Source: a virus
DNA length: 40,908 nt
Reading direction: 5' to 3' (one strand)
IMG/VR virus record: IMGVR_UViG_3300030202_003533
Coordinates: 1-40,908 of that record
A program made the translations under genes and the position numbers. Numbering within the stretch: position 1 is the stretch's first letter; every line of letters starts with the position of its first letter. This document shows, one piece after another, positions 1-40,908 of this stretch. The notes under the pieces are model-generated. The model did not search any database. It was not told the origin of the DNA and was given only the letters and a program-made list of their open reading frames with translations.

Positions 1-1659
1 GCTATTCGTAATGTGTTTGGAGATTTAGATGATTTTCTAAACACTTCTATGTCTTCTCAGCTTGGTGCTTTATCCTTCATTAACGAAGGTTCCACCCGTC
101 GTAAAGAAATCCTTGCTAAGTTCCTTGATTTGGAGTTCTTTGAACGAAAGTTCAAGTTGGCGAAAGAAGATGCTTCTGATTTGCGAGGTGCTCTGAGAAG
201 AATTCAAGATGTAGATTATGATGAAGATATCAAGAAAACAAAAAATGATATTTTTAAAGCTGGAGCGGCGGTAGCCAAACAGAAGAATCATTGTTCTAGT
301 TTGAAAGAGGACTTGAGTTCTGTAGAAGAAGAAATCGCTGCTTTAGAAAAGACCCTATCTCAGATACTGGAAAAACCGATCTCTATTCGCAAAGTTAGAA
401 AAGATTTGGAGAAGGCTGGAGAAAATAAAAAAGTTTTAAAAAATAAAGTTAGGGATCTAACAAAACAAATTAAAAATAAAGAAGAATTCCTACAAAAAGG
501 TGGTGTTTTATTAGAATCTATCGACATCCTGAGCCTGAGTCAGCAAAAAGAAGAAGCTGATGAATTACAAGATAGAGTAGAGAAACTACTGCGAGAGCAA
601 GAAAAGCAAGAACGAGAGAGGGAGACAAGCCTTCGACAGATCAAAATACTAACTGACATCCCATGTGGTGATAAATACTTAACTTCTTGTAAGTTTATTA
701 AAGATGCTCATGGAGCCAAACAAGATCTAACAATCACTCAAAAAGTCTTGGCAGAGGTCGAAAATAAGTTAGAGTTAAAATCAGGTGAGTTGTCTGACAT
801 TGATATTGATAAGGTCAGTAAAACAATCAATAACTGGACTCAGCTAACTCAAAAAATAAAAGATGAACAAAGTAACATTGCCAATCTAAATTTAGATCTA
901 GAAAGAACAAATATAGCTATTCAAAAGTTGGAAGGTGAAATCGGAGAACTAAATGAAACAGCAGATTACTATGAAGAACACAAAGAAGTGTTAGAAAACA
1001 TGGAAAAAGTTGTTTCAGAAGTGGAACTAACTAAGACTAATAAAGAGAGGACTGAGCAAGAACTACAAGATTGTGAAGATCGAATTTATCAGCTTATTGG
1101 CAAAGAAGGGGCTTTGGAACAAAAGCTACAAAATTTAAAGGATCTCAAAGAGGATAGGTTTCGGCTAAATGCGGAATACTCAGCTTATGATCTCTTCATG
1201 AGATGTATGCATTCTAACGGTATCGCTTTTGATGTTATCAAGAAAGCTCTGCCAGTTATCAATACAGAAGTCGCAAAAGTGCTGTCAAATATTGTTGACT
1301 TTGAGGTTTTCTTTGAGAACAGTGAGAATAAATTAAATATTCTAATCAAACACCCAAAACACGACCCACGACAACTTGAAACTTGTTCCGGAGCAGAGAA
1401 AACCCTTGCCGCTGTTGCTATTAGAATTGCCCTACTAAATGTAAGCAATATGCCGAAGAGCAACCTGTTTATCCTTGATGAACCGGGCACTGCTTTAGAT
1501 GCTGAAAACATGGAAGGCTTCGTCAGGATCTTGGACCTAGTAAAAGGGTATTTTGATGTTACTTTACTAATTACTCACATAGAGAGTTTGAAAGATGTCG
1601 TCGATATGACAGTTGAAATCTCTAAAACAGATGACGGATATGCATTTGTTAATCAATGA
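1..1659 (+). CDS. gp46: gp46-like recombination nuclease ATPase subunit (SbcC/Rad50 family), 5' truncated
   Basis: The reading frame is open from base 1, so the N-terminal part with the Walker A motif lies outside the window. What remains is a long charged coiled coil, a central Cys pair (PCGDKYLTSC, C-x7-C) where SbcC/Rad50 proteins carry the zinc hook, then a second coiled coil. The C-terminal ATPase half follows, with the ABC signature TCSGAEKTL and Walker B FILDEPGTALD. In T4, gp46 pairs with nuclease gp47 for end resection, recombination-dependent replication and host DNA breakdown; gp47 is not visible here. Its stop codon overlaps the SD of the next tiny ORF. The family assignment is firm. 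The hook deviates from the usual CxxC. Confidence 0.93.
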   Translation, partial: AIRNVFGDLDDFLNTSMSSQLGALSFINEGSTRRKEILAKFLDLEFFERKFKLAKEDASDLRGALRRIQDVDYDEDIKKTKNDIFKAGAAVAKQKNHCSSLKEDLSSVEEEIAALEKTLSQILEKPISIRKVRKDLEKAGENKKVLKNKVRDLTKQIKNKEEFLQKGGVLLESIDILSLSQQKEEADELQDRVEKLLREQEKQERERETSLRQIKILTDIPCGDKYLTSCKFIKDAHGAKQDLTITQKVLAEVENKLELKSGELSDIDIDKVSKTINNWTQLTQKIKDEQSNIANLNLDLERTNIAIQKLEGEIGELNETADYYEEHKEVLENMEKVVSEVELTKTNKERTEQELQDCEDRIYQLIGKEGALEQKLQNLKDLKEDRFRLNAEYSAYDLFMRCMHSNGIAFDVIKKALPVINTEVAKVLSNIVDFEVFFENSENKLNILIKHPKHDPRQLETCSGAEKTLAAVAIRIALLNVSNMPKSNLFILDEPGTALDAENMEGFVRILDLVKGYFDVTLLITHIESLKDVVDMTVEISKTDDGYAFVNQ

Positions 1660-1669
1660 GGACTAAAAA

Positions 1670-1732
1670 ATGTGTGGATGTGATAATTGTAAATGTGAGA
1701 AAGACTGCGGCTGCGATTGCTGCTGCGGTTAA
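1670..1732 (+). CDS. 20-residue cysteine-rich micro-protein
   Basis: This ORF is too short for ordinary gene calling. It encodes 20 residues of which nine are Cys (positions 2, 4, 7, 9, 13, 15, 17, 18, 19), mostly as CxC pairs and a terminal CCC, mixed with Asp, Lys and Gly. A GAGGA Shine-Dalgarno at 1658-1662 lies 7 bases before the ATG, overlaps the gp46 stop, and is too far from the next gene (1754) to serve it. The Cys density resembles a metallothionein or a metal-binding peptide, but no family is recognised. The good SD favours real translation; the length leaves chance possible. Confidence 0.5.
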   Translation: MCGCDNCKCEKDCGCDCCCG

Positions 1733-1753
1733 TAACTAACCAGAGAGGGTAAA

Positions 1754-1948
1754 ATGGTGGCAGCAGTAAAAGCATTTGCCGATAGGCACTTAGAAAGATT
1801 TGTATCAAAGAAACTTTTGGTATGGCTAACAACAACAGGACTACTTCTTGCTGATAAAGTAGATTCCGAGCAGTGGGTAATCATTGCTTCAGCATATGTC
1901 GGCACACAGGGCTTCGTCGATGTTGTAGCCCGTTTCAAAGGTAAGTAA
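1754..1948 (+). CDS. small membrane-associated protein, holin-like in size
   Basis: A 64-residue protein with an SD-like GAGAGGG before ATG 1754. It has a basic, amphipathic N-terminus (residues 1-20). One hydrophobic stretch at about 21-33 (LVWLTTTGLLLA) and a second weaker one at about 41-55 (WVIIASAYVGTQGFV) follow, then a basic tail ending FKGK. Two short hydrophobic segments in 64 residues would fit a small holin or inner-membrane protein. It is directly followed by a TM-plus-coiled-coil protein and a signal-peptide protein, which would suit a lysis group. No signature proves that, and a second holin/endolysin pair exists at 38427-39650. Confidence 0.7.
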   Translation: MVAAVKAFADRHLERFVSKKLLVWLTTTGLLLADKVDSEQWVIIASAYVGTQGFVDVVARFKGK

Positions 1949-2352
1949 TGACTTGGCTAACAGCTAAACATATTTTAAAGAAAATTTGGACTTACATAAA
2001 AAACTATTGGTGGGCAGGGGCTTTAATAATAATTGGCTTTGTCCTCCATAAGTTTTTTGTAAAAGACAAAGATTATTTCAGAAGCCTCTACGAAGGCAAG
2101 GTTAAACAGAACGAAGAAGAAATCAAAGTTCTGAATGACTCCCATGAAGAAGAGGTTAAAGAGAAAACCAGAGCACAGCATGATTTTAAGGTTGCTGTTC
2201 AGGCAGTCGATGAAATGAAAAAAGAAAAGGGCGAGAAAATAAAGCGACAAGAAAAGAAAAGAATAAAAGAGATCGTTTCTATGCCCGAAGAAGAAAGACT
2301 GCATACTTTGGCTGATGAGTTCGGATTGGAGATCGTTGAGGTCGAGGAATGA
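1948..2352 (+). CDS. single-TM coiled-coil protein, possible i-spanin-like
   Basis: 134 residues. The N-terminus is basic, one transmembrane helix lies at about 20-36 (WWAGALIIIGFVLHKFF), and a long highly charged coiled coil follows at about 45-110. The C-terminus is acidic (residues 112-134). This is the topology of inner-membrane spanins (Rz type): N-in, periplasmic coiled coil. The start codon shares its A with the last base of the upstream stop (TAATG), so the two are translationally coupled. The next gene, which carries a signal peptide, overlaps it by 4 bases. Spanin function is inference from topology and neighbours. T4-like marine phages often carry a protein of this shape with unknown role. 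Confidence 0.72.
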   Translation: MTWLTAKHILKKIWTYIKNYWWAGALIIIGFVLHKFFVKDKDYFRSLYEGKVKQNEEEIKVLNDSHEEEVKEKTRAQHDFKVAVQAVDEMKKEKGEKIKRQEKKRIKEIVSMPEEERLHTLADEFGLEIVEVEE

Positions 2353-2786
2353 AAACCACAACAATCATCTTATTAATAACTTTATTTCCAATAACTTGCT
2401 TTGCTAATGGCAAAATCGCAGCGATAAAGAAAGGTCAAAGAGCACCATTCAGTGGTATACTATTAGATAAATCCGCAGAAGCAACAATAACAGCAAAGAG
2501 AGAAAGTGCTGTTAAGATTTGCGAGATGAATAAAGACTTCTCAATAAAAAAGATTACAGCCGAATGTAATTTTGAAAAAAGACTTATTACTATTGAGAGA
2601 GACACAGGCAAGAAAAAGTTTGATGAGCTTATGAAACTCAAGAATGCCGAAGTAAAAAGATTAGAAGAAGTTATTAAAAAATCACAGAAACCAGATTATA
2701 CTAAGTTATGGTTTGTTGGTGGCTTTGTTGCCGGTGTGGGTTTATCCATCGGAATATTTTATGCCGCAGCCCAGGCGAGTAAATGA
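2349..2786 (+). CDS. secreted/membrane protein with signal peptide and C-terminal TM
   Basis: 145 residues. A signal peptide is visible at 1-20 (MKTTTIILLITLFPITCFAN, likely cleaved after FA). It is followed by KIAAIKKGQRAPFSGILLDKSA, a motif (GQxAPFxGxLLD) I associate with small conserved phage and bacterial envelope proteins. A Lys/Glu-rich helical region comes next (60-118), then a TM segment near the C-terminus (about 121-140, WFVGGFVAGVGLSIGIFYAA). It starts with an ATGA overlap with the upstream stop and is followed by another 4-base overlap. In this position it could be the outer partner of the spanin-like 1948 product, but it lacks an obvious lipobox, so the role remains open. Confidence 0.75.
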   Translation: MKTTTIILLITLFPITCFANGKIAAIKKGQRAPFSGILLDKSAEATITAKRESAVKICEMNKDFSIKKITAECNFEKRLITIERDTGKKKFDELMKLKNAEVKRLEEVIKKSQKPDYTKLWFVGGFVAGVGLSIGIFYAAAQASK

Positions 2787-3106
2787 AAGAAGATTTAAAC
2801 AAAGTAGCAAAGATGGAACAAGCCATTGAAAAACGATGGGGTAAAGAAGCAGTAGAGAACCCAGCTTCTCACTGGGACGAAGAAAAAGAAAAAGAATATC
2901 TAGAGCAGTTGAAGGAACAGGCAAAAAAAGAGAGCAGATCTTCAACAACTCGTGAACATGATGGTATTTTAATAACCTCAAAACTATTTATTGATAGAAA
3001 GGCTGACAAATGCCCTGTATGTCATAGTTTTAAAATGTCTAACAAAGACAAAGTTATGATAAAAAAAATAGGTCACTGTCAGCGTTGCGAATGGAAGAAA
3101 AACTAA
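2783..3106 (+). CDS. zinc-ribbon protein upstream of the terminase
   Basis: 107 residues. The N-terminal half is charged and helical (KEDLNKVAKMEQAIEKRWG, then a Glu/Lys-rich segment). The C-terminal half carries CPVCHSF at about 77-83 and CQRCEWKK at the end, a classical two-knuckle zinc ribbon (CxxC...CxxC). Such a protein just before gp17 could be a DNA-binding accessory, for example in place of a small terminase, but no helix-turn-helix or gp16-like sequence is recognised. The stop codon TAA overlaps the next ATG as TAATG. Its real gene status is well supported by tight packing; its function is unknown. Confidence 0.75.
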   Translation: MKEDLNKVAKMEQAIEKRWGKEAVENPASHWDEEKEKEYLEQLKEQAKKESRSSTTREHDGILITSKLFIDRKADKCPVCHSFKMSNKDKVMIKKIGHCQRCEWKKN

Positions 3107-3672
3107 TGAACAAAGTCCAACAAATTATTCAAGGCATCGCCGCAGCAATGGCTAACTCATATGACGGAGCAACTGACGAGAACGGTGATCCCATTAAGAT
3201 CGGTCTCCGTAGAGAGGAAGGCAATCCTGTTATAGACAGTCGTGTCATGGATGGCTTTGATTGTACAATCCAAGGCAACCTTTTAGTTGTTAAATACAAT
3301 ACTGAAGAAAACCTTAAGGGTCTTCGTGGCATTCATCACATGGGCTTGGAAAAGTACCAAAATGAAATCGAGCAAAGAATGGCAGACATTATCAAGTTTG
3401 TTAAAAAAGAGGCTAAAAAAGCAACTGGAGCCGCCCTTAATTTAAAGCTAGATGGTGAGATTGACATTCTTATTCAGCCAATGAACAAACTTCGCACAAT
3501 GGTTTCAGCAGTTGGTATGTACACTATTGGTGGGATGGAAGCACAAGAAGATCCAAAACCCGAAGGTGGCAGACGATCAGAGGCTGACTTTTACAAAAGC
3601 TTTATTTCAAATCTTAAGGAAGCCCAAAAGAAGAAGAATCTAGCTTACAAGCCTTTTTGGCGTAAGTCCTAA
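3106..3672 (+). CDS. conserved phage protein of unknown function before terminase
   Basis: 188 residues from the ATG at 3106 (MNKVQQIIQGIAAAMANSYDG). That start was chosen because it forms a TAATG junction with the upstream stop; an earlier in-frame ATG at 3085 lies inside the previous gene. The sequence looks like a mixed alpha/beta domain (GFDCTIQGNLLVVKYNTEEN), then a helical region rich in Lys (IIKFVKKEAKKATG). A beta segment (LDGEIDILIQPMNKLRTMVSAVGMYTIGG) and a basic C-terminal tail ending FWRKS follow. It lies immediately before gp17, so a packaging or head role is likely by position only. Confidence 0.8.
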   Translation: MNKVQQIIQGIAAAMANSYDGATDENGDPIKIGLRREEGNPVIDSRVMDGFDCTIQGNLLVVKYNTEENLKGLRGIHHMGLEKYQNEIEQRMADIIKFVKKEAKKATGAALNLKLDGEIDILIQPMNKLRTMVSAVGMYTIGGMEAQEDPKPEGGRRSEADFYKSFISNLKEAQKKKNLAYKPFWRKS

Positions 3673-3680
3673 TTACCTTA

Positions 3681-5261
3681 ATGGCTTTTAAATTAACTAA
3701 AAAACAAATAATAGCCGAAATCATTCGATGTGGTAAAGATCCTGCTTATTTTATTAATAACTTTTGTAGGATCTCTCACCCATTAGAGGGGACTATTCCC
3801 TTTAAATTGTATGATTTTCAAGAAGACTGTATCGAAAAGTTTAACGAGCACCGCTTCAATGTAATTAACAAAGGTCGCCAGTTAGGTATTTCCACAACAG
3901 CAGCAGCTTATATTTGCTGGATGATGCTGTTTCATAGAGATAAAAACATCTTAGTGGTAGCTACTAAACTTAGCACAGCATCAAACTTGGTAAAAAAAGT
4001 TAAGTTTATGATGAAGTCAATACCTGACTGGCTCATGATTGCTAAGATTACAACAGATAATAAGAACTCATTTGAACTAGCTAACGGATCACAGATCAAG
4101 GCATCCTCAACATCGGGCGATGCTGGTCGCTCTGAAGCTCTTACTTTGTTGGTGATTGACGAGGCGGCTCACATTGAGGGTTTAGATGAACTGTGGACTG
4201 GTTTATATCCCACACTATCTACTGGTGGTCGCTGTATTGCTTTATCAACTCCCAATGGTGTAGGCAACTGGTTCCATAAGACTTACACAGAAGCTGAAGA
4301 AGACAAAAACGACTTTAATACAATAAATTTACCATGGTCAGTTCATCCAGACCGTGACGATGAGTGGTTTAAAAAAGAAACAAGAAACATGTCGAAGAGA
4401 CAAATCGCTCAAGAACTTGAATGTTCTTTTAACTTTTCAGGTGAAACTCTTATTCACGGCGGTGATTTAGAACAGATCCAAAAAGGATTGTGCGATCCAA
4501 AGTATAAAACAGGTCATGATAGAAACTTTTGGATTTGGGAAACATACGAAACAGGTAAAAATTATGTATTAGTTGCTGATGTTGCCCGAGGAGATGGTAA
4601 GGACTTTTCAGCTTTTCAAATCTTTGAGACAGACACAATGACTCAAGTGGCTGAATACCAGGGCAAACCCACTCTGGATGTTTACTCAGAGATGATCTTT
4701 GAGGCAAGTCGAGAATATGGCTTTTGTTTAACAGTGGTTGAAAATAACTCTATTGGCATGACTGTGCTGGATAAATTAAGAGAAAGCAAACATCCAAATG
4801 TTTATTACTCAATAAAACACTCCCACAGTTATATCGACATGTATGAAGCACAGAATGCCTCAAATGCCGTGCCGGGGGTAACAATGTCTTCGAAGTCTAG
4901 ACCATTAATTATCGCTAAATTTGAAGAGTTCATTCGTACAAAACTAATTACAGTAAAGTCTAATAGACTAGCAAACGAAATGAAAACTTTTATTTGGAAC
5001 AATGGTAGAGCAGAAGCAATGCGCGGTTATAACGACGATTTAGTCATGTCCTGTGCTATTGGCTGCTGGATCAGAGATATAGCCTTAGTAGCGAACAAGA
5101 GAGAGATGGAATACAAAATGGCTTTCGCTGGGAATCTAAGTCAGACTAAAAAAGAATTTAATACTAAAATTCCTGGTCAAATAGGGTATACTAATCCTAA
5201 TAAGAAGTTAAGACAACAACATAACCAATACAAAAATTTTGCTTGGTTATTTAAGGGATAA
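3681..5261 (+). CDS. gp17: terminase large subunit (gp17-like)
   Basis: 526 residues, ATPase plus nuclease, close to the usual 550-610 of T4-like terminases. The ATPase half has a variant Walker A (GRQLGISTT, residues 65-73; the lysine is absent as in many terminases, with R66 probably taking its role). Walker B is LLVIDEAAH (D160, E161), and a coupling motif ALSTPNG lies at about 187-193. The nuclease half has the RuvC-like acidic residues: D300 in LVADVARGDGKD, E354 in VVENNSIG and D452/D453 in GYNDDLVMS. It pumps DNA into proheads through the portal, which is encoded 3 bases downstream. The assignment is very firm. Confidence 0.97.
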   Translation: MAFKLTKKQIIAEIIRCGKDPAYFINNFCRISHPLEGTIPFKLYDFQEDCIEKFNEHRFNVINKGRQLGISTTAAAYICWMMLFHRDKNILVVATKLSTASNLVKKVKFMMKSIPDWLMIAKITTDNKNSFELANGSQIKASSTSGDAGRSEALTLLVIDEAAHIEGLDELWTGLYPTLSTGGRCIALSTPNGVGNWFHKTYTEAEEDKNDFNTINLPWSVHPDRDDEWFKKETRNMSKRQIAQELECSFNFSGETLIHGGDLEQIQKGLCDPKYKTGHDRNFWIWETYETGKNYVLVADVARGDGKDFSAFQIFETDTMTQVAEYQGKPTLDVYSEMIFEASREYGFCLTVVENNSIGMTVLDKLRESKHPNVYYSIKHSHSYIDMYEAQNASNAVPGVTMSSKSRPLIIAKFEEFIRTKLITVKSNRLANEMKTFIWNNGRAEAMRGYNDDLVMSCAIGCWIRDIALVANKREMEYKMAFAGNLSQTKKEFNTKIPGQIGYTNPNKKLRQQHNQYKNFAWLFKG

Positions 5262-5264
5262 AAA

Positions 5265-7238
5265 ATGGCAGACCAAAGTAGAAATCCAAGAAATAATGTT
5301 TCTCCGCTCTTTAAGGCTCTGACAAGAATCTTTTCCGGTCCTATTATTAATTATAATCAGCGACAGGTGGCTCTTGATCGAAGAAAAAACTTAAATAAGT
5401 ATTCAAAGAAATTTAAATCACTAGCAGGGCTGGACTTTAAGAAGTCTCGCTATAATCCATACGATTATATGCAAACTTCTATCATGGTTAACCACAACCG
5501 TGCAGAACGCTATTTAGACTTTGATCAAATGGAATACATGCCCGAACTAGCATCGGCACTTGACATCTATGCTGATGAAATGACCACCCACAGCATTCTA
5601 ACCCCCTTGTTAAAGATTGATTGCCACAATGAAGAACTAAAGTCTATTCTAGAAGAACTATACTATAATGTTTTAAATATTGAATCAAACTTGTTTAGTT
5701 GGTGTCGCAACATGTGCAAGTATGGAGATTATTTCCTCTACTTGGATATCGATGAAAAATTGGGGATCACTTCTGCAATCGGTCTCCCACTTAGAGAACT
5801 TGAGAGGCTAGAAGGAGAAGACAAAGGCAACCCAAATTATGTCCAATACCAATGGAATAGTGGCGGTTTGACTTTTGAAAATTGGCAAATGGCTCACTTT
5901 AGAGTTCTTGGTAATGACAAATATGCTCCTTATGGAACTTCAGTTTTAGAGTCCGCCCGCCGTATTTGGAGACAATTAACTCTAATGGAAGATGCGATGA
6001 TGGCTTACAGGATTGTAAGAGCCCCAGAAAGAAGAGTGTTTAAGATTGATGTTGGGGGTATCCCACCAGAAGACATCGAGCAATACATGCAAAAAGTTAT
6101 CACCAATATGAAGAGACACCAGTTGGTAGATCCCGACAGCGGCACAATGGATCTTCGTTATAATCCAATGTCGGTAGAAGAAGACTTTTACTTGCCCGTT
6201 CGTCAGGGATCAGCAACTGAAATTGTCACTCTGCCCGGTGGACAAAATGCAGCCGCCATCGATGATGTCAATTACTTGAGAGACAAAATGTTCTCAGCTA
6301 TTAAGATCCCAAAATCTTACCTTTCTCAGCTAGATCAAATGCCTGAAGAGAAGACAACACTGGCTCAAAAAGATATTCGCTTTGCTAGAACAATCCAAAG
6401 GCTACAAAGATCTGTTATCGCAGAGTTAGAAAAGATTGGTATTATCCACCTATACACCTTGGGTTACAGAGGTGAAGATATTATCTCATTCGACTTATCT
6501 CTTAATAACCCAAGTAAGTTAGCACAGATCCAAGAGCTTGAATTCATCAAACAGAAGTTTGAGGTTGCTGGAGCAGCCCAAGATACTATGTTTAGCCGCA
6601 GATGGATTGCTGAAAACATCTTCGGTCTAGACAACGAAGAGTTTCTTAGAAATCAAAGAGAAAGATACTACGATAAAAAGGTTGATAAATCACTTGAAGC
6701 TTCCGCAGAAGAACCTGCTTTTGACTCACCTACTGCCGTTGGTGGAGATTTAGGTGGTGAATTAGGCACCCCTGATGAAGCAGACTTGGGTGGTGACCTT
6801 GGTGGTGAGGGTGTTGAAGCAGCCCCCGAAGCCGCAGCAGAAACACCCGCAGCAGAAGCAGCACCAGAAGCACCAGCCGCCGAAGAAGAAGCTAGTCCTC
6901 TATTAGTTGAACCCGGTGCTGCCAAAAGAGATGATTTCCCCGCCGATGGACTTAAACCAGTCAAGATGACTTTTAAAGATGGTTCAGAAATGTATGTCGG
7001 CAAAGGCAAGGGAAAACGATACAAACCAGTGCCTAAGTTTAAAGATGGTCGCAAATCAGCAGGTCGAAGAAAGAATTATCTTAGCCAAACAGGCAAGTCA
7101 AAAGACATTGGACAGATTGGAAGAGGTATGGTAGAGAATAAGGAAACTATTTATAATAGTTTAGCAGCCCAGTTAGAATCATTAACTGAAAGGGCAAATA
7201 AAATAGTTGATGAACTGGAGATAGAGGATGAGATTTAG
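5265..7238 (+). CDS. gp20: portal vertex protein (gp20-like) with long C-terminal extension
   Basis: 657 residues, versus 524 in T4 gp20. The core (about 1-480) carries typical gp20 features: LDFDQMEYMPELASALDIYADEMT, YGTSVLESARRIWRQL, and IPKSYLSQLDQMPEEKTTLAQKDIRFARTIQRLQ. After the core there is a low-complexity segment of Gly/Asp/Glu then Ala/Glu/Pro (about 480-550), and a basic, Lys/Arg-rich stretch (about 560-625). The final helix is LAAQLESLTERANKIVDELE. The portal forms the dodecameric ring for DNA entry, prohead nucleation and neck docking. It ends with an 11-base overlap with the next gene. The extension is unusual and may interact with scaffold or core proteins. Confidence 0.95.
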   Translation: MADQSRNPRNNVSPLFKALTRIFSGPIINYNQRQVALDRRKNLNKYSKKFKSLAGLDFKKSRYNPYDYMQTSIMVNHNRAERYLDFDQMEYMPELASALDIYADEMTTHSILTPLLKIDCHNEELKSILEELYYNVLNIESNLFSWCRNMCKYGDYFLYLDIDEKLGITSAIGLPLRELERLEGEDKGNPNYVQYQWNSGGLTFENWQMAHFRVLGNDKYAPYGTSVLESARRIWRQLTLMEDAMMAYRIVRAPERRVFKIDVGGIPPEDIEQYMQKVITNMKRHQLVDPDSGTMDLRYNPMSVEEDFYLPVRQGSATEIVTLPGGQNAAAIDDVNYLRDKMFSAIKIPKSYLSQLDQMPEEKTTLAQKDIRFARTIQRLQRSVIAELEKIGIIHLYTLGYRGEDIISFDLSLNNPSKLAQIQELEFIKQKFEVAGAAQDTMFSRRWIAENIFGLDNEEFLRNQRERYYDKKVDKSLEASAEEPAFDSPTAVGGDLGGELGTPDEADLGGDLGGEGVEAAPEAAAETPAAEAAPEAPAAEEEASPLLVEPGAAKRDDFPADGLKPVKMTFKDGSEMYVGKGKGKRYKPVPKFKDGRKSAGRRKNYLSQTGKSKDIGQIGRGMVENKETIYNSLAAQLESLTERANKIVDELEIEDEI

Positions 7239-8049
7239 ACATAACAAAAAAAGAAACCCGGCTTTTATTTTTGAAGCCTTAACTAGAGAGTATGCGAAAG
7301 CAAAACTCCATAAGGATGATGACAAGCTAGGTAAGGTAAAGTCAATTATGAGGGAAGTTTTCAACAAAGATAACCTTCTTTATAAACAACTAAGACTTTA
7401 TAAGGCACTTGTTGAGACAAGAGAAGTAGATTACATCACAGCAGAGAAGATTATTGCTGAAGTACACAGAGTGTTTTCTAATTTCGATAAGAAAGAGTTA
7501 TATGATGAACAAACATCAGCTATCCACAAGATCAATCATGAATTAGCACCTTCAGTCTTTCAAAATTATGTTTCAAATTACAAATCATTAGCATCGGCAT
7601 ACCAAATGTTCCACGATGACTCGATTGGTGTAAAGGACAGAGTACTTCTTGAAAGAAAAATTATTCAAGAGATGGTGAGTCCAGTAGCAAACGAAGTAGA
7701 AGAAGAACCAATTGATGAATTAGTCGTACAGATGTTTATCAAAAAGTTCAATGATACATTTGGCAACCTCATGACTGAGCAAAAAACTTTGATTTCCAAG
7801 TACATGGGCAGTCTAGAGGATGATGATACTGAGTTAAAGATCTTTGTGAACGAAGAATTGGAAAGATTAAAAGCACAAATTAAAGAAAACATGAATATTG
7901 AAGAGTTCCAAGCTGACGACTCAATGAAAAATAAAGCTACTCAGGTTTACAAACTTTTAGAGAGCTTCAGAGAGAAAAGAAAGCTTAATAAAGAAGACTT
8001 GGTAGTAATCCTTAAGACTCAGCAGTTAGTAGAGGAGATCCAACAATAA
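7228..8049 (+). CDS. conserved head-operon protein of unknown function
   Basis: 273 residues, predicted almost entirely alpha-helical and charged, starting RFRHNKKRNPAFIFEALTREYAKAKL. The opening (basic, RNxAFxxEAL) recurs, as far as I recall, in unnamed proteins lying between portal and protease in marine T4-like phages. There is a helical bundle at about 60-140, an acidic linker (ANEVEEEPIDEL) near 155, and a C-terminal helical pair ending VVILKTQQLVEEIQQ. It overlaps the portal by 11 bases and touches the next start by one base (TAATGG). A role in head assembly or portal/core interaction is inferred from location alone. Confidence 0.8.
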   Translation: MRFRHNKKRNPAFIFEALTREYAKAKLHKDDDKLGKVKSIMREVFNKDNLLYKQLRLYKALVETREVDYITAEKIIAEVHRVFSNFDKKELYDEQTSAIHKINHELAPSVFQNYVSNYKSLASAYQMFHDDSIGVKDRVLLERKIIQEMVSPVANEVEEEPIDELVVQMFIKKFNDTFGNLMTEQKTLISKYMGSLEDDDTELKIFVNEELERLKAQIKENMNIEEFQADDSMKNKATQVYKLLESFREKRKLNKEDLVVILKTQQLVEEIQQ

Positions 8050-8624
8050 TGGCTATTGAAATAACTGTAGGCGAAAAAGAAGCTCAAGCTGCCGGCATAG
8101 ATCTAAACTCTCCACCAGATATCGTTATTGATATCAAAGGTCCAGTGTTTACGATTAAGCTGGATGCTAGAAGAACATTAGATAATAACATTATTGTTTA
8201 CGATCACAAGTTTTTTAACATTGTTTTTGTTCCTTTTAAAAACAAGATCCTAACGATGCCAAAGCCGCATGTTAATAGAGATACTTACAGCATGCAAAGT
8301 GATTACCTAACTCATTTAGAAAGCAAAGGTGCCCTTCAACCCGGCACAATTAAGAGCGGCGGTGTTTTTAGATCGCTAGAAGCATTCTACCCAATCAATA
8401 AAGAGTTGGATGTCCTACAAGTTGTTATGCTTTTGACCAGTGAATTCATGAAAGCCCATGGTAACTTTGCCAAGATGGACGATTACATCGACGATGTAGA
8501 AGAAATGTATGTTGATCCGCCAGATGATGAGACAACACCATATGGCAAAGTCCCACAGAAGGCACAAAAAGGCACTCTGCCAAGCCCATATGGCAAACCT
8601 TACGGCTTAGTATACAGGATTTAG
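8049..8624 (+). CDS. conserved head-operon protein of unknown function
   Basis: 191 residues. The N-terminal part is beta-rich (IEITVGEKEAQAAGIDLNSP, then VIDIKGPVFTIKLDARRTLDNNIIVYDHKFFNIVFVPF in overlapping strands). It has a central helical part (LDVLQVVMLLTSEFMKAHGNF), then an acidic stretch (DDYIDDVEEMYVDPPDDE). The C-terminus contains a repeated PYGK motif (TPYGKVPQ, SPYGKPYG). No enzymatic motif is visible. It is translationally linked to both neighbours and sits in the portal-protease interval, which points to head assembly without naming a function. Confidence 0.8.
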   Translation: MAIEITVGEKEAQAAGIDLNSPPDIVIDIKGPVFTIKLDARRTLDNNIIVYDHKFFNIVFVPFKNKILTMPKPHVNRDTYSMQSDYLTHLESKGALQPGTIKSGGVFRSLEAFYPINKELDVLQVVMLLTSEFMKAHGNFAKMDDYIDDVEEMYVDPPDDETTPYGKVPQKAQKGTLPSPYGKPYGLVYRI

Positions 8625-8625
8625 A

Positions 8626-8904
8626 ATGATATGGTTTATTTTAGCCTGTTATGGACTTACACAAGTCTTAGTCTACGGCTCTATATTTAATTCAATAAGA
8701 CCAAAACACCACTTTTTTCATTGTCCCATGTGTATGGGATTTTGGTCTGGAGTATTAGTTTGTCTGATTTCGCCTTGGACTGAACTATTTACTTTTGAAA
8801 CCAATTTAGTTAATTTACTTTTATGTGGTTGGCTAAGTTCGGGAACAAGTTATGCTTTATGTATGACGATAGGAGACGAAGGAATAAATGTCAAATCAAA
8901 TTAA
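8626..8904 (+). CDS. small integral membrane protein with CPMCMGFW motif
   Basis: 92 residues with three hydrophobic segments: about 2-19 (IWFILACYGLTQVLVYGS), about 39-53 (GFWSGVLVCLISPW) and about 61-80. Between the first two is HCPMCMGFW, a CxxC followed by a GFW turn. This resembles the CPxCxxFW motif of small DUF1360-type membrane proteins. Its place in a head-assembly operon is odd; T4 head assembly starts at the membrane, so a prohead-initiation or membrane-anchoring role is possible but unproven. A 38-residue ORF begins inside its 3' end. Confidence 0.78.
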   Translation: MIWFILACYGLTQVLVYGSIFNSIRPKHHFFHCPMCMGFWSGVLVCLISPWTELFTFETNLVNLLLCGWLSSGTSYALCMTIGDEGINVKSN

Positions 8905-9004
8905 CATTTACACCGAGAATCACTGGATGCTCAGACCTCCAACTAATTGTTGCCGAGGAAAGTGTATCATGCGGGTAACGACCCGCTCTAGGAGAACTAA
9001 ATGA
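8888..9004 (+). CDS. 38-residue basic small protein
   Basis: A short ORF beginning at ATG 8888 with a GAAGGAA Shine-Dalgarno 4-5 bases upstream, inside the end of the previous gene. It ends in an ATGA overlap with the next start (9001), the same coupling used elsewhere in this operon. The product starts MSNQINIYTENHW, has NCCRGKC in the middle and a basic tail (VTTRSRRTK). The 3' part of the ORF holds a perfect hairpin (8971-8986). Coupling and SD support translation. No family is recognised, and the alternative is that 8905-9000 is simply a leader for the 9001 gene. Confidence 0.5.
   Translation: MSNQINIYTENHWMLRPPTNCCRGKCIMRVTTRSRRTK
8971..8986 (+). promoter_or_regulatory. hairpin just upstream of the 9001 gene SD
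   Basis: GCGGGT and ACCCGC form a perfect 6-bp stem around an AACG loop, followed 5 bases later by the AGGAG Shine-Dalgarno (8990-8994) of the 9001 gene. No U-run follows, so it is not a terminator. It may tune translation or protect the RNA. Confidence 0.45.
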
Positions 9005-9198
9005 ATAAGTTACAACTTACAAAAGGTGAACTAACAAAAATTATTCTTGAAGAAGTTAGAAATCTTCAGGAGCAGGCTGACCCACAAGAGCTAGCAGCAA
9101 AAGCTAAAAAAGAGATTGGTGAATATTTAAATGAAGCTTCGGCTGACCAAATTTTATCTCTTCAAGCTATGATAGCAGAGATGGACAGCTATGAGTAA
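9001..9198 (+). CDS. small helical protein, possible core/scaffold-associated
   Basis: 65 residues, acidic and helical, with an N-terminal amphipathic segment MNKLQLTKGELTKIILEEV. That type of opening (LTKxELxxIIxEEV) is found, to my knowledge, in several short proteins of marine T4-like phages. It contains ILEEV, which would fit the T4 prohead-protease rule (hydrophobic-x-Glu), so it could be a core protein carrying a capsid-targeting peptide; that is inference. The SD is AGGAG at 8990-8994. It overlaps the protease gene start by 8 bases, suggesting coupled expression. Confidence 0.7.
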   Translation: MNKLQLTKGELTKIILEEVRNLQEQADPQELAAKAKKEIGEYLNEASADQILSLQAMIAEMDSYE

Positions 9199-9781
9199 AC
9201 TAATATTAACAGAGTTCCTAGAGTTTAGAACAGACTCTGATCTTCTTACTGAAGCTGAAAGAAAAGCAGTCCAAGAAGGCGAAGAGATTTACCTAGCTGG
9301 TGTTATGCAGCGAGCAGGAGCTACTAATGGTAATGGTAGAGTCTACCCAAAACAAATTCTAGAAAGAGAAGTAGAGAATTACCAAAAGTTAGTTCGCGAA
9401 GGTAGAGCAGTCGGTGAGTTAGATCACCCCGATAGCTCCGTAGTTGAACTTAAAAATGCTTCACACTTAGTTACAGAGATCAAAATGGACGGTGACGATG
9501 TTGTGGGCAAGATCAGAATATTAGATACACCAGCAGGTCAAACAGCCATTGGTCTTTTAAAGGGTGGTGTCAAATTAGGCATCTCTTCAAGAGGCTTAGG
9601 TTCAACTCGCAACGAAGCTGGTAAAACAATCGTCCAAGAGGACTTTCAATTAGTCTGCTTTGATTTGGTATCAGAGCCTTCTACAACTGGAGCTTTCATG
9701 CTTAGAGAAGGTAAAGAACCAAATATTTTTACAAAAGCAGATAAAATTAATAGATTATTAAATGATTTGGTGAAAGAATGA
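9191..9781 (+). CDS. gp21: prohead core protease (gp21-like)
   Basis: 196 residues, close to T4 gp21 (212). The family motifs are clear: GRVYPKQILEREVENY (50-64), GELDHPDSSVVEL with the putative catalytic His79, and KLGISSRGLGS at about 129-138 with the catalytic Ser at 132 or 133. In T4-like phages gp21 sits in the prohead core and cleaves capsid, core and vertex proteins after hydrophobic-x-Glu before DNA packaging. It overlaps both neighbours (8 bases upstream, 4 bases downstream). Confidence 0.95.
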   Translation: MSKLILTEFLEFRTDSDLLTEAERKAVQEGEEIYLAGVMQRAGATNGNGRVYPKQILEREVENYQKLVREGRAVGELDHPDSSVVELKNASHLVTEIKMDGDDVVGKIRILDTPAGQTAIGLLKGGVKLGISSRGLGSTRNEAGKTIVQEDFQLVCFDLVSEPSTTGAFMLREGKEPNIFTKADKINRLLNDLVKE

Positions 9782-10185
9782 GTGCTAAACTAAAAAAAGT
9801 ATTAAAACCTCTTATTAAAGAGTGTATCAAAGAAATTATTTTTGAAGATGGTGTCCTGTCCTCTATTATTAGAGAAGCACAGGGCTCACCAACTAAACAA
9901 GTTGTTAATGAGGAAAAGGCTTTTACAAAATTTGTTAAAGAGCCCAGAAAAGAAAATAAAAAACTAAATGAAACCAGAAGTAAAATGAGAAAAGCTATAG
10001 CTGAAAAGATGGGCGACTTTGACCCCTTTGAAGGGACTAGCCCATTAACAAGCCAGCAAGCATCTGGCGGTGCATCACAAAATTCAATGTCTGGAGTTGA
10101 TCCTTCGGATAAGGGAGTTGATATCACAGATATTCCTGGCATGGGTAGATGGGGTGCTATCAATGAGAGGTTAACAGATGGCTAA
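9778..10185 (+). CDS. head-operon protein of unknown function, candidate protease substrate
   Basis: 135 residues. The N-terminus is amphipathic and basic (MSAKLKKVLKPLIKECIKEI), followed by SSIIREAQG at 28-36. IIRE/A matches the gp21 cleavage rule and resembles LLRE/A in the capsid protein here. The middle is charged. The C-terminal third is low-complexity (TSPLTSQQASGGASQNSMSGVDPSDKGVDITDI) and ends GMGRWGAINERLTDG. It could be an internal core protein processed during head maturation; that is inference from motif and position. Its end overlaps the bS21 gene by 8 bases. Confidence 0.75.
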   Translation: MSAKLKKVLKPLIKECIKEIIFEDGVLSSIIREAQGSPTKQVVNEEKAFTKFVKEPRKENKKLNETRSKMRKAIAEKMGDFDPFEGTSPLTSQQASGGASQNSMSGVDPSDKGVDITDIPGMGRWGAINERLTDG

Positions 10186-10420
10186 GAAAAACAAAGTTGT
10201 CAATGTAGAAGTAGTCAGTAGAGGCAATCTGCCCGGTGAAGTTTTAATTAAAAGATTCAGCCGCGCCGTAAAAAAGTCTGGTATCATTCAAGAGATGAGA
10301 TCGAGACGCTATTATGAGAAGCCCTCCGATATCAAAAGAAAAGAAAGAATTAGAAGAAAGAAACTAATTAAAAAGAACAACCAAGAAAACAACAAAGTTG
10401 TTAAAGGGAATAGGGATTAA
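10178..10420 (+). CDS. rpsU: phage-encoded ribosomal protein bS21 homologue
   Basis: 80 residues. The core LPGEVLIKRFSRAVKKSGII, then RSRRYYEKPSDIKRKERIRRKK, reproduces the bS21 pattern (xALRRFKRxxEKAGIxxExRxREYYEKPSxKRKRK), including the YYEKPS block and the basic C-terminal tail. bS21 binds the 30S platform near the anti-Shine-Dalgarno region and assists mRNA selection. Phage bS21 genes are known from aquatic phages. Here it lies between the prohead protease and decoration/scaffold genes and overlaps its upstream gene by 8 bases, so it is expected to be made with virion proteins. It has about ten more residues than many bacterial S21 proteins. Confidence 0.9.
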   Translation: MAKKNKVVNVEVVSRGNLPGEVLIKRFSRAVKKSGIIQEMRSRRYYEKPSDIKRKERIRRKKLIKKNNQENNKVVKGNRD

Positions 10421-10422
10421 AA

Positions 10423-10848
10423 ATGGCAGAATTTCAATTTGCAAAACCAGGACTTAACTCAGTCGGTCAGTATCAAATGAGTGGTATTCCATATGCTAGT
10501 TCTAGCATTGTGGTTTCCAACACAGCAGTTACGGAAATTGAGTTTCCAACAATTACTAAATTTGTTACCATAACCAACACCCACACAGGTGCTTCAAAGC
10601 CACTCAAAGTGGGATTTAGTTCTACCGGCATACTCAATGATAAAAATCACTTTGTTTTAGACAACGGTGAGTCTTATACCGGTGAGTTTAGAGTTAGTTC
10701 TGTTTATCTTGCCGGTTCCTCTGCTCCCACAACAGCTTCAGTTATCGCTGGCTTGACACAAATCGAAAGAGGAAACCTATTAACAAACTGGTCAGCCTCA
10801 GATGGATCTTCAATCTACGGTACAGACTTAGGCGGCGGACTAGGCTAA
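10423..10848 (+). CDS. probable head decoration or structural protein
   Basis: 141 residues, beta-rich, starting AEFQFAKPGLNSVGQYQMSG. It contains strand-like repeats such as SSIVVSNTAVTEIEFPTITKF, then VTITNTHTGASKPLKVGFSSTG, and ends in a Gly-rich tail (YGTDLGGGLG). The composition (Ser/Thr/Val/Gly, few charges) is typical of capsid decoration or fibre subunits. The next gene, a lectin-like protein, begins at the following base, suggesting the pair works together on the head surface. No named family is recognised. Confidence 0.75.
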   Translation: MAEFQFAKPGLNSVGQYQMSGIPYASSSIVVSNTAVTEIEFPTITKFVTITNTHTGASKPLKVGFSSTGILNDKNHFVLDNGESYTGEFRVSSVYLAGSSAPTTASVIAGLTQIERGNLLTNWSASDGSSIYGTDLGGGLG

Positions 10849-11697
10849 ATGAGAAGTGGGTTTGGTGGAAAAACCGCAAGTTCTATTAGTTCCACATCTA
10901 TGGGCAAACAAAACGTTGCCGATCGTGCTAAAGGTGGGGATAGTCTTATTCGTGCTGTAGCCGGATCCGACTTGGCATCTTGGTTAGATGCTGATGACAT
11001 CTCTGTTGCTGACGGTGCTAATGTAACAGCTTGGACAGCAAAAGAAGGCAATGGACCATCTCAAAATGCTAGCACCCCTCGCCCACCAGATTTTCTTCTT
11101 GATGCGATTAACGGTAGACCAGCAGTTAATTTCGCAGCCACTAATGAGTGTTTACAATGGGCAGCAGAGGGCTTAAGCGAATCGGATGTCCCAGCAGTTA
11201 CTGTTGCCTCAACTAGCCGTTCATCAGTTGCTGGTACTGATTCAGGTATAATTTTTGAGCTTGGAACTGCAAACTATCACACCGTCGCGGGTTTGATTAT
11301 GGCTTACTCCTCGAATGGAGGCGGTACTGACAGGCGAATGCTTATTGGTATTGGCGGTGCTGGAGACGAATCTTTCCGATTCTCAACCTCGGAAAGAACA
11401 CCAAATATCGATAATGTGATGGTTGGAGTCTACGATCGCTCTACATCGGATGACACACTAAATGGTTTTATTAATTCTGAGCCAATCACACCAGCGGCTT
11501 CTAATGACGAAGATAGAACTAATTCTTTTGATTTTGATGGACAAATATCTAATTTGGGAGCCCGAGCCAATGGTTCAGTTGGTTTAAATGGGTCAATTAG
11601 AGAATTTGTAGTTATAAAGCGTGCTTTAAGCGATGTAGAGTCTTTCCGATTAGCAAAGGCATTAATGTCTAATACTGGCTTGACAGCACTAATATAA
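10849..11697 (+). CDS. LamG/concanavalin-like structural protein
   Basis: 282 residues. After a Gly/Ser-rich start (MRSGFGGKTASSISSTSMGK) comes LASWLDADDISVADGANVTAW, then NGRPAVNFAATNECLQW. A run of beta strands follows, with VMVGVYDRSTSDDTLNGFIN and GSIREFVVIKRALSDVESFRLAKAL in shorter pieces. This layout, a jelly-roll with a final xIxEFVVxxRALSDxE helix, is typical of LamG/concanavalin-like domains in phage virion proteins. It probably decorates the capsid and may bind glycans. It directly abuts the previous gene, and a candidate late promoter follows it. The fold call is fairly good; the exact role is inference. Confidence 0.75.
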   Translation: MRSGFGGKTASSISSTSMGKQNVADRAKGGDSLIRAVAGSDLASWLDADDISVADGANVTAWTAKEGNGPSQNASTPRPPDFLLDAINGRPAVNFAATNECLQWAAEGLSESDVPAVTVASTSRSSVAGTDSGIIFELGTANYHTVAGLIMAYSSNGGGTDRRMLIGIGGAGDESFRFSTSERTPNIDNVMVGVYDRSTSDDTLNGFINSEPITPAASNDEDRTNSFDFDGQISNLGARANGSVGLNGSIREFVVIKRALSDVESFRLAKALMSNTGLTALI

Positions 11698-11749
11698 TAG
11701 TGACATACATACCCTGTTAATCTCTACTAGTCATTTTAAACTTTTAACA

Positions 11750-11757
11750 ACTATTTA
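11750..11757 (+). promoter_or_regulatory. candidate late promoter motif ACTATTTA before scaffold gene
   Basis: ACTATTTA followed by TTG, lying in the 86-base gap before the scaffold gene, 26 bases ahead of ATG 11784. It is one of six CTATTTA copies placed in the gaps of the head/tail region (others at 14770, 15469, 18118, 21148 and 23470). No -35 box is visible, as expected for T4-type late promoters, though the T4 sequence TATAAATA differs. Confidence 0.5.
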
Positions 11758-11783
11758 TTGTAGTCCATTTTAGGAGTTTACAC

Positions 11784-12983
11784 ATGTCATCTATGCTAGA
11801 ACAAGCAATTATCGAAGCCGAACAACTTAAGAAAGTCGCTTCCCGCAATGCCGAACAGGCTATTTTAGAGAGATATTCCCAAGAAATAAAAGAGGAAATG
11901 GAGAACCTAATTGAACAAGATTTAGGTTTAGATGCTGATGTTGGATTAGGATTAGGCATGGATACTGGAGCAGCAACTCCACAGGTAGATTTTGAAGGTG
12001 CTAAGGCAGATAATGATCAGGTTCCAGACCAATTAGAATATGCCGCTTTTGATGGTCTTACTATCGGTGAGACAAAATATCCAAAAGAAGGCGATTTAAT
12101 TGAGATCAATTTAGACTCACTATCAGAATATGAGTTAAACCCTGAAGCTGGTCCAACGACTCGTAATCTTTCAGAGTCAATTAATATTGATGATTCTTTA
12201 TTAGAGCAGTTTATTAATGAAGAGTTGGAAGAAATCCTATTGGATAAAGATAAAGATAAGAAAAAGAAGAAAGATGACGATGATGACGATGATGACAAGA
12301 CAGAAGCCCATTGTGGAACTGGTCGTCACGAGGAAGCAATGCCGGCAATGAAAATGCAAGTCGAGGAGTTAGAACTCGACGAAGAGAAACTAGAAGAGAT
12401 GATGAAAATTGATTTCAAATCTGTAAAAGTGGGCAACCCTTTTGGAACAAATCAAGAAAGAGATGAAATGAATCTCATCCTCGCAGACCTTCAAAAGCAA
12501 TGCGAAGAATTAAATATGAAGAATGAATCACTCAGTAATGATAATCAAAGCTTGATTAGTGAGAATACTGAGTATAAAAAGAACTTTGAGTCCGCTGAGG
12601 CAACATCTCATGACTTAAACAACAAATATGCATCATTACTTGAGAAAGTCAAAGAACTCAAAGGAGCCTTTGAAGAGTCTCAGTTAATGAATGCTAAATT
12701 GGTTTACACCAACAAAGTTTTATCCGATGAAAAACTAAATGTTCGTCAGAAAAATAAGATTGCCGAATCCATCGAAAAGACTGATAGTGTAAACGAAGCT
12801 AAGATTGTGTACGAAACTCTCGTAAACACAGTGGAGAGTACCTCTAAGAGAGGACCAGAATCGCTGAGTGAGGCAGTTACACGTCGCAAGCATCCCCTTT
12901 ACATTAAGGGGAATCAACAAGAGGCTAAACCCTCTGATAACTTTGCTAATCGTATGAAAAGATTAGCAGGGCTTGACTTGTAA
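11784..12983 (+). CDS. gp22: prohead core scaffold protein (gp22-like)
   Basis: 399 residues, longer than T4 gp22 (269). It is strongly acidic and helical, starting SSMLEQAIIEAEQLKKVASRN, with coiled coil at about 1-45 and 215-310. Between them are acidic linkers and, near residues 152-171, a run of lysines followed by eight aspartates. The C-terminus (HPLYIKGNQQEAKPSDNFAN, then RMKRLAGLDL) matches the usual capsid-binding end of gp22 proteins as I know them. It lies directly before gp23, as in T4. The scaffold fills the prohead and is destroyed by gp21. The SD is TAGGAG at 11771-11776. Confidence 0.85.
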   Translation: MSSMLEQAIIEAEQLKKVASRNAEQAILERYSQEIKEEMENLIEQDLGLDADVGLGLGMDTGAATPQVDFEGAKADNDQVPDQLEYAAFDGLTIGETKYPKEGDLIEINLDSLSEYELNPEAGPTTRNLSESINIDDSLLEQFINEELEEILLDKDKDKKKKKDDDDDDDDKTEAHCGTGRHEEAMPAMKMQVEELELDEEKLEEMMKIDFKSVKVGNPFGTNQERDEMNLILADLQKQCEELNMKNESLSNDNQSLISENTEYKKNFESAEATSHDLNNKYASLLEKVKELKGAFEESQLMNAKLVYTNKVLSDEKLNVRQKNKIAESIEKTDSVNEAKIVYETLVNTVESTSKRGPESLSEAVTRRKHPLYIKGNQQEAKPSDNFANRMKRLAGLDL

Positions 12984-13003
12984 TTAACAAAGGAGGATAA
13001 ACA

Positions 13004-14698
13004 ATGTCAACTATCGTAGAAAGTTTAACAAAAGACATCGTTAATCGTGACCTCCAAGCCGAAGGCGCTGCTCTTCTCAATAAATGGGAGAAGACTGGAC
13101 TTCTAGAAGGTCTCGATAATGATAGAACTAAGAACGGCATGGCTCGTCTCTTAGAGAACCAAGCAAAGGAGCTTCTCCGTGAAGCTTCATCCATGGCTGG
13201 TGGTGATGTAGAGGGCTTCGCAGCCGTTGCATTTCCAATCGTTCGCCGTGTATTCGGTGGTCTCATCGCTAATGAGCTAGTCTCAGTACAGCCAATGAGT
13301 CTACCATCAGGTCTAATCTTCTTCTTAGATTTTACCTTCACTGACACCAAGGCTGGCGTAACTGCCGGTGAGTCAGTTTACGGCGGTGGTCGTGTTGCTA
13401 GCCAAATCACTGGCGGTCTTAATGACATCACAGAAGAAAGTGGTGGTCCATACAACCTACAGACCGGCTATGCTTCACCAACTTCTAGCTTCGAAGCAGC
13501 ATTGACTGAAACACTAGCCACTACTCAGGTTAGTGCTCTTACTGATGCACAGAAGACTCTTCTTCGCTGGGATCCAGATCTCTTGGCTGAGACTACTGAC
13601 TTTGTTGAGCAGCACACATTTACTGTTCCAACAGATTTAAACTTGGACGAAGTTATTTCGCTTCAAGAGTTCGGCGAAGGTATCGCACTAGGTAATGCTG
13701 GTGTCGCATGCGACATCGTTCGTAGATTGACTTCAGTTGATGCTGCTGGTACAACAGCAACAATCACTCTCAAGAAGGCTACTACTATTGGTGCAGTTAA
13801 TGCAATCACAGGTACTTACAACCGTAAGGATCACTTTGAAGCTTCTGGAATCGGCGGCGTTGCCGGCGGTGCTATCTGGGGTCTTGAAGGTGCTGGTACC
13901 GGTGCTGACTTCAACGGTCGTACTGTTAATGATGATATCCCAGAGATCGACATCAAAGTTGACTCCATCGCTGTAACAGCAGTCACCAAGAAGCTCAAAG
14001 CTAAGTGGTCCCCTGAGCTAGCTCAAGACCTCAATGCTTACCACAACCTCGATGCAGAGGTTGAGCTTACTAGCATTCTCTCAGAGCAGATTGCTCTAGA
14101 GATTGATAATGAGATCTTACATGACCTTATCGAAGGCGCCACTGCCGGTACTAAGTACTGGAGCCGTCGTCCCGGTAAGTTTGTAGATCGCGACACAGGT
14201 GTCCAGGTCGGTGCAACAACTGCTGCTCCTGACTTCACAGGTACTGTTTCTGAGTGGTACGAGACATTAGCCGAGACTATCAATGATGTCTCAGCTAACA
14301 TCCACAGAAAGACACTTCGCGGTGGTGCTAACTTCGTAGTTTGCTCCCCAGAAGTTGCTAACCTCCTAGAGTTCACCGCTGGTTTCCGTGCAACGGTAAA
14401 TCACGAAGAGCTAAAGGGTGGTGAGATTGGTGCTGTTAAGACTGGTTCACTAAGCAAGAAGTTTGACGTATACGTCGATCCATACTTCCCACGCAATGTG
14501 ATTCTAGTTGGTCGTCGTGGCAATAGCTTCTTAGAAAGCGGCTACGTCTACTCACCTTATGTCCCACTACAGGTCACACCTACCATCTTCGGTGTTGAGG
14601 ATTTTGTACCCCGTAAGGGCGTCATGACCCGCTACGCCAAGAAAATGGTTCGTCCTGACATGTACGGCTTAGTTGTTTGCCAAGATCTAATTGGTTAA
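13004..14698 (+). CDS. gp23: major capsid protein (gp23-like)
   Basis: 564 residues, close to T4 gp23 (521). Conserved features include FPIVRRVFGGLIANELVSVQPMSLPSG (in overlapping parts at about 77-104), EIDIKVDSIAVTAVTKKLKAKWSPE, LDAEVELTSILSEQIALEIDNEI, and VGRRGNSFLESGYVYSPYVPL near the end. The N-terminal propeptide is expected to be removed by gp21; LLREA at 57-61 fits its hydrophobic-x-Glu rule and lies about where T4 is cut. The ribosome binding site AAAGGAGG is the strongest in the window, fitting the most abundant virion protein, and codon choice looks more biased than in neighbours. A terminator follows. Confidence 0.97.
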   Translation: MSTIVESLTKDIVNRDLQAEGAALLNKWEKTGLLEGLDNDRTKNGMARLLENQAKELLREASSMAGGDVEGFAAVAFPIVRRVFGGLIANELVSVQPMSLPSGLIFFLDFTFTDTKAGVTAGESVYGGGRVASQITGGLNDITEESGGPYNLQTGYASPTSSFEAALTETLATTQVSALTDAQKTLLRWDPDLLAETTDFVEQHTFTVPTDLNLDEVISLQEFGEGIALGNAGVACDIVRRLTSVDAAGTTATITLKKATTIGAVNAITGTYNRKDHFEASGIGGVAGGAIWGLEGAGTGADFNGRTVNDDIPEIDIKVDSIAVTAVTKKLKAKWSPELAQDLNAYHNLDAEVELTSILSEQIALEIDNEILHDLIEGATAGTKYWSRRPGKFVDRDTGVQVGATTAAPDFTGTVSEWYETLAETINDVSANIHRKTLRGGANFVVCSPEVANLLEFTAGFRATVNHEELKGGEIGAVKTGSLSKKFDVYVDPYFPRNVILVGRRGNSFLESGYVYSPYVPLQVTPTIFGVEDFVPRKGVMTRYAKKMVRPDMYGLVVCQDLIG

Positions 14699-14722
14699 TA
14701 ACTTAGTGTAGTTAAAATTAGG

Positions 14723-14760
14723 TTCCCCGTTGGGTTTTTAACTCAGCGGGGAATCTTCTT
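14723..14760 (+). terminator. intrinsic terminator after the capsid gene
   Basis: A long hairpin: TTCCCCGTTGGG pairs with CTCAGCGGGGAA (12 positions including two G-T pairs) around a TTTTTAA loop at 14723-14754, followed by the T-rich TCTTCTTATT. It lies 24 bases after the gp23 stop and just before a candidate late promoter, so it would cap capsid transcription. Confidence 0.75.
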
Positions 14761-14769
14761 ATTGGGGAG

Positions 14770-14777
14770 ACTATTTA
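14770..14777 (+). promoter_or_regulatory. candidate late promoter motif ACTATTTA
   Basis: ACTATTTATTAAT immediately after the gp23 terminator and 49 bases before ATG 14827. A promoter is expected here because the upstream transcript is terminated. It shares the flank pattern (A or G, then A before CTATTTA) with the other copies. Confidence 0.5.
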
Positions 14778-14826
14778 TTAATGTATAAAGCCTATAGGCG
14801 AATATTTTTTAAGGAGAAAACAAATT

Positions 14827-15192
14827 ATGGCTAAGAACGGTTATTCAATGTCAAACAGAGCCGATGTAGAAGTGATCACGGCGGATAGATCAGTAACAGT
14901 AGAGGATTGCGGCAAGATCTTAACAAATTCAGGTGCTAGTGGCGCCCTTGAATTATCTCTACCGGCTCCATCAGTAGCCTTTAAAGGTGTTAATTTTATG
15001 ATGGTAGTTCGTACTGCTCAAAACTTTAAAGTCTCAACAGCAGCCGCAGATACCCTCGTTGCTCGCAACGATGCCACAGCAGACAGTGTTCTGTCCGCAG
15101 AGATTGGTAACGAAATCCAAGTCTACTGTGACGGTACAAACTGGTATGCTAACGGATCCACTCACGGCGGATCTTACACAATCGCTACTTAA
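14827..15192 (+). CDS. probable head decoration/structural protein
   Basis: 121 residues with a clear AAGGAG SD. The sequence is beta-rich and low in charge: VEVITADRSVTVEDCGKIL, NSGASGALELSLPAPSVAF, then FMMVVRTAQNFKVSTAAADTLVARND and a C-terminal QVYCDGTNWYANGSTHGG. That last motif (xxxCDGTNWxxxG) is common in phage fibre and decoration proteins that form beta-sandwich or beta-helix repeats. It is transcribed apart from gp23 by its own candidate promoter. It is likely a virion surface protein; no named family is assigned. Confidence 0.78.
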   Translation: MAKNGYSMSNRADVEVITADRSVTVEDCGKILTNSGASGALELSLPAPSVAFKGVNFMMVVRTAQNFKVSTAAADTLVARNDATADSVLSAEIGNEIQVYCDGTNWYANGSTHGGSYTIAT

Positions 15193-15207
15193 TACGGAGA
15201 ATTAATA

Positions 15208-15396
15208 ATGATTATTTATGTTGATAAAAGTGGCAAAGAAATAGAAAGAGTAGAAGAGACAACCTACACATATGTCGATAAAAATGGCAATGTAATAAAG
15301 GATGAGAGTTCTGAAGCTTCGAAGAAAAGTGACAAAAAAGCAGCTAAACCTAAAAAAGTTGTTTCACTAAAGAAAGAAGCTAAAGATAAAAAGTAA
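15208..15396 (+). CDS. small lysine-rich protein of unknown function
   Basis: 62 residues. The first half is a short beta hairpin-like unit with a near repeat (IIYVDKSGKEIERVEE and TYTYVDKNGNVIKDE, both with YVDKxGxxI). The second half is a disordered Lys/Ala/Ser tail (KKSDKKAAKPKKVVSLKKEA). The start ATG 15208 follows GGAG at 15197-15200. The basic tail suggests nucleic-acid or acidic-surface binding. It ends just before a strong terminator, closing the two-gene unit begun at 14827. Confidence 0.7.
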   Translation: MIIYVDKSGKEIERVEETTYTYVDKNGNVIKDESSEASKKSDKKAAKPKKVVSLKKEAKDKK

Positions 15397-15428
15397 GATA
15401 AAATTATTTCATAATTGCGGCTTTATAC

Positions 15429-15464
15429 AAGACCTCCCAGTGAAAACTGGGAGGTCTTCTTTTA
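15429..15464 (+). terminator. strong intrinsic terminator
   Basis: A perfect 12-bp stem (AAGACCTCCCAG with CTGGGAGGTCTT) and a TGAAAA loop at 15429-15458, followed by CTTTTAT. It ends the decoration unit and is followed 5 bases later by the candidate promoter of the neck genes. Confidence 0.88.
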
Positions 15465-15468
15465 TAGA

Positions 15469-15476
15469 ACTATTTA
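15469..15476 (+). promoter_or_regulatory. candidate late promoter motif ACTATTTA before neck genes
   Basis: AACTATTTAATAATG lies directly after the terminator and 22 bases before ATG 15499. Its position between terminator and gene makes a promoter role the simplest reading. Confidence 0.52.
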
Positions 15477-15498
15477 ATAATGTAGGAGAACGACTTAA

Positions 15499-16761
15499 AT
15501 GGCTCAACCAACTTTAACACCGGCTAGTTCAACACCAACGAACATTTTGCCGTCAGCTTCTTTAGCTAGCACAGCATTCACATTTAATTACCCATTTGGA
15601 ATTTATAGTTCAGATGGACCGCTAGAATCACAATATTTCGCATCAGGAGCCTCAGATCAAATCGCATTTACTCATAAAAGATTGGGTGGTGATGTTTTAG
15701 ATATTGAATTAACTGAAGGAAATGTGTTTGCTGCCTATGAGGAGGCTGTTTTAGAGTATTCCTATATCATCAACCTGCATCAAGCTAAAAATGCCTTGTC
15801 GAACGTTCTGGGCTCTGCAACAGCTAGTTTTGATCATAATGGTAATCCTATTGCCGGTGATGCCCAAAATATACAAGCAGAACTTAAATACCCAAAGTTT
15901 AAATTAACCTATCCTGTAAGAGTGGCAAGAGGCTTGGCTAAATATGCAGGAACAAACGGAGATGTTCGTTACTACTCAGCTAGCTTCGCACCGACTGCTT
16001 CACAGCAAGATTATGATTTACAAGAAATTATCTCATCAAGCTACCCAGATCTTATAACAAATAACCAAAGAGCCGTAATTACAGATGTCTGGTACAAGTC
16101 CCCACTTACTATGTGGAGGTTCTTTGCCTATTACGGGGCTTTAAATGTTATTGGCAACTTATCAACTTACGGTCAATACTCAGATGATTCTACATTTGAA
16201 GTAGTGCCAACTTGGCAAAACAAGGCTCAAGCCATGGCTTACGAGGATTCACTCTACACTAGAGTAAGTCATTATTCGTTTGAATTAATTGATAATAGAT
16301 TAAGACTGATGCCAAAACCTCAATCTGGAATGATGCCTGCTCGTTATTGGTTTAGATTTTATGTTGACGGCGGTGCTTACGACGAAGACCCAACAAGAAA
16401 AGAAGGGATGGATGGTGTAAATAATATGAACACCCTACCCTTTAACAATATATCATACACTAGTATTAACTCTATCGGTAAACAGTGGATCCGTCGTTAT
16501 GCCCTAGCCCTTTCGAAAGAAATGTTGGGACAAATCAGAGGTAAATTTGGTGGTTCGGTCCCAATCCCTGGTGATAGTGTCAGCTTAAACTCCGGAGATT
16601 TATTAAGTCAGGCAGCATCTGAAAAAGAAGCACTTAAGACTGAACTTAATAGCATCCTAGACCAATTAACATATGTTGAGTTGTCTAAGAAAGATGCTGA
16701 GTTAGTTAAAACTAATGATGAAATTTTTGCCAAGGTCCCCATGCCGATTTTCCAAGGATAA
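15499..16761 (+). CDS. gp13: neck protein (gp13-like)
   Basis: 420 residues, against 309 in T4 gp13. The segment GNVFAAYEEAVLEYSYIINLHQAKN (in parts, about 75-100) and the C-terminal block WIRRYALALSKEMLGQIRGKF, followed by GGSVPIPGDSVSLNSGDLL and a helical tail, are the hallmarks of gp13. gp13 and gp14 close the filled head and form the docking site for the tail. The following gene is the gp14 candidate 4 bases downstream, matching T4 order. The SD is AGGAG at 15484-15488. The first 60 residues are Ser/Thr/Ala/Pro-rich and probably flexible. Confidence 0.87.
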   Translation: MAQPTLTPASSTPTNILPSASLASTAFTFNYPFGIYSSDGPLESQYFASGASDQIAFTHKRLGGDVLDIELTEGNVFAAYEEAVLEYSYIINLHQAKNALSNVLGSATASFDHNGNPIAGDAQNIQAELKYPKFKLTYPVRVARGLAKYAGTNGDVRYYSASFAPTASQQDYDLQEIISSSYPDLITNNQRAVITDVWYKSPLTMWRFFAYYGALNVIGNLSTYGQYSDDSTFEVVPTWQNKAQAMAYEDSLYTRVSHYSFELIDNRLRLMPKPQSGMMPARYWFRFYVDGGAYDEDPTRKEGMDGVNNMNTLPFNNISYTSINSIGKQWIRRYALALSKEMLGQIRGKFGGSVPIPGDSVSLNSGDLLSQAASEKEALKTELNSILDQLTYVELSKKDAELVKTNDEIFAKVPMPIFQG

Positions 16762-16765
16762 ATAA

Positions 16766-17260
16766 ATGCCAGATCCAAAAGACAAATGGTCACAGCCAGT
16801 AGCCCCACCCGGTCCAGTCTTCTTTAATAAGAAGGAGAGAGACTTTGTTAAGCAAGTAACTGACGAGGTTACAGATCGAGTTGTAGCCCAGCCGGTCGCT
16901 TATTATCCTTTGAGCATTGAACACTCCAATTACCACCCACTTTATGGGGAGGCAATTGAAAAGACATTTTTACCACCTATTAGAGTTTATGCCTTGGTAG
17001 AATTTGAAGGGATAAAAACTGAAACATCTGATTTTGGTGTTGATAAAAGATCAACAATTAATGTAAAATTTCATAAAAGAAGGCTTGGTGAAGATCAAAA
17101 TGTTTTTGTAAGAGAAGGTGATTTTGTTCTTTATGGGGATATCTTCTATGAAATTACAGAATTAGATGAGCCAAAACAATTATTTGGGCAGATTGATTTC
17201 CGTTATGAGATCGAAGCTAAATGTGTAAGAGCAAGAAAGGGGAAGTTTAATGCCGAATAA
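16766..17260 (+). CDS. gp14: neck protein (gp14-like)
   Basis: 164 residues. It begins with a flexible Pro-rich lead (MPDPKDKWSQPVAPPGPVFF) and a helix (KKERDFVKQVTDEVTDRVV). A beta domain follows, with VYALVEFEGIKTETSDFGVD and VREGDFVLYGDIFYEITELD, then QLFGQIDFRYEIEAKCVRAR. The late part resembles the beta-barrel of gp14 and other head-completion proteins. It is shorter than T4 gp14 (256). The assignment rests on motif recall plus its place between gp13 and gp15. It overlaps the next gene by 11 bases. Confidence 0.78.
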   Translation: MPDPKDKWSQPVAPPGPVFFNKKERDFVKQVTDEVTDRVVAQPVAYYPLSIEHSNYHPLYGEAIEKTFLPPIRVYALVEFEGIKTETSDFGVDKRSTINVKFHKRRLGEDQNVFVREGDFVLYGDIFYEITELDEPKQLFGQIDFRYEIEAKCVRARKGKFNAE

Positions 17261-18098
17261 GTCTACAAAACAAAAAACACTTAGCCCATCAACTCTAGAG
17301 ACTATTGATTTTGCTCTTTATAATTGGCTAAACGAAAAGCTTGATATCTACACAGATTCTAACGAAGGTCGTAGAAAGGTTCCAATCATTTGGATTACGG
17401 CAGAAAGGGCATTCCAAGTAAAGGACAATAAAGAGTTAAGAGAGATTGACTCGCAAGCAATCATTTATCCAGCAATGGTTGTAGAAAGAACTTCAGTTTC
17501 AAAGACTAATGCAAACGAGAGGATTATTCCAGGCAACATCTTTGCTCAGATGGATAGAAAAAGAGGAGCTTTCCCTCTTTACAGAAGAGTTGTAAAAGAT
17601 AAAACACAGAATTTTCAAAATGCAGAAGCTAAAAAATACACAAAACAAGCACAGGATACTTTTAAGCTTCCATTTGAATCAAGTGCGGTAGTTTATGAAA
17701 CACTTTACACTGGCTATCCAGTATTCTTAAACATGAACTACACAATTAAAATTAGAACCGATTACATCCAACAGTTAAATGAAGTGTTATTACCATTTCA
17801 AAGATTTACAGGTGGAATCAATCAGTTTTTAGTAGAATATGAAAACCACAAATTTGAAGCTTTTATTGAAGACGATTATTCTATTGAAAGCAATTCTTCA
17901 AATTTAGGTGGTGAAGAGAAGAAATTTGATTCACAAATTAAAATAAAAGTTTTAGGATATATTACTGCCGATGGAATAAACCAAGACACTCCTTTTGTTG
18001 TTGGTCGAGAGTCAGCGGCAAAGGTTAGATTCACTAGAGAGAGGTCGTCTCTTCAGGAGAAAAACCCGAACAACGACGATGGATTCTTTAGACAATAA
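17250..18098 (+). CDS. gp15: tail completion / sheath stabilising protein (gp15-like)
   Basis: 282 residues, close to T4 gp15 (272). It begins with a helix (LETIDFALYNWLNEKL) and then VPIIWITAERAFQVKDNKEL, followed by YPAMVVERTSVSKTNANERI. The beta-rich core includes FKLPFESSAVVYETLYTGYP and NYTIKIRTDYIQQLNEVLLPF. Such proteins cap the tail tube and sheath and join tail to head. The place directly before the sheath gene agrees with T4 order. The C-terminal tail (RSSLQEKNPNNDDGFFRQ) is probably disordered. Identity by motif is moderate; by synteny it is good. Confidence 0.78.
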   Translation: MPNKSTKQKTLSPSTLETIDFALYNWLNEKLDIYTDSNEGRRKVPIIWITAERAFQVKDNKELREIDSQAIIYPAMVVERTSVSKTNANERIIPGNIFAQMDRKRGAFPLYRRVVKDKTQNFQNAEAKKYTKQAQDTFKLPFESSAVVYETLYTGYPVFLNMNYTIKIRTDYIQQLNEVLLPFQRFTGGINQFLVEYENHKFEAFIEDDYSIESNSSNLGGEEKKFDSQIKIKVLGYITADGINQDTPFVVGRESAAKVRFTRERSSLQEKNPNNDDGFFRQ

Positions 18099-18117
18099 GC
18101 ATTTTGGGTTTCCAAAA

Positions 18118-18125
18118 ACTATTTA
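18118..18125 (+). promoter_or_regulatory. candidate late promoter motif ACTATTTA before tail sheath
   Basis: AAACTATTTACAATAG in the 59-base gap before the sheath gene, 32 bases ahead of ATG 18158. The SD (GTAGGGAG) lies between. It is the same motif as the other structural-region gaps. Confidence 0.5.
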
Positions 18126-18157
18126 CAATAGAGTATTTGTGTAGGGAGTTTTAACAC

Positions 18158-21136
18158 ATGGCAGTTTCAGCGAAAAACTTTAAATTTATTTCACCGGGAA
18201 TCCGTATCGAAGAGATCGACCGCTCTCAGATTCCAGCAGATGAGCCAGCAATTGGTGCCTGCATTATCGGTAGGTCAAAAAGAGGACCAGCTTTTACCCC
18301 AACTGAGGTAAGAAGCTTTTCTGATTTTGTGTCTATATTTGGCGAACCAGTTGCCGGCGGCACTGGTGGAGACATATGGAGAGAAGGTAATTACACCTCT
18401 CCAATGTATGCTACTTATGCTGCACAATCATGGTTGAGAAACGGTGAAGCTCTAACATTTATTAGAACTCTAGGCGTTGAATCAGATAATAAAGCCACTG
18501 GCGGCGAAGCTGGTTGGAAAGTTGGTACTGCCACATTCGACACAGCTTATAATGCAGCCACCAATACCGGTGGAGCATATGCTCTTGTTGTAGCCCCATC
18601 AGGTGCTGTTGGAAACAACCACACAGCTTCTGTTGCCGCTGTTTGGTATTTAGAGCAAGGCTCAATGTTCTTAAGCGGAACAACACTTTCTGGAGATGGC
18701 GGCTTCACCGCAGGCACACCTGTTGCCTCATCCTCAGTGCTTCTAAAAACTGATGGTGCTAAATTTAAAGTTGGTTTTGAAACAAGCCAAGGACTTCCAA
18801 GTGGAACATTTGAATTTGATTTTAACAAGGGAAGCTCAACTTACGCAAGAAATGTATTTAACACAGACCCAACTTTATTAGGAAGACAAGGTGACTCAAA
18901 CGGCGAAGTACAATATTTCTTAGGTGAAACTTTTGAAAACACAATACCAGCCAGCAGCCATGGCTATTTTGCTGCCATAGTTGGCTTGGGAACTGGTACA
19001 CTTGGTTCACTAACTGATGTTGTACAACACGATGTCCAAAAAGCTGCCCTTGAGTCATCCACATATACCAAGTCTGGTTGGTTCTTAAGTCAAGATCTAT
19101 CATCAGACACTGCATCTTGGGATAGCTCAACTCCAGCCAATAACATTACTAATGGCAGGGTTGAAAAGCTATTTCGCTTTGTTGGATTAAATGCTGGTGA
19201 GTGGACACAACAAAACCTTAAGGTCTCAGTTTCTAATATTCGTGCCCCAGCAAACGAAGATGTGAATCCTTACGGGACATTCGATGTTGTTCTTAGAAAA
19301 TTAAGAGACTCTGATGACAATGTACAAGCTGTTGAAAGATTTAGCGGCTGTAATTTAAATCCAAATTCTGATGATTACATTCTTAACAAAATCGGCGACA
19401 AATTCAGTTCTTTCGACGAGAACACTAACCGTGTTATTGTAAAAGGCGAATACGAAAATAGATCAAAATATGTTCGTGTTGAATTGAATACAAAATTTGA
19501 AGCCGGTGGAATGGAAGGCTATTCGCCATTTGGTATTACAGGACCAACTAAATTTGTCGATACTACTTTTGATGCAAATCAAGTTGGAGAAGGTGGTGTT
19601 GTTGGTGGATTAGGTAATTTTGCAGGATCAAACACCTTCACATCTAACATCTTAAGTGGCACATGCGACATGGCAGGGTTTAGAATTGAATTCCCATCAT
19701 CGAATACCCGTCTAGACACAAGCGATTTAGAAGACTTTAGGGTAGCCCACTTTGGTACTCTACCAACACCAGACAAGAGCGACAATTTTAAAGCGGACAC
19801 TATTGACATGGTGAGAATTAAGCCAGCAAATGTTACTAACCAATATGATGCTGTTAGTGAAGAGCTTAAATATCAGTATGTTATATTCTTAGACAATGTT
19901 GTGATCAGTGGCTCGGACTTAAATGCCTCTACCGCTAACTTGGCAGCATCAGCAAGTGTGTTGGTATACGACACAGCCTCCAGAGGCGGCGGTTATTCAC
20001 TATCAACAACTGGCTCATACCCATCAAACTTTAATGCTGGTCCAAGTGCTGATTTTGGTAGCTACAAGGCAGTCTTAAATGCTGGAGCCGGCAATCTAAC
20101 CACCCTATTCTTTGGTGGTACTGATGGCTTTGACATTACAAAGTCTGATCCATTGGCTCAAAATGACATCGCCAGTTTAAGTATTAATGATAGATTCACT
20201 AGCTATGAAATGTTCACATATTACAGAGCGATTGAAACTGTTAAAAACCCAGAGCAGGTTTCTTATAATGTTCTTTCAGTACCTGGCTTAATTAATGATA
20301 GTTTAATTGATCAAATGGTTGCCAACACCGCAGAAAGAGCAGATGCATTAGCAGTATTTGATATTCCATTTGGATATATCCCAAGACATGAAAGACTTTA
20401 CTCCAGTGTTTCAACATTCAATTTAAATGTAGATTCAAATGGTGATCTAACACAGGCAATTAATGAAGTAAAGAGTAGAAAATATAACTCAAGCTATGCC
20501 GCGACTTACTACCCATGGGTCAAGATCCGCGATGGCATTAATTCTAAGGATGTTTGGGTTCCACCATCCATCGCCGCTCTAGGTGCCATGTCTTATACAG
20601 ACCGTGTACAAGCTCCATGGTTCGCTCCTGCCGGCTTTAACCGTGGTGGGCTATCCTCTGGTGTGTCTGGACTTCCAGTCGTCTCTACAGCCCTCAAGCT
20701 CTTTAAGGACGACAGAGACGATCTGTACGAGATTAATGTTAATCCAATTGCAACATTCCCAAATGAGGGTGTGGTCATTTTCGGTCAAAAAACCTTACAG
20801 GTTGAGCGATCAGCACTAGATAGAATTAATGTTCGTAGGCTTCTAGTATTCCTCAAAACAGGTCTCTCTAGAATCTCTAACGGTGTTCTATTTGAGCCAA
20901 ATGTACCAGACACTTGGAACAACTTCAAGAATCAGGCGATCCCATTCTTGAACGATGTTAAGACTCGTTTTGGTCTAACTGACTACAAGTTGGTTCTAGA
21001 TGAAACTACAACCACACCTGACTTAATCGATCAAAATATCTTGTATGCCAAGTTATTCATTAAGCCAGCAAGAGCTATTGAGTACATTGCTCTAGATTTC
21101 ATCATCACCAACACTGGGGCATCATTTGATGATTAA
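18158..21136 (+). CDS. gp18: tail sheath protein (gp18-like), enlarged
   Basis: 992 residues, against 659 in T4 gp18. The N-terminus FISPGIRIEEIDRSQIPADEP, then GACIIGRSKRGPAFTPTEVRSF, is the classical sheath opening. The C-terminal domain has VPPSIAALGAMSYTDRVQAPW, followed by FAPAGFNRGGL, INPI-type strands, INVRRLLVFLKTGLSR and LFIKPARAIEYIALDFII. Together these identify a contractile sheath. The extra length lies in the middle (about 130-700), a Ser/Thr/Gly-rich, beta-type region that is presumably a set of inserted outer domains. Contraction of the sheath drives the tube into the host envelope. Confidence 0.95.
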   Translation: MAVSAKNFKFISPGIRIEEIDRSQIPADEPAIGACIIGRSKRGPAFTPTEVRSFSDFVSIFGEPVAGGTGGDIWREGNYTSPMYATYAAQSWLRNGEALTFIRTLGVESDNKATGGEAGWKVGTATFDTAYNAATNTGGAYALVVAPSGAVGNNHTASVAAVWYLEQGSMFLSGTTLSGDGGFTAGTPVASSSVLLKTDGAKFKVGFETSQGLPSGTFEFDFNKGSSTYARNVFNTDPTLLGRQGDSNGEVQYFLGETFENTIPASSHGYFAAIVGLGTGTLGSLTDVVQHDVQKAALESSTYTKSGWFLSQDLSSDTASWDSSTPANNITNGRVEKLFRFVGLNAGEWTQQNLKVSVSNIRAPANEDVNPYGTFDVVLRKLRDSDDNVQAVERFSGCNLNPNSDDYILNKIGDKFSSFDENTNRVIVKGEYENRSKYVRVELNTKFEAGGMEGYSPFGITGPTKFVDTTFDANQVGEGGVVGGLGNFAGSNTFTSNILSGTCDMAGFRIEFPSSNTRLDTSDLEDFRVAHFGTLPTPDKSDNFKADTIDMVRIKPANVTNQYDAVSEELKYQYVIFLDNVVISGSDLNASTANLAASASVLVYDTASRGGGYSLSTTGSYPSNFNAGPSADFGSYKAVLNAGAGNLTTLFFGGTDGFDITKSDPLAQNDIASLSINDRFTSYEMFTYYRAIETVKNPEQVSYNVLSVPGLINDSLIDQMVANTAERADALAVFDIPFGYIPRHERLYSSVSTFNLNVDSNGDLTQAINEVKSRKYNSSYAATYYPWVKIRDGINSKDVWVPPSIAALGAMSYTDRVQAPWFAPAGFNRGGLSSGVSGLPVVSTALKLFKDDRDDLYEINVNPIATFPNEGVVIFGQKTLQVERSALDRINVRRLLVFLKTGLSRISNGVLFEPNVPDTWNNFKNQAIPFLNDVKTRFGLTDYKLVLDETTTTPDLIDQNILYAKLFIKPARAIEYIALDFIITNTGASFDD

Positions 21137-21147
21137 TTTAAAGAGAA

Positions 21148-21155
21148 ACTATTTA
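21148..21155 (+). promoter_or_regulatory. candidate late promoter motif ACTATTTA before tail tube
   Basis: AAACTATTTAGGTTTAGGAG in the 40-base gap between sheath and tube, 21 bases before ATG 21177. The SD TAGGAGA follows. A separate promoter would boost the abundant tube subunit. Confidence 0.5.
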
Positions 21156-21176
21156 GGTTTAGGAGACAAATAATAA

Positions 21177-21722
21177 ATGGCTACAGCAATTCCAGTATGG
21201 GCTAACCCACTAACAGAACCAAAAAGAAAATTTAAATTTATTTTAAATTTAGCAGGCATCCCAGCTTATGTTGTTAAAACAACTGATAGACCCTCAATTA
21301 CGGTCGGTGAAGCAACACATGAGTTTTTGGTTCATAACTTTTACTTTCCCGGTCGTGTTACTTGGAATGAAATCAGTATCTCCTTGGTGGATCCCATCGA
21401 TCCTGATGTCTCCAAAAGATTGTTAGATTTGGTAAGAAACGCGGGTTATGTTTACCCAAGTGATTTTAGCGGCTCGCCATCAGATCCAAACTTCTTAAGA
21501 AAGTCGCTCGGCAAGTCCAACTTCATTGATCAGTTAGGACAGGTTACAATCGATACTCTTAATACAGCCGGCGAAACAATCGAGACTTGGAGACTCAACA
21601 ATGTTTGGGTTAAATCTGTAACTTACAACCAGATGAGCTATAGTGACGAAGGTTTAATTGAACTACAACTACAGATCAGATATGACTGGGCTGAATTAGA
21701 ATCATTCAGCACTGCTGAATAA
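21177..21722 (+). CDS. gp19: tail tube protein (gp19-like)
   Basis: 181 residues, close to T4 gp19 (163). Features: KFKFILNLAGIPAYVVKTTDR and PSITVGEATHEFLVHNFYFP, then GRVTWNEISISLVDPID. A helical element (SKRLLDLVRNAGYVYP) follows, with the C-terminal strands GETIETWRLNNVWVKSVTYN and YSDEGLIELQLQIRYDWAEL. This is the tube fold shared by T4 gp19, phage lambda gpV and Hcp. It forms the inner tube inside the sheath, encoded just upstream. The stop codon lies in the loop of a small hairpin followed by a T-run. Confidence 0.93.
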   Translation: MATAIPVWANPLTEPKRKFKFILNLAGIPAYVVKTTDRPSITVGEATHEFLVHNFYFPGRVTWNEISISLVDPIDPDVSKRLLDLVRNAGYVYPSDFSGSPSDPNFLRKSLGKSNFIDQLGQVTIDTLNTAGETIETWRLNNVWVKSVTYNQMSYSDEGLIELQLQIRYDWAELESFSTAE

Positions 21723-21733
21723 TTCAGTTTTTT
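21715..21733 (+). terminator. weak terminator-like hairpin at the tube gene stop
   Basis: CTGAA and TTCAG form a 5-bp stem around the TAA stop codon, followed by six T. It could partly reduce read-through after the tube gene, giving more tube than downstream product. The stem is short, so it is weak at best. Confidence 0.35.
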
Positions 21734-21747
21734 AACTAATTATTTTA

Positions 21748-22404
21748 ATGAGTAATTCAAAACAATCATACGGTAATAGAATATTATCAACAAATCAAAA
21801 GTATTCTTCTTTATATAATGGACAAAACCCAATAAAGCAAGATAGCATGTTTGTTGCAGCCCAACAACAACATCGCTTCTACTTGTTGATCGATAATATT
21901 CCCGCAGCATATATTACTCAAGTAGATAGACCATCCTATACGATTCAAACACAAGAACAACTTTTATTAGACCACGTTGTTCGTTACCCAATTAGAGTTA
22001 AATGGGATCCAATTAACTTCACTATTAGAGAGATTCTAGATAATAGTAATGGCACTGTCGGTGCTAACTTAATGAACAAGCTTCTAGCTCAAAGTTATTA
22101 CTATCCAGATAATGTAAATACAGCAGCCGCTGTCCAATCATTAGATGCTGTTGGTAACCCGCAATTAGCAGCGAATGAAGCAGTGTATGGAACAAAGAAT
22201 GTCACAAAAGAAAATCTAGTGAGAGCTTTGGGAAATATAAAAATATTATTATTAGATCCAGATGGTACCGCTGTTGAAACCTGGGAAGTTTTTAATGCAA
22301 TGATCGTAGGACTGAAATTTAGTACTTTATCATATAGTGGAGAAGCCTTAACAGATATCGCTGTTAGTGTACAATATGATTGGGCGAAGCTTTCTTTAGG
22401 CTGA
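21748..22404 (+). CDS. second tail-tube-like protein (tube paralogue)
   Basis: 218 residues that follow the same plan as the tube protein before it. It has FYLLIDNIPAAYITQVDRPS (compare FILNLAGIPAYVVKTTDRPS), YPIRVKWDPINFTIREILDN (compare FPGRVTWNEISISLVDPID) and TAVETWEVFNAMIVGLKFST (compare ETIETWRLNNVWVKSVTYN). Both end in a YDWA motif. It has a longer N-terminal arm (about 35 residues) and an insertion at about 115-145. Likely roles are tube-initiator or terminal ring (as with the tube-fold proteins gp48/gp54 of T4), or a second tube subunit. No good SD is seen before ATG 21748, so output is probably lower than gp19. Confidence 0.85.
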   Translation: MSNSKQSYGNRILSTNQKYSSLYNGQNPIKQDSMFVAAQQQHRFYLLIDNIPAAYITQVDRPSYTIQTQEQLLLDHVVRYPIRVKWDPINFTIREILDNSNGTVGANLMNKLLAQSYYYPDNVNTAAAVQSLDAVGNPQLAANEAVYGTKNVTKENLVRALGNIKILLLDPDGTAVETWEVFNAMIVGLKFSTLSYSGEALTDIAVSVQYDWAKLSLG

Positions 22405-22417
22405 ATAAGAGGAAATA

Positions 22418-23308
22418 ATGACAAGAGACAATTCGGGTAGAGCCCAAATACCACCAGAGGTATTTGAGCAATTTATGAAGCAGCAAGAGCAGAAGGCAAT
22501 GCAAGCTGCTCAACCTGCTCCACCACCACCAACAGTGGCAACTGTAAATGTATCAGCTTATAATGTACCTACAGATTTTGTTGATTTACCATCTCAAGGA
22601 AGATTTTATGCACAAAATCACCCATGGCATAACAAAGAGACTGTTGAAGTAAGGTTCATGACTACAAAAGAAGAAGATATTATTACTTCGCCGTCTTATG
22701 TTCAAAGGGGTGTTGTTTTTGATAAATTAATTGAAAGTGTCAGTGTCGACAGAGTTTTATCAAAGACTTTATTGCCTGGAGATAAATTAGCAATTATCCT
22801 CAATTGTAGAAAAAATGCATATGGAGATGAATACCAATTTAAATCCATTTGCCAAAACTGTTCTGCTGTCTACGATGAGACAATCAAGATTAGTGAGATT
22901 GAAAATTTAGACATTGATTTTGATGCATATAATATTACGGATAGAAACACTTTTGTTGTAGAGACACCTTTGTCTAAAGCTTCAGTTGAGTTTAAGTTGT
23001 TTGATTCAGAGGATGAAGAACACATCAATAGCCAAATTGAGAGTAGAAAGAAACACAACTTGCCAGAAGACAGTGTTGCAACAACCCACAGAAGATTAAT
23101 TGTTTCAGTGAATGGCGATGCCAACCCAAACACAATTAATACTTTTGCGAGTTCACTGCTTTTAAGAGACTCAAGATTTCTACAAAAGTGTTATGTTGCA
23201 GTCAAACCAGATGTTGACACCTCCTACCACCACACCTGCGAAGAATGTGGTCATGAAAATCAAGGAGGTGTGCCCCTCGGGGCAGGCTTTTTTTGGTTTG
23301 ACGACTGA
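22418..23308 (+). CDS. gp26: baseplate hub/tail assembly protein (gp26-like, T4 baseplate family)
   Basis: 296 residues. A Pro/Gln-rich start (about 1-45) is followed by the family signature VDLPSQGRFYAQNHPWHNKE, then VEVRFMTTKEEDIITSPSYV, VFDKLIESVSVDRVLSKTLL and GDKLAIILNCRKNAYGDEY. Two Cys pairs (CQNCSAVYDE near 147-150 and CEECGHEN near 275-278) could form a zinc site. It ends FFWFDD, a normal end for the family. In T4-like phages this protein helps assemble the baseplate hub and precedes gp51 and the tape measure, as here. The extreme 3' end holds an SD, a hairpin and seven T. Confidence 0.85.
   Translation: MTRDNSGRAQIPPEVFEQFMKQQEQKAMQAAQPAPPPPTVATVNVSAYNVPTDFVDLPSQGRFYAQNHPWHNKETVEVRFMTTKEEDIITSPSYVQRGVVFDKLIESVSVDRVLSKTLLPGDKLAIILNCRKNAYGDEYQFKSICQNCSAVYDETIKISEIENLDIDFDAYNITDRNTFVVETPLSKASVEFKLFDSEDEEHINSQIESRKKHNLPEDSVATTHRRLIVSVNGDANPNTINTFASSLLLRDSRFLQKCYVAVKPDVDTSYHHTCEECGHENQGGVPLGAGFFWFDD
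23262..23294 (+). promoter_or_regulatory. internal SD, hairpin and T7 run at the gp26/gp51 junction
   Basis: AAGGAGGTG (23262-23270), a near-perfect anti-SD match inside the gp26 coding sequence, is followed at once by a hairpin (TGCCC and GGGCA, loop CTCG; 23271-23284), GGC and seven T (23288-23294). Folding the hairpin would bring the SD to about 13 bases from the TTG at 23298. The same block looks like a terminator and like a slippery site; which use applies is open. Confidence 0.5.
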
Positions 23309-23456
23309 ATACATCAACTCTATTTACGAGCAAATGTTTATCATGACAATGAGAACTAGTTTTAGTTTCTCTGAATTATATTCGTTCACTGTTGTATTAC
23401 GATCGTGGGTTTTTGACCAAACTATAAAATACTTCAAAAAAGAGAACGAAAAATAA
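23298..23456 (+). CDS. gp51: small gp51-like baseplate hub / tail assembly protein
   Basis: About 52 residues from TTG 23298: TTEYINSIYEQMFIMTMRTS, then FSFSELYSFTVVLRSWVFDQ and TIKYFKKENEK. The pattern (short helix, IYEQxFxM, FSFxExYxxxxxLRxW) matches the small protein that follows gp26 in T4-like phages, usually labelled gp51. It lies in the +1 frame relative to gp26 and starts 11 bases before the gp26 stop. Other in-frame starts are ATG 23253 (no good SD, longer overlap) and ATG 23335 (would cut the conserved opening). TTG 23298 is preferred because it keeps the conserved N-terminus and uses the strong upstream SD if the hairpin folds. It could also be reached by frameshifting. Confidence 0.68.
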   Translation: MTTEYINSIYEQMFIMTMRTSFSFSELYSFTVVLRSWVFDQTIKYFKKENEK

Positions 23457-23469
23457 TGTTTTGAACTAG

Positions 23470-23476
23470 CTATTTA
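23470..23476 (+). promoter_or_regulatory. candidate late promoter motif CTATTTA before tape measure
   Basis: TAGCTATTTAGTTTAGAGGG in the 36-base gap, 16 bases before ATG 23493; the SD AGAGGG follows. It lacks the leading A found in the other five copies. Confidence 0.42.
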
Positions 23477-23492
23477 GTTTAGAGGGCAATAG

Positions 23493-24965
23493 ATGGCAGC
23501 GACTAAATCACAAATTTTAAGTGCATTGATTGGCACCCGACGAGGAAGCCGAGAAGAGAGTAATCTTTTAAGAGATCTCCGATCGGTCGACCCCGAAGCA
23601 CATAGAAATTATGTTGCAAAATTAAAACCTAATACAACTGGTCAAGGAAAAGGCTTAGGCGACACCGCCAAAGGGGCAACCGCACTAAAAAATGTAGGCA
23701 AAGAACTTGTTGATGTCATGGGTAAGCTTAAAGGTGGTCTCAACGATGTTGAACAAGCAGCAGTAGATATATTTACATCCGACAAACCATTCTCCCAAGG
23801 AATTAGAAGTGTTGGCGGGCTATTAAAAACGAATGTTGATTTAATTGAAGGTTATAGGATTCAATTAAATAAATTAAATGTTGGCGAAAGCAGAGCATAC
23901 ATCTTATCATTGAGACAACAGCAAAACACTTTATCTTCCTATAATATTGAATTTAAAAACTTAGTTGGTGCAACACAGAACATTAGAGAGGGTTTAAATG
24001 AACTAACATTTAGCACCTTTAAAGATAACCAAGAGGCTTTAACAAAACTGATTGTGGTCAACCAGAAATTTGGAGTGAGCCAATTCGAAAGTATTGATCT
24101 ATTAAACAACTTAAATAAAGGATTCAATTTAAGTGGTCAGGGTGCAGATAAGTTTTCTAGAACTTTATTAACTTTTGCTAGACAGACCGGACAGCCATTC
24201 AACAAGGTTTTTCAAGACTTTAACAGTTCAATTGACAAGTTCTTTGTTACTCTGGACTCTAGTAAAGCTTTAAAAAGATTCAGTGTATTTCAACAGGCAG
24301 CTAGAACACTTGGTACTAGTGTCGGTGGGCTCCTTGGAGTTGTTGATAAATTCGACACTATTGAAGGCGGTTTTGAACTTGGTGGACAGATTAACATGCT
24401 GCTTTCAAATTTGGGCGGCAGCTTTGATGCCCAACAAGCAATATTAATGTCTAGACCAGAAAGACTACGATATCTAGCTGAATCGATCGCTGGTGTCGGC
24501 GGTAGAATTAAAGGCATGAGCGAATTAGGGCAAAGAGCCTTAATTAGACAATTGTCGTCTACAACTGGCTTTGATGTTGCAACAATCAGAGGGTTTATTG
24601 ACAAGGGCATGGGACCAGAGTTAGACAGACTGCTTGAGAAGTCGGATCAAATGACCGCTATGACTGCAAAAGATCAAAAACAGCTAGCAGACGAAAATAC
24701 AACAAGGGAAGAGAGAAGGCAGATAACAAACGATAAGCTTATTAATAAACAAACAGTTGCAACAGAAAAGCTTGTAAGTAATCTAGAAGCATTGAATCAA
24801 ACTTTCCAACAACAAGGGTTAGATAAAATCGCCGGATTTATGGATACTATCCAGAAAAATCTTGAAATTCAGCAAAAAGCTCTAATTGATCAAATCCGCA
24901 GGGGTGTTAGTGTCAAAGTCACAGGTGTTAACAGTCGCAAAGCAGATCTGCCACCAGGGAGTTAA
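23493..24965 (+). CDS. gp29: tail tape measure / hub protein (gp29-like)
   Basis: 490 residues (T4 gp29 is 590). It is largely helical, with regularly spaced hydrophobics and many Gln/Lys/Leu. The segments YRIQLNKLNVGESRAYILSL and LTKLIVVNQKFGVSQFESID lead to a central region (RTLLTFARQTGQPFNKVFQD) and a Gly-rich part (LGTSVGGLLGVVDKF, GGFELGGQINMLLSNLGGSF). The C-terminal coiled coil is LVSNLEALNQTFQQQGLDKI. Its place after the gp26/gp51 pair and its helical composition fit a tape measure that sets tail length. There is no strong TM segment. The role is well supported by order, less so by sequence alone. Confidence 0.75.
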   Translation: MAATKSQILSALIGTRRGSREESNLLRDLRSVDPEAHRNYVAKLKPNTTGQGKGLGDTAKGATALKNVGKELVDVMGKLKGGLNDVEQAAVDIFTSDKPFSQGIRSVGGLLKTNVDLIEGYRIQLNKLNVGESRAYILSLRQQQNTLSSYNIEFKNLVGATQNIREGLNELTFSTFKDNQEALTKLIVVNQKFGVSQFESIDLLNNLNKGFNLSGQGADKFSRTLLTFARQTGQPFNKVFQDFNSSIDKFFVTLDSSKALKRFSVFQQAARTLGTSVGGLLGVVDKFDTIEGGFELGGQINMLLSNLGGSFDAQQAILMSRPERLRYLAESIAGVGGRIKGMSELGQRALIRQLSSTTGFDVATIRGFIDKGMGPELDRLLEKSDQMTAMTAKDQKQLADENTTREERRQITNDKLINKQTVATEKLVSNLEALNQTFQQQGLDKIAGFMDTIQKNLEIQQKALIDQIRRGVSVKVTGVNSRKADLPPGS

Positions 24966-24977
24966 GGAAAATATATT

Positions 24978-25826
24978 ATGTCACATAAAAAAATATTTGG
25001 AGCAATAAGAAGTCAAGAGAATCAATTCATCTCCCTACAGGAAGATCCAAAGCTTTCTAGTGGTCCTTCAGAAGAAAGAGAATTAAGAACAAAATATCCT
25101 TTTGCTAATGTGTTTTTAGAATTTCCAACAACCGGCGAATCAGCAATATTCCCAGCTTATTTAAAGGGTCTTCAAGATACTTTTTCACCGAGCTTTAGCC
25201 CTATTTCGGTTTTTGGTCGCCAAGATGACATTCCAGTCTATCAGTCAACCAAGAGAGCAATTTCTTTTACATTGGCGATGCCGGCTTACAATGAGCAACA
25301 TGCAATTGACATCTTAAGAGATATTAATACAATTGTAAAAAACTTGTACCCAAGCTATGTTCGAACAGAAACAAATAAAACTAGAATTATTAACTCCCCA
25401 CCACTGGTTAGAATTAAGTTCGCAAACTTAATTTGTGACTATACAAACCCCTCCAGAGGGCTTTTAGGATATATCAACGGCGGTGTTAACATTACTCACG
25501 GAATTGATACTAATGGTATTTTCATAGTAGAGGATGAAGCCGGCGGCAGTGTTTATGCTAAATCTTATGAGTTATCACTTAGTTTTAGTGTGCTCCACGA
25601 AGAGACTCCTGGTTTCGATCCTGAAACTGGTGGTTTCATCGAGTCCGAACAGTTCCCTTATGCCTTGCAAGGTGACACAACTCCTTTTACAGCACAACAA
25701 AGTGATGGACTTTTTGATGCGGCTGGAACTGTAGTAGAACTAGTAACTGATTCTCTTTCTAATGCAAATGCAATTGGCAACAGGGCTAGAAAAATAGGAA
25801 GCTTAATAACAGATTTGGTAAAATAA
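24978..25826 (+). CDS. gp48: baseplate-tail tube junction protein (gp48-like)
   Basis: 282 residues. After a disordered 45-residue lead come FLEFPTTGESAIFPAYLKGL and SPISVFGRQDDIPVYQSTKR, then AISFTLAMPAYNEQHAIDIL. The later part has RIINSPPLVRIKFANLICDY, LLGYINGGVNITHGI and SYELSLSFSVLHEETPGF. The layout (R..SFxFxMxA, then LxxINxxVKxLYPSY, then SPPLVRxxFxN) is that of tube-fold proteins linking baseplate hub to tube. In T4 this is gp48 with gp54. The C-terminal 50 residues are helical. It is followed 1 base later by the gp53-like gene. Confidence 0.68.
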   Translation: MSHKKIFGAIRSQENQFISLQEDPKLSSGPSEERELRTKYPFANVFLEFPTTGESAIFPAYLKGLQDTFSPSFSPISVFGRQDDIPVYQSTKRAISFTLAMPAYNEQHAIDILRDINTIVKNLYPSYVRTETNKTRIINSPPLVRIKFANLICDYTNPSRGLLGYINGGVNITHGIDTNGIFIVEDEAGGSVYAKSYELSLSFSVLHEETPGFDPETGGFIESEQFPYALQGDTTPFTAQQSDGLFDAAGTVVELVTDSLSNANAIGNRARKIGSLITDLVK

Positions 25827-25827
25827 T

Positions 25828-26172
25828 ATGGCTATATCAAGATACAGAAATTCATTACAGTTTATAAATGCCACCGAAGGCTATCGAAAGGCTTTTAAAA
25901 AAAGGTATGGCGAGCTTGGTATTAGGCAATTGCCTGTCACTTTGCTGAAATATCCAAATCAAATCGAGTATAATGATATAGAAACGACTTCTGTTGTTTG
26001 GAAAAGGGGCGATAGGTTTTATAAACTGGCTAGTGAATATTATGGCTCTCCAGAATTGTGGTGGGTTATCGCTTGGTTCAATGGCAAACCAACTGAGCAG
26101 CATGTAAGCTTGGGCGAGATAGTACAGGTACCTCTGTTCTTAGACGAAGCATTAAGTATTTTTGGATTATAA
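25828..26172 (+). CDS. gp53: baseplate wedge protein with LysM-like fold (gp53-like)
   Basis: 114 residues. The C-terminal half reads VWKRGDRFYKLASEYYGSPE then LWWVIAWFNGKPTEQHVSLG and EIVQVPL. This is the LysM-like pattern (GDRxYxLAxxYYGxxxLWWVIAxxN...GxxIxVP) seen in gp53 of T4-like phages and similar tail proteins. The N-terminal half (residues 1-45) is basic, with YRKAFKKRYGELGIRQLP. It is shorter than T4 gp53 (196). It probably locks baseplate wedges or binds near the cell wall. Confidence 0.75.
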   Translation: MAISRYRNSLQFINATEGYRKAFKKRYGELGIRQLPVTLLKYPNQIEYNDIETTSVVWKRGDRFYKLASEYYGSPELWWVIAWFNGKPTEQHVSLGEIVQVPLFLDEALSIFGL

Positions 26173-26173
26173 C

Positions 26174-28924
26174 ATGAGCAATTCTTCTGAGTCTTCACTA
26201 AATTTATTTTTCCCACTATCAAAAGGCGGGCTTAATAAGCAGCAATTTATATCGGACATATTCGCACCTCAAATCAATAGAGGCACAAATTTGGCAAATA
26301 GGTCTGGTATAGCTAAGGTCTTATATGATGAGAAATTCCCTCTTCAATTATGTAGAAATCTGCCAGAAGACGATTATAACATTCTAAAGGTTGTAAGGGA
26401 AAAAGGCAAAGAGCATATTGTCTCTTTCAATCCAAATTTCTATCAAGAATTTGAAGAGGCATATTCTGCAAACAAAGAGACAAACCTTGTAGAGCAGAAC
26501 AAATATAATGAATATGTAAAGTTTATGACTAAAATCGGGACAACAGAACTAGCTGTTTTGCAACCCTTTATCAAGCTTATCTACAGATATAGAAAAAATA
26601 AGGGCGACGACTGGTCAGAATTCGTTGTACCATTCCCTTCTTTTACAACTGAAGAAGAGTTCATGCCAATCTTAAGTTCAAAATTCGCAAGAGGCGATGG
26701 CTGTGGTATTGAATCTGTTACAACACAAAGAGAATTCCCGCAATTTGGTAACTTTTTGCATGTTAAAGCAAACATAAGCTTTTATTTTCAAAATCTAGGC
26801 ATCTTGACAAGAGAGTTAAAATTTCCAAACAGAGAACTACCAACTCCATTTAGTTTCTTAAAAGTAATGGCTCCCTTATCTCAAGAGACAGAACAAATCG
26901 TGTTGGAGTACGGGTATTCACTAAACACTAAATTTACAGACCCTACTATCATTCCACCTGGGATTCAAGAAGAAATTTTAAGAAGAGAAAGAAAAAGATT
27001 TATTTTAAATTACTACAAACATAATTTTGATATTGAACAGAATGGTTCGGTAAGACTCACAGTTGATTACACATCAAAACAGGATTTTGATTTATTAAAA
27101 GAAACCAGTGATATTTCCATTACTGAAAACATTCCAGAGATAAATTCTCTTTCTACTGAGAACCCGCAGATTAAAAAGTTTATTCAGTCTTACACTGAGA
27201 AAAGAAAAAAGAGAAAAGAAATAGAAAAATCGATAAAAGAATCTAGATTGCAGGTAAAGAAAAGAAAAGGTGCAGCTAGAATTAGAGGTCAATCACAACA
27301 GACAAATCAAATATTAAAGTTAGAAAAGAAAGTTAATATAGAAAAAAAGCAATTAAAAACATTAAATACGGAAATTAATAGTCTTAAAGATAAACTATCT
27401 TTGTATGTAAAGCCCAATTTTCTTGATAGCATGATAGCCCATATGGAAGTTTTTAAAATAAACTTTGCTACAAAATCAACAACTTCAGACAATGATAATA
27501 ATAGAAGCTTCTCCATGAAGGCATTTTTGAATTTAGTCGTAAAAGACAGAGTTACTAAAGGGTCGTTAAAAGATATTTCTCTCTATGAGATTCCAACCAG
27601 CTTCTCAGTTTCAGATTTTAAAGATAACATTATTTTAAGTTCGATGGAAGGGGTCAATTCAAAACAAAAAGAAACTTTAATAGATAACCTTGCTGGTTCT
27701 TCTTTCAATGCCCCGAAAGGTCTTAAGACCACCTCTACAGGAGATAAAAAGTTTGGTGATATAGTATTTTTCCCCGTTAGAGCCTTGATTGCAGCCGCAT
27801 ATAGGCAGCTTAATGAAAGCGATAGAAAAACTGCACACTTCACAAGCTTAGGCAATGTCAATGCTAGATCTTTGGGCAAAGAGTATGTTATAAATATTGG
27901 CGATGTTTTGGTGGAGCTAACCTACTTTCAAAAGTGGTTTTACGAACACTACACTAAAAAGGGTAGATTAATTTTTACTTTAGGCGAATTTGTGGAAGAT
28001 GTCGTGAAGAAACTAGTGCCCTCTATTTTAGAGGATAATACAATAGACACCTTTGGTAAAACAAGGATGGGTTCAATACAGAGAACCAACTATCTGACTG
28101 AAATGCAGCCTGGACCACAAACGAGAGGGTTGTTTAGAGATGTTTATCACACAGTAAATAAAGAATCACTTAGACAATTATCAGGCAGGGTAAAAAGGAC
28201 TTCAGAAACTAGAACCAGAACTGATGTAAGAACATTTGTTCATTATTCTCTAGTAAGAAATCCAAGCTCACCAATTGGCAGTGCTTATCTAAAAAGAAAG
28301 GTTGCTGACACTAATTTCAGAGAAGATAACGATATTCAGTTTGGTTGCCCTCACATTAAGATTGGTGCTGATGAAGGCTTGTTGAAAAATATTAGTTTTA
28401 CAGCAAATGATTTTGCCGGCATGAGAGTTGCTCTGTGGGCTGAGAATCTTAGAGACACAGCGACAAACTTATTAAGATATCATTATTCTGCGAATGTTGA
28501 AACCATTGGTAATAATGTATTTTTTAAAGGTGGGTTTTTTGGTATTCCATCTAACCTATTGGGTATTGAAAATGACGATTTCGATCCTGGTATCTCTGGA
28601 TATTATGCGATCCAAAGAGTCAACGATTCAATTAGTTTGGGCAATTATACAACAAATTTGACAGCGACTTGGTTCTGGCACCCAAGGCAGGCTAAGGCTA
28701 AGGGCGGCGAGTCTGTAAAAGATGGACAGAATAGAACTAATGACATTCCACCAACAAGAGTTGGTTTATCACTAACAAACTATTTTGAAGAAATATTAAG
28801 ATTGGATGCCGATACTTTAGCTAAATATGGTATCGGTCCAGGCACATCTATTTCAAGGGCTGATATAGAAGAGGCTAAGGGCACACAAAAAGATGTATTT
28901 AAAGATATTAAGGAGAATTTCTAA
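26174..28924 (+). CDS. large baseplate/hub protein, function inferred
   Basis: 916 residues from ATG 26174; an earlier TTG at 26162 overlaps the previous gene and was not used. No named family is recognised outright. The N-terminal 320 residues are mixed alpha/beta. A strongly charged coiled coil spans about 330-405 (EKRKKRKEIEKSIKESRLQV, KLEKKVNIEKKQLKTLNTEI). The C-terminal domain ends GISGYYAIQRVNDSISLGNY then TTNLTATWFWHPRQ, the type of ending found in hub proteins of contractile tails (YxVxxVxxxIxxGxYxTxL). Size and position among baseplate genes support a hub or arm component. It abuts the next gene with no gap. Confidence 0.72.
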   Translation: MSNSSESSLNLFFPLSKGGLNKQQFISDIFAPQINRGTNLANRSGIAKVLYDEKFPLQLCRNLPEDDYNILKVVREKGKEHIVSFNPNFYQEFEEAYSANKETNLVEQNKYNEYVKFMTKIGTTELAVLQPFIKLIYRYRKNKGDDWSEFVVPFPSFTTEEEFMPILSSKFARGDGCGIESVTTQREFPQFGNFLHVKANISFYFQNLGILTRELKFPNRELPTPFSFLKVMAPLSQETEQIVLEYGYSLNTKFTDPTIIPPGIQEEILRRERKRFILNYYKHNFDIEQNGSVRLTVDYTSKQDFDLLKETSDISITENIPEINSLSTENPQIKKFIQSYTEKRKKRKEIEKSIKESRLQVKKRKGAARIRGQSQQTNQILKLEKKVNIEKKQLKTLNTEINSLKDKLSLYVKPNFLDSMIAHMEVFKINFATKSTTSDNDNNRSFSMKAFLNLVVKDRVTKGSLKDISLYEIPTSFSVSDFKDNIILSSMEGVNSKQKETLIDNLAGSSFNAPKGLKTTSTGDKKFGDIVFFPVRALIAAAYRQLNESDRKTAHFTSLGNVNARSLGKEYVINIGDVLVELTYFQKWFYEHYTKKGRLIFTLGEFVEDVVKKLVPSILEDNTIDTFGKTRMGSIQRTNYLTEMQPGPQTRGLFRDVYHTVNKESLRQLSGRVKRTSETRTRTDVRTFVHYSLVRNPSSPIGSAYLKRKVADTNFREDNDIQFGCPHIKIGADEGLLKNISFTANDFAGMRVALWAENLRDTATNLLRYHYSANVETIGNNVFFKGGFFGIPSNLLGIENDDFDPGISGYYAIQRVNDSISLGNYTTNLTATWFWHPRQAKAKGGESVKDGQNRTNDIPPTRVGLSLTNYFEEILRLDADTLAKYGIGPGTSISRADIEEAKGTQKDVFKDIKENF

Positions 28925-30223
28925 ATGTCTAAGACTCCTTTTGCAAACAAAAATTCTAATACAAAAGAATTGTATAAAAGCAGAGAGATATACGAGGAAT
29001 TTTATCCAACTGATATAGACCAGTTTGACTTGTGGAATAATTTACCTTTATATGGTAGAGTGGATAATGAGGGTACAACAGTTTTCCCGAGGGAATCAAA
29101 GCTCGTTTATATTACCCAGTCCAGCGATAAAAAACAGCTAGCAGTCTTAAACTTTGTTGCAGATGCTTTTCGAAAAATGAGAGAACACTATAAAACAATT
29201 TTTAGATTAAATACTGAGGCAGGTCCAACAAGATTTTTTTCAAGCACTCTAGAACCAACTAGAGCATGGGAAAGCCCTGTAATTGGATATAATGTTTACA
29301 TACAGTCAATATATGATGACTTTTACTCTAATGTTTTAGTAGATTTGGAACAAAGTGATAAAATTAAAAACTTTAAAGATTTCACAAATTTATTATTTGA
29401 GTATATAAGACAAAACGGAAAAGCCTTTACTAGAATGGCATATGGAGAATCTGGGAAATCAACTGTTTTAAACACTGGGTTGGCTATTGAAATATACCCT
29501 GGCGACTATGGGGATGACAAGTTATCCGCCTCTTTTGTCAATGATCCCAACTTCCCAATTTATCAAGAACTATGTAGAAAATACGGATTTAAAATTGATA
29601 GGAATATTCCGTGGAGGATTGTAGCAAATCTTCGGAGCAATAACTTGTCTCCTTTTATAAAAGAGAAGTTACAGAATAACTCCGACAACACGATTAAAAA
29701 TATATTTACAGAATTTTACATTTCATGTGATGGCAACGAATATTTTGAAGAATTTATAACTTACTTAAAAGGATTTTATGCGACTTTTTACCAAGCTAAT
29801 AAACAGTATAAACAAAGTGTGTTCAACTCTGATAAACTTTGTAATGGTATAAGTTACAAATTGGTTAATAGACAAAGCCCAAGTTCAGAAGAGACAACTT
29901 TGCCTTTACTAGAGAAATTAATTCTTTTTTACAAGTTTAGATTGGCAGAATTAAATTTAAAAGCAAGTACAAAAAGACAGTCGTTTCACTTAAAAAATGT
30001 TACTGCGATTGTTAAATCACTAAAAAATGAAGAACTGGCTACAAAAAAAGCTCTTGAATATATTAAATATAATCTAGGTACGGCTGCTTTCCGCGAGGTA
30101 CCACTCTCCCAAAATAACTTGACAAGATCTAACGATGGTGTTATGATGTCTGCACAGGATCAGTTCGATAAAAGAACTGGCGAAAACAGCAGGTATATAA
30201 CAGATGATCTTTCAGGTCCTTGA
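28925..30223 (+). CDS. virion-operon protein of unknown function
   Basis: 432 residues, alpha/beta, with a disordered lead (MSKTPFANKNSNTKELYKSR). A basic, Asn-rich middle includes FKIDRNIPWRIVANLRSNNL. A helical C-terminal half follows, with an end region LTRSNDGVMMSAQDQFDKRT and GENSRYITDDLSGP. No motif I can name. It continues the baseplate block, so a structural role is likely. It is the last late-type gene before the replication block, and its 3' end contains a sigma-70 promoter and overlaps the DNA polymerase start by 20 bases. Confidence 0.75.
   Translation: MSKTPFANKNSNTKELYKSREIYEEFYPTDIDQFDLWNNLPLYGRVDNEGTTVFPRESKLVYITQSSDKKQLAVLNFVADAFRKMREHYKTIFRLNTEAGPTRFFSSTLEPTRAWESPVIGYNVYIQSIYDDFYSNVLVDLEQSDKIKNFKDFTNLLFEYIRQNGKAFTRMAYGESGKSTVLNTGLAIEIYPGDYGDDKLSASFVNDPNFPIYQELCRKYGFKIDRNIPWRIVANLRSNNLSPFIKEKLQNNSDNTIKNIFTEFYISCDGNEYFEEFITYLKGFYATFYQANKQYKQSVFNSDKLCNGISYKLVNRQSPSSEETTLPLLEKLILFYKFRLAELNLKASTKRQSFHLKNVTAIVKSLKNEELATKKALEYIKYNLGTAAFREVPLSQNNLTRSNDGVMMSAQDQFDKRTGENSRYITDDLSGP
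30119..30147 (+). promoter_or_regulatory. sigma-70 promoter for the replication block, inside upstream gene
   Basis: TTGACA at 30119-30124, a 17-base spacer, then TATGAT at 30142-30147. It lies within the 3' end of the 28925 gene and 57 bases before the polymerase ATG. The match is 11 of 12 to consensus. It would let early RNA polymerase start the replication genes apart from the late virion operon. Confidence 0.7.
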
Positions 30224-31394
30224 TAACAAGATTGAGTGTGTTGGCTACTACAGTGCCGGCAAAATTTATAAAGAAGATGTTGGTCACAACTTTACTCAAA
30301 CTTGGGATAGTTCTCCAAACTTTATGTCTAAAGCTGTAGACTATGCTAAACTTTATGCGGGTGTGGATAGTATAGATGATGTGCCACTGCCTGACCACCT
30401 CCACACTGAATGGCGGTCCTCTACAAAACGGATGAAGGCATTTATTAATTCACTGAGAAAAGCAAAAGTTAGTTTAGATGATCACTGTTTTTATGACTTG
30501 GTACCAGATAAGTTCCTAACTGACTTCTATGAAAACAAAACACAGGTTACAGATTTTGTCTTTAAAAACTTTAGTAAGCCAGCCAACTATGATTTTCTTA
30601 AGGATGTTAATTTGCTATTAGCTAAGATCGCTGGTCAAAAACTTATCGTTGATAAGAGCAAGCTAAACCAGCGATTCATGAAGAAAACAGACTTTGTTGC
30701 GGCTCAAAAGTTCTTGAACAGCACTGACAAAATCAGCTATAATATATTTAAAAGCAAGACTGGTCGCCTTTCAACACAGAAAACTAGCTTTCCAGTCTTA
30801 GCTTTTGATAAAAGATTTCGGCAGATTTTGAAGCCACATAATCACTGGTTCTTAGAGCTAGACTTCAATGCGAACGAACTTCGTGTTTTACAAGCTTTAA
30901 ATGGTGTAGAACAGCCGAAAGAGGATATCCACGACTGGAACATCAAGAATATATTTGGAAGCGATACAGAGCGATCTGATGCGAAGAAGAGGGCATTTGC
31001 TTGGCTTTACAATCCAAACTCACAAGATACGGCAATGAGCAAGTTTTATGATAAGGAAAAAATCCTATCAACATATTACAGAGATGGTATCATCACAACA
31101 CCTTTTGATCGCAAGATTGCCAGTGATGACTTCCATGCTCTAAACTACTTGATTCAAAGCACAGCATCTGATGTTTGTTTGAAACAAACCCTCAAACTGG
31201 ATAAGCTTTTAGAGGGCAAGAAAAGCTACATCACAGCAGTGATCCATGATTCAGTTTTGATCGACTACGATGAGGAAGACAAAGATATCTTAAAAGAACT
31301 GGTTTCTACATATGGTAAAACTAGCTTTGGAGATTTTAAAGTTAATATTTCAGTTGGATTAAACTACGGAGAAATGAAAGAACTATGCAGGTAA
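30204..31394 (+). CDS. short family A DNA polymerase
   Basis: 396 residues, polymerase core only. Family A motifs are clear: TGRLS at 186-190; motif A LELDFNANELRVL with Asp220; motif B R257-x3-K261-x3-F265-x3-Y269-N270 (the O-helix pattern, with Asn for the usual Gly); a segment ALNYLIQSTASDV near 312-323; and motif C VIHDS at 346-350, where the usual HDE is HDS. No 3'-5' exonuclease domain (DEDD motifs) is visible in the first 130 residues, and the length is far below E. coli Pol I (928) or T7 (704). T4 itself uses family B gp43. Its neighbours are the tubulin-like gene, gp32 and UvsX, so it is likely the phage replicase or an accessory polymerase. Confidence 0.87.
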   Translation: MIFQVLDNKIECVGYYSAGKIYKEDVGHNFTQTWDSSPNFMSKAVDYAKLYAGVDSIDDVPLPDHLHTEWRSSTKRMKAFINSLRKAKVSLDDHCFYDLVPDKFLTDFYENKTQVTDFVFKNFSKPANYDFLKDVNLLLAKIAGQKLIVDKSKLNQRFMKKTDFVAAQKFLNSTDKISYNIFKSKTGRLSTQKTSFPVLAFDKRFRQILKPHNHWFLELDFNANELRVLQALNGVEQPKEDIHDWNIKNIFGSDTERSDAKKRAFAWLYNPNSQDTAMSKFYDKEKILSTYYRDGIITTPFDRKIASDDFHALNYLIQSTASDVCLKQTLKLDKLLEGKKSYITAVIHDSVLIDYDEEDKDILKELVSTYGKTSFGDFKVNISVGLNYGEMKELCR

Positions 31395-32224
31395 TTGGGA
31401 TTGGTACAGGAGGGTGTCAGGTTGCAACTGATCTGGCACAATATGGTGTTTATGATATCATTAATGTCGACACATCTTTTAAGGTTGAATTAGATGATGT
31501 GATAAACATTGAGCTTGAAAGGCAAGAAACTTTCAAAGAGTATGAGACAGAAACAAAGCTTGACATCCGCAGCGAAATAAAGTATAATAGTGTACATGTG
31601 TTTTTGTTCGGAGGAGGAAAAACCACCGGTTCAGTTCTTAGAATTTTAGAAAAAATTAAAGATAAAAAAATTACGATACACTATATCAAACCAGAAAAAA
31701 ACTTCTTATCGGCTAAACAAAAGTTAAGAGAACGAGCCATATGTGGTATACTACAAGAGATGGCTAGATCTGGAGTGTTCAATAGAATGTATCTTTACGA
31801 CACATCTAAAATCTTAGAAGGACAAGAGGTTGCTTTTCTCAAGAAGAAAGACCATGTTTCAAAAACAATAGCGGGAATGTTTCACACGATTAACTTTACA
31901 AAAAACACTGAAGACTTATTTTCAAATGTTGAGGATCCAATGGAAGTCAATAGAATTGCTACGATTGGTACGGTTAATCCAGAGGATGGAAAGGAGGTAT
32001 TGTATTTTCCTCTTGACAGCATCCGAGAAAAGTGTTACTATTTCGTTATGAGTAAATCAGCACTGGAGACACCCGGTGTTATAGAAAAAATAAATGACCA
32101 AATAAAAGAAGAAAATGAACAATCTTCTTTTAAGATTATAGAGTCAGACTGGTCAGATAATCATGTTTATATGGAAGCATTTACAAATGTTGTCCAGATA
32201 ACCCAAGAAAAAACGGAGGAATAA
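31385..32224 (+). CDS. FtsZ/tubulin-like GTPase-fold protein
   Basis: 279 residues that line up along their length with FtsZ. VIGIGTGGCQVATDL (3-17) matches the first nucleotide loop (VIGVGGGGxNAV), and INVDT (26-30) matches AVNTD. VHVFLFGGGKTTGS (70-83) matches VFxxAGMGGGTGTG. ITIHYIKPE (97-104) matches LTVAVVTKPF. LRERAICGILQEM then MYLYDTSKILE matches the SLIxIPNDKLL region. VSKTIAGMFHTIN with NTEDLF corresponds to helix H7 and the T7 loop, but NxDxxD is not preserved. The C-terminal part CYYFVMSKSALETPGVIEKI resembles the second FtsZ domain. The G-box (GGGKTTG) is altered. It may form filaments that position phage DNA, as PhuZ does in other phages, or have lost GTPase activity. It overlaps the polymerase gene by 10 bases. 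Confidence 0.68.
   Translation: MQVIGIGTGGCQVATDLAQYGVYDIINVDTSFKVELDDVINIELERQETFKEYETETKLDIRSEIKYNSVHVFLFGGGKTTGSVLRILEKIKDKKITIHYIKPEKNFLSAKQKLRERAICGILQEMARSGVFNRMYLYDTSKILEGQEVAFLKKKDHVSKTIAGMFHTINFTKNTEDLFSNVEDPMEVNRIATIGTVNPEDGKEVLYFPLDSIREKCYYFVMSKSALETPGVIEKINDQIKEENEQSSFKIIESDWSDNHVYMEAFTNVVQITQEKTEE
31560..31588 (+). promoter_or_regulatory. perfect sigma-70 consensus promoter inside the tubulin-like gene
   Basis: TTGACA (31560-31565), 17 bases, TATAAT (31583-31588): a full 12 of 12 match. It lies at codons 59-68 of the tubulin-like gene, on the sense strand. A transcript from here would cover the rest of that gene and continue into gp32. Coding constraint does not demand this sequence, so it is probably functional. 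Confidence 0.65.
32013..32041 (+). promoter_or_regulatory. sigma-70-like promoter upstream of gp32
   Basis: TTGACA (32013-32018), 17 bases, TACTAT (32036-32041), in the 3' part of the tubulin-like gene and about 184 bases before the gp32 ATG. It is a good match apart from two -10 positions. With the 31560 site it would give gp32 two internal promoters. Confidence 0.52.
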
Positions 32225-32971
32225 ATGGGTATTGATCTTAAAAAAATGCGGCAAAAGTTGTCCGATCTACACAACAAGGGCGGTAACGGCAATGGTGTTA
32301 AGTTTTGGAAGCCAGTTGACGGAGAGAATGTTATTCGCATTCTACCTTCACCAGATGGTGATCCCTTTAAACACTTTCACTTTCACTACAATGTAGGGGA
32401 GAAGGCAGGCTTTTTGTGCCCAAAGAAGAACTTTGGTGACGATTGTCCTGTGTGTGATTTTGTGTCTAAACTTTACAACGATGGTGATGATGAATCACGG
32501 CAGTTGGCTCGTAAGCTTGTAGCAAAGAGTCGCTTCTTCTCACCAGTTGTTGTTCGCGGAGAAGATAATGAAGGTACTAAGGTTTGGGGTTACAGCAAGA
32601 CAGTCTATGAAAACTTGCTACAACTAGTTCTAAATCCTGACTATGGTGATATTACAGATGCCGATGCAGGCACCGACCTAGCTTTGGTTTACGGCAAAGC
32701 CCCCGGTGCGATGTTCCCATCCACTAATATTACTGCCCGTCGTAAGACATCTAAGATTTCGTCCGATGATGCTCTTATGAAGGAGCTTATGGAAACTGAA
32801 ATCGACTTTGATAAGATTTTCGAAGTTAAGACTAAGGAAGAGGTTGCTGCTATTTTAGACAAGTTCCTACTTGGTGAAGATGGTGGTAACGACTCTGATG
32901 GAGTTGTTGTTACAGATAAGTCGGGAGGTTCATCCGTTGATGATGCTTTCAAGGACTTACTAGCTAGCTAA
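32225..32971 (+). CDS. gp32: single-stranded DNA-binding protein (gp32-like)
   Basis: 248 residues (T4 gp32 is 301). It has a basic N-terminal B-domain (GIDLKKMRQKLSDLHNKGG) for cooperativity, then FWKPVDGENVIRILPSPDGD. A zinc site H52-x12-C65-x8-C74-x2-C77 (CPKKNFGDDCPVC) follows, closely matching the T4 H-C-C-C spacing. An OB-fold core comes next, and an acidic tail ends SSVDDAFKDLLAS for protein contacts. It coats ssDNA in replication, recombination and repair, and sits between the tubulin-like gene and uvsX. The SD GGAGG lies just before ATG 32225. A very GC-rich hairpin follows the stop. Confidence 0.95.
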   Translation: MGIDLKKMRQKLSDLHNKGGNGNGVKFWKPVDGENVIRILPSPDGDPFKHFHFHYNVGEKAGFLCPKKNFGDDCPVCDFVSKLYNDGDDESRQLARKLVAKSRFFSPVVVRGEDNEGTKVWGYSKTVYENLLQLVLNPDYGDITDADAGTDLALVYGKAPGAMFPSTNITARRKTSKISSDDALMKELMETEIDFDKIFEVKTKEEVAAILDKFLLGEDGGNDSDGVVVTDKSGGSSVDDAFKDLLAS

Positions 32972-32976
32972 TCAGT

Positions 32977-33003
32977 GGGGGGGAGCGGTTGCTCCCCCCC
33001 TTT
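32977..33003 (+). terminator. GC-rich hairpin after gp32, partial terminator or RNA stabiliser
   Basis: A perfect 10-bp stem, GGGGGGGAGC with GCTCCCCCCC, and a GGTT loop at 32977-33000, followed by only three T. It sits 15 bases before the uvsX SD. With a weak T-run it may terminate only partly, giving more gp32 than UvsX, or protect the gp32 RNA 3' end. Confidence 0.65.
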
Positions 33004-33018
33004 CACTACGGAGGAAAA

Positions 33019-34134
33019 ATGGCAAAAGCGACAGCAATTGGTCGGTTAAACATAGCCGACATGAAAAAGTTAATTAATAAAAAAGCAGGAACTAATGTAG
33101 CATTCTCATTAGCAGAAGATAACCCAACAGAGGTTAACCAATTTATTCCAACTGGATGTAAATGGCTTGATGGTATTATCAAAAGAGGCACATGGGGTGG
33201 CATTCCTGTAGGAAAGATAAGTGAGATTGCCGGTTTGGAAGCAACTGGTAAGTCTTACATGGCAGCACAAATCGCTGGCAATGCTCAAAGAATAGGAATA
33301 GATGTAATCTATTTTGATTCAGAGAACTCTATTGACCCAGAGTTTTTGGCAAATGCTGGTTGTGATATTGAGAAGTTGCTTTATGTACAAGCAAGTTCGG
33401 TAGAGTTTGTGTTAGAAACTATTGAGAGTCTGTTGGCTAACAATGATAGTCAAATGCTTTTTATCTGGGATAGTATGGCTTTAACTCCATCGGTATCAGA
33501 TATTGAATCAGACTTTAATCCGTTATCAACAATGGCGGTAAAGCCTCGTATTCTATCAAAGGGTATGGCAAAGCTAATTCAGCCAATCGCTAACACCAAG
33601 TCAACTCTGCTAATTCTAAATCAGTTAAAAACTAACATCACTAGAAACACAGCAGAGGCTCTTACGACTCCTTACTTCGCACCGGGAGGCAAAGCTTTAG
33701 CTTATTCTTATTCTTTAAGAATCTGGTTAACTGCTCGTAAAGGTAAGTCGTCTTTTATCTTTGATGAGAAGGGATTTAGGATTGGTACCGAGGTTAAAGC
33801 GAAGATTCAGAAGTCTCGTTTCGGAACTCAAGGTCGTCAATGTAATTTTAAGATCTTGTGGGCTGGAGATGAAGTAAAAATTATGGATAAGGAAAGTTGG
33901 TTTGAAGCCGTTAAGTCGTCTGATAAACTAACAAATGCTGGAGCTTGGTTCACTCTACATCATGAAGATGGATCAAAAGATAAGTTCCAGTCAAAGCAGT
34001 GGATAAATAAATTACAAGAAGAGAAGTTTTACAACAGAGTCATTGAATTGTTGGAAGAAGAAGTAGTAATGAAGTTTGATAAAAGAATTGGAGACTCAAG
34101 CGACTTCTATGAAGATACAGAGAAAAAGAAATAA
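33019..34134 (+). CDS. uvsX: UvsX/RecA-like recombinase
   Basis: 371 residues from ATG 33019, chosen for its GGAGG SD; an upstream in-frame TTG at 32989 lies inside the hairpin. The RecA fold is clear: PTGCKWLDGIIKRGTWGGIP (44-63), Walker A GLEATGKS (72-79), VIYFDSENSID (96-106) with the catalytic Glu, and Walker B QMLFIWDSMAL (145-155). A DNA-binding loop region lies near ITRNTAEALTTPYFAPGGKA. It promotes strand exchange in recombination-dependent replication with gp32 and gp46/47. A promoter and terminator element follows. Confidence 0.95.
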   Translation: MAKATAIGRLNIADMKKLINKKAGTNVAFSLAEDNPTEVNQFIPTGCKWLDGIIKRGTWGGIPVGKISEIAGLEATGKSYMAAQIAGNAQRIGIDVIYFDSENSIDPEFLANAGCDIEKLLYVQASSVEFVLETIESLLANNDSQMLFIWDSMALTPSVSDIESDFNPLSTMAVKPRILSKGMAKLIQPIANTKSTLLILNQLKTNITRNTAEALTTPYFAPGGKALAYSYSLRIWLTARKGKSSFIFDEKGFRIGTEVKAKIQKSRFGTQGRQCNFKILWAGDEVKIMDKESWFEAVKSSDKLTNAGAWFTLHHEDGSKDKFQSKQWINKLQEEKFYNRVIELLEEEVVMKFDKRIGDSSDFYEDTEKKK

Positions 34135-34170
34135 AAGAAACCCTGCTGAGGTCAGGCATAGACAAAGTGC

Positions 34171-34199
34171 TTGACTTCTCCTCCAACCCCTGCTAGAAT
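34171..34199 (+). promoter_or_regulatory. sigma-70 promoter overlapping a terminator stem
   Basis: TTGACT (34171-34176), 17 bases, TAGAAT (34194-34199). The -10 box lies in the left arm of the hairpin at 34185-34218, so transcripts should begin near 34206, within the right arm. These transcripts lack the left arm and keep the SD AGGGG (34212-34216) free for the 34224 gene. Confidence 0.7.
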
Positions 34200-34223
34200 A
34201 TTATTTCTAGCAGGGGTTTTTTT
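34185..34223 (+). terminator. intrinsic terminator whose right arm contains the next gene's SD
   Basis: A 14-bp perfect stem (AACCCCTGCTAGAA with TTCTAGCAGGGGTT), loop TATTAT, then five further T running up to ATG 34224. Read-through RNA from uvsX would terminate here or, if it escaped, carry the next SD locked in the stem. Confidence 0.88.
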
Positions 34224-35171
34224 ATGGAAAGAATTATGATCGTAGACATGTTAAACATGTACTACAGAGCCTACATCGTTGATCCTTCGTTGTCTTCAAA
34301 CGGACAACCAATCGGAGGAATCAAAGGCTCTTTAAAAATTTTACAAAAGTTATGTAGAGAGATTAGACCAACACAGGTCTATATTTGTTGGGATGGTCGT
34401 GAAGGCTCATCCAAGCGGAGGAAGATTAATAAAGGGTATAAGGAAGGGCGAAAGCCTATCCGGCTGAACCGAAGTGTTAAGAACATGACAGAGAAGCAAG
34501 AAGCACAGAATAAGATCTGGCAGATGATTAGGCTCGCTGAATACTTCAATCAGTTGCCACTTTGCCAAATCAACATTGACTACTCTGAAGCCGATGATAT
34601 TATCGGAGCTTTAGTCAAGAGGTTCAAAGATAAAGAGAAGGTGATCGTATCAAGCGATAAAGACTACTTCCAACTATTGGATGAGTCAACACTTCTGCTT
34701 CGTCCAACACAGAAACAGATCTTAAATAAGAATAATATTTTAGAAGAATACAATATTCACCCATCAAACTTCGCACTTGCGAGGGCTATCGTGGGAGATA
34801 AGAGTGATAACCTGCCCGGTGTAAGAGGCATTGGACTCAAGACAGTAGCGAAAAGAATGCCTTTTTTGAAGGATAAAGAAGATTGCCTCTTGAAAGATGT
34901 GTTCGAATCTGCTATAGTAGAAGACCGATTTTGGGAAAAGATAACAGAGCACAAAAGTTTGATTGAAGAAAACTATAAAGTTATGAATCTAGGAACTGTC
35001 TTTCTATCTCCTCAGAATACAAGGGTGATTAAAGAGTCGGTAGAGAACTACCCACTAGAGTTCGCTCGCACTGAGTTTATTAAAATGATGATGCAAGACG
35101 GATTTGCTGAATTAAACTGGGATGATTTGTATTCATCCATGAACCGTATAAGGATTGCTAATGCTAAATAA
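34224..35171 (+). CDS. rnh: 5'-3' exonuclease / RNase H (FEN family)
   Basis: 315 residues, near T4 RNase H (305). Metal-binding acids of the PIN/FEN fold are visible: D8 in IMIVDMLN, D57 in YICWDGR, E122/D124/D125 in SEADDII, D145/D147 in VSSDKDYFQ, and D192/D195 in GDKSDN. The helix-hairpin-helix GVRGIGLKTVAKR (199-211) binds DNA. The KRRKINKGYKEGRKP segment matches the FEN arch region. It removes RNA primers and flaps from lagging strands. It is insulated from uvsX by its own promoter and terminator and overlaps the helicase gene by 11 bases. Confidence 0.95.
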   Translation: MERIMIVDMLNMYYRAYIVDPSLSSNGQPIGGIKGSLKILQKLCREIRPTQVYICWDGREGSSKRRKINKGYKEGRKPIRLNRSVKNMTEKQEAQNKIWQMIRLAEYFNQLPLCQINIDYSEADDIIGALVKRFKDKEKVIVSSDKDYFQLLDESTLLLRPTQKQILNKNNILEEYNIHPSNFALARAIVGDKSDNLPGVRGIGLKTVAKRMPFLKDKEDCLLKDVFESAIVEDRFWEKITEHKSLIEENYKVMNLGTVFLSPQNTRVIKESVENYPLEFARTEFIKMMMQDGFAELNWDDLYSSMNRIRIANAK

Positions 35172-36525
35172 AGATTTTTCAAAGTTTGGAAAACATTTCC
35201 AAGAGAACTTGGTACAGATTATGTTCGAAGACAGAGCTTTCTGTGATCAGGTTGGAGAGGTCTTTAAAGCAGAGTTCTTAGAACAAAAGTATCTTCAGCA
35301 GTTTGTTGATAGGTTGTTTGGTTACAAGGCACAATACAAGACACACCCGTCTTCACAGGCTTTTTCAACAATCCTGCGAACAGAACTGGATGAATCTAAT
35401 CCAATCTTAGTTAAGCAAGTCCGTGATTTCTTTGCTAGGATTCAAGCAAACCCCGCTGTAAATGATGAAGAATATGTTAAGCACACATCATTAGACTTTT
35501 GTCGCAAGCAAAAGCTAAAAGAAGCTCTAATGAAGTCTGCGAACTTACTTCAAAAGGCTAGCTTTGATGAGATATCAGTTCTCATTAATGAGGCTTTAAA
35601 GTTAGGTTCAGACAATTCTTATGGGTACGATTACAAACTTGATTTTGAAAAAAGGTTTGTACTAACACACAGAGATCCAGTTTCAACAGGCTGGGATCTA
35701 ATTGACAAGATTAGCAAAGGCGGTTTAGGAGCAGGTGAGTTGGGTGTTGTTATTGCTCCAACTGGAGCAGGCAAGTCAATGGCTCTTGTCCACTTGGGCA
35801 CACGAGCTTTAGTTGAAGGCAAGACAGTAGTCCACTTCACACTAGAGTTAGGTGATACTGTTGTCGCAGGTCGTTATGATTCTTGTTTAACAGGGATTCA
35901 CCTAAAAGATCTTTATCATCGTAAGGACGATATCTACGATGAGGTAAAAGATGTTAAGGGCAATGTGATTGTAAAAGAGTATCCAACTAAGTCAGCTTCT
36001 GTCTTAACATTGAGAAACCATCTTAGTAAGTTACAGAACCGTGGGATTGAGATTGGAACAATCATTGTAGACTATGCTGACCTTTTGAAACCAACTGGAA
36101 ACAATTATAATGAAAAAAGAATTGAGTTAGAGACGATTTATGAGAACTTGAGAGGGCTTTCTCAAGAGTTTAAATGTCCTATTTGGACTGCCTCACAAAC
36201 AAATCGTGGGGGATTAAATGCGGAAGTTATTACAATGGAAAGTATTTCTGAAGCATTCAACAAATGTTTTGTCGCAGACTTCATATTTACTCTATCTCGA
36301 ACAATCGAGGACAAGAATGTTAACGCGGCTAGAATGTTCGTAGCAAAAAATAGAAATGGACCAGACGGACTTGTTTATCCAATGAAGATGGACACATCCA
36401 ATGTTTTATTGGAAGTCTTAGAGCCGGATGGTAATTCCATTACAGATATTAATAAAGAAGCTGCTAAGAACCAAAAGCAAAAATTAGCCGATATTTACAA
36501 GAAATTTAAAAAGGAGAACAAATAA
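35161..36525 (+). CDS. gp41: replicative DNA helicase (gp41-like, DnaB/RecA-fold)
   Basis: 454 residues from ATG 35161 with an AAGGA SD at 35149-35153; a TTG 6 bases earlier is less likely. The N-terminal helical domain (1-150) is followed by STGWDLIDKISKGGLGAGEL and Walker A APTGAGKS (199-206). Next come VHFTLELGDTVVAGRYD, Walker B region GTIIVDYADLLK, and PIWTASQTNRGGL. The C-terminal loops include FIFTLSRTIEDK. It unwinds the fork as a hexamer and works with a primase not seen here. It starts inside the FEN gene and its stop overlaps the next ATG (TAATG). Confidence 0.93.
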   Translation: MLNKDFSKFGKHFQENLVQIMFEDRAFCDQVGEVFKAEFLEQKYLQQFVDRLFGYKAQYKTHPSSQAFSTILRTELDESNPILVKQVRDFFARIQANPAVNDEEYVKHTSLDFCRKQKLKEALMKSANLLQKASFDEISVLINEALKLGSDNSYGYDYKLDFEKRFVLTHRDPVSTGWDLIDKISKGGLGAGELGVVIAPTGAGKSMALVHLGTRALVEGKTVVHFTLELGDTVVAGRYDSCLTGIHLKDLYHRKDDIYDEVKDVKGNVIVKEYPTKSASVLTLRNHLSKLQNRGIEIGTIIVDYADLLKPTGNNYNEKRIELETIYENLRGLSQEFKCPIWTASQTNRGGLNAEVITMESISEAFNKCFVADFIFTLSRTIEDKNVNAARMFVAKNRNGPDGLVYPMKMDTSNVLLEVLEPDGNSITDINKEAAKNQKQKLADIYKKFKKENK

Positions 36526-38384
36526 TGCAAAGAGCGTCAGAAATTCTGTCAGATATCACCGTACACATGAAGTACGCAAAGTATGATCCTGAAAAAGAAC
36601 GTAGAGAAAATTGGGTAGAACTTTGTACTCGCAATATGAATATGCATATTAAGAAGTACCCAGAATTAGAGAATGAAATTAAGCAAGTCTATGACAACTA
36701 TGTCATATCAAAGAAAATTTTACCTTCTATGCGGTCAATGCAGTTCGCTGGTAAACCAATTGAGGTCGCCCCAAATCGTGTATATAATTGTGCTTACATG
36801 CCAATTGACCATGCTGATGCTTTTTCTGAATGTATGTTTTTATTATTGGGTGGTACCGGTGTTGGTTTTTCAGTACAGGCACACCATGTTGAGAAGCTTC
36901 CAGAGATCCGCAAACCAAGCACTAAAAGAACTCGCCGCTTCTTAATTTCTGATTCAATCGAAGGCTGGGCAGATGCAGTCAAAGCCCTTATTCACTCCTA
37001 CTTTAAAGGCACATCTAAACTGCGATTTGATTTTAGCGATATCCGAGCAAAGGGTGCTAGACTTGTAACTACTGGCGGTAAGGCACCGGGACCACAGCCT
37101 CTTCGTGAATGTTTGGTGAAAGTTGAAGGTGTGCTAAGTGAAAAAGAAGACGGTGATAAATTAGAACCAATCGAGGTTCATGATATGATTTGTTATATTG
37201 CTGATGCAGTTTTAGCCGGCGGCATTCGCAGAGCAGCACTCATCTCTTTGTTTTCAGCAGACGATGACGAGATGATCTCCTCAAAATCAGGCAGTTGGTG
37301 GGAAAGCAACCCACAGCGAGGTCGAGCAAACAATTCAGCAGTAATCCTACGACACAAGGTTGATAAAGAATACTTCATGAAACTCTGGGAACGGATTAAG
37401 AAGTCAGGTTCCGGCGAACCCGGCATTTACCTTTCCAATGACAAAGATTGGGGTACAAACCCTTGTTGTGAGATTGCTCTCAGACCGTACCAGTTTTGTA
37501 ATTTAACTGAGGTAAATGCTTCAGATTTAGAGGACCAGGAAGAGTACGAAGCCCGAGTTAAGGCAGCAGCCTTTCTAGGCACCCTACAAGCCGGTTACAC
37601 GGACTTTCACTACCTCCGTGATGTATGGCGGCGAAATACTGAGAAAGATGCTCTAATCGGAGTCTCGATGACTGGAATTGGATCTGGTAAAGTATTAGAT
37701 CTAGACATGGAATCTGGTGCAAAAGCTGTAAAAGAAGAAAATGCGAGAGTCGCAGATCTTATTGGAATCCGAAAAGCAGCTAGAACAACATGTGTTAAAC
37801 CAGCAGGTACAACCTCTTTGACTCTTGGAACCTCTTCTGGTATCCATGCTTGGCATAATGATTATTACATTCGCCGTCTGAGAGTGGGAAAGAATGAGGC
37901 AATTTATAATTACTTATCATTAATCCATCCAGAGTTGGTTGAAGACGAATTCTTTAGACCCCATGACACTGCTGTTATCTCAGTGCCACAAAAGGCACCA
38001 GACGGAGCGATTTACAGAACAGAATCCGCAATGTCCATGCTTAAGCGAGTTGCTAGAGTTTCAAACGAGTGGGTTCGCAAAGGTCATAGAAAAGGTCAGA
38101 ACACTCATAATGTTTCAGCAACAGTAAGCATTCGTGAATCAGAATGGGAAGATGTTGGTGAATGGATGTGGGAAAACCGTGATGTTTACAATGGTTTAAG
38201 TGTTCTTCCATATGATGGCGGCAACTACCAGCAAGCACCTTTTGAGGACTGTTCTAAAGAAACTTATGATGTAATGCTTCAGTCATTAACAGAAGTAGAT
38301 CTTAACAATGTTTTTGAGACTGATGACAACACAGATCTTTCTGGTGAGTTAGCTTGTGCTGGTGGGGCATGTGAAGTGGTTTAA
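36525..38384 (+). CDS. nrdJ: class II (B12-dependent) ribonucleotide reductase
   Basis: 619 residues, monomeric RTPR type. Catalytic residues match the Lactobacillus enzyme pattern: Cys89 in RVYNCAY, NPCCEI with Cys314 and Glu316, Cys325 in FCNLTEV (the same 11-residue spacing from Cys314), and the C-terminal redox pair Cys611/Cys616 in CAGGAC. Other family blocks are LLLGGTGVGFSVQAHHV, KPAGTTSLTLGTSSGIHAWH and YNGLSVLPYDGG. It is shorter than the 739-residue bacterial enzyme but looks complete. It makes deoxynucleotides using adenosylcobalamin, so the host must make or import B12. T4 itself uses class I and III enzymes. Confidence 0.94.
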   Translation: MQRASEILSDITVHMKYAKYDPEKERRENWVELCTRNMNMHIKKYPELENEIKQVYDNYVISKKILPSMRSMQFAGKPIEVAPNRVYNCAYMPIDHADAFSECMFLLLGGTGVGFSVQAHHVEKLPEIRKPSTKRTRRFLISDSIEGWADAVKALIHSYFKGTSKLRFDFSDIRAKGARLVTTGGKAPGPQPLRECLVKVEGVLSEKEDGDKLEPIEVHDMICYIADAVLAGGIRRAALISLFSADDDEMISSKSGSWWESNPQRGRANNSAVILRHKVDKEYFMKLWERIKKSGSGEPGIYLSNDKDWGTNPCCEIALRPYQFCNLTEVNASDLEDQEEYEARVKAAAFLGTLQAGYTDFHYLRDVWRRNTEKDALIGVSMTGIGSGKVLDLDMESGAKAVKEENARVADLIGIRKAARTTCVKPAGTTSLTLGTSSGIHAWHNDYYIRRLRVGKNEAIYNYLSLIHPELVEDEFFRPHDTAVISVPQKAPDGAIYRTESAMSMLKRVARVSNEWVRKGHRKGQNTHNVSATVSIRESEWEDVGEWMWENRDVYNGLSVLPYDGGNYQQAPFEDCSKETYDVMLQSLTEVDLNNVFETDDNTDLSGELACAGGACEVV

Positions 38385-38426
38385 TGTGTACTTAAACACT
38401 AATTATATGAAATAGGGGTTCCTAAA

Positions 38427-38714
38427 ATGTCAGACAAGATGAATGTTAATACAGCCGTTGAGTTCGTAGAACTCAAGGGTCAGCTTCAAAGAATCGAGGA
38501 TGCCATTATGACCATTAAAGAGAAGAACGAAGAAATGGCTGATGACATCACTAAGATAAAAGAAGCAATTTACAATCCAGATCAAGGTATTTATTCTCGT
38601 TTAAAAGAGCTAGAGGCTTGGAAGTCTAGTGTGACCAGAGTCCTCTGGCTCTTGGCGACTGGAGCATTAGGCTCATTTGGTGTCGCACTTTGGGAAATCC
38701 TCAAAAAAACATAA
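38427..38714 (+). CDS. holin-like protein with coiled coil and C-terminal TM (XhlA-like)
   Basis: 95 residues. A coiled coil occupies about 10-70 (VELKGQLQRIEDAIMTIKEK and more), followed by one TM segment at about 72-90 (VLWLLATGALGSFGVALWEI) and a basic end (LKKT). This is the layout of XhlA/hemolysin-type holin accessory proteins. It lies 9 bases before the endolysin, which strongly supports a lysis role. The SD GGGG at 38414-38417 is a little far from the ATG. The alternative is a general membrane anchor. Confidence 0.78.
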   Translation: MSDKMNVNTAVEFVELKGQLQRIEDAIMTIKEKNEEMADDITKIKEAIYNPDQGIYSRLKELEAWKSSVTRVLWLLATGALGSFGVALWEILKKT

Positions 38715-38723
38715 GGTGTAAAA

Positions 38724-39650
38724 ATGTTATTAAAAAATGGTTCATCTGGTCATCAGGTGATTGAACTTCAAGAAGGTCTTGAAGCTTTAGGTTATGAATT
38801 AGGCAATTGCGATGGAGCCTTTGGTCCCGCAACAGAGAAAGCTGTAAAGGCTTTTCAAGAAGTCCAAGGATTAAAAGTAGATGGGCTAGTTGGAAGAGGA
38901 ACAATTGCCTCTTTAAATAAGCTGTTGAAAACGACAGGACACGATTTAATTGGCGAAGATGAACAAAACGAGCTTGAAGAACTTCCGCCGGCAGAAAAAT
39001 TATCATGGGTTAAGTGCCCAGCAGATAAGTTCCCCGGTAGAGCAGGTTACACTAGGGTAACACTTCGTTCAGATGCCGCAGAGGCTTACAACGAACTTTA
39101 CAAAGAGGTAAAGGAACTCGGTGGTTATATAACATCAGCAGGTGGCAGAAGAGGCTTGGCTTCTAAATCAGGTGCTGCTCGTTCAAAGAAATCCTTTCAC
39201 TACACTGGATTGGCTTTTGATATGGCTTTGCCAACAGGCATGTATAAGCCAGAGGAAGATCCTTATGTCATTGAAGACATTGGAGATCGAAGATGGAGAG
39301 TGTGGATGCGCTGTGATAACGGCGAAGAAATGGAGTTGGAAGGAACTTATGTAACCCGCTCAGGCAGAAAGACTAAACTTAAGACCAAAAAGGTTACAGG
39401 TAAGTTTGTTGACTTCACAGCCTTAGCATTAAAACACGGCTTTCATTCTATTAGAGCCAGACGATCTTTCTTTAACGGAGGATCTTATGGTGGTTCAGAA
39501 TGGTGGCACTTCCAATATGAGCGAGCACTTACAAAAGGTGAATCAAAGTTTGGTGAAGAGTTATTAAAAGTTTACTCACTAGCTAAGTGTAAGAGATTTA
39601 TCTATTGGGATGTGTCTAAAGATTGTATCTTTGGAAAGAATTGGTTTTAG
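38724..39650 (+). CDS. endolysin: peptidoglycan-binding domain plus M15 peptidase
   Basis: 308 residues in two domains. Residues 1-70 form a PG-binding type 1 domain (GSSGHQVIELQEGLEALGYE, GAFGPATEKAVKAFQEVQGL, VDGLVGRGTIASLNKLL). Residues about 95-270 form a VanY/D-Ala-D-Ala carboxypeptidase-like (M15) domain with zinc ligands H159 and D166 in SFHYTGLAFD and H262 in EWWHF; E259 is the likely catalytic base. There is no signal peptide, so release depends on a holin, encoded 9 bases upstream. It cuts stem-peptide bonds at lysis. The SD AAGGTG fits the start at 38724. A perfect early-type promoter begins right after its stop. Confidence 0.93.
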   Translation: MLLKNGSSGHQVIELQEGLEALGYELGNCDGAFGPATEKAVKAFQEVQGLKVDGLVGRGTIASLNKLLKTTGHDLIGEDEQNELEELPPAEKLSWVKCPADKFPGRAGYTRVTLRSDAAEAYNELYKEVKELGGYITSAGGRRGLASKSGAARSKKSFHYTGLAFDMALPTGMYKPEEDPYVIEDIGDRRWRVWMRCDNGEEMELEGTYVTRSGRKTKLKTKKVTGKFVDFTALALKHGFHSIRARRSFFNGGSYGGSEWWHFQYERALTKGESKFGEELLKVYSLAKCKRFIYWDVSKDCIFGKNWF

Positions 39651-39653
39651 GAC

Positions 39654-39682
39654 TTGACATGCCCAGAAAAATTTTGTATAAT
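39654..39682 (+). promoter_or_regulatory. perfect sigma-70 consensus promoter
   Basis: TTGACA (39654-39659), 17 bases, TATAAT (39677-39682), starting 3 bases after the endolysin stop. The expected start is near 39689, giving an 11-base leader with GAGGT before ATG 39700. This is a full-consensus, early-type promoter. Confidence 0.88.
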
Positions 39683-39699
39683 GAACTGGTGAGGTCAAA

Positions 39700-39906
39700 A
39701 TGAAAAGATTCCAATTTATAATTCATAATCCAAAAACAGAAGAAGTAAAGATGCGGAACATTGAAAGGAGAACTTTTAATGATGCCGTAGTCGATGCCCG
39801 TATTTATGCTCAGTGCGAGTGGGAAAACACAGGCGATACTTGGGATTTAGTAGCCATATATGATATGGACTATGAATTTGATCTCACACGACCGACGAGG
39901 GGGTGA
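39700..39906 (+). CDS. small early protein of unknown function
   Basis: 68 residues, SD GAGG in a leader of about 11 bases. The sequence FQFIIHNPKTEEVKMRNIER, then TFNDAVVDARIYAQCEWENT, looks like a small alpha/beta domain. It ends with an acidic strand (WDLVAIYDMDYEFDLTRPTRG). The helix and ERxxFxDAVxxA pattern recall small modulators, but no family is assigned. It is driven by the consensus promoter just upstream, so it is likely an early host-takeover type protein; that is inference. Confidence 0.7.
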   Translation: MKRFQFIIHNPKTEEVKMRNIERRTFNDAVVDARIYAQCEWENTGDTWDLVAIYDMDYEFDLTRPTRG

Positions 39907-39975
39907 TTTCCATTAGGTCGAGATCAACCCGCAGGAGAGGCACGGGGTAAAAGGTGTCTCATTTCTTACTAATTA

Positions 39976-39984
39976 TGGTATAAT
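39976..39984 (+). promoter_or_regulatory. extended -10 element next to the HNH start codon
   Basis: TGGTATAAT is an extended -10 (TGnTATAAT) ending one base before ATG 39985; no good -35 is seen. Transcription would start inside the ORF, so it cannot serve the 39985 start. It may drive a shorter product or be chance in AT-rich DNA. The 78-base gap also holds an AGGAG and a bulged hairpin near 39935-39960. Confidence 0.35.
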
Positions 39985-40509
39985 ATGGATACTTTGGTAT
40001 TATCATCTGCTTATCAACCAATGCGACATGTAAAATGGCAAGATGCTATTTCAATGTGGTTTTCTGGAAGGGTTGAGATTGTTTCAGTTTATGAAGACAG
40101 ATATATCAAAACCGTAGATGAGATCTTTAATGTCCCTTCGATTGTTCGTTTTGTTGGGAATGTCCTTAAAAGATTTAAGTTTAATAGAGTGGTTAAGTTT
40201 AGCAGAGAGAATGTTTTCATTCGCGATGATGGTGAATGTCAATATTGCTCAAAGAATCTAACAAAACAGAACTTTACATTAGATCATGTCATTCCAGTTT
40301 CGCAAGGCGGCAAAAAAGTTTGGCAAAACATAGTAACTTGTTGCAAGTCTTGTAATCAAAAGAAAGGCAGCAAGTCACTTAAACGAGCAGGGATGAAGCT
40401 ATTGAAGCCTCCCACAGTGCCAAAGGAATTAATTGTGAGCAAAGAAAATAAATTCAATCACAATGTTCCTGACGAATGGAAAATTTATCTTGGAGTAAAA
40501 AATGTATAG
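39985..40509 (+). CDS. HNH endonuclease
   Basis: 174 residues. The opening DTLVLSSAYQPMRHVKWQDA is the usual start of this HNH subfamily (LVLxxxYxPxxxxxWxxA), supporting ATG 39985 despite the lack of a close SD. The C-terminal domain has C85-x2-C88 (CQYC), LDHVIPVSQGG with D100/H101, N115, and CCKSCNQKKG (Cys120-x2-Cys123, Asn124), making a zinc-stabilised HNH fold. Such genes are often free-standing homing endonucleases in T4-like phages, or host-DNA nucleases. It lies among early genes and overlaps the next gene by 8 bases. Confidence 0.9.
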   Translation: MDTLVLSSAYQPMRHVKWQDAISMWFSGRVEIVSVYEDRYIKTVDEIFNVPSIVRFVGNVLKRFKFNRVVKFSRENVFIRDDGECQYCSKNLTKQNFTLDHVIPVSQGGKKVWQNIVTCCKSCNQKKGSKSLKRAGMKLLKPPTVPKELIVSKENKFNHNVPDEWKIYLGVKNV

Positions 40510-40726
40510 AGCATATAAGATTACAGATTTTGAAGTTGGTGATTACTTGTTTAAGTTTGAAGAAAACAAATGGGTCAACTACGGGAAAATTGTTCTAGAA
40601 CAAGGAACTATGTTTGGCATTAGAACTAATACCCACGAAGGAATTTTTATGCTACGAAATAATGTTCTTTACTCTGAAGGCTTTATCGCAAGCAAAGATC
40701 CTCTTGACAAACCATCAAAAGGTTGA
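40502..40726 (+). CDS. small early protein of unknown function
   Basis: 74 residues, a small beta-rich domain: YKITDFEVGDYLFKFEENKW, then VNYGKIVLEQGTMFGIRTNT and EGIFMLRNNVLYSEGF. It has the look of an SH3-like barrel (VGDYLFKFEENKWVNYGK), but no family is assigned. ATG 40502 lies inside the HNH gene end. The -35/-10 promoter for the following micro-protein overlaps its 3' end. Confidence 0.65.
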   Translation: MYRAYKITDFEVGDYLFKFEENKWVNYGKIVLEQGTMFGIRTNTHEGIFMLRNNVLYSEGFIASKDPLDKPSKG

Positions 40727-40732
40727 TACAAT
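40704..40732 (+). promoter_or_regulatory. sigma-70 promoter before the tRNA region
   Basis: TTGACA (40704-40709), 17 bases, TACAAT (40727-40732). The predicted start near 40739 gives a short leader with GAGGT before ATG 40758. It probably drives the micro-protein and the tRNA-Tyr downstream. Confidence 0.8.
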
Positions 40733-40757
40733 AGTATTCACGATAACGAGGTAAGAA

Positions 40758-40841
40758 ATGAAACACAACATGATTGATGCTTTAGTAGCTGTCACATTTA
40801 CTGTTTGTGTAGTAATGGCTTTGCATTACTATATTAACTAA
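40758..40841 (+). CDS. 27-residue membrane micro-protein
   Basis: A short ORF with a GAGGT Shine-Dalgarno and ATG 40758. After KHNMID the product is one hydrophobic helix (ALVAVTFTVCVVMALHYYIN). It is preceded by a strong promoter and followed by a tRNA. It is likely a single-pass inner-membrane peptide of unknown role; its size makes the call tentative, but promoter plus SD favour it. Confidence 0.55.
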   Translation: MKHNMIDALVAVTFTVCVVMALHYYIN

Positions 40842-40848
40842 AACATAA

Positions 40849-40908
40849 GGATGAGTGTCCGAGTGGCTAAAGGAGGTGGTCTGTAAAACCGCTGGCGCAA
40901 GCCTACGT
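40849..40908 (+). tRNA. tRNA-Tyr (GTA anticodon), 3' truncated by window end
   Basis: The 5' acceptor strand GGATGAG (40849-40855) is followed by TG, a D-arm (TCCGAGTGGCTAAAGGA) and an anticodon arm GTGGT-CTGTAAA-ACCGC with one G-T pair. The anticodon is GTA for tyrosine. The start of a long variable arm (GGCGCAAGCC) fits class II tRNA-Tyr. The T arm and 3' acceptor strand lie beyond the window, so the exact end is unknown. Confidence 0.85.

Follow-up and report, generated by a model that had tools for sequence, protein, structure and literature searches.

The stretch of DNA analysed here (the window) is a linear, 40,908-base IMG/VR virus record, and within its head-gene block lies an ORF (10178–10420, + strand, 80 aa) that, by homology and modelled structure, is a genuine gene for ribosomal protein bS21. 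The position of this gene in the head-gene block is conserved over a large phage clade and is old and stable. It is moderately likely that the gene encodes a working phage bS21 that is inherited with the capsid cassette, made together with the head proteins, and swapped into host 30S subunits late.

An 80-residue bS21 with a YYEKPS block had been claimed from the sequence alone (the original prediction), and the ORF indeed contains RRYYEKPSD. Pfam PF01165 (Ribosomal_S21) matches residues 12–62 of 80 with 50.5 bits (E 1.7e-13; curated cut-off 27 bits), PHROG 21469 'ribosomal protein S21' matches with an E value of 8e-10, and a PDB sequence search returned 36 distinct sequences at E <= 0.01, topped by bS21 chains with E values down to 6.4e-9. 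Such matches lie far beyond chance. An AlphaFold model built from 23 aligned phage sequences reached a pLDDT of 85.8, and seven of its nine Foldseek matches were bS21 or mitochondrial/chloroplast S21 chains, with bS21 from P. urativorans and from E. coli ranking first (probability 1.00, TM by target 0.70), at E values of only 0.02–0.04 for this very small chain. A structure outside bS21 would have spoken against the original prediction; the best PDB matches of the model are bS21 chains. Across the 23 phage sequences, F27, K48, and S50 never vary, and V31, R43, Y46, P49, and R54 hardly do. Values of dN/dS against near relatives were 0.09–0.31 (seven comparisons with a value and one of eight undefined), a rough estimate given that most dS values exceed 1, and place the gene under purifying selection.

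The window encodes T4-type TerL, portal, gp32, and gp23 proteins and a UvsX-like recombinase, and no tRNA genes were found in its 40,908 bases. The genes for TerL (3681) and portal (5265) are followed by g7228, g8049, g8626, g9001, and then, on the + strand from here to gp23, a gp21-like prohead protease (9191–9781; PF03420 and PHROG), and g9778 (9778–10185; 135 aa), which is the companion gene of bS21 and a probable prohead-core protein. At the bS21 start codon, the two reading frames overlap by 8 nt, and a 141-aa ORF without a Pfam or PHROG family (10423–10848) starts 2 nt past bS21. Next come a 282-aa probable virion protein (10849–11697; PHROG 10356, weakly LamG-like), a scaffold-like protein in the gp22 position (11784–12983), assigned by position and composition with no significant family, and the major capsid protein gp23 (13004–14698; PF07068 and PHROG). 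The predicted overlap with a head gene thus exists, but the head-gene label is presumptive, g9778 having no Pfam or PHROG match. Likewise, the gene had been placed between protease and decoration genes; the protease does lie upstream, with g9778 intervening, but a decoration role does not follow for the products of 10423 (no family) and 10849 (weak LamG-like or virion structural match).

Candidate + strand terminators between the protease and gp23 genes have 5 pairs only, whereas a consensus scan placed a terminator-like hairpin of 17 pairs directly after gp23 (14720–14756, + strand), a possible end of the bS21-carrying transcript. With hairpins weak before gp23 and strong after it, a single transcript shared by bS21 and gp23 is plausible. 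Farther downstream, a 13-pair hairpin with a T-rich stretch after it (15429–15458) forms another strong terminator-like site. Elsewhere in the window, the tail sheath (18158–21136) is 992 aa long, roughly double the PHROG 23 profile, which matches along the whole ORF. A family A DNA polymerase match falls mainly in residues 310–390 of a 396-aa ORF (30204–31394) that seems short for a complete polymerase. The 279-aa protein at 31385–32224 has no Pfam or PHROG match and contains GIGTGGCQ and FGGGKTTGS, which we take to resemble tubulin/FtsZ nucleotide-binding motifs.

The placement of bS21 was compared among viral loci in two scans that have some contigs in common. When the best 80 of 129 viral loci from a bS21 scan were analysed, genes of the capsid cassette could be recognised in 55, in every case on the same strand as bS21. 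Where a protease is present, it lies ahead of bS21 (49/49 loci), and where the major capsid protein (MCP) gene is present, it lies after bS21 (34/34 loci); in 49 of 52 loci, the closest upstream gene recognised is g9778. A second scan used the protease alone, thereby avoiding selection on bS21. Among its best 80 loci, 56 have bS21, always on the same strand, downstream of the protease, and before the MCP or the contig end; four have protease and MCP but no bS21; and 20 are undecided, mostly because of contig ends. Within this undecided group, L169 shows neither gene, L223 has a scaffold but no bS21, and L171 contains a diverged bS21-like ORF. Thus, bS21 is present in 23 of the 27 loci showing both protease and MCP, a rate valid for this neighbourhood only, as the 80 loci are those closest to the protease profile. 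Because 4/27 of these loci and the cultured Flavobacterium phage immuto do without bS21, such a head block can dispense with the gene, and the same absences count against the favoured explanation. Capsid genes are missing from 25 bS21 loci, 23 of which hold at least one homologue of six proteins encoded beside bS21 in Pelagibacter phage HTVC008M; such homologues occur in 0/55 capsid-context loci.

Tight spacing between g9778 and bS21 is the rule, and overlap is less common beyond the near relatives of the window. With each distinct bS21 end counted once, an overlap of 4 or 8 nt between the g9778 stop and the bS21 start occurs in 22/47 loci of the bS21-selected set, whereas bS21 starts 0–20 nt past this stop in 21/47 and farther away in 4/47; the corresponding figures in the protease-selected set are 10/54, 37/54, and 7/54. 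Members of the g9778 family share an N-terminal LKPLIKECIKE-type helix and an invariant FEG, with a conserved GVDIS close to the C-terminus; the g9778 structure model, at pLDDT 60.5, was not good enough to be searched by fold. Among the protease-selected loci, g9778 accompanies bS21 in 56/56 loci and was detected in 0/4 loci without bS21, a figure that may reflect sensitivity because some of those four have ORFs with g9778-like N-termini. In bS21-less relatives, a small Lys/Arg-rich protein with a KLTPxxLKRIIAEEK-like start follows the g9778-like ORF in the bS21 slot (L205, 3854–4048; L223, 6815–7096; L225, 7135–7383; L227, 7501–7797). At the undecided locus L171 (7048–7356), the diverged bS21-like ORF that has lost the YYEKPS block directly follows g9778.

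The joint occurrence of the two genes (together in 56/56 loci, missed together in 4/4) could be explained if bS21 had been turned to a non-ribosomal job, such as RNA binding or partnership with g9778 in head assembly, and an extraribosomal role of bS21 is reported for another system (PMC12054373). This explanation is quite improbable: the bS21 core residues are retained across the 23 phage sequences, Microcystis phage Mel-JY01 and LR756508 have a bS21 or bS21-like ORF without a g9778 match, and the joint absence may come from few lineages and the limit of sensitivity, g9778-like N-termini being visible there.

In a bS21 tree of 107 proteins and 64 columns, capsid, elsewhere, and cellular labels required six changes, compared to at least 39 in 300 shuffles. 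One clade (local support 0.70) contains 46 of the 52 capsid-context bS21s, including that of the window; those outside it are L009, L035, L036, L074, Mel-JY01, and LR756508. Most capsid-operon bS21s therefore stand apart from replication-cluster bS21s (HTVC008M and PA5oct) and from the cellular bS21s sampled, which came from a phage-biased scan and do not represent hosts evenly. A comparison over 28 non-redundant loci found 13 of 25 splits common to the bS21 tree and a tree of TerL, portal, and protease; 70-column capsid controls had 11, 12, and 12 splits in common with that tree, and 1000 label permutations never gave more than 3. We conclude that bS21 has been passed down without leaving its place, at shallow and middle depth if not beyond. 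An apparent incongruence between the bS21 and capsid trees (AU test p 0.004) was dropped as uninformative, because the core tree was also rejected for three 70-column control subsets (p 0.008–0.023). Pairwise bS21 distances are uncorrelated with those of TerL (−0.06) or portal (near zero), which counts against the favoured explanation of a bS21 inherited with the capsid cassette. Since the split comparison shows co-inheritance, the near-zero correlation is read as saturation of a short protein; yet 60 random portal columns still correlate with TerL (mean 0.56, minimum 0.27), and bS21 is therefore noisier or more mobile than this control.

The GenBank records closest in gp23 and TerL are LR756508, immuto, and Mel-JY01, all below 60% identity. 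In Mel-JY01 (PP395634), an RpsU is annotated at the corresponding position, the one-strand order being protease, a gene without known function, RpsU, more genes, a scaffold-like gene, and a capsid protein gene. In contrast to the window, the Mel-JY01 RpsU is distant in sequence (E 1e-6) and is followed by a 388-aa gene, and no g9778 match lies upstream; the literature search found no paper on this phage. Immuto (NC_055915) shares the head-gene order, but its cassette lacks bS21. In LR756508, a bS21-like ORF lies just ahead of the scaffold, with no g9778 match. The bS21 genes of HTVC008M, Mosig, PA5oct, and Vibrio phage 2.275.O adjoin genes for CobS/AAA ATPase, Hsp20, clamp, IF-3, or nucleotide metabolism. 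HTVC008M likewise encodes a bS21, reported in part of PMC6375957 to enter E. coli 70S ribosomes, but this gene lies beside CobS, Hsp20, and replication genes and its product belongs to another part of the bS21 tree.

A capsid-cluster bS21 has been described before. Passages of Chen et al. (2022; PMC9723584) place bS21 of Bacteroidetes jumbo phages near TerL, portal, prohead protease, and MCP, flanked by genes without known function, report a companion gene (bS21_CN) that co-occurs with it, and count a prohead protease nearby in 310 of 900 published bS21 phages. The window bS21 is likewise near TerL, portal, protease, and MCP. However, bS21 is on the reverse strand in 47 Bacteroidetes phages, whereas that of the window is on the head-gene strand and overlaps or closely follows g9778. 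With the same strand in 55/55 capsid-context loci, the window bS21 falls outside the Bacteroidetes group and belongs only to the wider kind.

Location among head genes also raises the question of whether bS21 is itself a head component. The motif [LI]xE[AGSV], presumably the cleavage pattern from T4 gp21 work, occurs in gp23 (LLRE60-A), the protease (LLTE21-A), g9001 (LNE45-A), g9778 (IIRE33-A), and four times in the scaffold. E21 is invariant in 11 proteases and E33 in 24 g9778 sequences. As g9778 has such a site with an invariant glutamate and bS21 has none, g9778, unlike bS21, has the appearance of a processed core protein. The head-processing passages of a T4 review (PMC9958956) describe a targeting sequence and the removal of N-terminal peptides, and the consensus is absent from them. 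Packaging of bS21 in the virion like T4 internal proteins, with action at infection onset, was raised as a possibility by Chen et al. in the text of PMC9723584, and would fit both the location of the gene among prohead protease, probable core, and scaffold genes and the small basic protein that follows the g9778-like ORF in L205, L223, L225, and L227. It is nonetheless quite unlikely: in addition to lacking the cleavage site, the bS21 alignment shows no N-terminal targeting-like segment, and the PA5oct bS21 entry, from outside the capsid block, is without the ESI-MS/MS note borne by several neighbours. A more elaborate version, still less probable, holds that capsid-operon bS21 is an old phage-specific lineage tied to g9778, which would help to load it into the head, so that a ribosome part would be injected with the DNA and host ribosomes re-tuned before phage gene expression; if this were true, late-made copies would serve virions and not the current cell.

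The original prediction had further proposed that phage bS21 shifts 30S initiation to late phage mRNA, linked to Shine–Dalgarno (SD) strength. The strong SD claimed ahead of gp23 was found (AAAGGAGG, 12989–12996, + strand) and, at −11.6 kcal/mol, is the strongest of the genes tested, which speaks for such a shift; additionally, bS21 adjoins the anti-SD, and its loss in F. johnsoniae alters SD-dependent initiation according to passages of PMC9976891. Across the window, however, median SD pairing energies were alike for 28 structural genes (−6.35) and 12 replication or other downstream genes (−5.95; Mann–Whitney p 0.81), a comparison that included some possibly wrong TTG starts (3085, 26162, 32989, and 35155); both classes pair more strongly than random positions (−2.7). 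The proposed comparison of late and early genes thus gave no class effect, gp23 being one strong SD. Moreover, the F. johnsoniae ribosomes that favour strong SDs are those lacking bS21 (same passages). A specific shift to late mRNAs by way of stronger SDs is therefore unlikely. The SD of bS21 itself, GAGAGG within g9778 (10165–10170, + strand), is ordinary at −6.5 kcal/mol; Bacteroidota rpsU SDs below −13 kcal/mol are given in part of PMC9976891.

Regarding timing, a T4-type late promoter (TATAAATA, one mismatch allowed) had 66 matches in the window against 70.4 expected, which is no excess, and a sigma-70 promoter scan of the window was near chance. According to PMC9723584, Bacteroidetes phages transcribe their capsid-cluster bS21 along with the structural genes, and late co-expression of bS21 with head proteins would be the natural inference here.

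The original prediction had also looked to a tree against host bS21 for the host; none was named, as all cellular bS21s found are distant. A bS21 scan of genome contigs gave 43 cellular-type loci, and in no case did homologues of the head genes in the window lie next to them. The phage bS21 profile matched 332 of 398 Pseudomonadota genomes at E <= 0.001, the best at 48 bits, with no close relative among them; other phyla were represented by eight genomes. The SD use of the phage is weak evidence that the host is not one of the Bacteroidia.

What the analysis established for bS21 is its homology and fold, its fixed position, its co-inheritance with the capsid genes, and purifying selection on it. 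Late exchange into host 30S subunits is favoured because bS21 is loosely bound and exchangeable on ribosomes, the kind of protein favoured among virus-encoded ribosomal proteins (passages of PMC6375957), because the HTVC008M protein enters 70S ribosomes, and because Bacteroidetes-phage bS21 is transcribed with structural genes. Under this mechanism, late translation of the head-gene mRNA would yield bS21 in large amounts, in part through coupling to g9778. The protein would then exchange into host 30S subunits, replace or replenish loosely bound host bS21, and may keep or bias initiation toward phage mRNA during virion production; selectivity for phage mRNA is possible. Counting against this mechanism, E. 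coli ribosomes that received HTVC008M bS21 were left about 5% active (same passages), so that a benefit from phage bS21 is putative.

Capsid-gene placement, late expression, a companion gene, and the virion idea for phage bS21 are already published in the text of PMC9723584. Added here are the same-strand, tightly spaced g9778 arrangement, the protease-selected prevalence, the match in cultured Mel-JY01, and the separation of capsid-type from replication-type phage bS21. No paper on these additions was found in a search of mainly open-access literature, and no passage with bS21 terms was found in PMC6102473. The occurrence of a head-gene bS21 across a large clade, together with the cultured Mel-JY01, makes the role of phage bS21 testable, and comparison with replication-cluster bS21 (HTVC008M and PA5oct) could separate late from early roles.

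Follow-up and report, generated by a model that had tools for sequence, protein, structure and literature searches.

What is known of phage tubulins comes mostly from jumbo phages of the phiKZ type and from partition systems of the plasmid type. The dynamics of PhuZ-type tubulins depend on hydrolysis, and the hydrolysis-dead mutant PhuZ D190A still polymerises with GTP and forms stable filaments (PMC4244570). The gene described here, FtsZL, lies on a stretch of 40,908 nucleotides (positions 1 to 40,908 of the IMG/VR record IMGVR_UViG_3300030202_003533, hereafter the window) that carries genes for DNA replication and for T4-type virion proteins (Table 1). In addition to Gp23, the contig encodes a Gp20 portal and a T4-type terminase and is therefore T4-like, in agreement with a preliminary description that had assigned the gene to the replication block of a T4-like phage. 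The open reading frame and the motifs GIGTGGCQ, GGGKTTG, KPE and SKILE named in that description were all recovered, KPE at residues 102-104 and SKILE at residues 141-145. The FtsZL and polymerase frames overlap by 10 bases in the window, and the replication cassette also includes a class II RNR after the DnaB-type helicase. At only 396 aa, the polymerase corresponds approximately to a family-A polymerase domain by itself, and it has no close relative among isolated phages. Two large proteins, of 920 aa (26162-28924) and 432 aa (28925-30223), are encoded directly upstream of it and accompany the cassette in most loci; neither has a Pfam match or a convincing PHROG match.

Table 1. Features of the window around FtsZL, with residue numbers referring to FtsZL
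Feature	Position	Strand	Evidence
FtsZL, FtsZ/tubulin-fold protein, 279 aa	31385..32224	+	ORF with ATG start, AlphaFold2, Foldseek, homologues, dN/dS
T1 nucleotide loop GIGTGGCQ, residues 5-12	31397..31420	+	G5, G7 and G10 nearly invariant (82 sequences)
T4 (G-box) loop GGGKTTG, residues 76-82	31610..31630	+	Alignment columns and counts; GSGxISG in most of the family
Thr140, slot of the guanine-contacting Asn (FtsZ N166, tubulin N206)	31802..31804	+	hhalign, Asn-to-Asn
H7 positions 155/159 (FtsZ F183/D187, tubulin Y224/N228), Lys/Ser in the window	31847..31861	+	hhalign
H7-S7 connection, residues 174-190, site of the T7 loop/H8 in FtsZ; acidic pair D184/E187	31904..31954	+	Model secondary structure, motif counts
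Tubulin-type C-terminal domain, S7-S10 with H10, residues 191-267	31955..32185	+	Model; full-length FtsZ alignment
Family-A DNA polymerase, 396 aa, directly 5' of FtsZL	30204..31394	+	Pfam DNA_pol_A 5e-16
gp32-like single-strand DNA-binding protein (SSB), directly 3' of FtsZL	32225..32971	+	Pfam gp32 1.1e-17
UvsX/RecA recombinase	33019..34134	+	
5'-3' exonuclease	34224..35171	+	
DnaB-like replicative helicase	35155..36525	+	
T4-type major capsid protein Gp23	13004..14698	+	PF07068 E 1.7e-62

Pfam, NCBIfam and PHROGs assign no family to FtsZL. A Pfam search with the single sequence returned ThiF alone (E 0.019), phmmer with the single sequence found no match in the PDB, and Pfam Tubulin (PF00091) was seen in only 3 of 35 members, with a best E of 0.007 and no record above the curated cut-off. 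The single-sequence searches yielded no usable match, and the likeness to FtsZ is not visible from one FtsZL sequence. Profile-profile comparison gave scores of 42.4 with PhuZ, 41.7 with FtsZ, 32.5 with TrkA_N and 28.0 with ThiF, where the yardstick, FtsZ against PhuZ, scores 74.8 and seven unrelated families of the cassette reach at most 21.0; a single hhalign comparison of FtsZL with FtsZ gave an E of 8.6e-5. The sequence-level signal is thus modest when taken alone, and the claim of an FtsZ/tubulin relationship is carried by the predicted structure. An AlphaFold2 model built on 82 aligned relatives reached a pLDDT of 92.7 and a pTM of 0.91; an earlier, shallower model (13 sequences, pLDDT 65) had already indicated FtsZ in Foldseek. 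When the deeper model was compared with the PDB, the best 50 matches were all FtsZ or CetZ (E 2e-12 to 6e-9), with TM values by query length mostly of 0.65-0.73 and at most 0.73 among these 50, at an identity to FtsZ of 12-17%. Among predicted viral structures, the best matches were PhuZ-type tubulins and two phage proteins, one named FtsZ and the other 'cell division protein'.

The order of elements in the model matches that of FtsZ and is S1-H1-S2-S3-helix-S4-H4-S5-H5-S6-H6-H7-S7-S8-H10-S9-S10, comprising a Rossmann-type N-terminal domain, the central helix H7 and a tubulin C-terminal domain. H8 is absent and H9 is no more than a short turn (224-227). The preliminary description had proposed a tubulin/FtsZ fold complete with its C-terminal domain, and both AlphaFold2 and Foldseek point the same way. 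The notion that FtsZL is a plain Rossmann-fold protein of the ThiF, TrkA or dehydrogenase type, resembling FtsZ in its first loop only, draws on the weak ThiF and TrkA matches of the single-sequence searches. It is barely credible and is refuted in silico, given a confident model with the complete tubulin C-terminal domain, best 50 PDB matches that are FtsZ or CetZ throughout, and TrkA and ThiF profile scores below those of FtsZ and PhuZ. As judged by its modelled fold, FtsZL represents a new and diverged branch within the known tubulin/FtsZ superfamily.

Relatives of FtsZL in IMG/VR include close ones at 66-95% identity and more distant ones at about 27-35%, and a broader alignment comprises at least 595 FtsZL-encoding stretches. 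The gene is carried by marine T4-like viruses of bacteria that make up a large, uncultivated group. The long records (102-185 kb) contain exactly one copy each (10/10), and recoding of TAG in FtsZL records was considered and rejected, as TAG serves as an ordinary terminal stop. No match to FtsZL was found by tblastn among the isolated phages of INPHARED, and searching 50,697 phage records by tblastn with the consensus produced chance matches only (E 4 and above). A candidate homologue in Rhodothermus phage RM378 was likewise rejected, its best E being 0.07 in a chance-like local match. One bacterial genome record, the WOR-3 MAG chromosome CP070664.1, encodes FtsZL surrounded by g432, polA, gp32 and uvsX, and these neighbours identify the segment (2243228-2260037) as phage sequence inside the MAG, from a phage that is either integrated or mis-assembled. 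No description of the family was found in the open-access literature, which leaves out most subscription papers, and the Far-T4 phage literature examined does not mention FtsZ or tubulin.

The position of FtsZL is highly constrained. In loci found with FtsZL itself, the polymerase is encoded directly upstream in 81/90 and gp32 directly downstream in 96/100. To guard against circularity, a reverse scan was seeded with the polymerase, yielding 80 loci, 78 of them with a readable flank; all 78 encode FtsZL downstream, and in 70 it occupies the expected interval. The eight apparent exceptions did not hold up, as all have FtsZL, one gene further or overlapping more deeply. The expectation that the gene would stand beside the polymerase and gp32 genes of related phages is thereby borne out. 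The start of FtsZL overlaps the polymerase stop in 71/91 loci, mostly by 10-13 bases. About one locus in three has ~320-400 bases between FtsZL and gp32, a gap that may accommodate a small additional gene. This gene order places FtsZL in a replication operon with the polymerase and SSB, with which it is presumably co-expressed.

The nearest isolate by Gp23 is Flavobacterium phage immuto, whose Gp23 is 49% identical in the aligned parts. Its genome has polA, SSB, recombinase, exonuclease, DnaB helicase and RNR in the order of the window, but the slot of FtsZL is taken by two unrelated small ORFs of 151 and 171 aa. The possibility that these represent a split FtsZL was tested and rejected. Because FtsZL was not found in immuto, in about 112 kb searched of its 160-kb genome, or in RM378, it appears restricted to one lineage: it is a fixed gene of a lineage next to Far-T4 and not of T4-like phages at large. 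The presence of other ORFs in the same slot of a similar cassette further indicates that not every such phage requires its function. For relatives of the Far-T4 phages, hosts among marine Bacteroidetes are plausible (PMC7198788). Immuto has a short family-A polymerase similar to that of the window and a second, longer one. It also shares with the 484-kb phage LR756508 a small unknown protein encoded between polymerase and SSB (L283:1346-1801, L286:21785-22174), in the slot that FtsZL fills in the window lineage.

That FtsZL is locked between the polymerase and SSB genes hints that these viruses assemble a tubulin-like scaffold where their DNA is copied. The same arrangement, fixed beside polymerase and SSB with a frame that overlaps the polymerase in most loci, would also suit a non-polymerising subunit of the replisome, a nucleotide-sensing accessory that would bind the polymerase or the SSB and might serve, for instance, in processivity or regulation. 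This is the main rival to a scaffold, and we judge it somewhat unlikely. The T7 loop and H8, which serve hydrolysis and form part of the filament interface, are missing, as such a subunit would allow, and PF02916 detected no gp45-type clamp in 10 long records, a slight hint at most because diverged clamps are easily missed. The members of the tubulin superfamily that FtsZL matches in structure are, however, polymer-formers.

Residue equivalences between FtsZL and FtsZ were assigned from sequence alignment together with the order of secondary structure. With hhalign, Asn140 of the family falls on the Asn after S6 of FtsZ (N166) and Asn159 on the H7 position D187, and the aromatic residue four positions before Asn159 pairs with FtsZ F183. 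A second phage FtsZ family, described below, shows the same Asn-to-Asn pairing with FtsZL. In tubulin, guanine is contacted by N206, Y224 and N228, which we take to be equivalent to these FtsZL positions. In a docking study of FtsZ, N166 and F183 contact GTP (PMC10020519). In the main family of FtsZL, Asn140 and Asn159 are each found in 112/112 members and Y, F or H at 155 in 105/112, so that, residue by residue, the pocket still has the appearance of a guanine-nucleotide site, and most members probably bind such a nucleotide.

The window belongs to a different group, a single branch with 100/100 support and a long stem that comprises 11 of 123 members. In all 11, residue 140 is T, A or V, 155 is K, and 159 is A or S. 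Because the contacts in question are common to FtsZ and tubulin, their loss in this clade is the simpler reading, and with both Asn residues and the stacking aromatic gone, the window FtsZL may not bind guanine. The protein has nevertheless been maintained: dN/dS within this clade, which lacks the base contacts, is 0.14-0.19, and FtsZL is therefore kept by purifying selection. The T4 loop also sets the clade apart, as it reads GSGxISGA in the main family and GGGKTTG is peculiar to the window clade; neither agrees with the GGGTG[ST]G signature of FtsZ, TubZ and PhuZ. The GGGKTTG that the preliminary description reported at the G-box position is correctly placed, but it characterizes the window clade and not the rest of the family.

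The T7 motif N-x-[DE]-x-x-[DE] is present in 1/123 FtsZL members, as opposed to 26/26 FtsZ sequences, so the canonical NxDxxD is indeed lost, as had been claimed. The further reading of FtsZL as a completely dead GTPase is less certain. Among PhuZ sequences only 1/10 carries the strict motif, and its absence alone is consequently no proof of a dead enzyme. In addition, 68/123 members have an acidic pair at 184/187 in the H7-S7 connection, and residue 187 is acidic in 102/123. The persistence of these residues leaves room for slow hydrolysis by a rebuilt site.

Alternatively, FtsZL might build a dynamic, cytomotive filament and so position or segregate phage DNA during its replication, like PhuZ of the phiKZ-like phages and plasmid-borne TubZ. 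This would be consistent with the shared fold, with PhuZ-type proteins among the best viral structure matches, with the conserved guanine pocket of the main family and with the acid at 187, which could replace that of T7. Such a PhuZ-like spindle is less likely without the T7 loop, and we consider it improbable: the canonical motif and H8 are missing while PhuZ dynamics require hydrolysis (PMC4244570), the window clade is without base contacts, and there is no long C-terminal extension as in PhuZ. More improbable still is an antagonist of host FtsZ, a protein that would imitate a subunit, cap or poison the host filaments and block division. With its FtsZ fold and no catalytic loop, FtsZL might in principle be incorporated into such filaments and cap them, but it is locked in the replication operon and not among host-takeover genes, and its low identity to FtsZ makes co-assembly unlikely.

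The reading we prefer, tentatively and at rather less than an even chance, is that FtsZL forms a tubulin-like scaffold where the phage replicates its DNA, with slow hydrolysis or none. Its subunits would associate head to tail, as in FtsZ and PhuZ, and the resulting protofilaments would be short or stable, with hydrolysis slow or absent given the loss of the T7 catalytic loop and H8. Polymerase, SSB and recombinase would be gathered on the phage DNA by this scaffold, which would hold the replication site together as a static support rather than as a dynamic pushing spindle. The stable GTP-dependent filaments of PhuZ D190A make a static tubulin scaffold physically reasonable. On the other hand, the missing T7 motif and H8 are parts of the longitudinal interface of FtsZ, and FtsZL may therefore not polymerise. 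In the window clade the structural role would probably be kept, and the loss of the base contacts suggests that nucleotide control there is altered or lacking. More broadly, it comes close to an even chance that a tubulin-fold protein, possibly non-hydrolysing, now belongs to the core replication machinery of a large T4-like lineage, one sublineage of which gave up guanine recognition, and that it serves as a replisome scaffold or polymerase partner and not as a dynamic filament.

A separate and much diverged branch of tubulins is a fixed replication-operon gene in widespread mid-size T4-like phages. Two questions become testable: whether T4-like phages of ordinary size organise their replication with a tubulin-like protein, and what a tubulin fold still does without the catalytic loop and, as in one clade, without the guanine contacts.

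Among known systems, FtsZL resembles FtsZ and CetZ in the two-domain fold over its whole length and in the glycine-rich T1 and T4 loops, and its main family further resembles FtsZ in having Asn at the N166 position and a polar residue at the D187 position. It differs from both in being shorter, in being without an NxDxxD T7 loop, H8 and a clear H9, in a T4 loop that reads GSGxISG or GGGKTTG in place of GGGTG[TS]G, and in its location in a phage replication operon. PhuZ, like FtsZL, is a phage-encoded member of the tubulin superfamily, with a local profile match to FtsZL from T1 to T4 (E 4.7e-5) and, for Noxifer PhuZ, a structure match (E about 1e-4). The phiKZ PhuZ gene, however, lies outside any polymerase-SSB cassette, BLAST finds no sequence match between PhuZ and FtsZL, and PhuZ retains an acidic residue in T7 as well as a C-terminal tail that serves filament assembly (PMC4244570).

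The second FtsZ-like family of marine phages also belongs to the tubulin superfamily and matches FtsZL by profile (E 4.1e-5), but its profile is plainly FtsZ-like (hhalign against FtsZ 1e-11), and it has GGGGGTGSA and is encoded outside the replication cassette. Its representative, a protein of 364 aa with a Pfam Tubulin match of 3e-6 that falls below the cut-off, is encoded on the minus strand (L366:1887-2981, about 103386-104480 of G041, IMGVR_UViG_3300025131_009739), in the same 166-kb record as an FtsZL. This family occurs in 1/10 long FtsZL records and has at least 107 IMG/VR relatives, on contigs of up to 281 kb, and none in INPHARED. FtsZL differs from the known phage tubulins in its active site, its gene context and the phage lineage that carries it.

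Follow-up and report, generated by a model that had tools for sequence, protein, structure and literature searches.

Can the same bases serve as promoter, terminator and ribosome binding site, and what would a phage gain from such an overlap? The question is raised by the 53 bp that precede a 5'-3' exonuclease/flap endonuclease (FEN) gene in the window, by which is meant the whole stretch analysed here, a 40,908-nucleotide (40.9-kb) IMG/VR fragment from an uncultured phage. In this fragment, genes for a gp32-like protein and DNA polymerase A precede the uvsX gene, after which come the genes for FEN, a DnaB-like helicase and a class II ribonucleotide reductase. The gap between uvsX and FEN measures 89 bp, and the promoter, the stem, the T-tract and the Shine-Dalgarno (SD) sequence are all contained in it. 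Further upstream, a perfect TTGACA-17-TATAAT is present at 31560-31588, within a conserved 279-aa ORF (31385-32224), and is possibly the promoter for gp32/uvsX.

The window gave no match when compared with cultured phages by DNA similarity, and an Rfam search of it returned no family. In the cultured-phage comparison collection, the FEN proteins share at most 37% identity with that of the window. For the two closest, from Microcystis phage Mel-JY01 and a 484-kb metagenomic phage, inspection revealed no nested element at the equivalent place.

Signals in the gap between uvsX and FEN

The original prediction described a sigma-70-type promoter, TTGACT-17-TAGAAT, with its -10 box in the left arm of a 14-bp terminator and the SD of the FEN gene in the right arm. 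Its coordinates all proved right (Table 1). The hexamer TAGAAT occupies 34194-34199, with TGn just 5' to it and a 17-nt spacer separating it from the -35 box.

Table 1. Features at the uvsX-FEN junction of the window
Feature	Position	Strand	Remarks
uvsX-like RecA recombinase gene	32989-34134	+	Upstream transcription unit; Pfam RecA, 1.5e-31
Upstream hairpin HP1	34148-34178	+	Right arm holds the -35 box; folds at -17.1 kcal/mol
-35 box TTGACT	34171-34176	+	TTGAC in 22/22 distinct sequences, 17 nt from the -10 box in all
Terminator stem-loop	34185-34218	+	14 pairs, loop of 6; arms 34185-34198 and 34205-34218; 7 G-C pairs
Extended -10 TGCTAGAAT	34191-34199	+	Left arm of the terminator stem, final T in the loop; TGnTAGAAT in 21/22 distinct sequences
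Predicted transcription start	34206	+	Past the left arm, 7 nt after the -10 box; from sigma-70 spacing
Shine-Dalgarno AGGGG	34212-34216	+	In the right arm; purine-rich SD kept while bases vary with left-arm partners
T7 tract	34217-34223	+	Terminator tail and SD-to-ATG spacer; reaches the ATG at 34224
5'-3' exonuclease/FEN gene (T4 RNase H-like)	34224-35171	+	Pfam 5_3_exonuc_N, 4.1e-29

The stem is stable (-24.7 kcal/mol), G+C-rich and directly followed by a U-tract, as is typical of an intrinsic terminator, which speaks for the predicted role. It is the strongest of the 12 terminator-like sites within 30000-40908, where shuffled sequences yield 6.9. The RNA of 34135-34280 folds with a z of -7.2, a fold equalled by none of 200 shuffles. 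Further, 7 of the last 8 nt before the FEN ATG are T, where the window's 37 other genes average about 2, and such a T-rich spacer fits a terminator tail. In an E. coli system, terminating ribosomes were reported to block a terminator lying within ~27 nt (PMC4824070); here the stem starts 50 nt past the uvsX stop codon, which exceeds that range. Termination may nevertheless be partial, since the U-tract is broken in several relatives (TTATTTT).

The SD lies in the right arm and the promoter in the left one, so that RNA from this promoter would lack the left arm. It had been predicted that read-through RNA would bury the SD and that RNA from the internal promoter would leave it open, and partition function calculations agree with both for all 22 versions of the element (see below). 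With the left arm included, opening of the SD costs 10-17 kcal/mol, and the SD is nearly always paired. When the RNA begins 7 nt past the -10 box, as predicted, the cost is 1-3.5 kcal/mol and the SD is open or nearly so. According to these models, FEN is apparently translatable only from messages begun at the nested promoter.

Conservation and covariation among relatives

A FEN-protein scan of viral contigs yielded 43 loci, 41 of them with upstream DNA, and in 37 of these 41 the element stands ahead of FEN. There are 22 distinct versions, that of the window included, and their carriers are uncultured phages, mostly marine. In all members of this clade with the element and enough upstream DNA, uvsX is located directly upstream or next but one. 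A search of 2.9 million viral contigs with the exact promoter-stem pattern added no contig to those from the FEN search. No second site of the same architecture was found within the window or the other examined loci of the clade; each contig carries a single site, including contigs of 101 and 125 kb. An extra weak model match in the 101-kb contig, considered as a second copy, proved to be a terminator of the usual kind, with no promoter.

Both arms and the -10 box were expected to be conserved in related phages, and this is true of every relative at ~59% identity or more. Some of the more distant FEN relatives have no element.

Across relatives, the motif ahead of FEN reads TTGAC(T/A)-17-TGnTAG(A/C)AT, and the single exception to TAGAAT among the 22 sequences is TAGACT. 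In these sequences TTGAC, the 17-nt spacing, TG, TAG-AT and the arms are either invariant or show paired changes, while the outer spacer and the loop vary. It is this conservation, and not the match score, that makes the promoter credible as one of sigma-70 type, with hexamers at ~17-nt spacing. A 10/12 match by itself is at chance level in the A+T-rich DNA of the window (32 found versus 26.8 expected); TAGAAT differs from the consensus, and it was scored against the sigma-70 pattern, which may not be that of the phage's own host. Chance matches of this kind could be taken to mean that the promoter is spurious, the hairpin being the uvsX terminator, with FEN translated from read-through RNA that leaks past it, once this RNA is cleaved or ribosomes unwind it. 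However, TTGAC lies outside the stem and is still invariant, at an exact spacing of 17 nt, amid a spacer that is mostly variable 5' of the left arm, and diverged relatives keep the -35 and -10 boxes with new stem sequences. A spurious promoter is, therefore, very improbable.

The 22 sequences share a stem of 12 perfectly paired positions, whose left arm contains the -10 box and whose right arm contains the SD. All 264 cells (12 pairs in 22 sequences) hold standard pairs, and two-sided changes have occurred in four of the pairs. The covariation score is 0.272, compared with 0.122 +/- 0.013 for shuffled alignments, none of 500 of which reached this value; pairings slid out of register score 0.091 at most. 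The pair adjoining the -10 box, which is free of the demands of both promoter and SD, appears as C-G, G-C, A-U and once as U-G, and the FEN gene tree requires nine or more changes of it; for pairs 18/19 the minimum is three. The SD itself varies between GGGG, GAGG and AAGG, each variant matched by changes in the left arm.

The cells that depart from Watson-Crick pairing are G-U in 11 cases and A-C in none. Palindromic DNA, or RNA of the opposite strand, would show no such bias, which points to RNA of the (+) strand, running from uvsX to FEN, as the molecule that folds and is selected to fold. Selection on the folding of this RNA would in turn imply that read-through happens and that its folding matters. 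The same counts bear on the proposal that the palindrome is a DNA operator, bound by a dimeric repressor that controls FEN, with RNA folding as a side effect. Operators do classically sit over the -10 box, as this near-perfect palindrome does, but a fixed operator is expected to keep its sequence and not to tell G-U from A-C. Instead, several lineages show paired changes in the arms, the 8 bases at the centre are variable, the deviations are of the G-U type on one strand, and the T-tract is found on one side only. The G-U and A-C counts led us to discard the operator reading, to which we assign hardly any probability.

Just upstream, HP1-like pairing of 7-12 pairs is seen in most relatives. 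The left arm of HP1 is what remains of the 3' end of a small ORF that the clade of the window has lost; in some relatives it encodes the last residues, GQG, of a small protein, and in others it has outlived that gene. A basic ORF of ~40-50 aa (..KKKTRQGxGTFTK..NKRSKxYKKPYRGQGR) is present between uvsX and the element in L020, L023, L031, L032, L035 and others, and of it the window retains the last 20-30 bases only, at about 34138-34160. In L092, both arms of HP1 are altered in a matched way (GGGGTCAAG/CTTGACTCC).

Nested sites in more distant phages

A profile search extended the comparison to FEN genes at 51-57% identity, of which the best 80 loci were surveyed; the frequencies given apply to those. 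Several of them have a nested promoter/terminator at the uvsX junction, built from quite different bases. In L094-L096, TACAAT is placed within a palindrome with the SD in an arm. In L097, L100, L120, L132, L137 and L163, a CCCTC/GAGGG stem holds TATAAT or TATTAT in its upper part or its loop; L107/L109 and L125 are further cases. Apart from L094-L096, the SD in these nested forms lies 3' of the T-tract, outside the stem. A pattern search for the GCCTT/AAGGC form gave no match. In four loci (L093, L130, L136 and L138) the nested element stands farther upstream, separated from FEN by an accessory gene (J-domain, HAD-like or deaminase-like by eye) that gives the impression of an insertion after the element.

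In a tree of FEN proteins, the representatives whose stem includes the SD, 19 in all, are grouped in a single clade with a support of 100. The other half of the tree has 25 representatives that lack the element and, among them, 11 whose SD is external to the stem. From this distribution we conclude that the nested promoter/terminator is probably the broader pattern, to which SD burial was added, or in which it was kept, in one clade. What appears to be new here is that distant relatives keep the promoter-in-terminator at the uvsX junction with the SD outside the stem, so that translation control would not be essential to the arrangement.

Nesting is not confined to FEN genes. In an unrelated phage group (L145, L149, L150, L152-L154 and L160-L162), TTGACA-17-TATAAT is nested in a CCCTCTGATAGTATAATAGATACTACAGAGGG terminator, and this CCCTC/GAGGG site precedes a small membrane/lipoprotein gene cluster. 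In coliphage RB49 (L141, 3161-3192, minus strand), the -10 box of TTGACA-16-TATAAT lies exactly in the terminator loop. In both RB49 and Phi1, one site of this nested kind separates gene 39 from ORF005, and its SD is not part of the stem; the other promoter-terminator pairs in their first 50 kb are mostly tandem, with the -10 box ~60 nt past the start of the stem. The RB49/Phi1 site offers a cultured, testable case of the nested arrangement.

Such sites, as well as the distant FEN relatives with an SD 3' of the T-tract, would suit an explanation by economy of space: the uvsX terminator and the FEN promoter were nested in a tiny gap, and the SD merely fits into the stem with no added regulatory role. 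Against this, the SD is kept in the stem by every sampled member of the clade, down to ~54% FEN identity, and it is retained while paired bases change, which indicates a joint arrangement that is stable and not drifting. Economy of space as the whole explanation is thus rather unlikely.

A proposed start-dependent gate and its known counterparts

The elements, their joint conservation and the covariation specific to one RNA strand can be read directly from the sequences. On this basis, the 53-bp stretch is quite probably explained as a gate dependent on where transcription starts, made up of a terminator, a nested promoter and SD burial. A polymerase arriving from uvsX would transcribe the entire hairpin and be released at the U-tract; any read-through RNA that escapes would carry the hairpin and so hide the FEN SD from ribosomes. 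A polymerase at the nested promoter would start near 34206. Its RNA would have an 18-nt leader with an open SD and, as it is without the left arm, could form neither hairpin nor terminator. FEN would then be driven by its own promoter, which would probably also serve the helicase and reductase genes that follow, and uvsX would end cleanly. The RNA ends, the efficiency of termination and the size of the effect on translation are predictions of this scheme, and its biological reason may be a separate dosage or timing of nuclease and recombinase. Insulation from uvsX, already suggested in the original prediction, is what we infer to be the purpose of the element. FEN-type nucleases in excess can harm DNA, and this toxicity would be a good reason for a double lock.

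The close overlap of the three signals is genuine and is conserved, and its component tricks are already known. With belief and doubt about evenly balanced, we propose a three-in-one gate not described before, in which one stem is an intrinsic terminator, has an extended sigma-70 -10 box in the left arm and the SD in the right one, and insulates a phage replication nuclease both transcriptionally and translationally; an older promoter-in-terminator at the uvsX junction would have given rise to it in a single clade. Such a compact natural insulator requires the co-evolution of three signals, a constraint that is visible as covariation. More generally, phages nest promoters in terminators at the boundaries of gene units, in at least three unrelated sequence forms. 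These sites will be overlooked by automated annotation in which terminators are masked or promoters are scored by themselves. The element is also a small part, testable in any E. coli reporter.

The insertion sequences IS10, IS50 and IS200 shield their transposase from outside transcription: read-through RNA hides the SD, and RNA from their own promoter is without part of the hairpin. The window element resembles them in both respects. There, however, a mobile element is defended against fortuitous transcription, whereas here a core replication gene of a phage is concerned.

Start-dependent burial of the SD is also known from hairpins of T4 e, soc, I-TevI/II/III and segB and of Aeh1 mobE, which work with middle or late promoters (PMC3014915, PMC2988022). 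The likeness to e and soc that had been suggested holds in part. In these hairpins too, the left arm contains or adjoins the promoter, the long RNA buries the SD of the right arm and the short RNA frees it. They occur in T4-type phages and act in time, the early RNA being silent and the late RNA translated. In place of a T4-type late promoter (TATAAATA, without a -35 box, as for e, soc and I-TevI), the window has a sigma-70-type TTGACT-17-TGnTAGAAT, and the gene it serves is a replication/repair nuclease. The available text of the two sources describes no terminator function for the T4 hairpins, while the stem of the window has a U-tract ending at the start codon.

The overlap of terminator and promoter has its own parallel. 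Composite promoter-terminator cassettes of T4-type phages, called PeSL, were reportedly described by Arbiol in 2010 and by Comeau in 2014. As far as the available text goes, a PeSL cassette is a short intergenic element in which a sigma-70-like early promoter is coupled to a terminator stem-loop (PMC4503421), as is the case here, and in this respect it is a precedent as close as e and soc. PeSL cassettes are reportedly repeated in the genome and the seat of recombination between cassettes; the element studied here is a single site per contig. Unlike the mostly tandem pairs of RB49 and Phi1, its promoter, terminator and SD make up one stem, in single copy and tied to one gene. Thus, the window element joins start-dependent SD burial with a promoter-terminator cassette, its bases being shared three ways.
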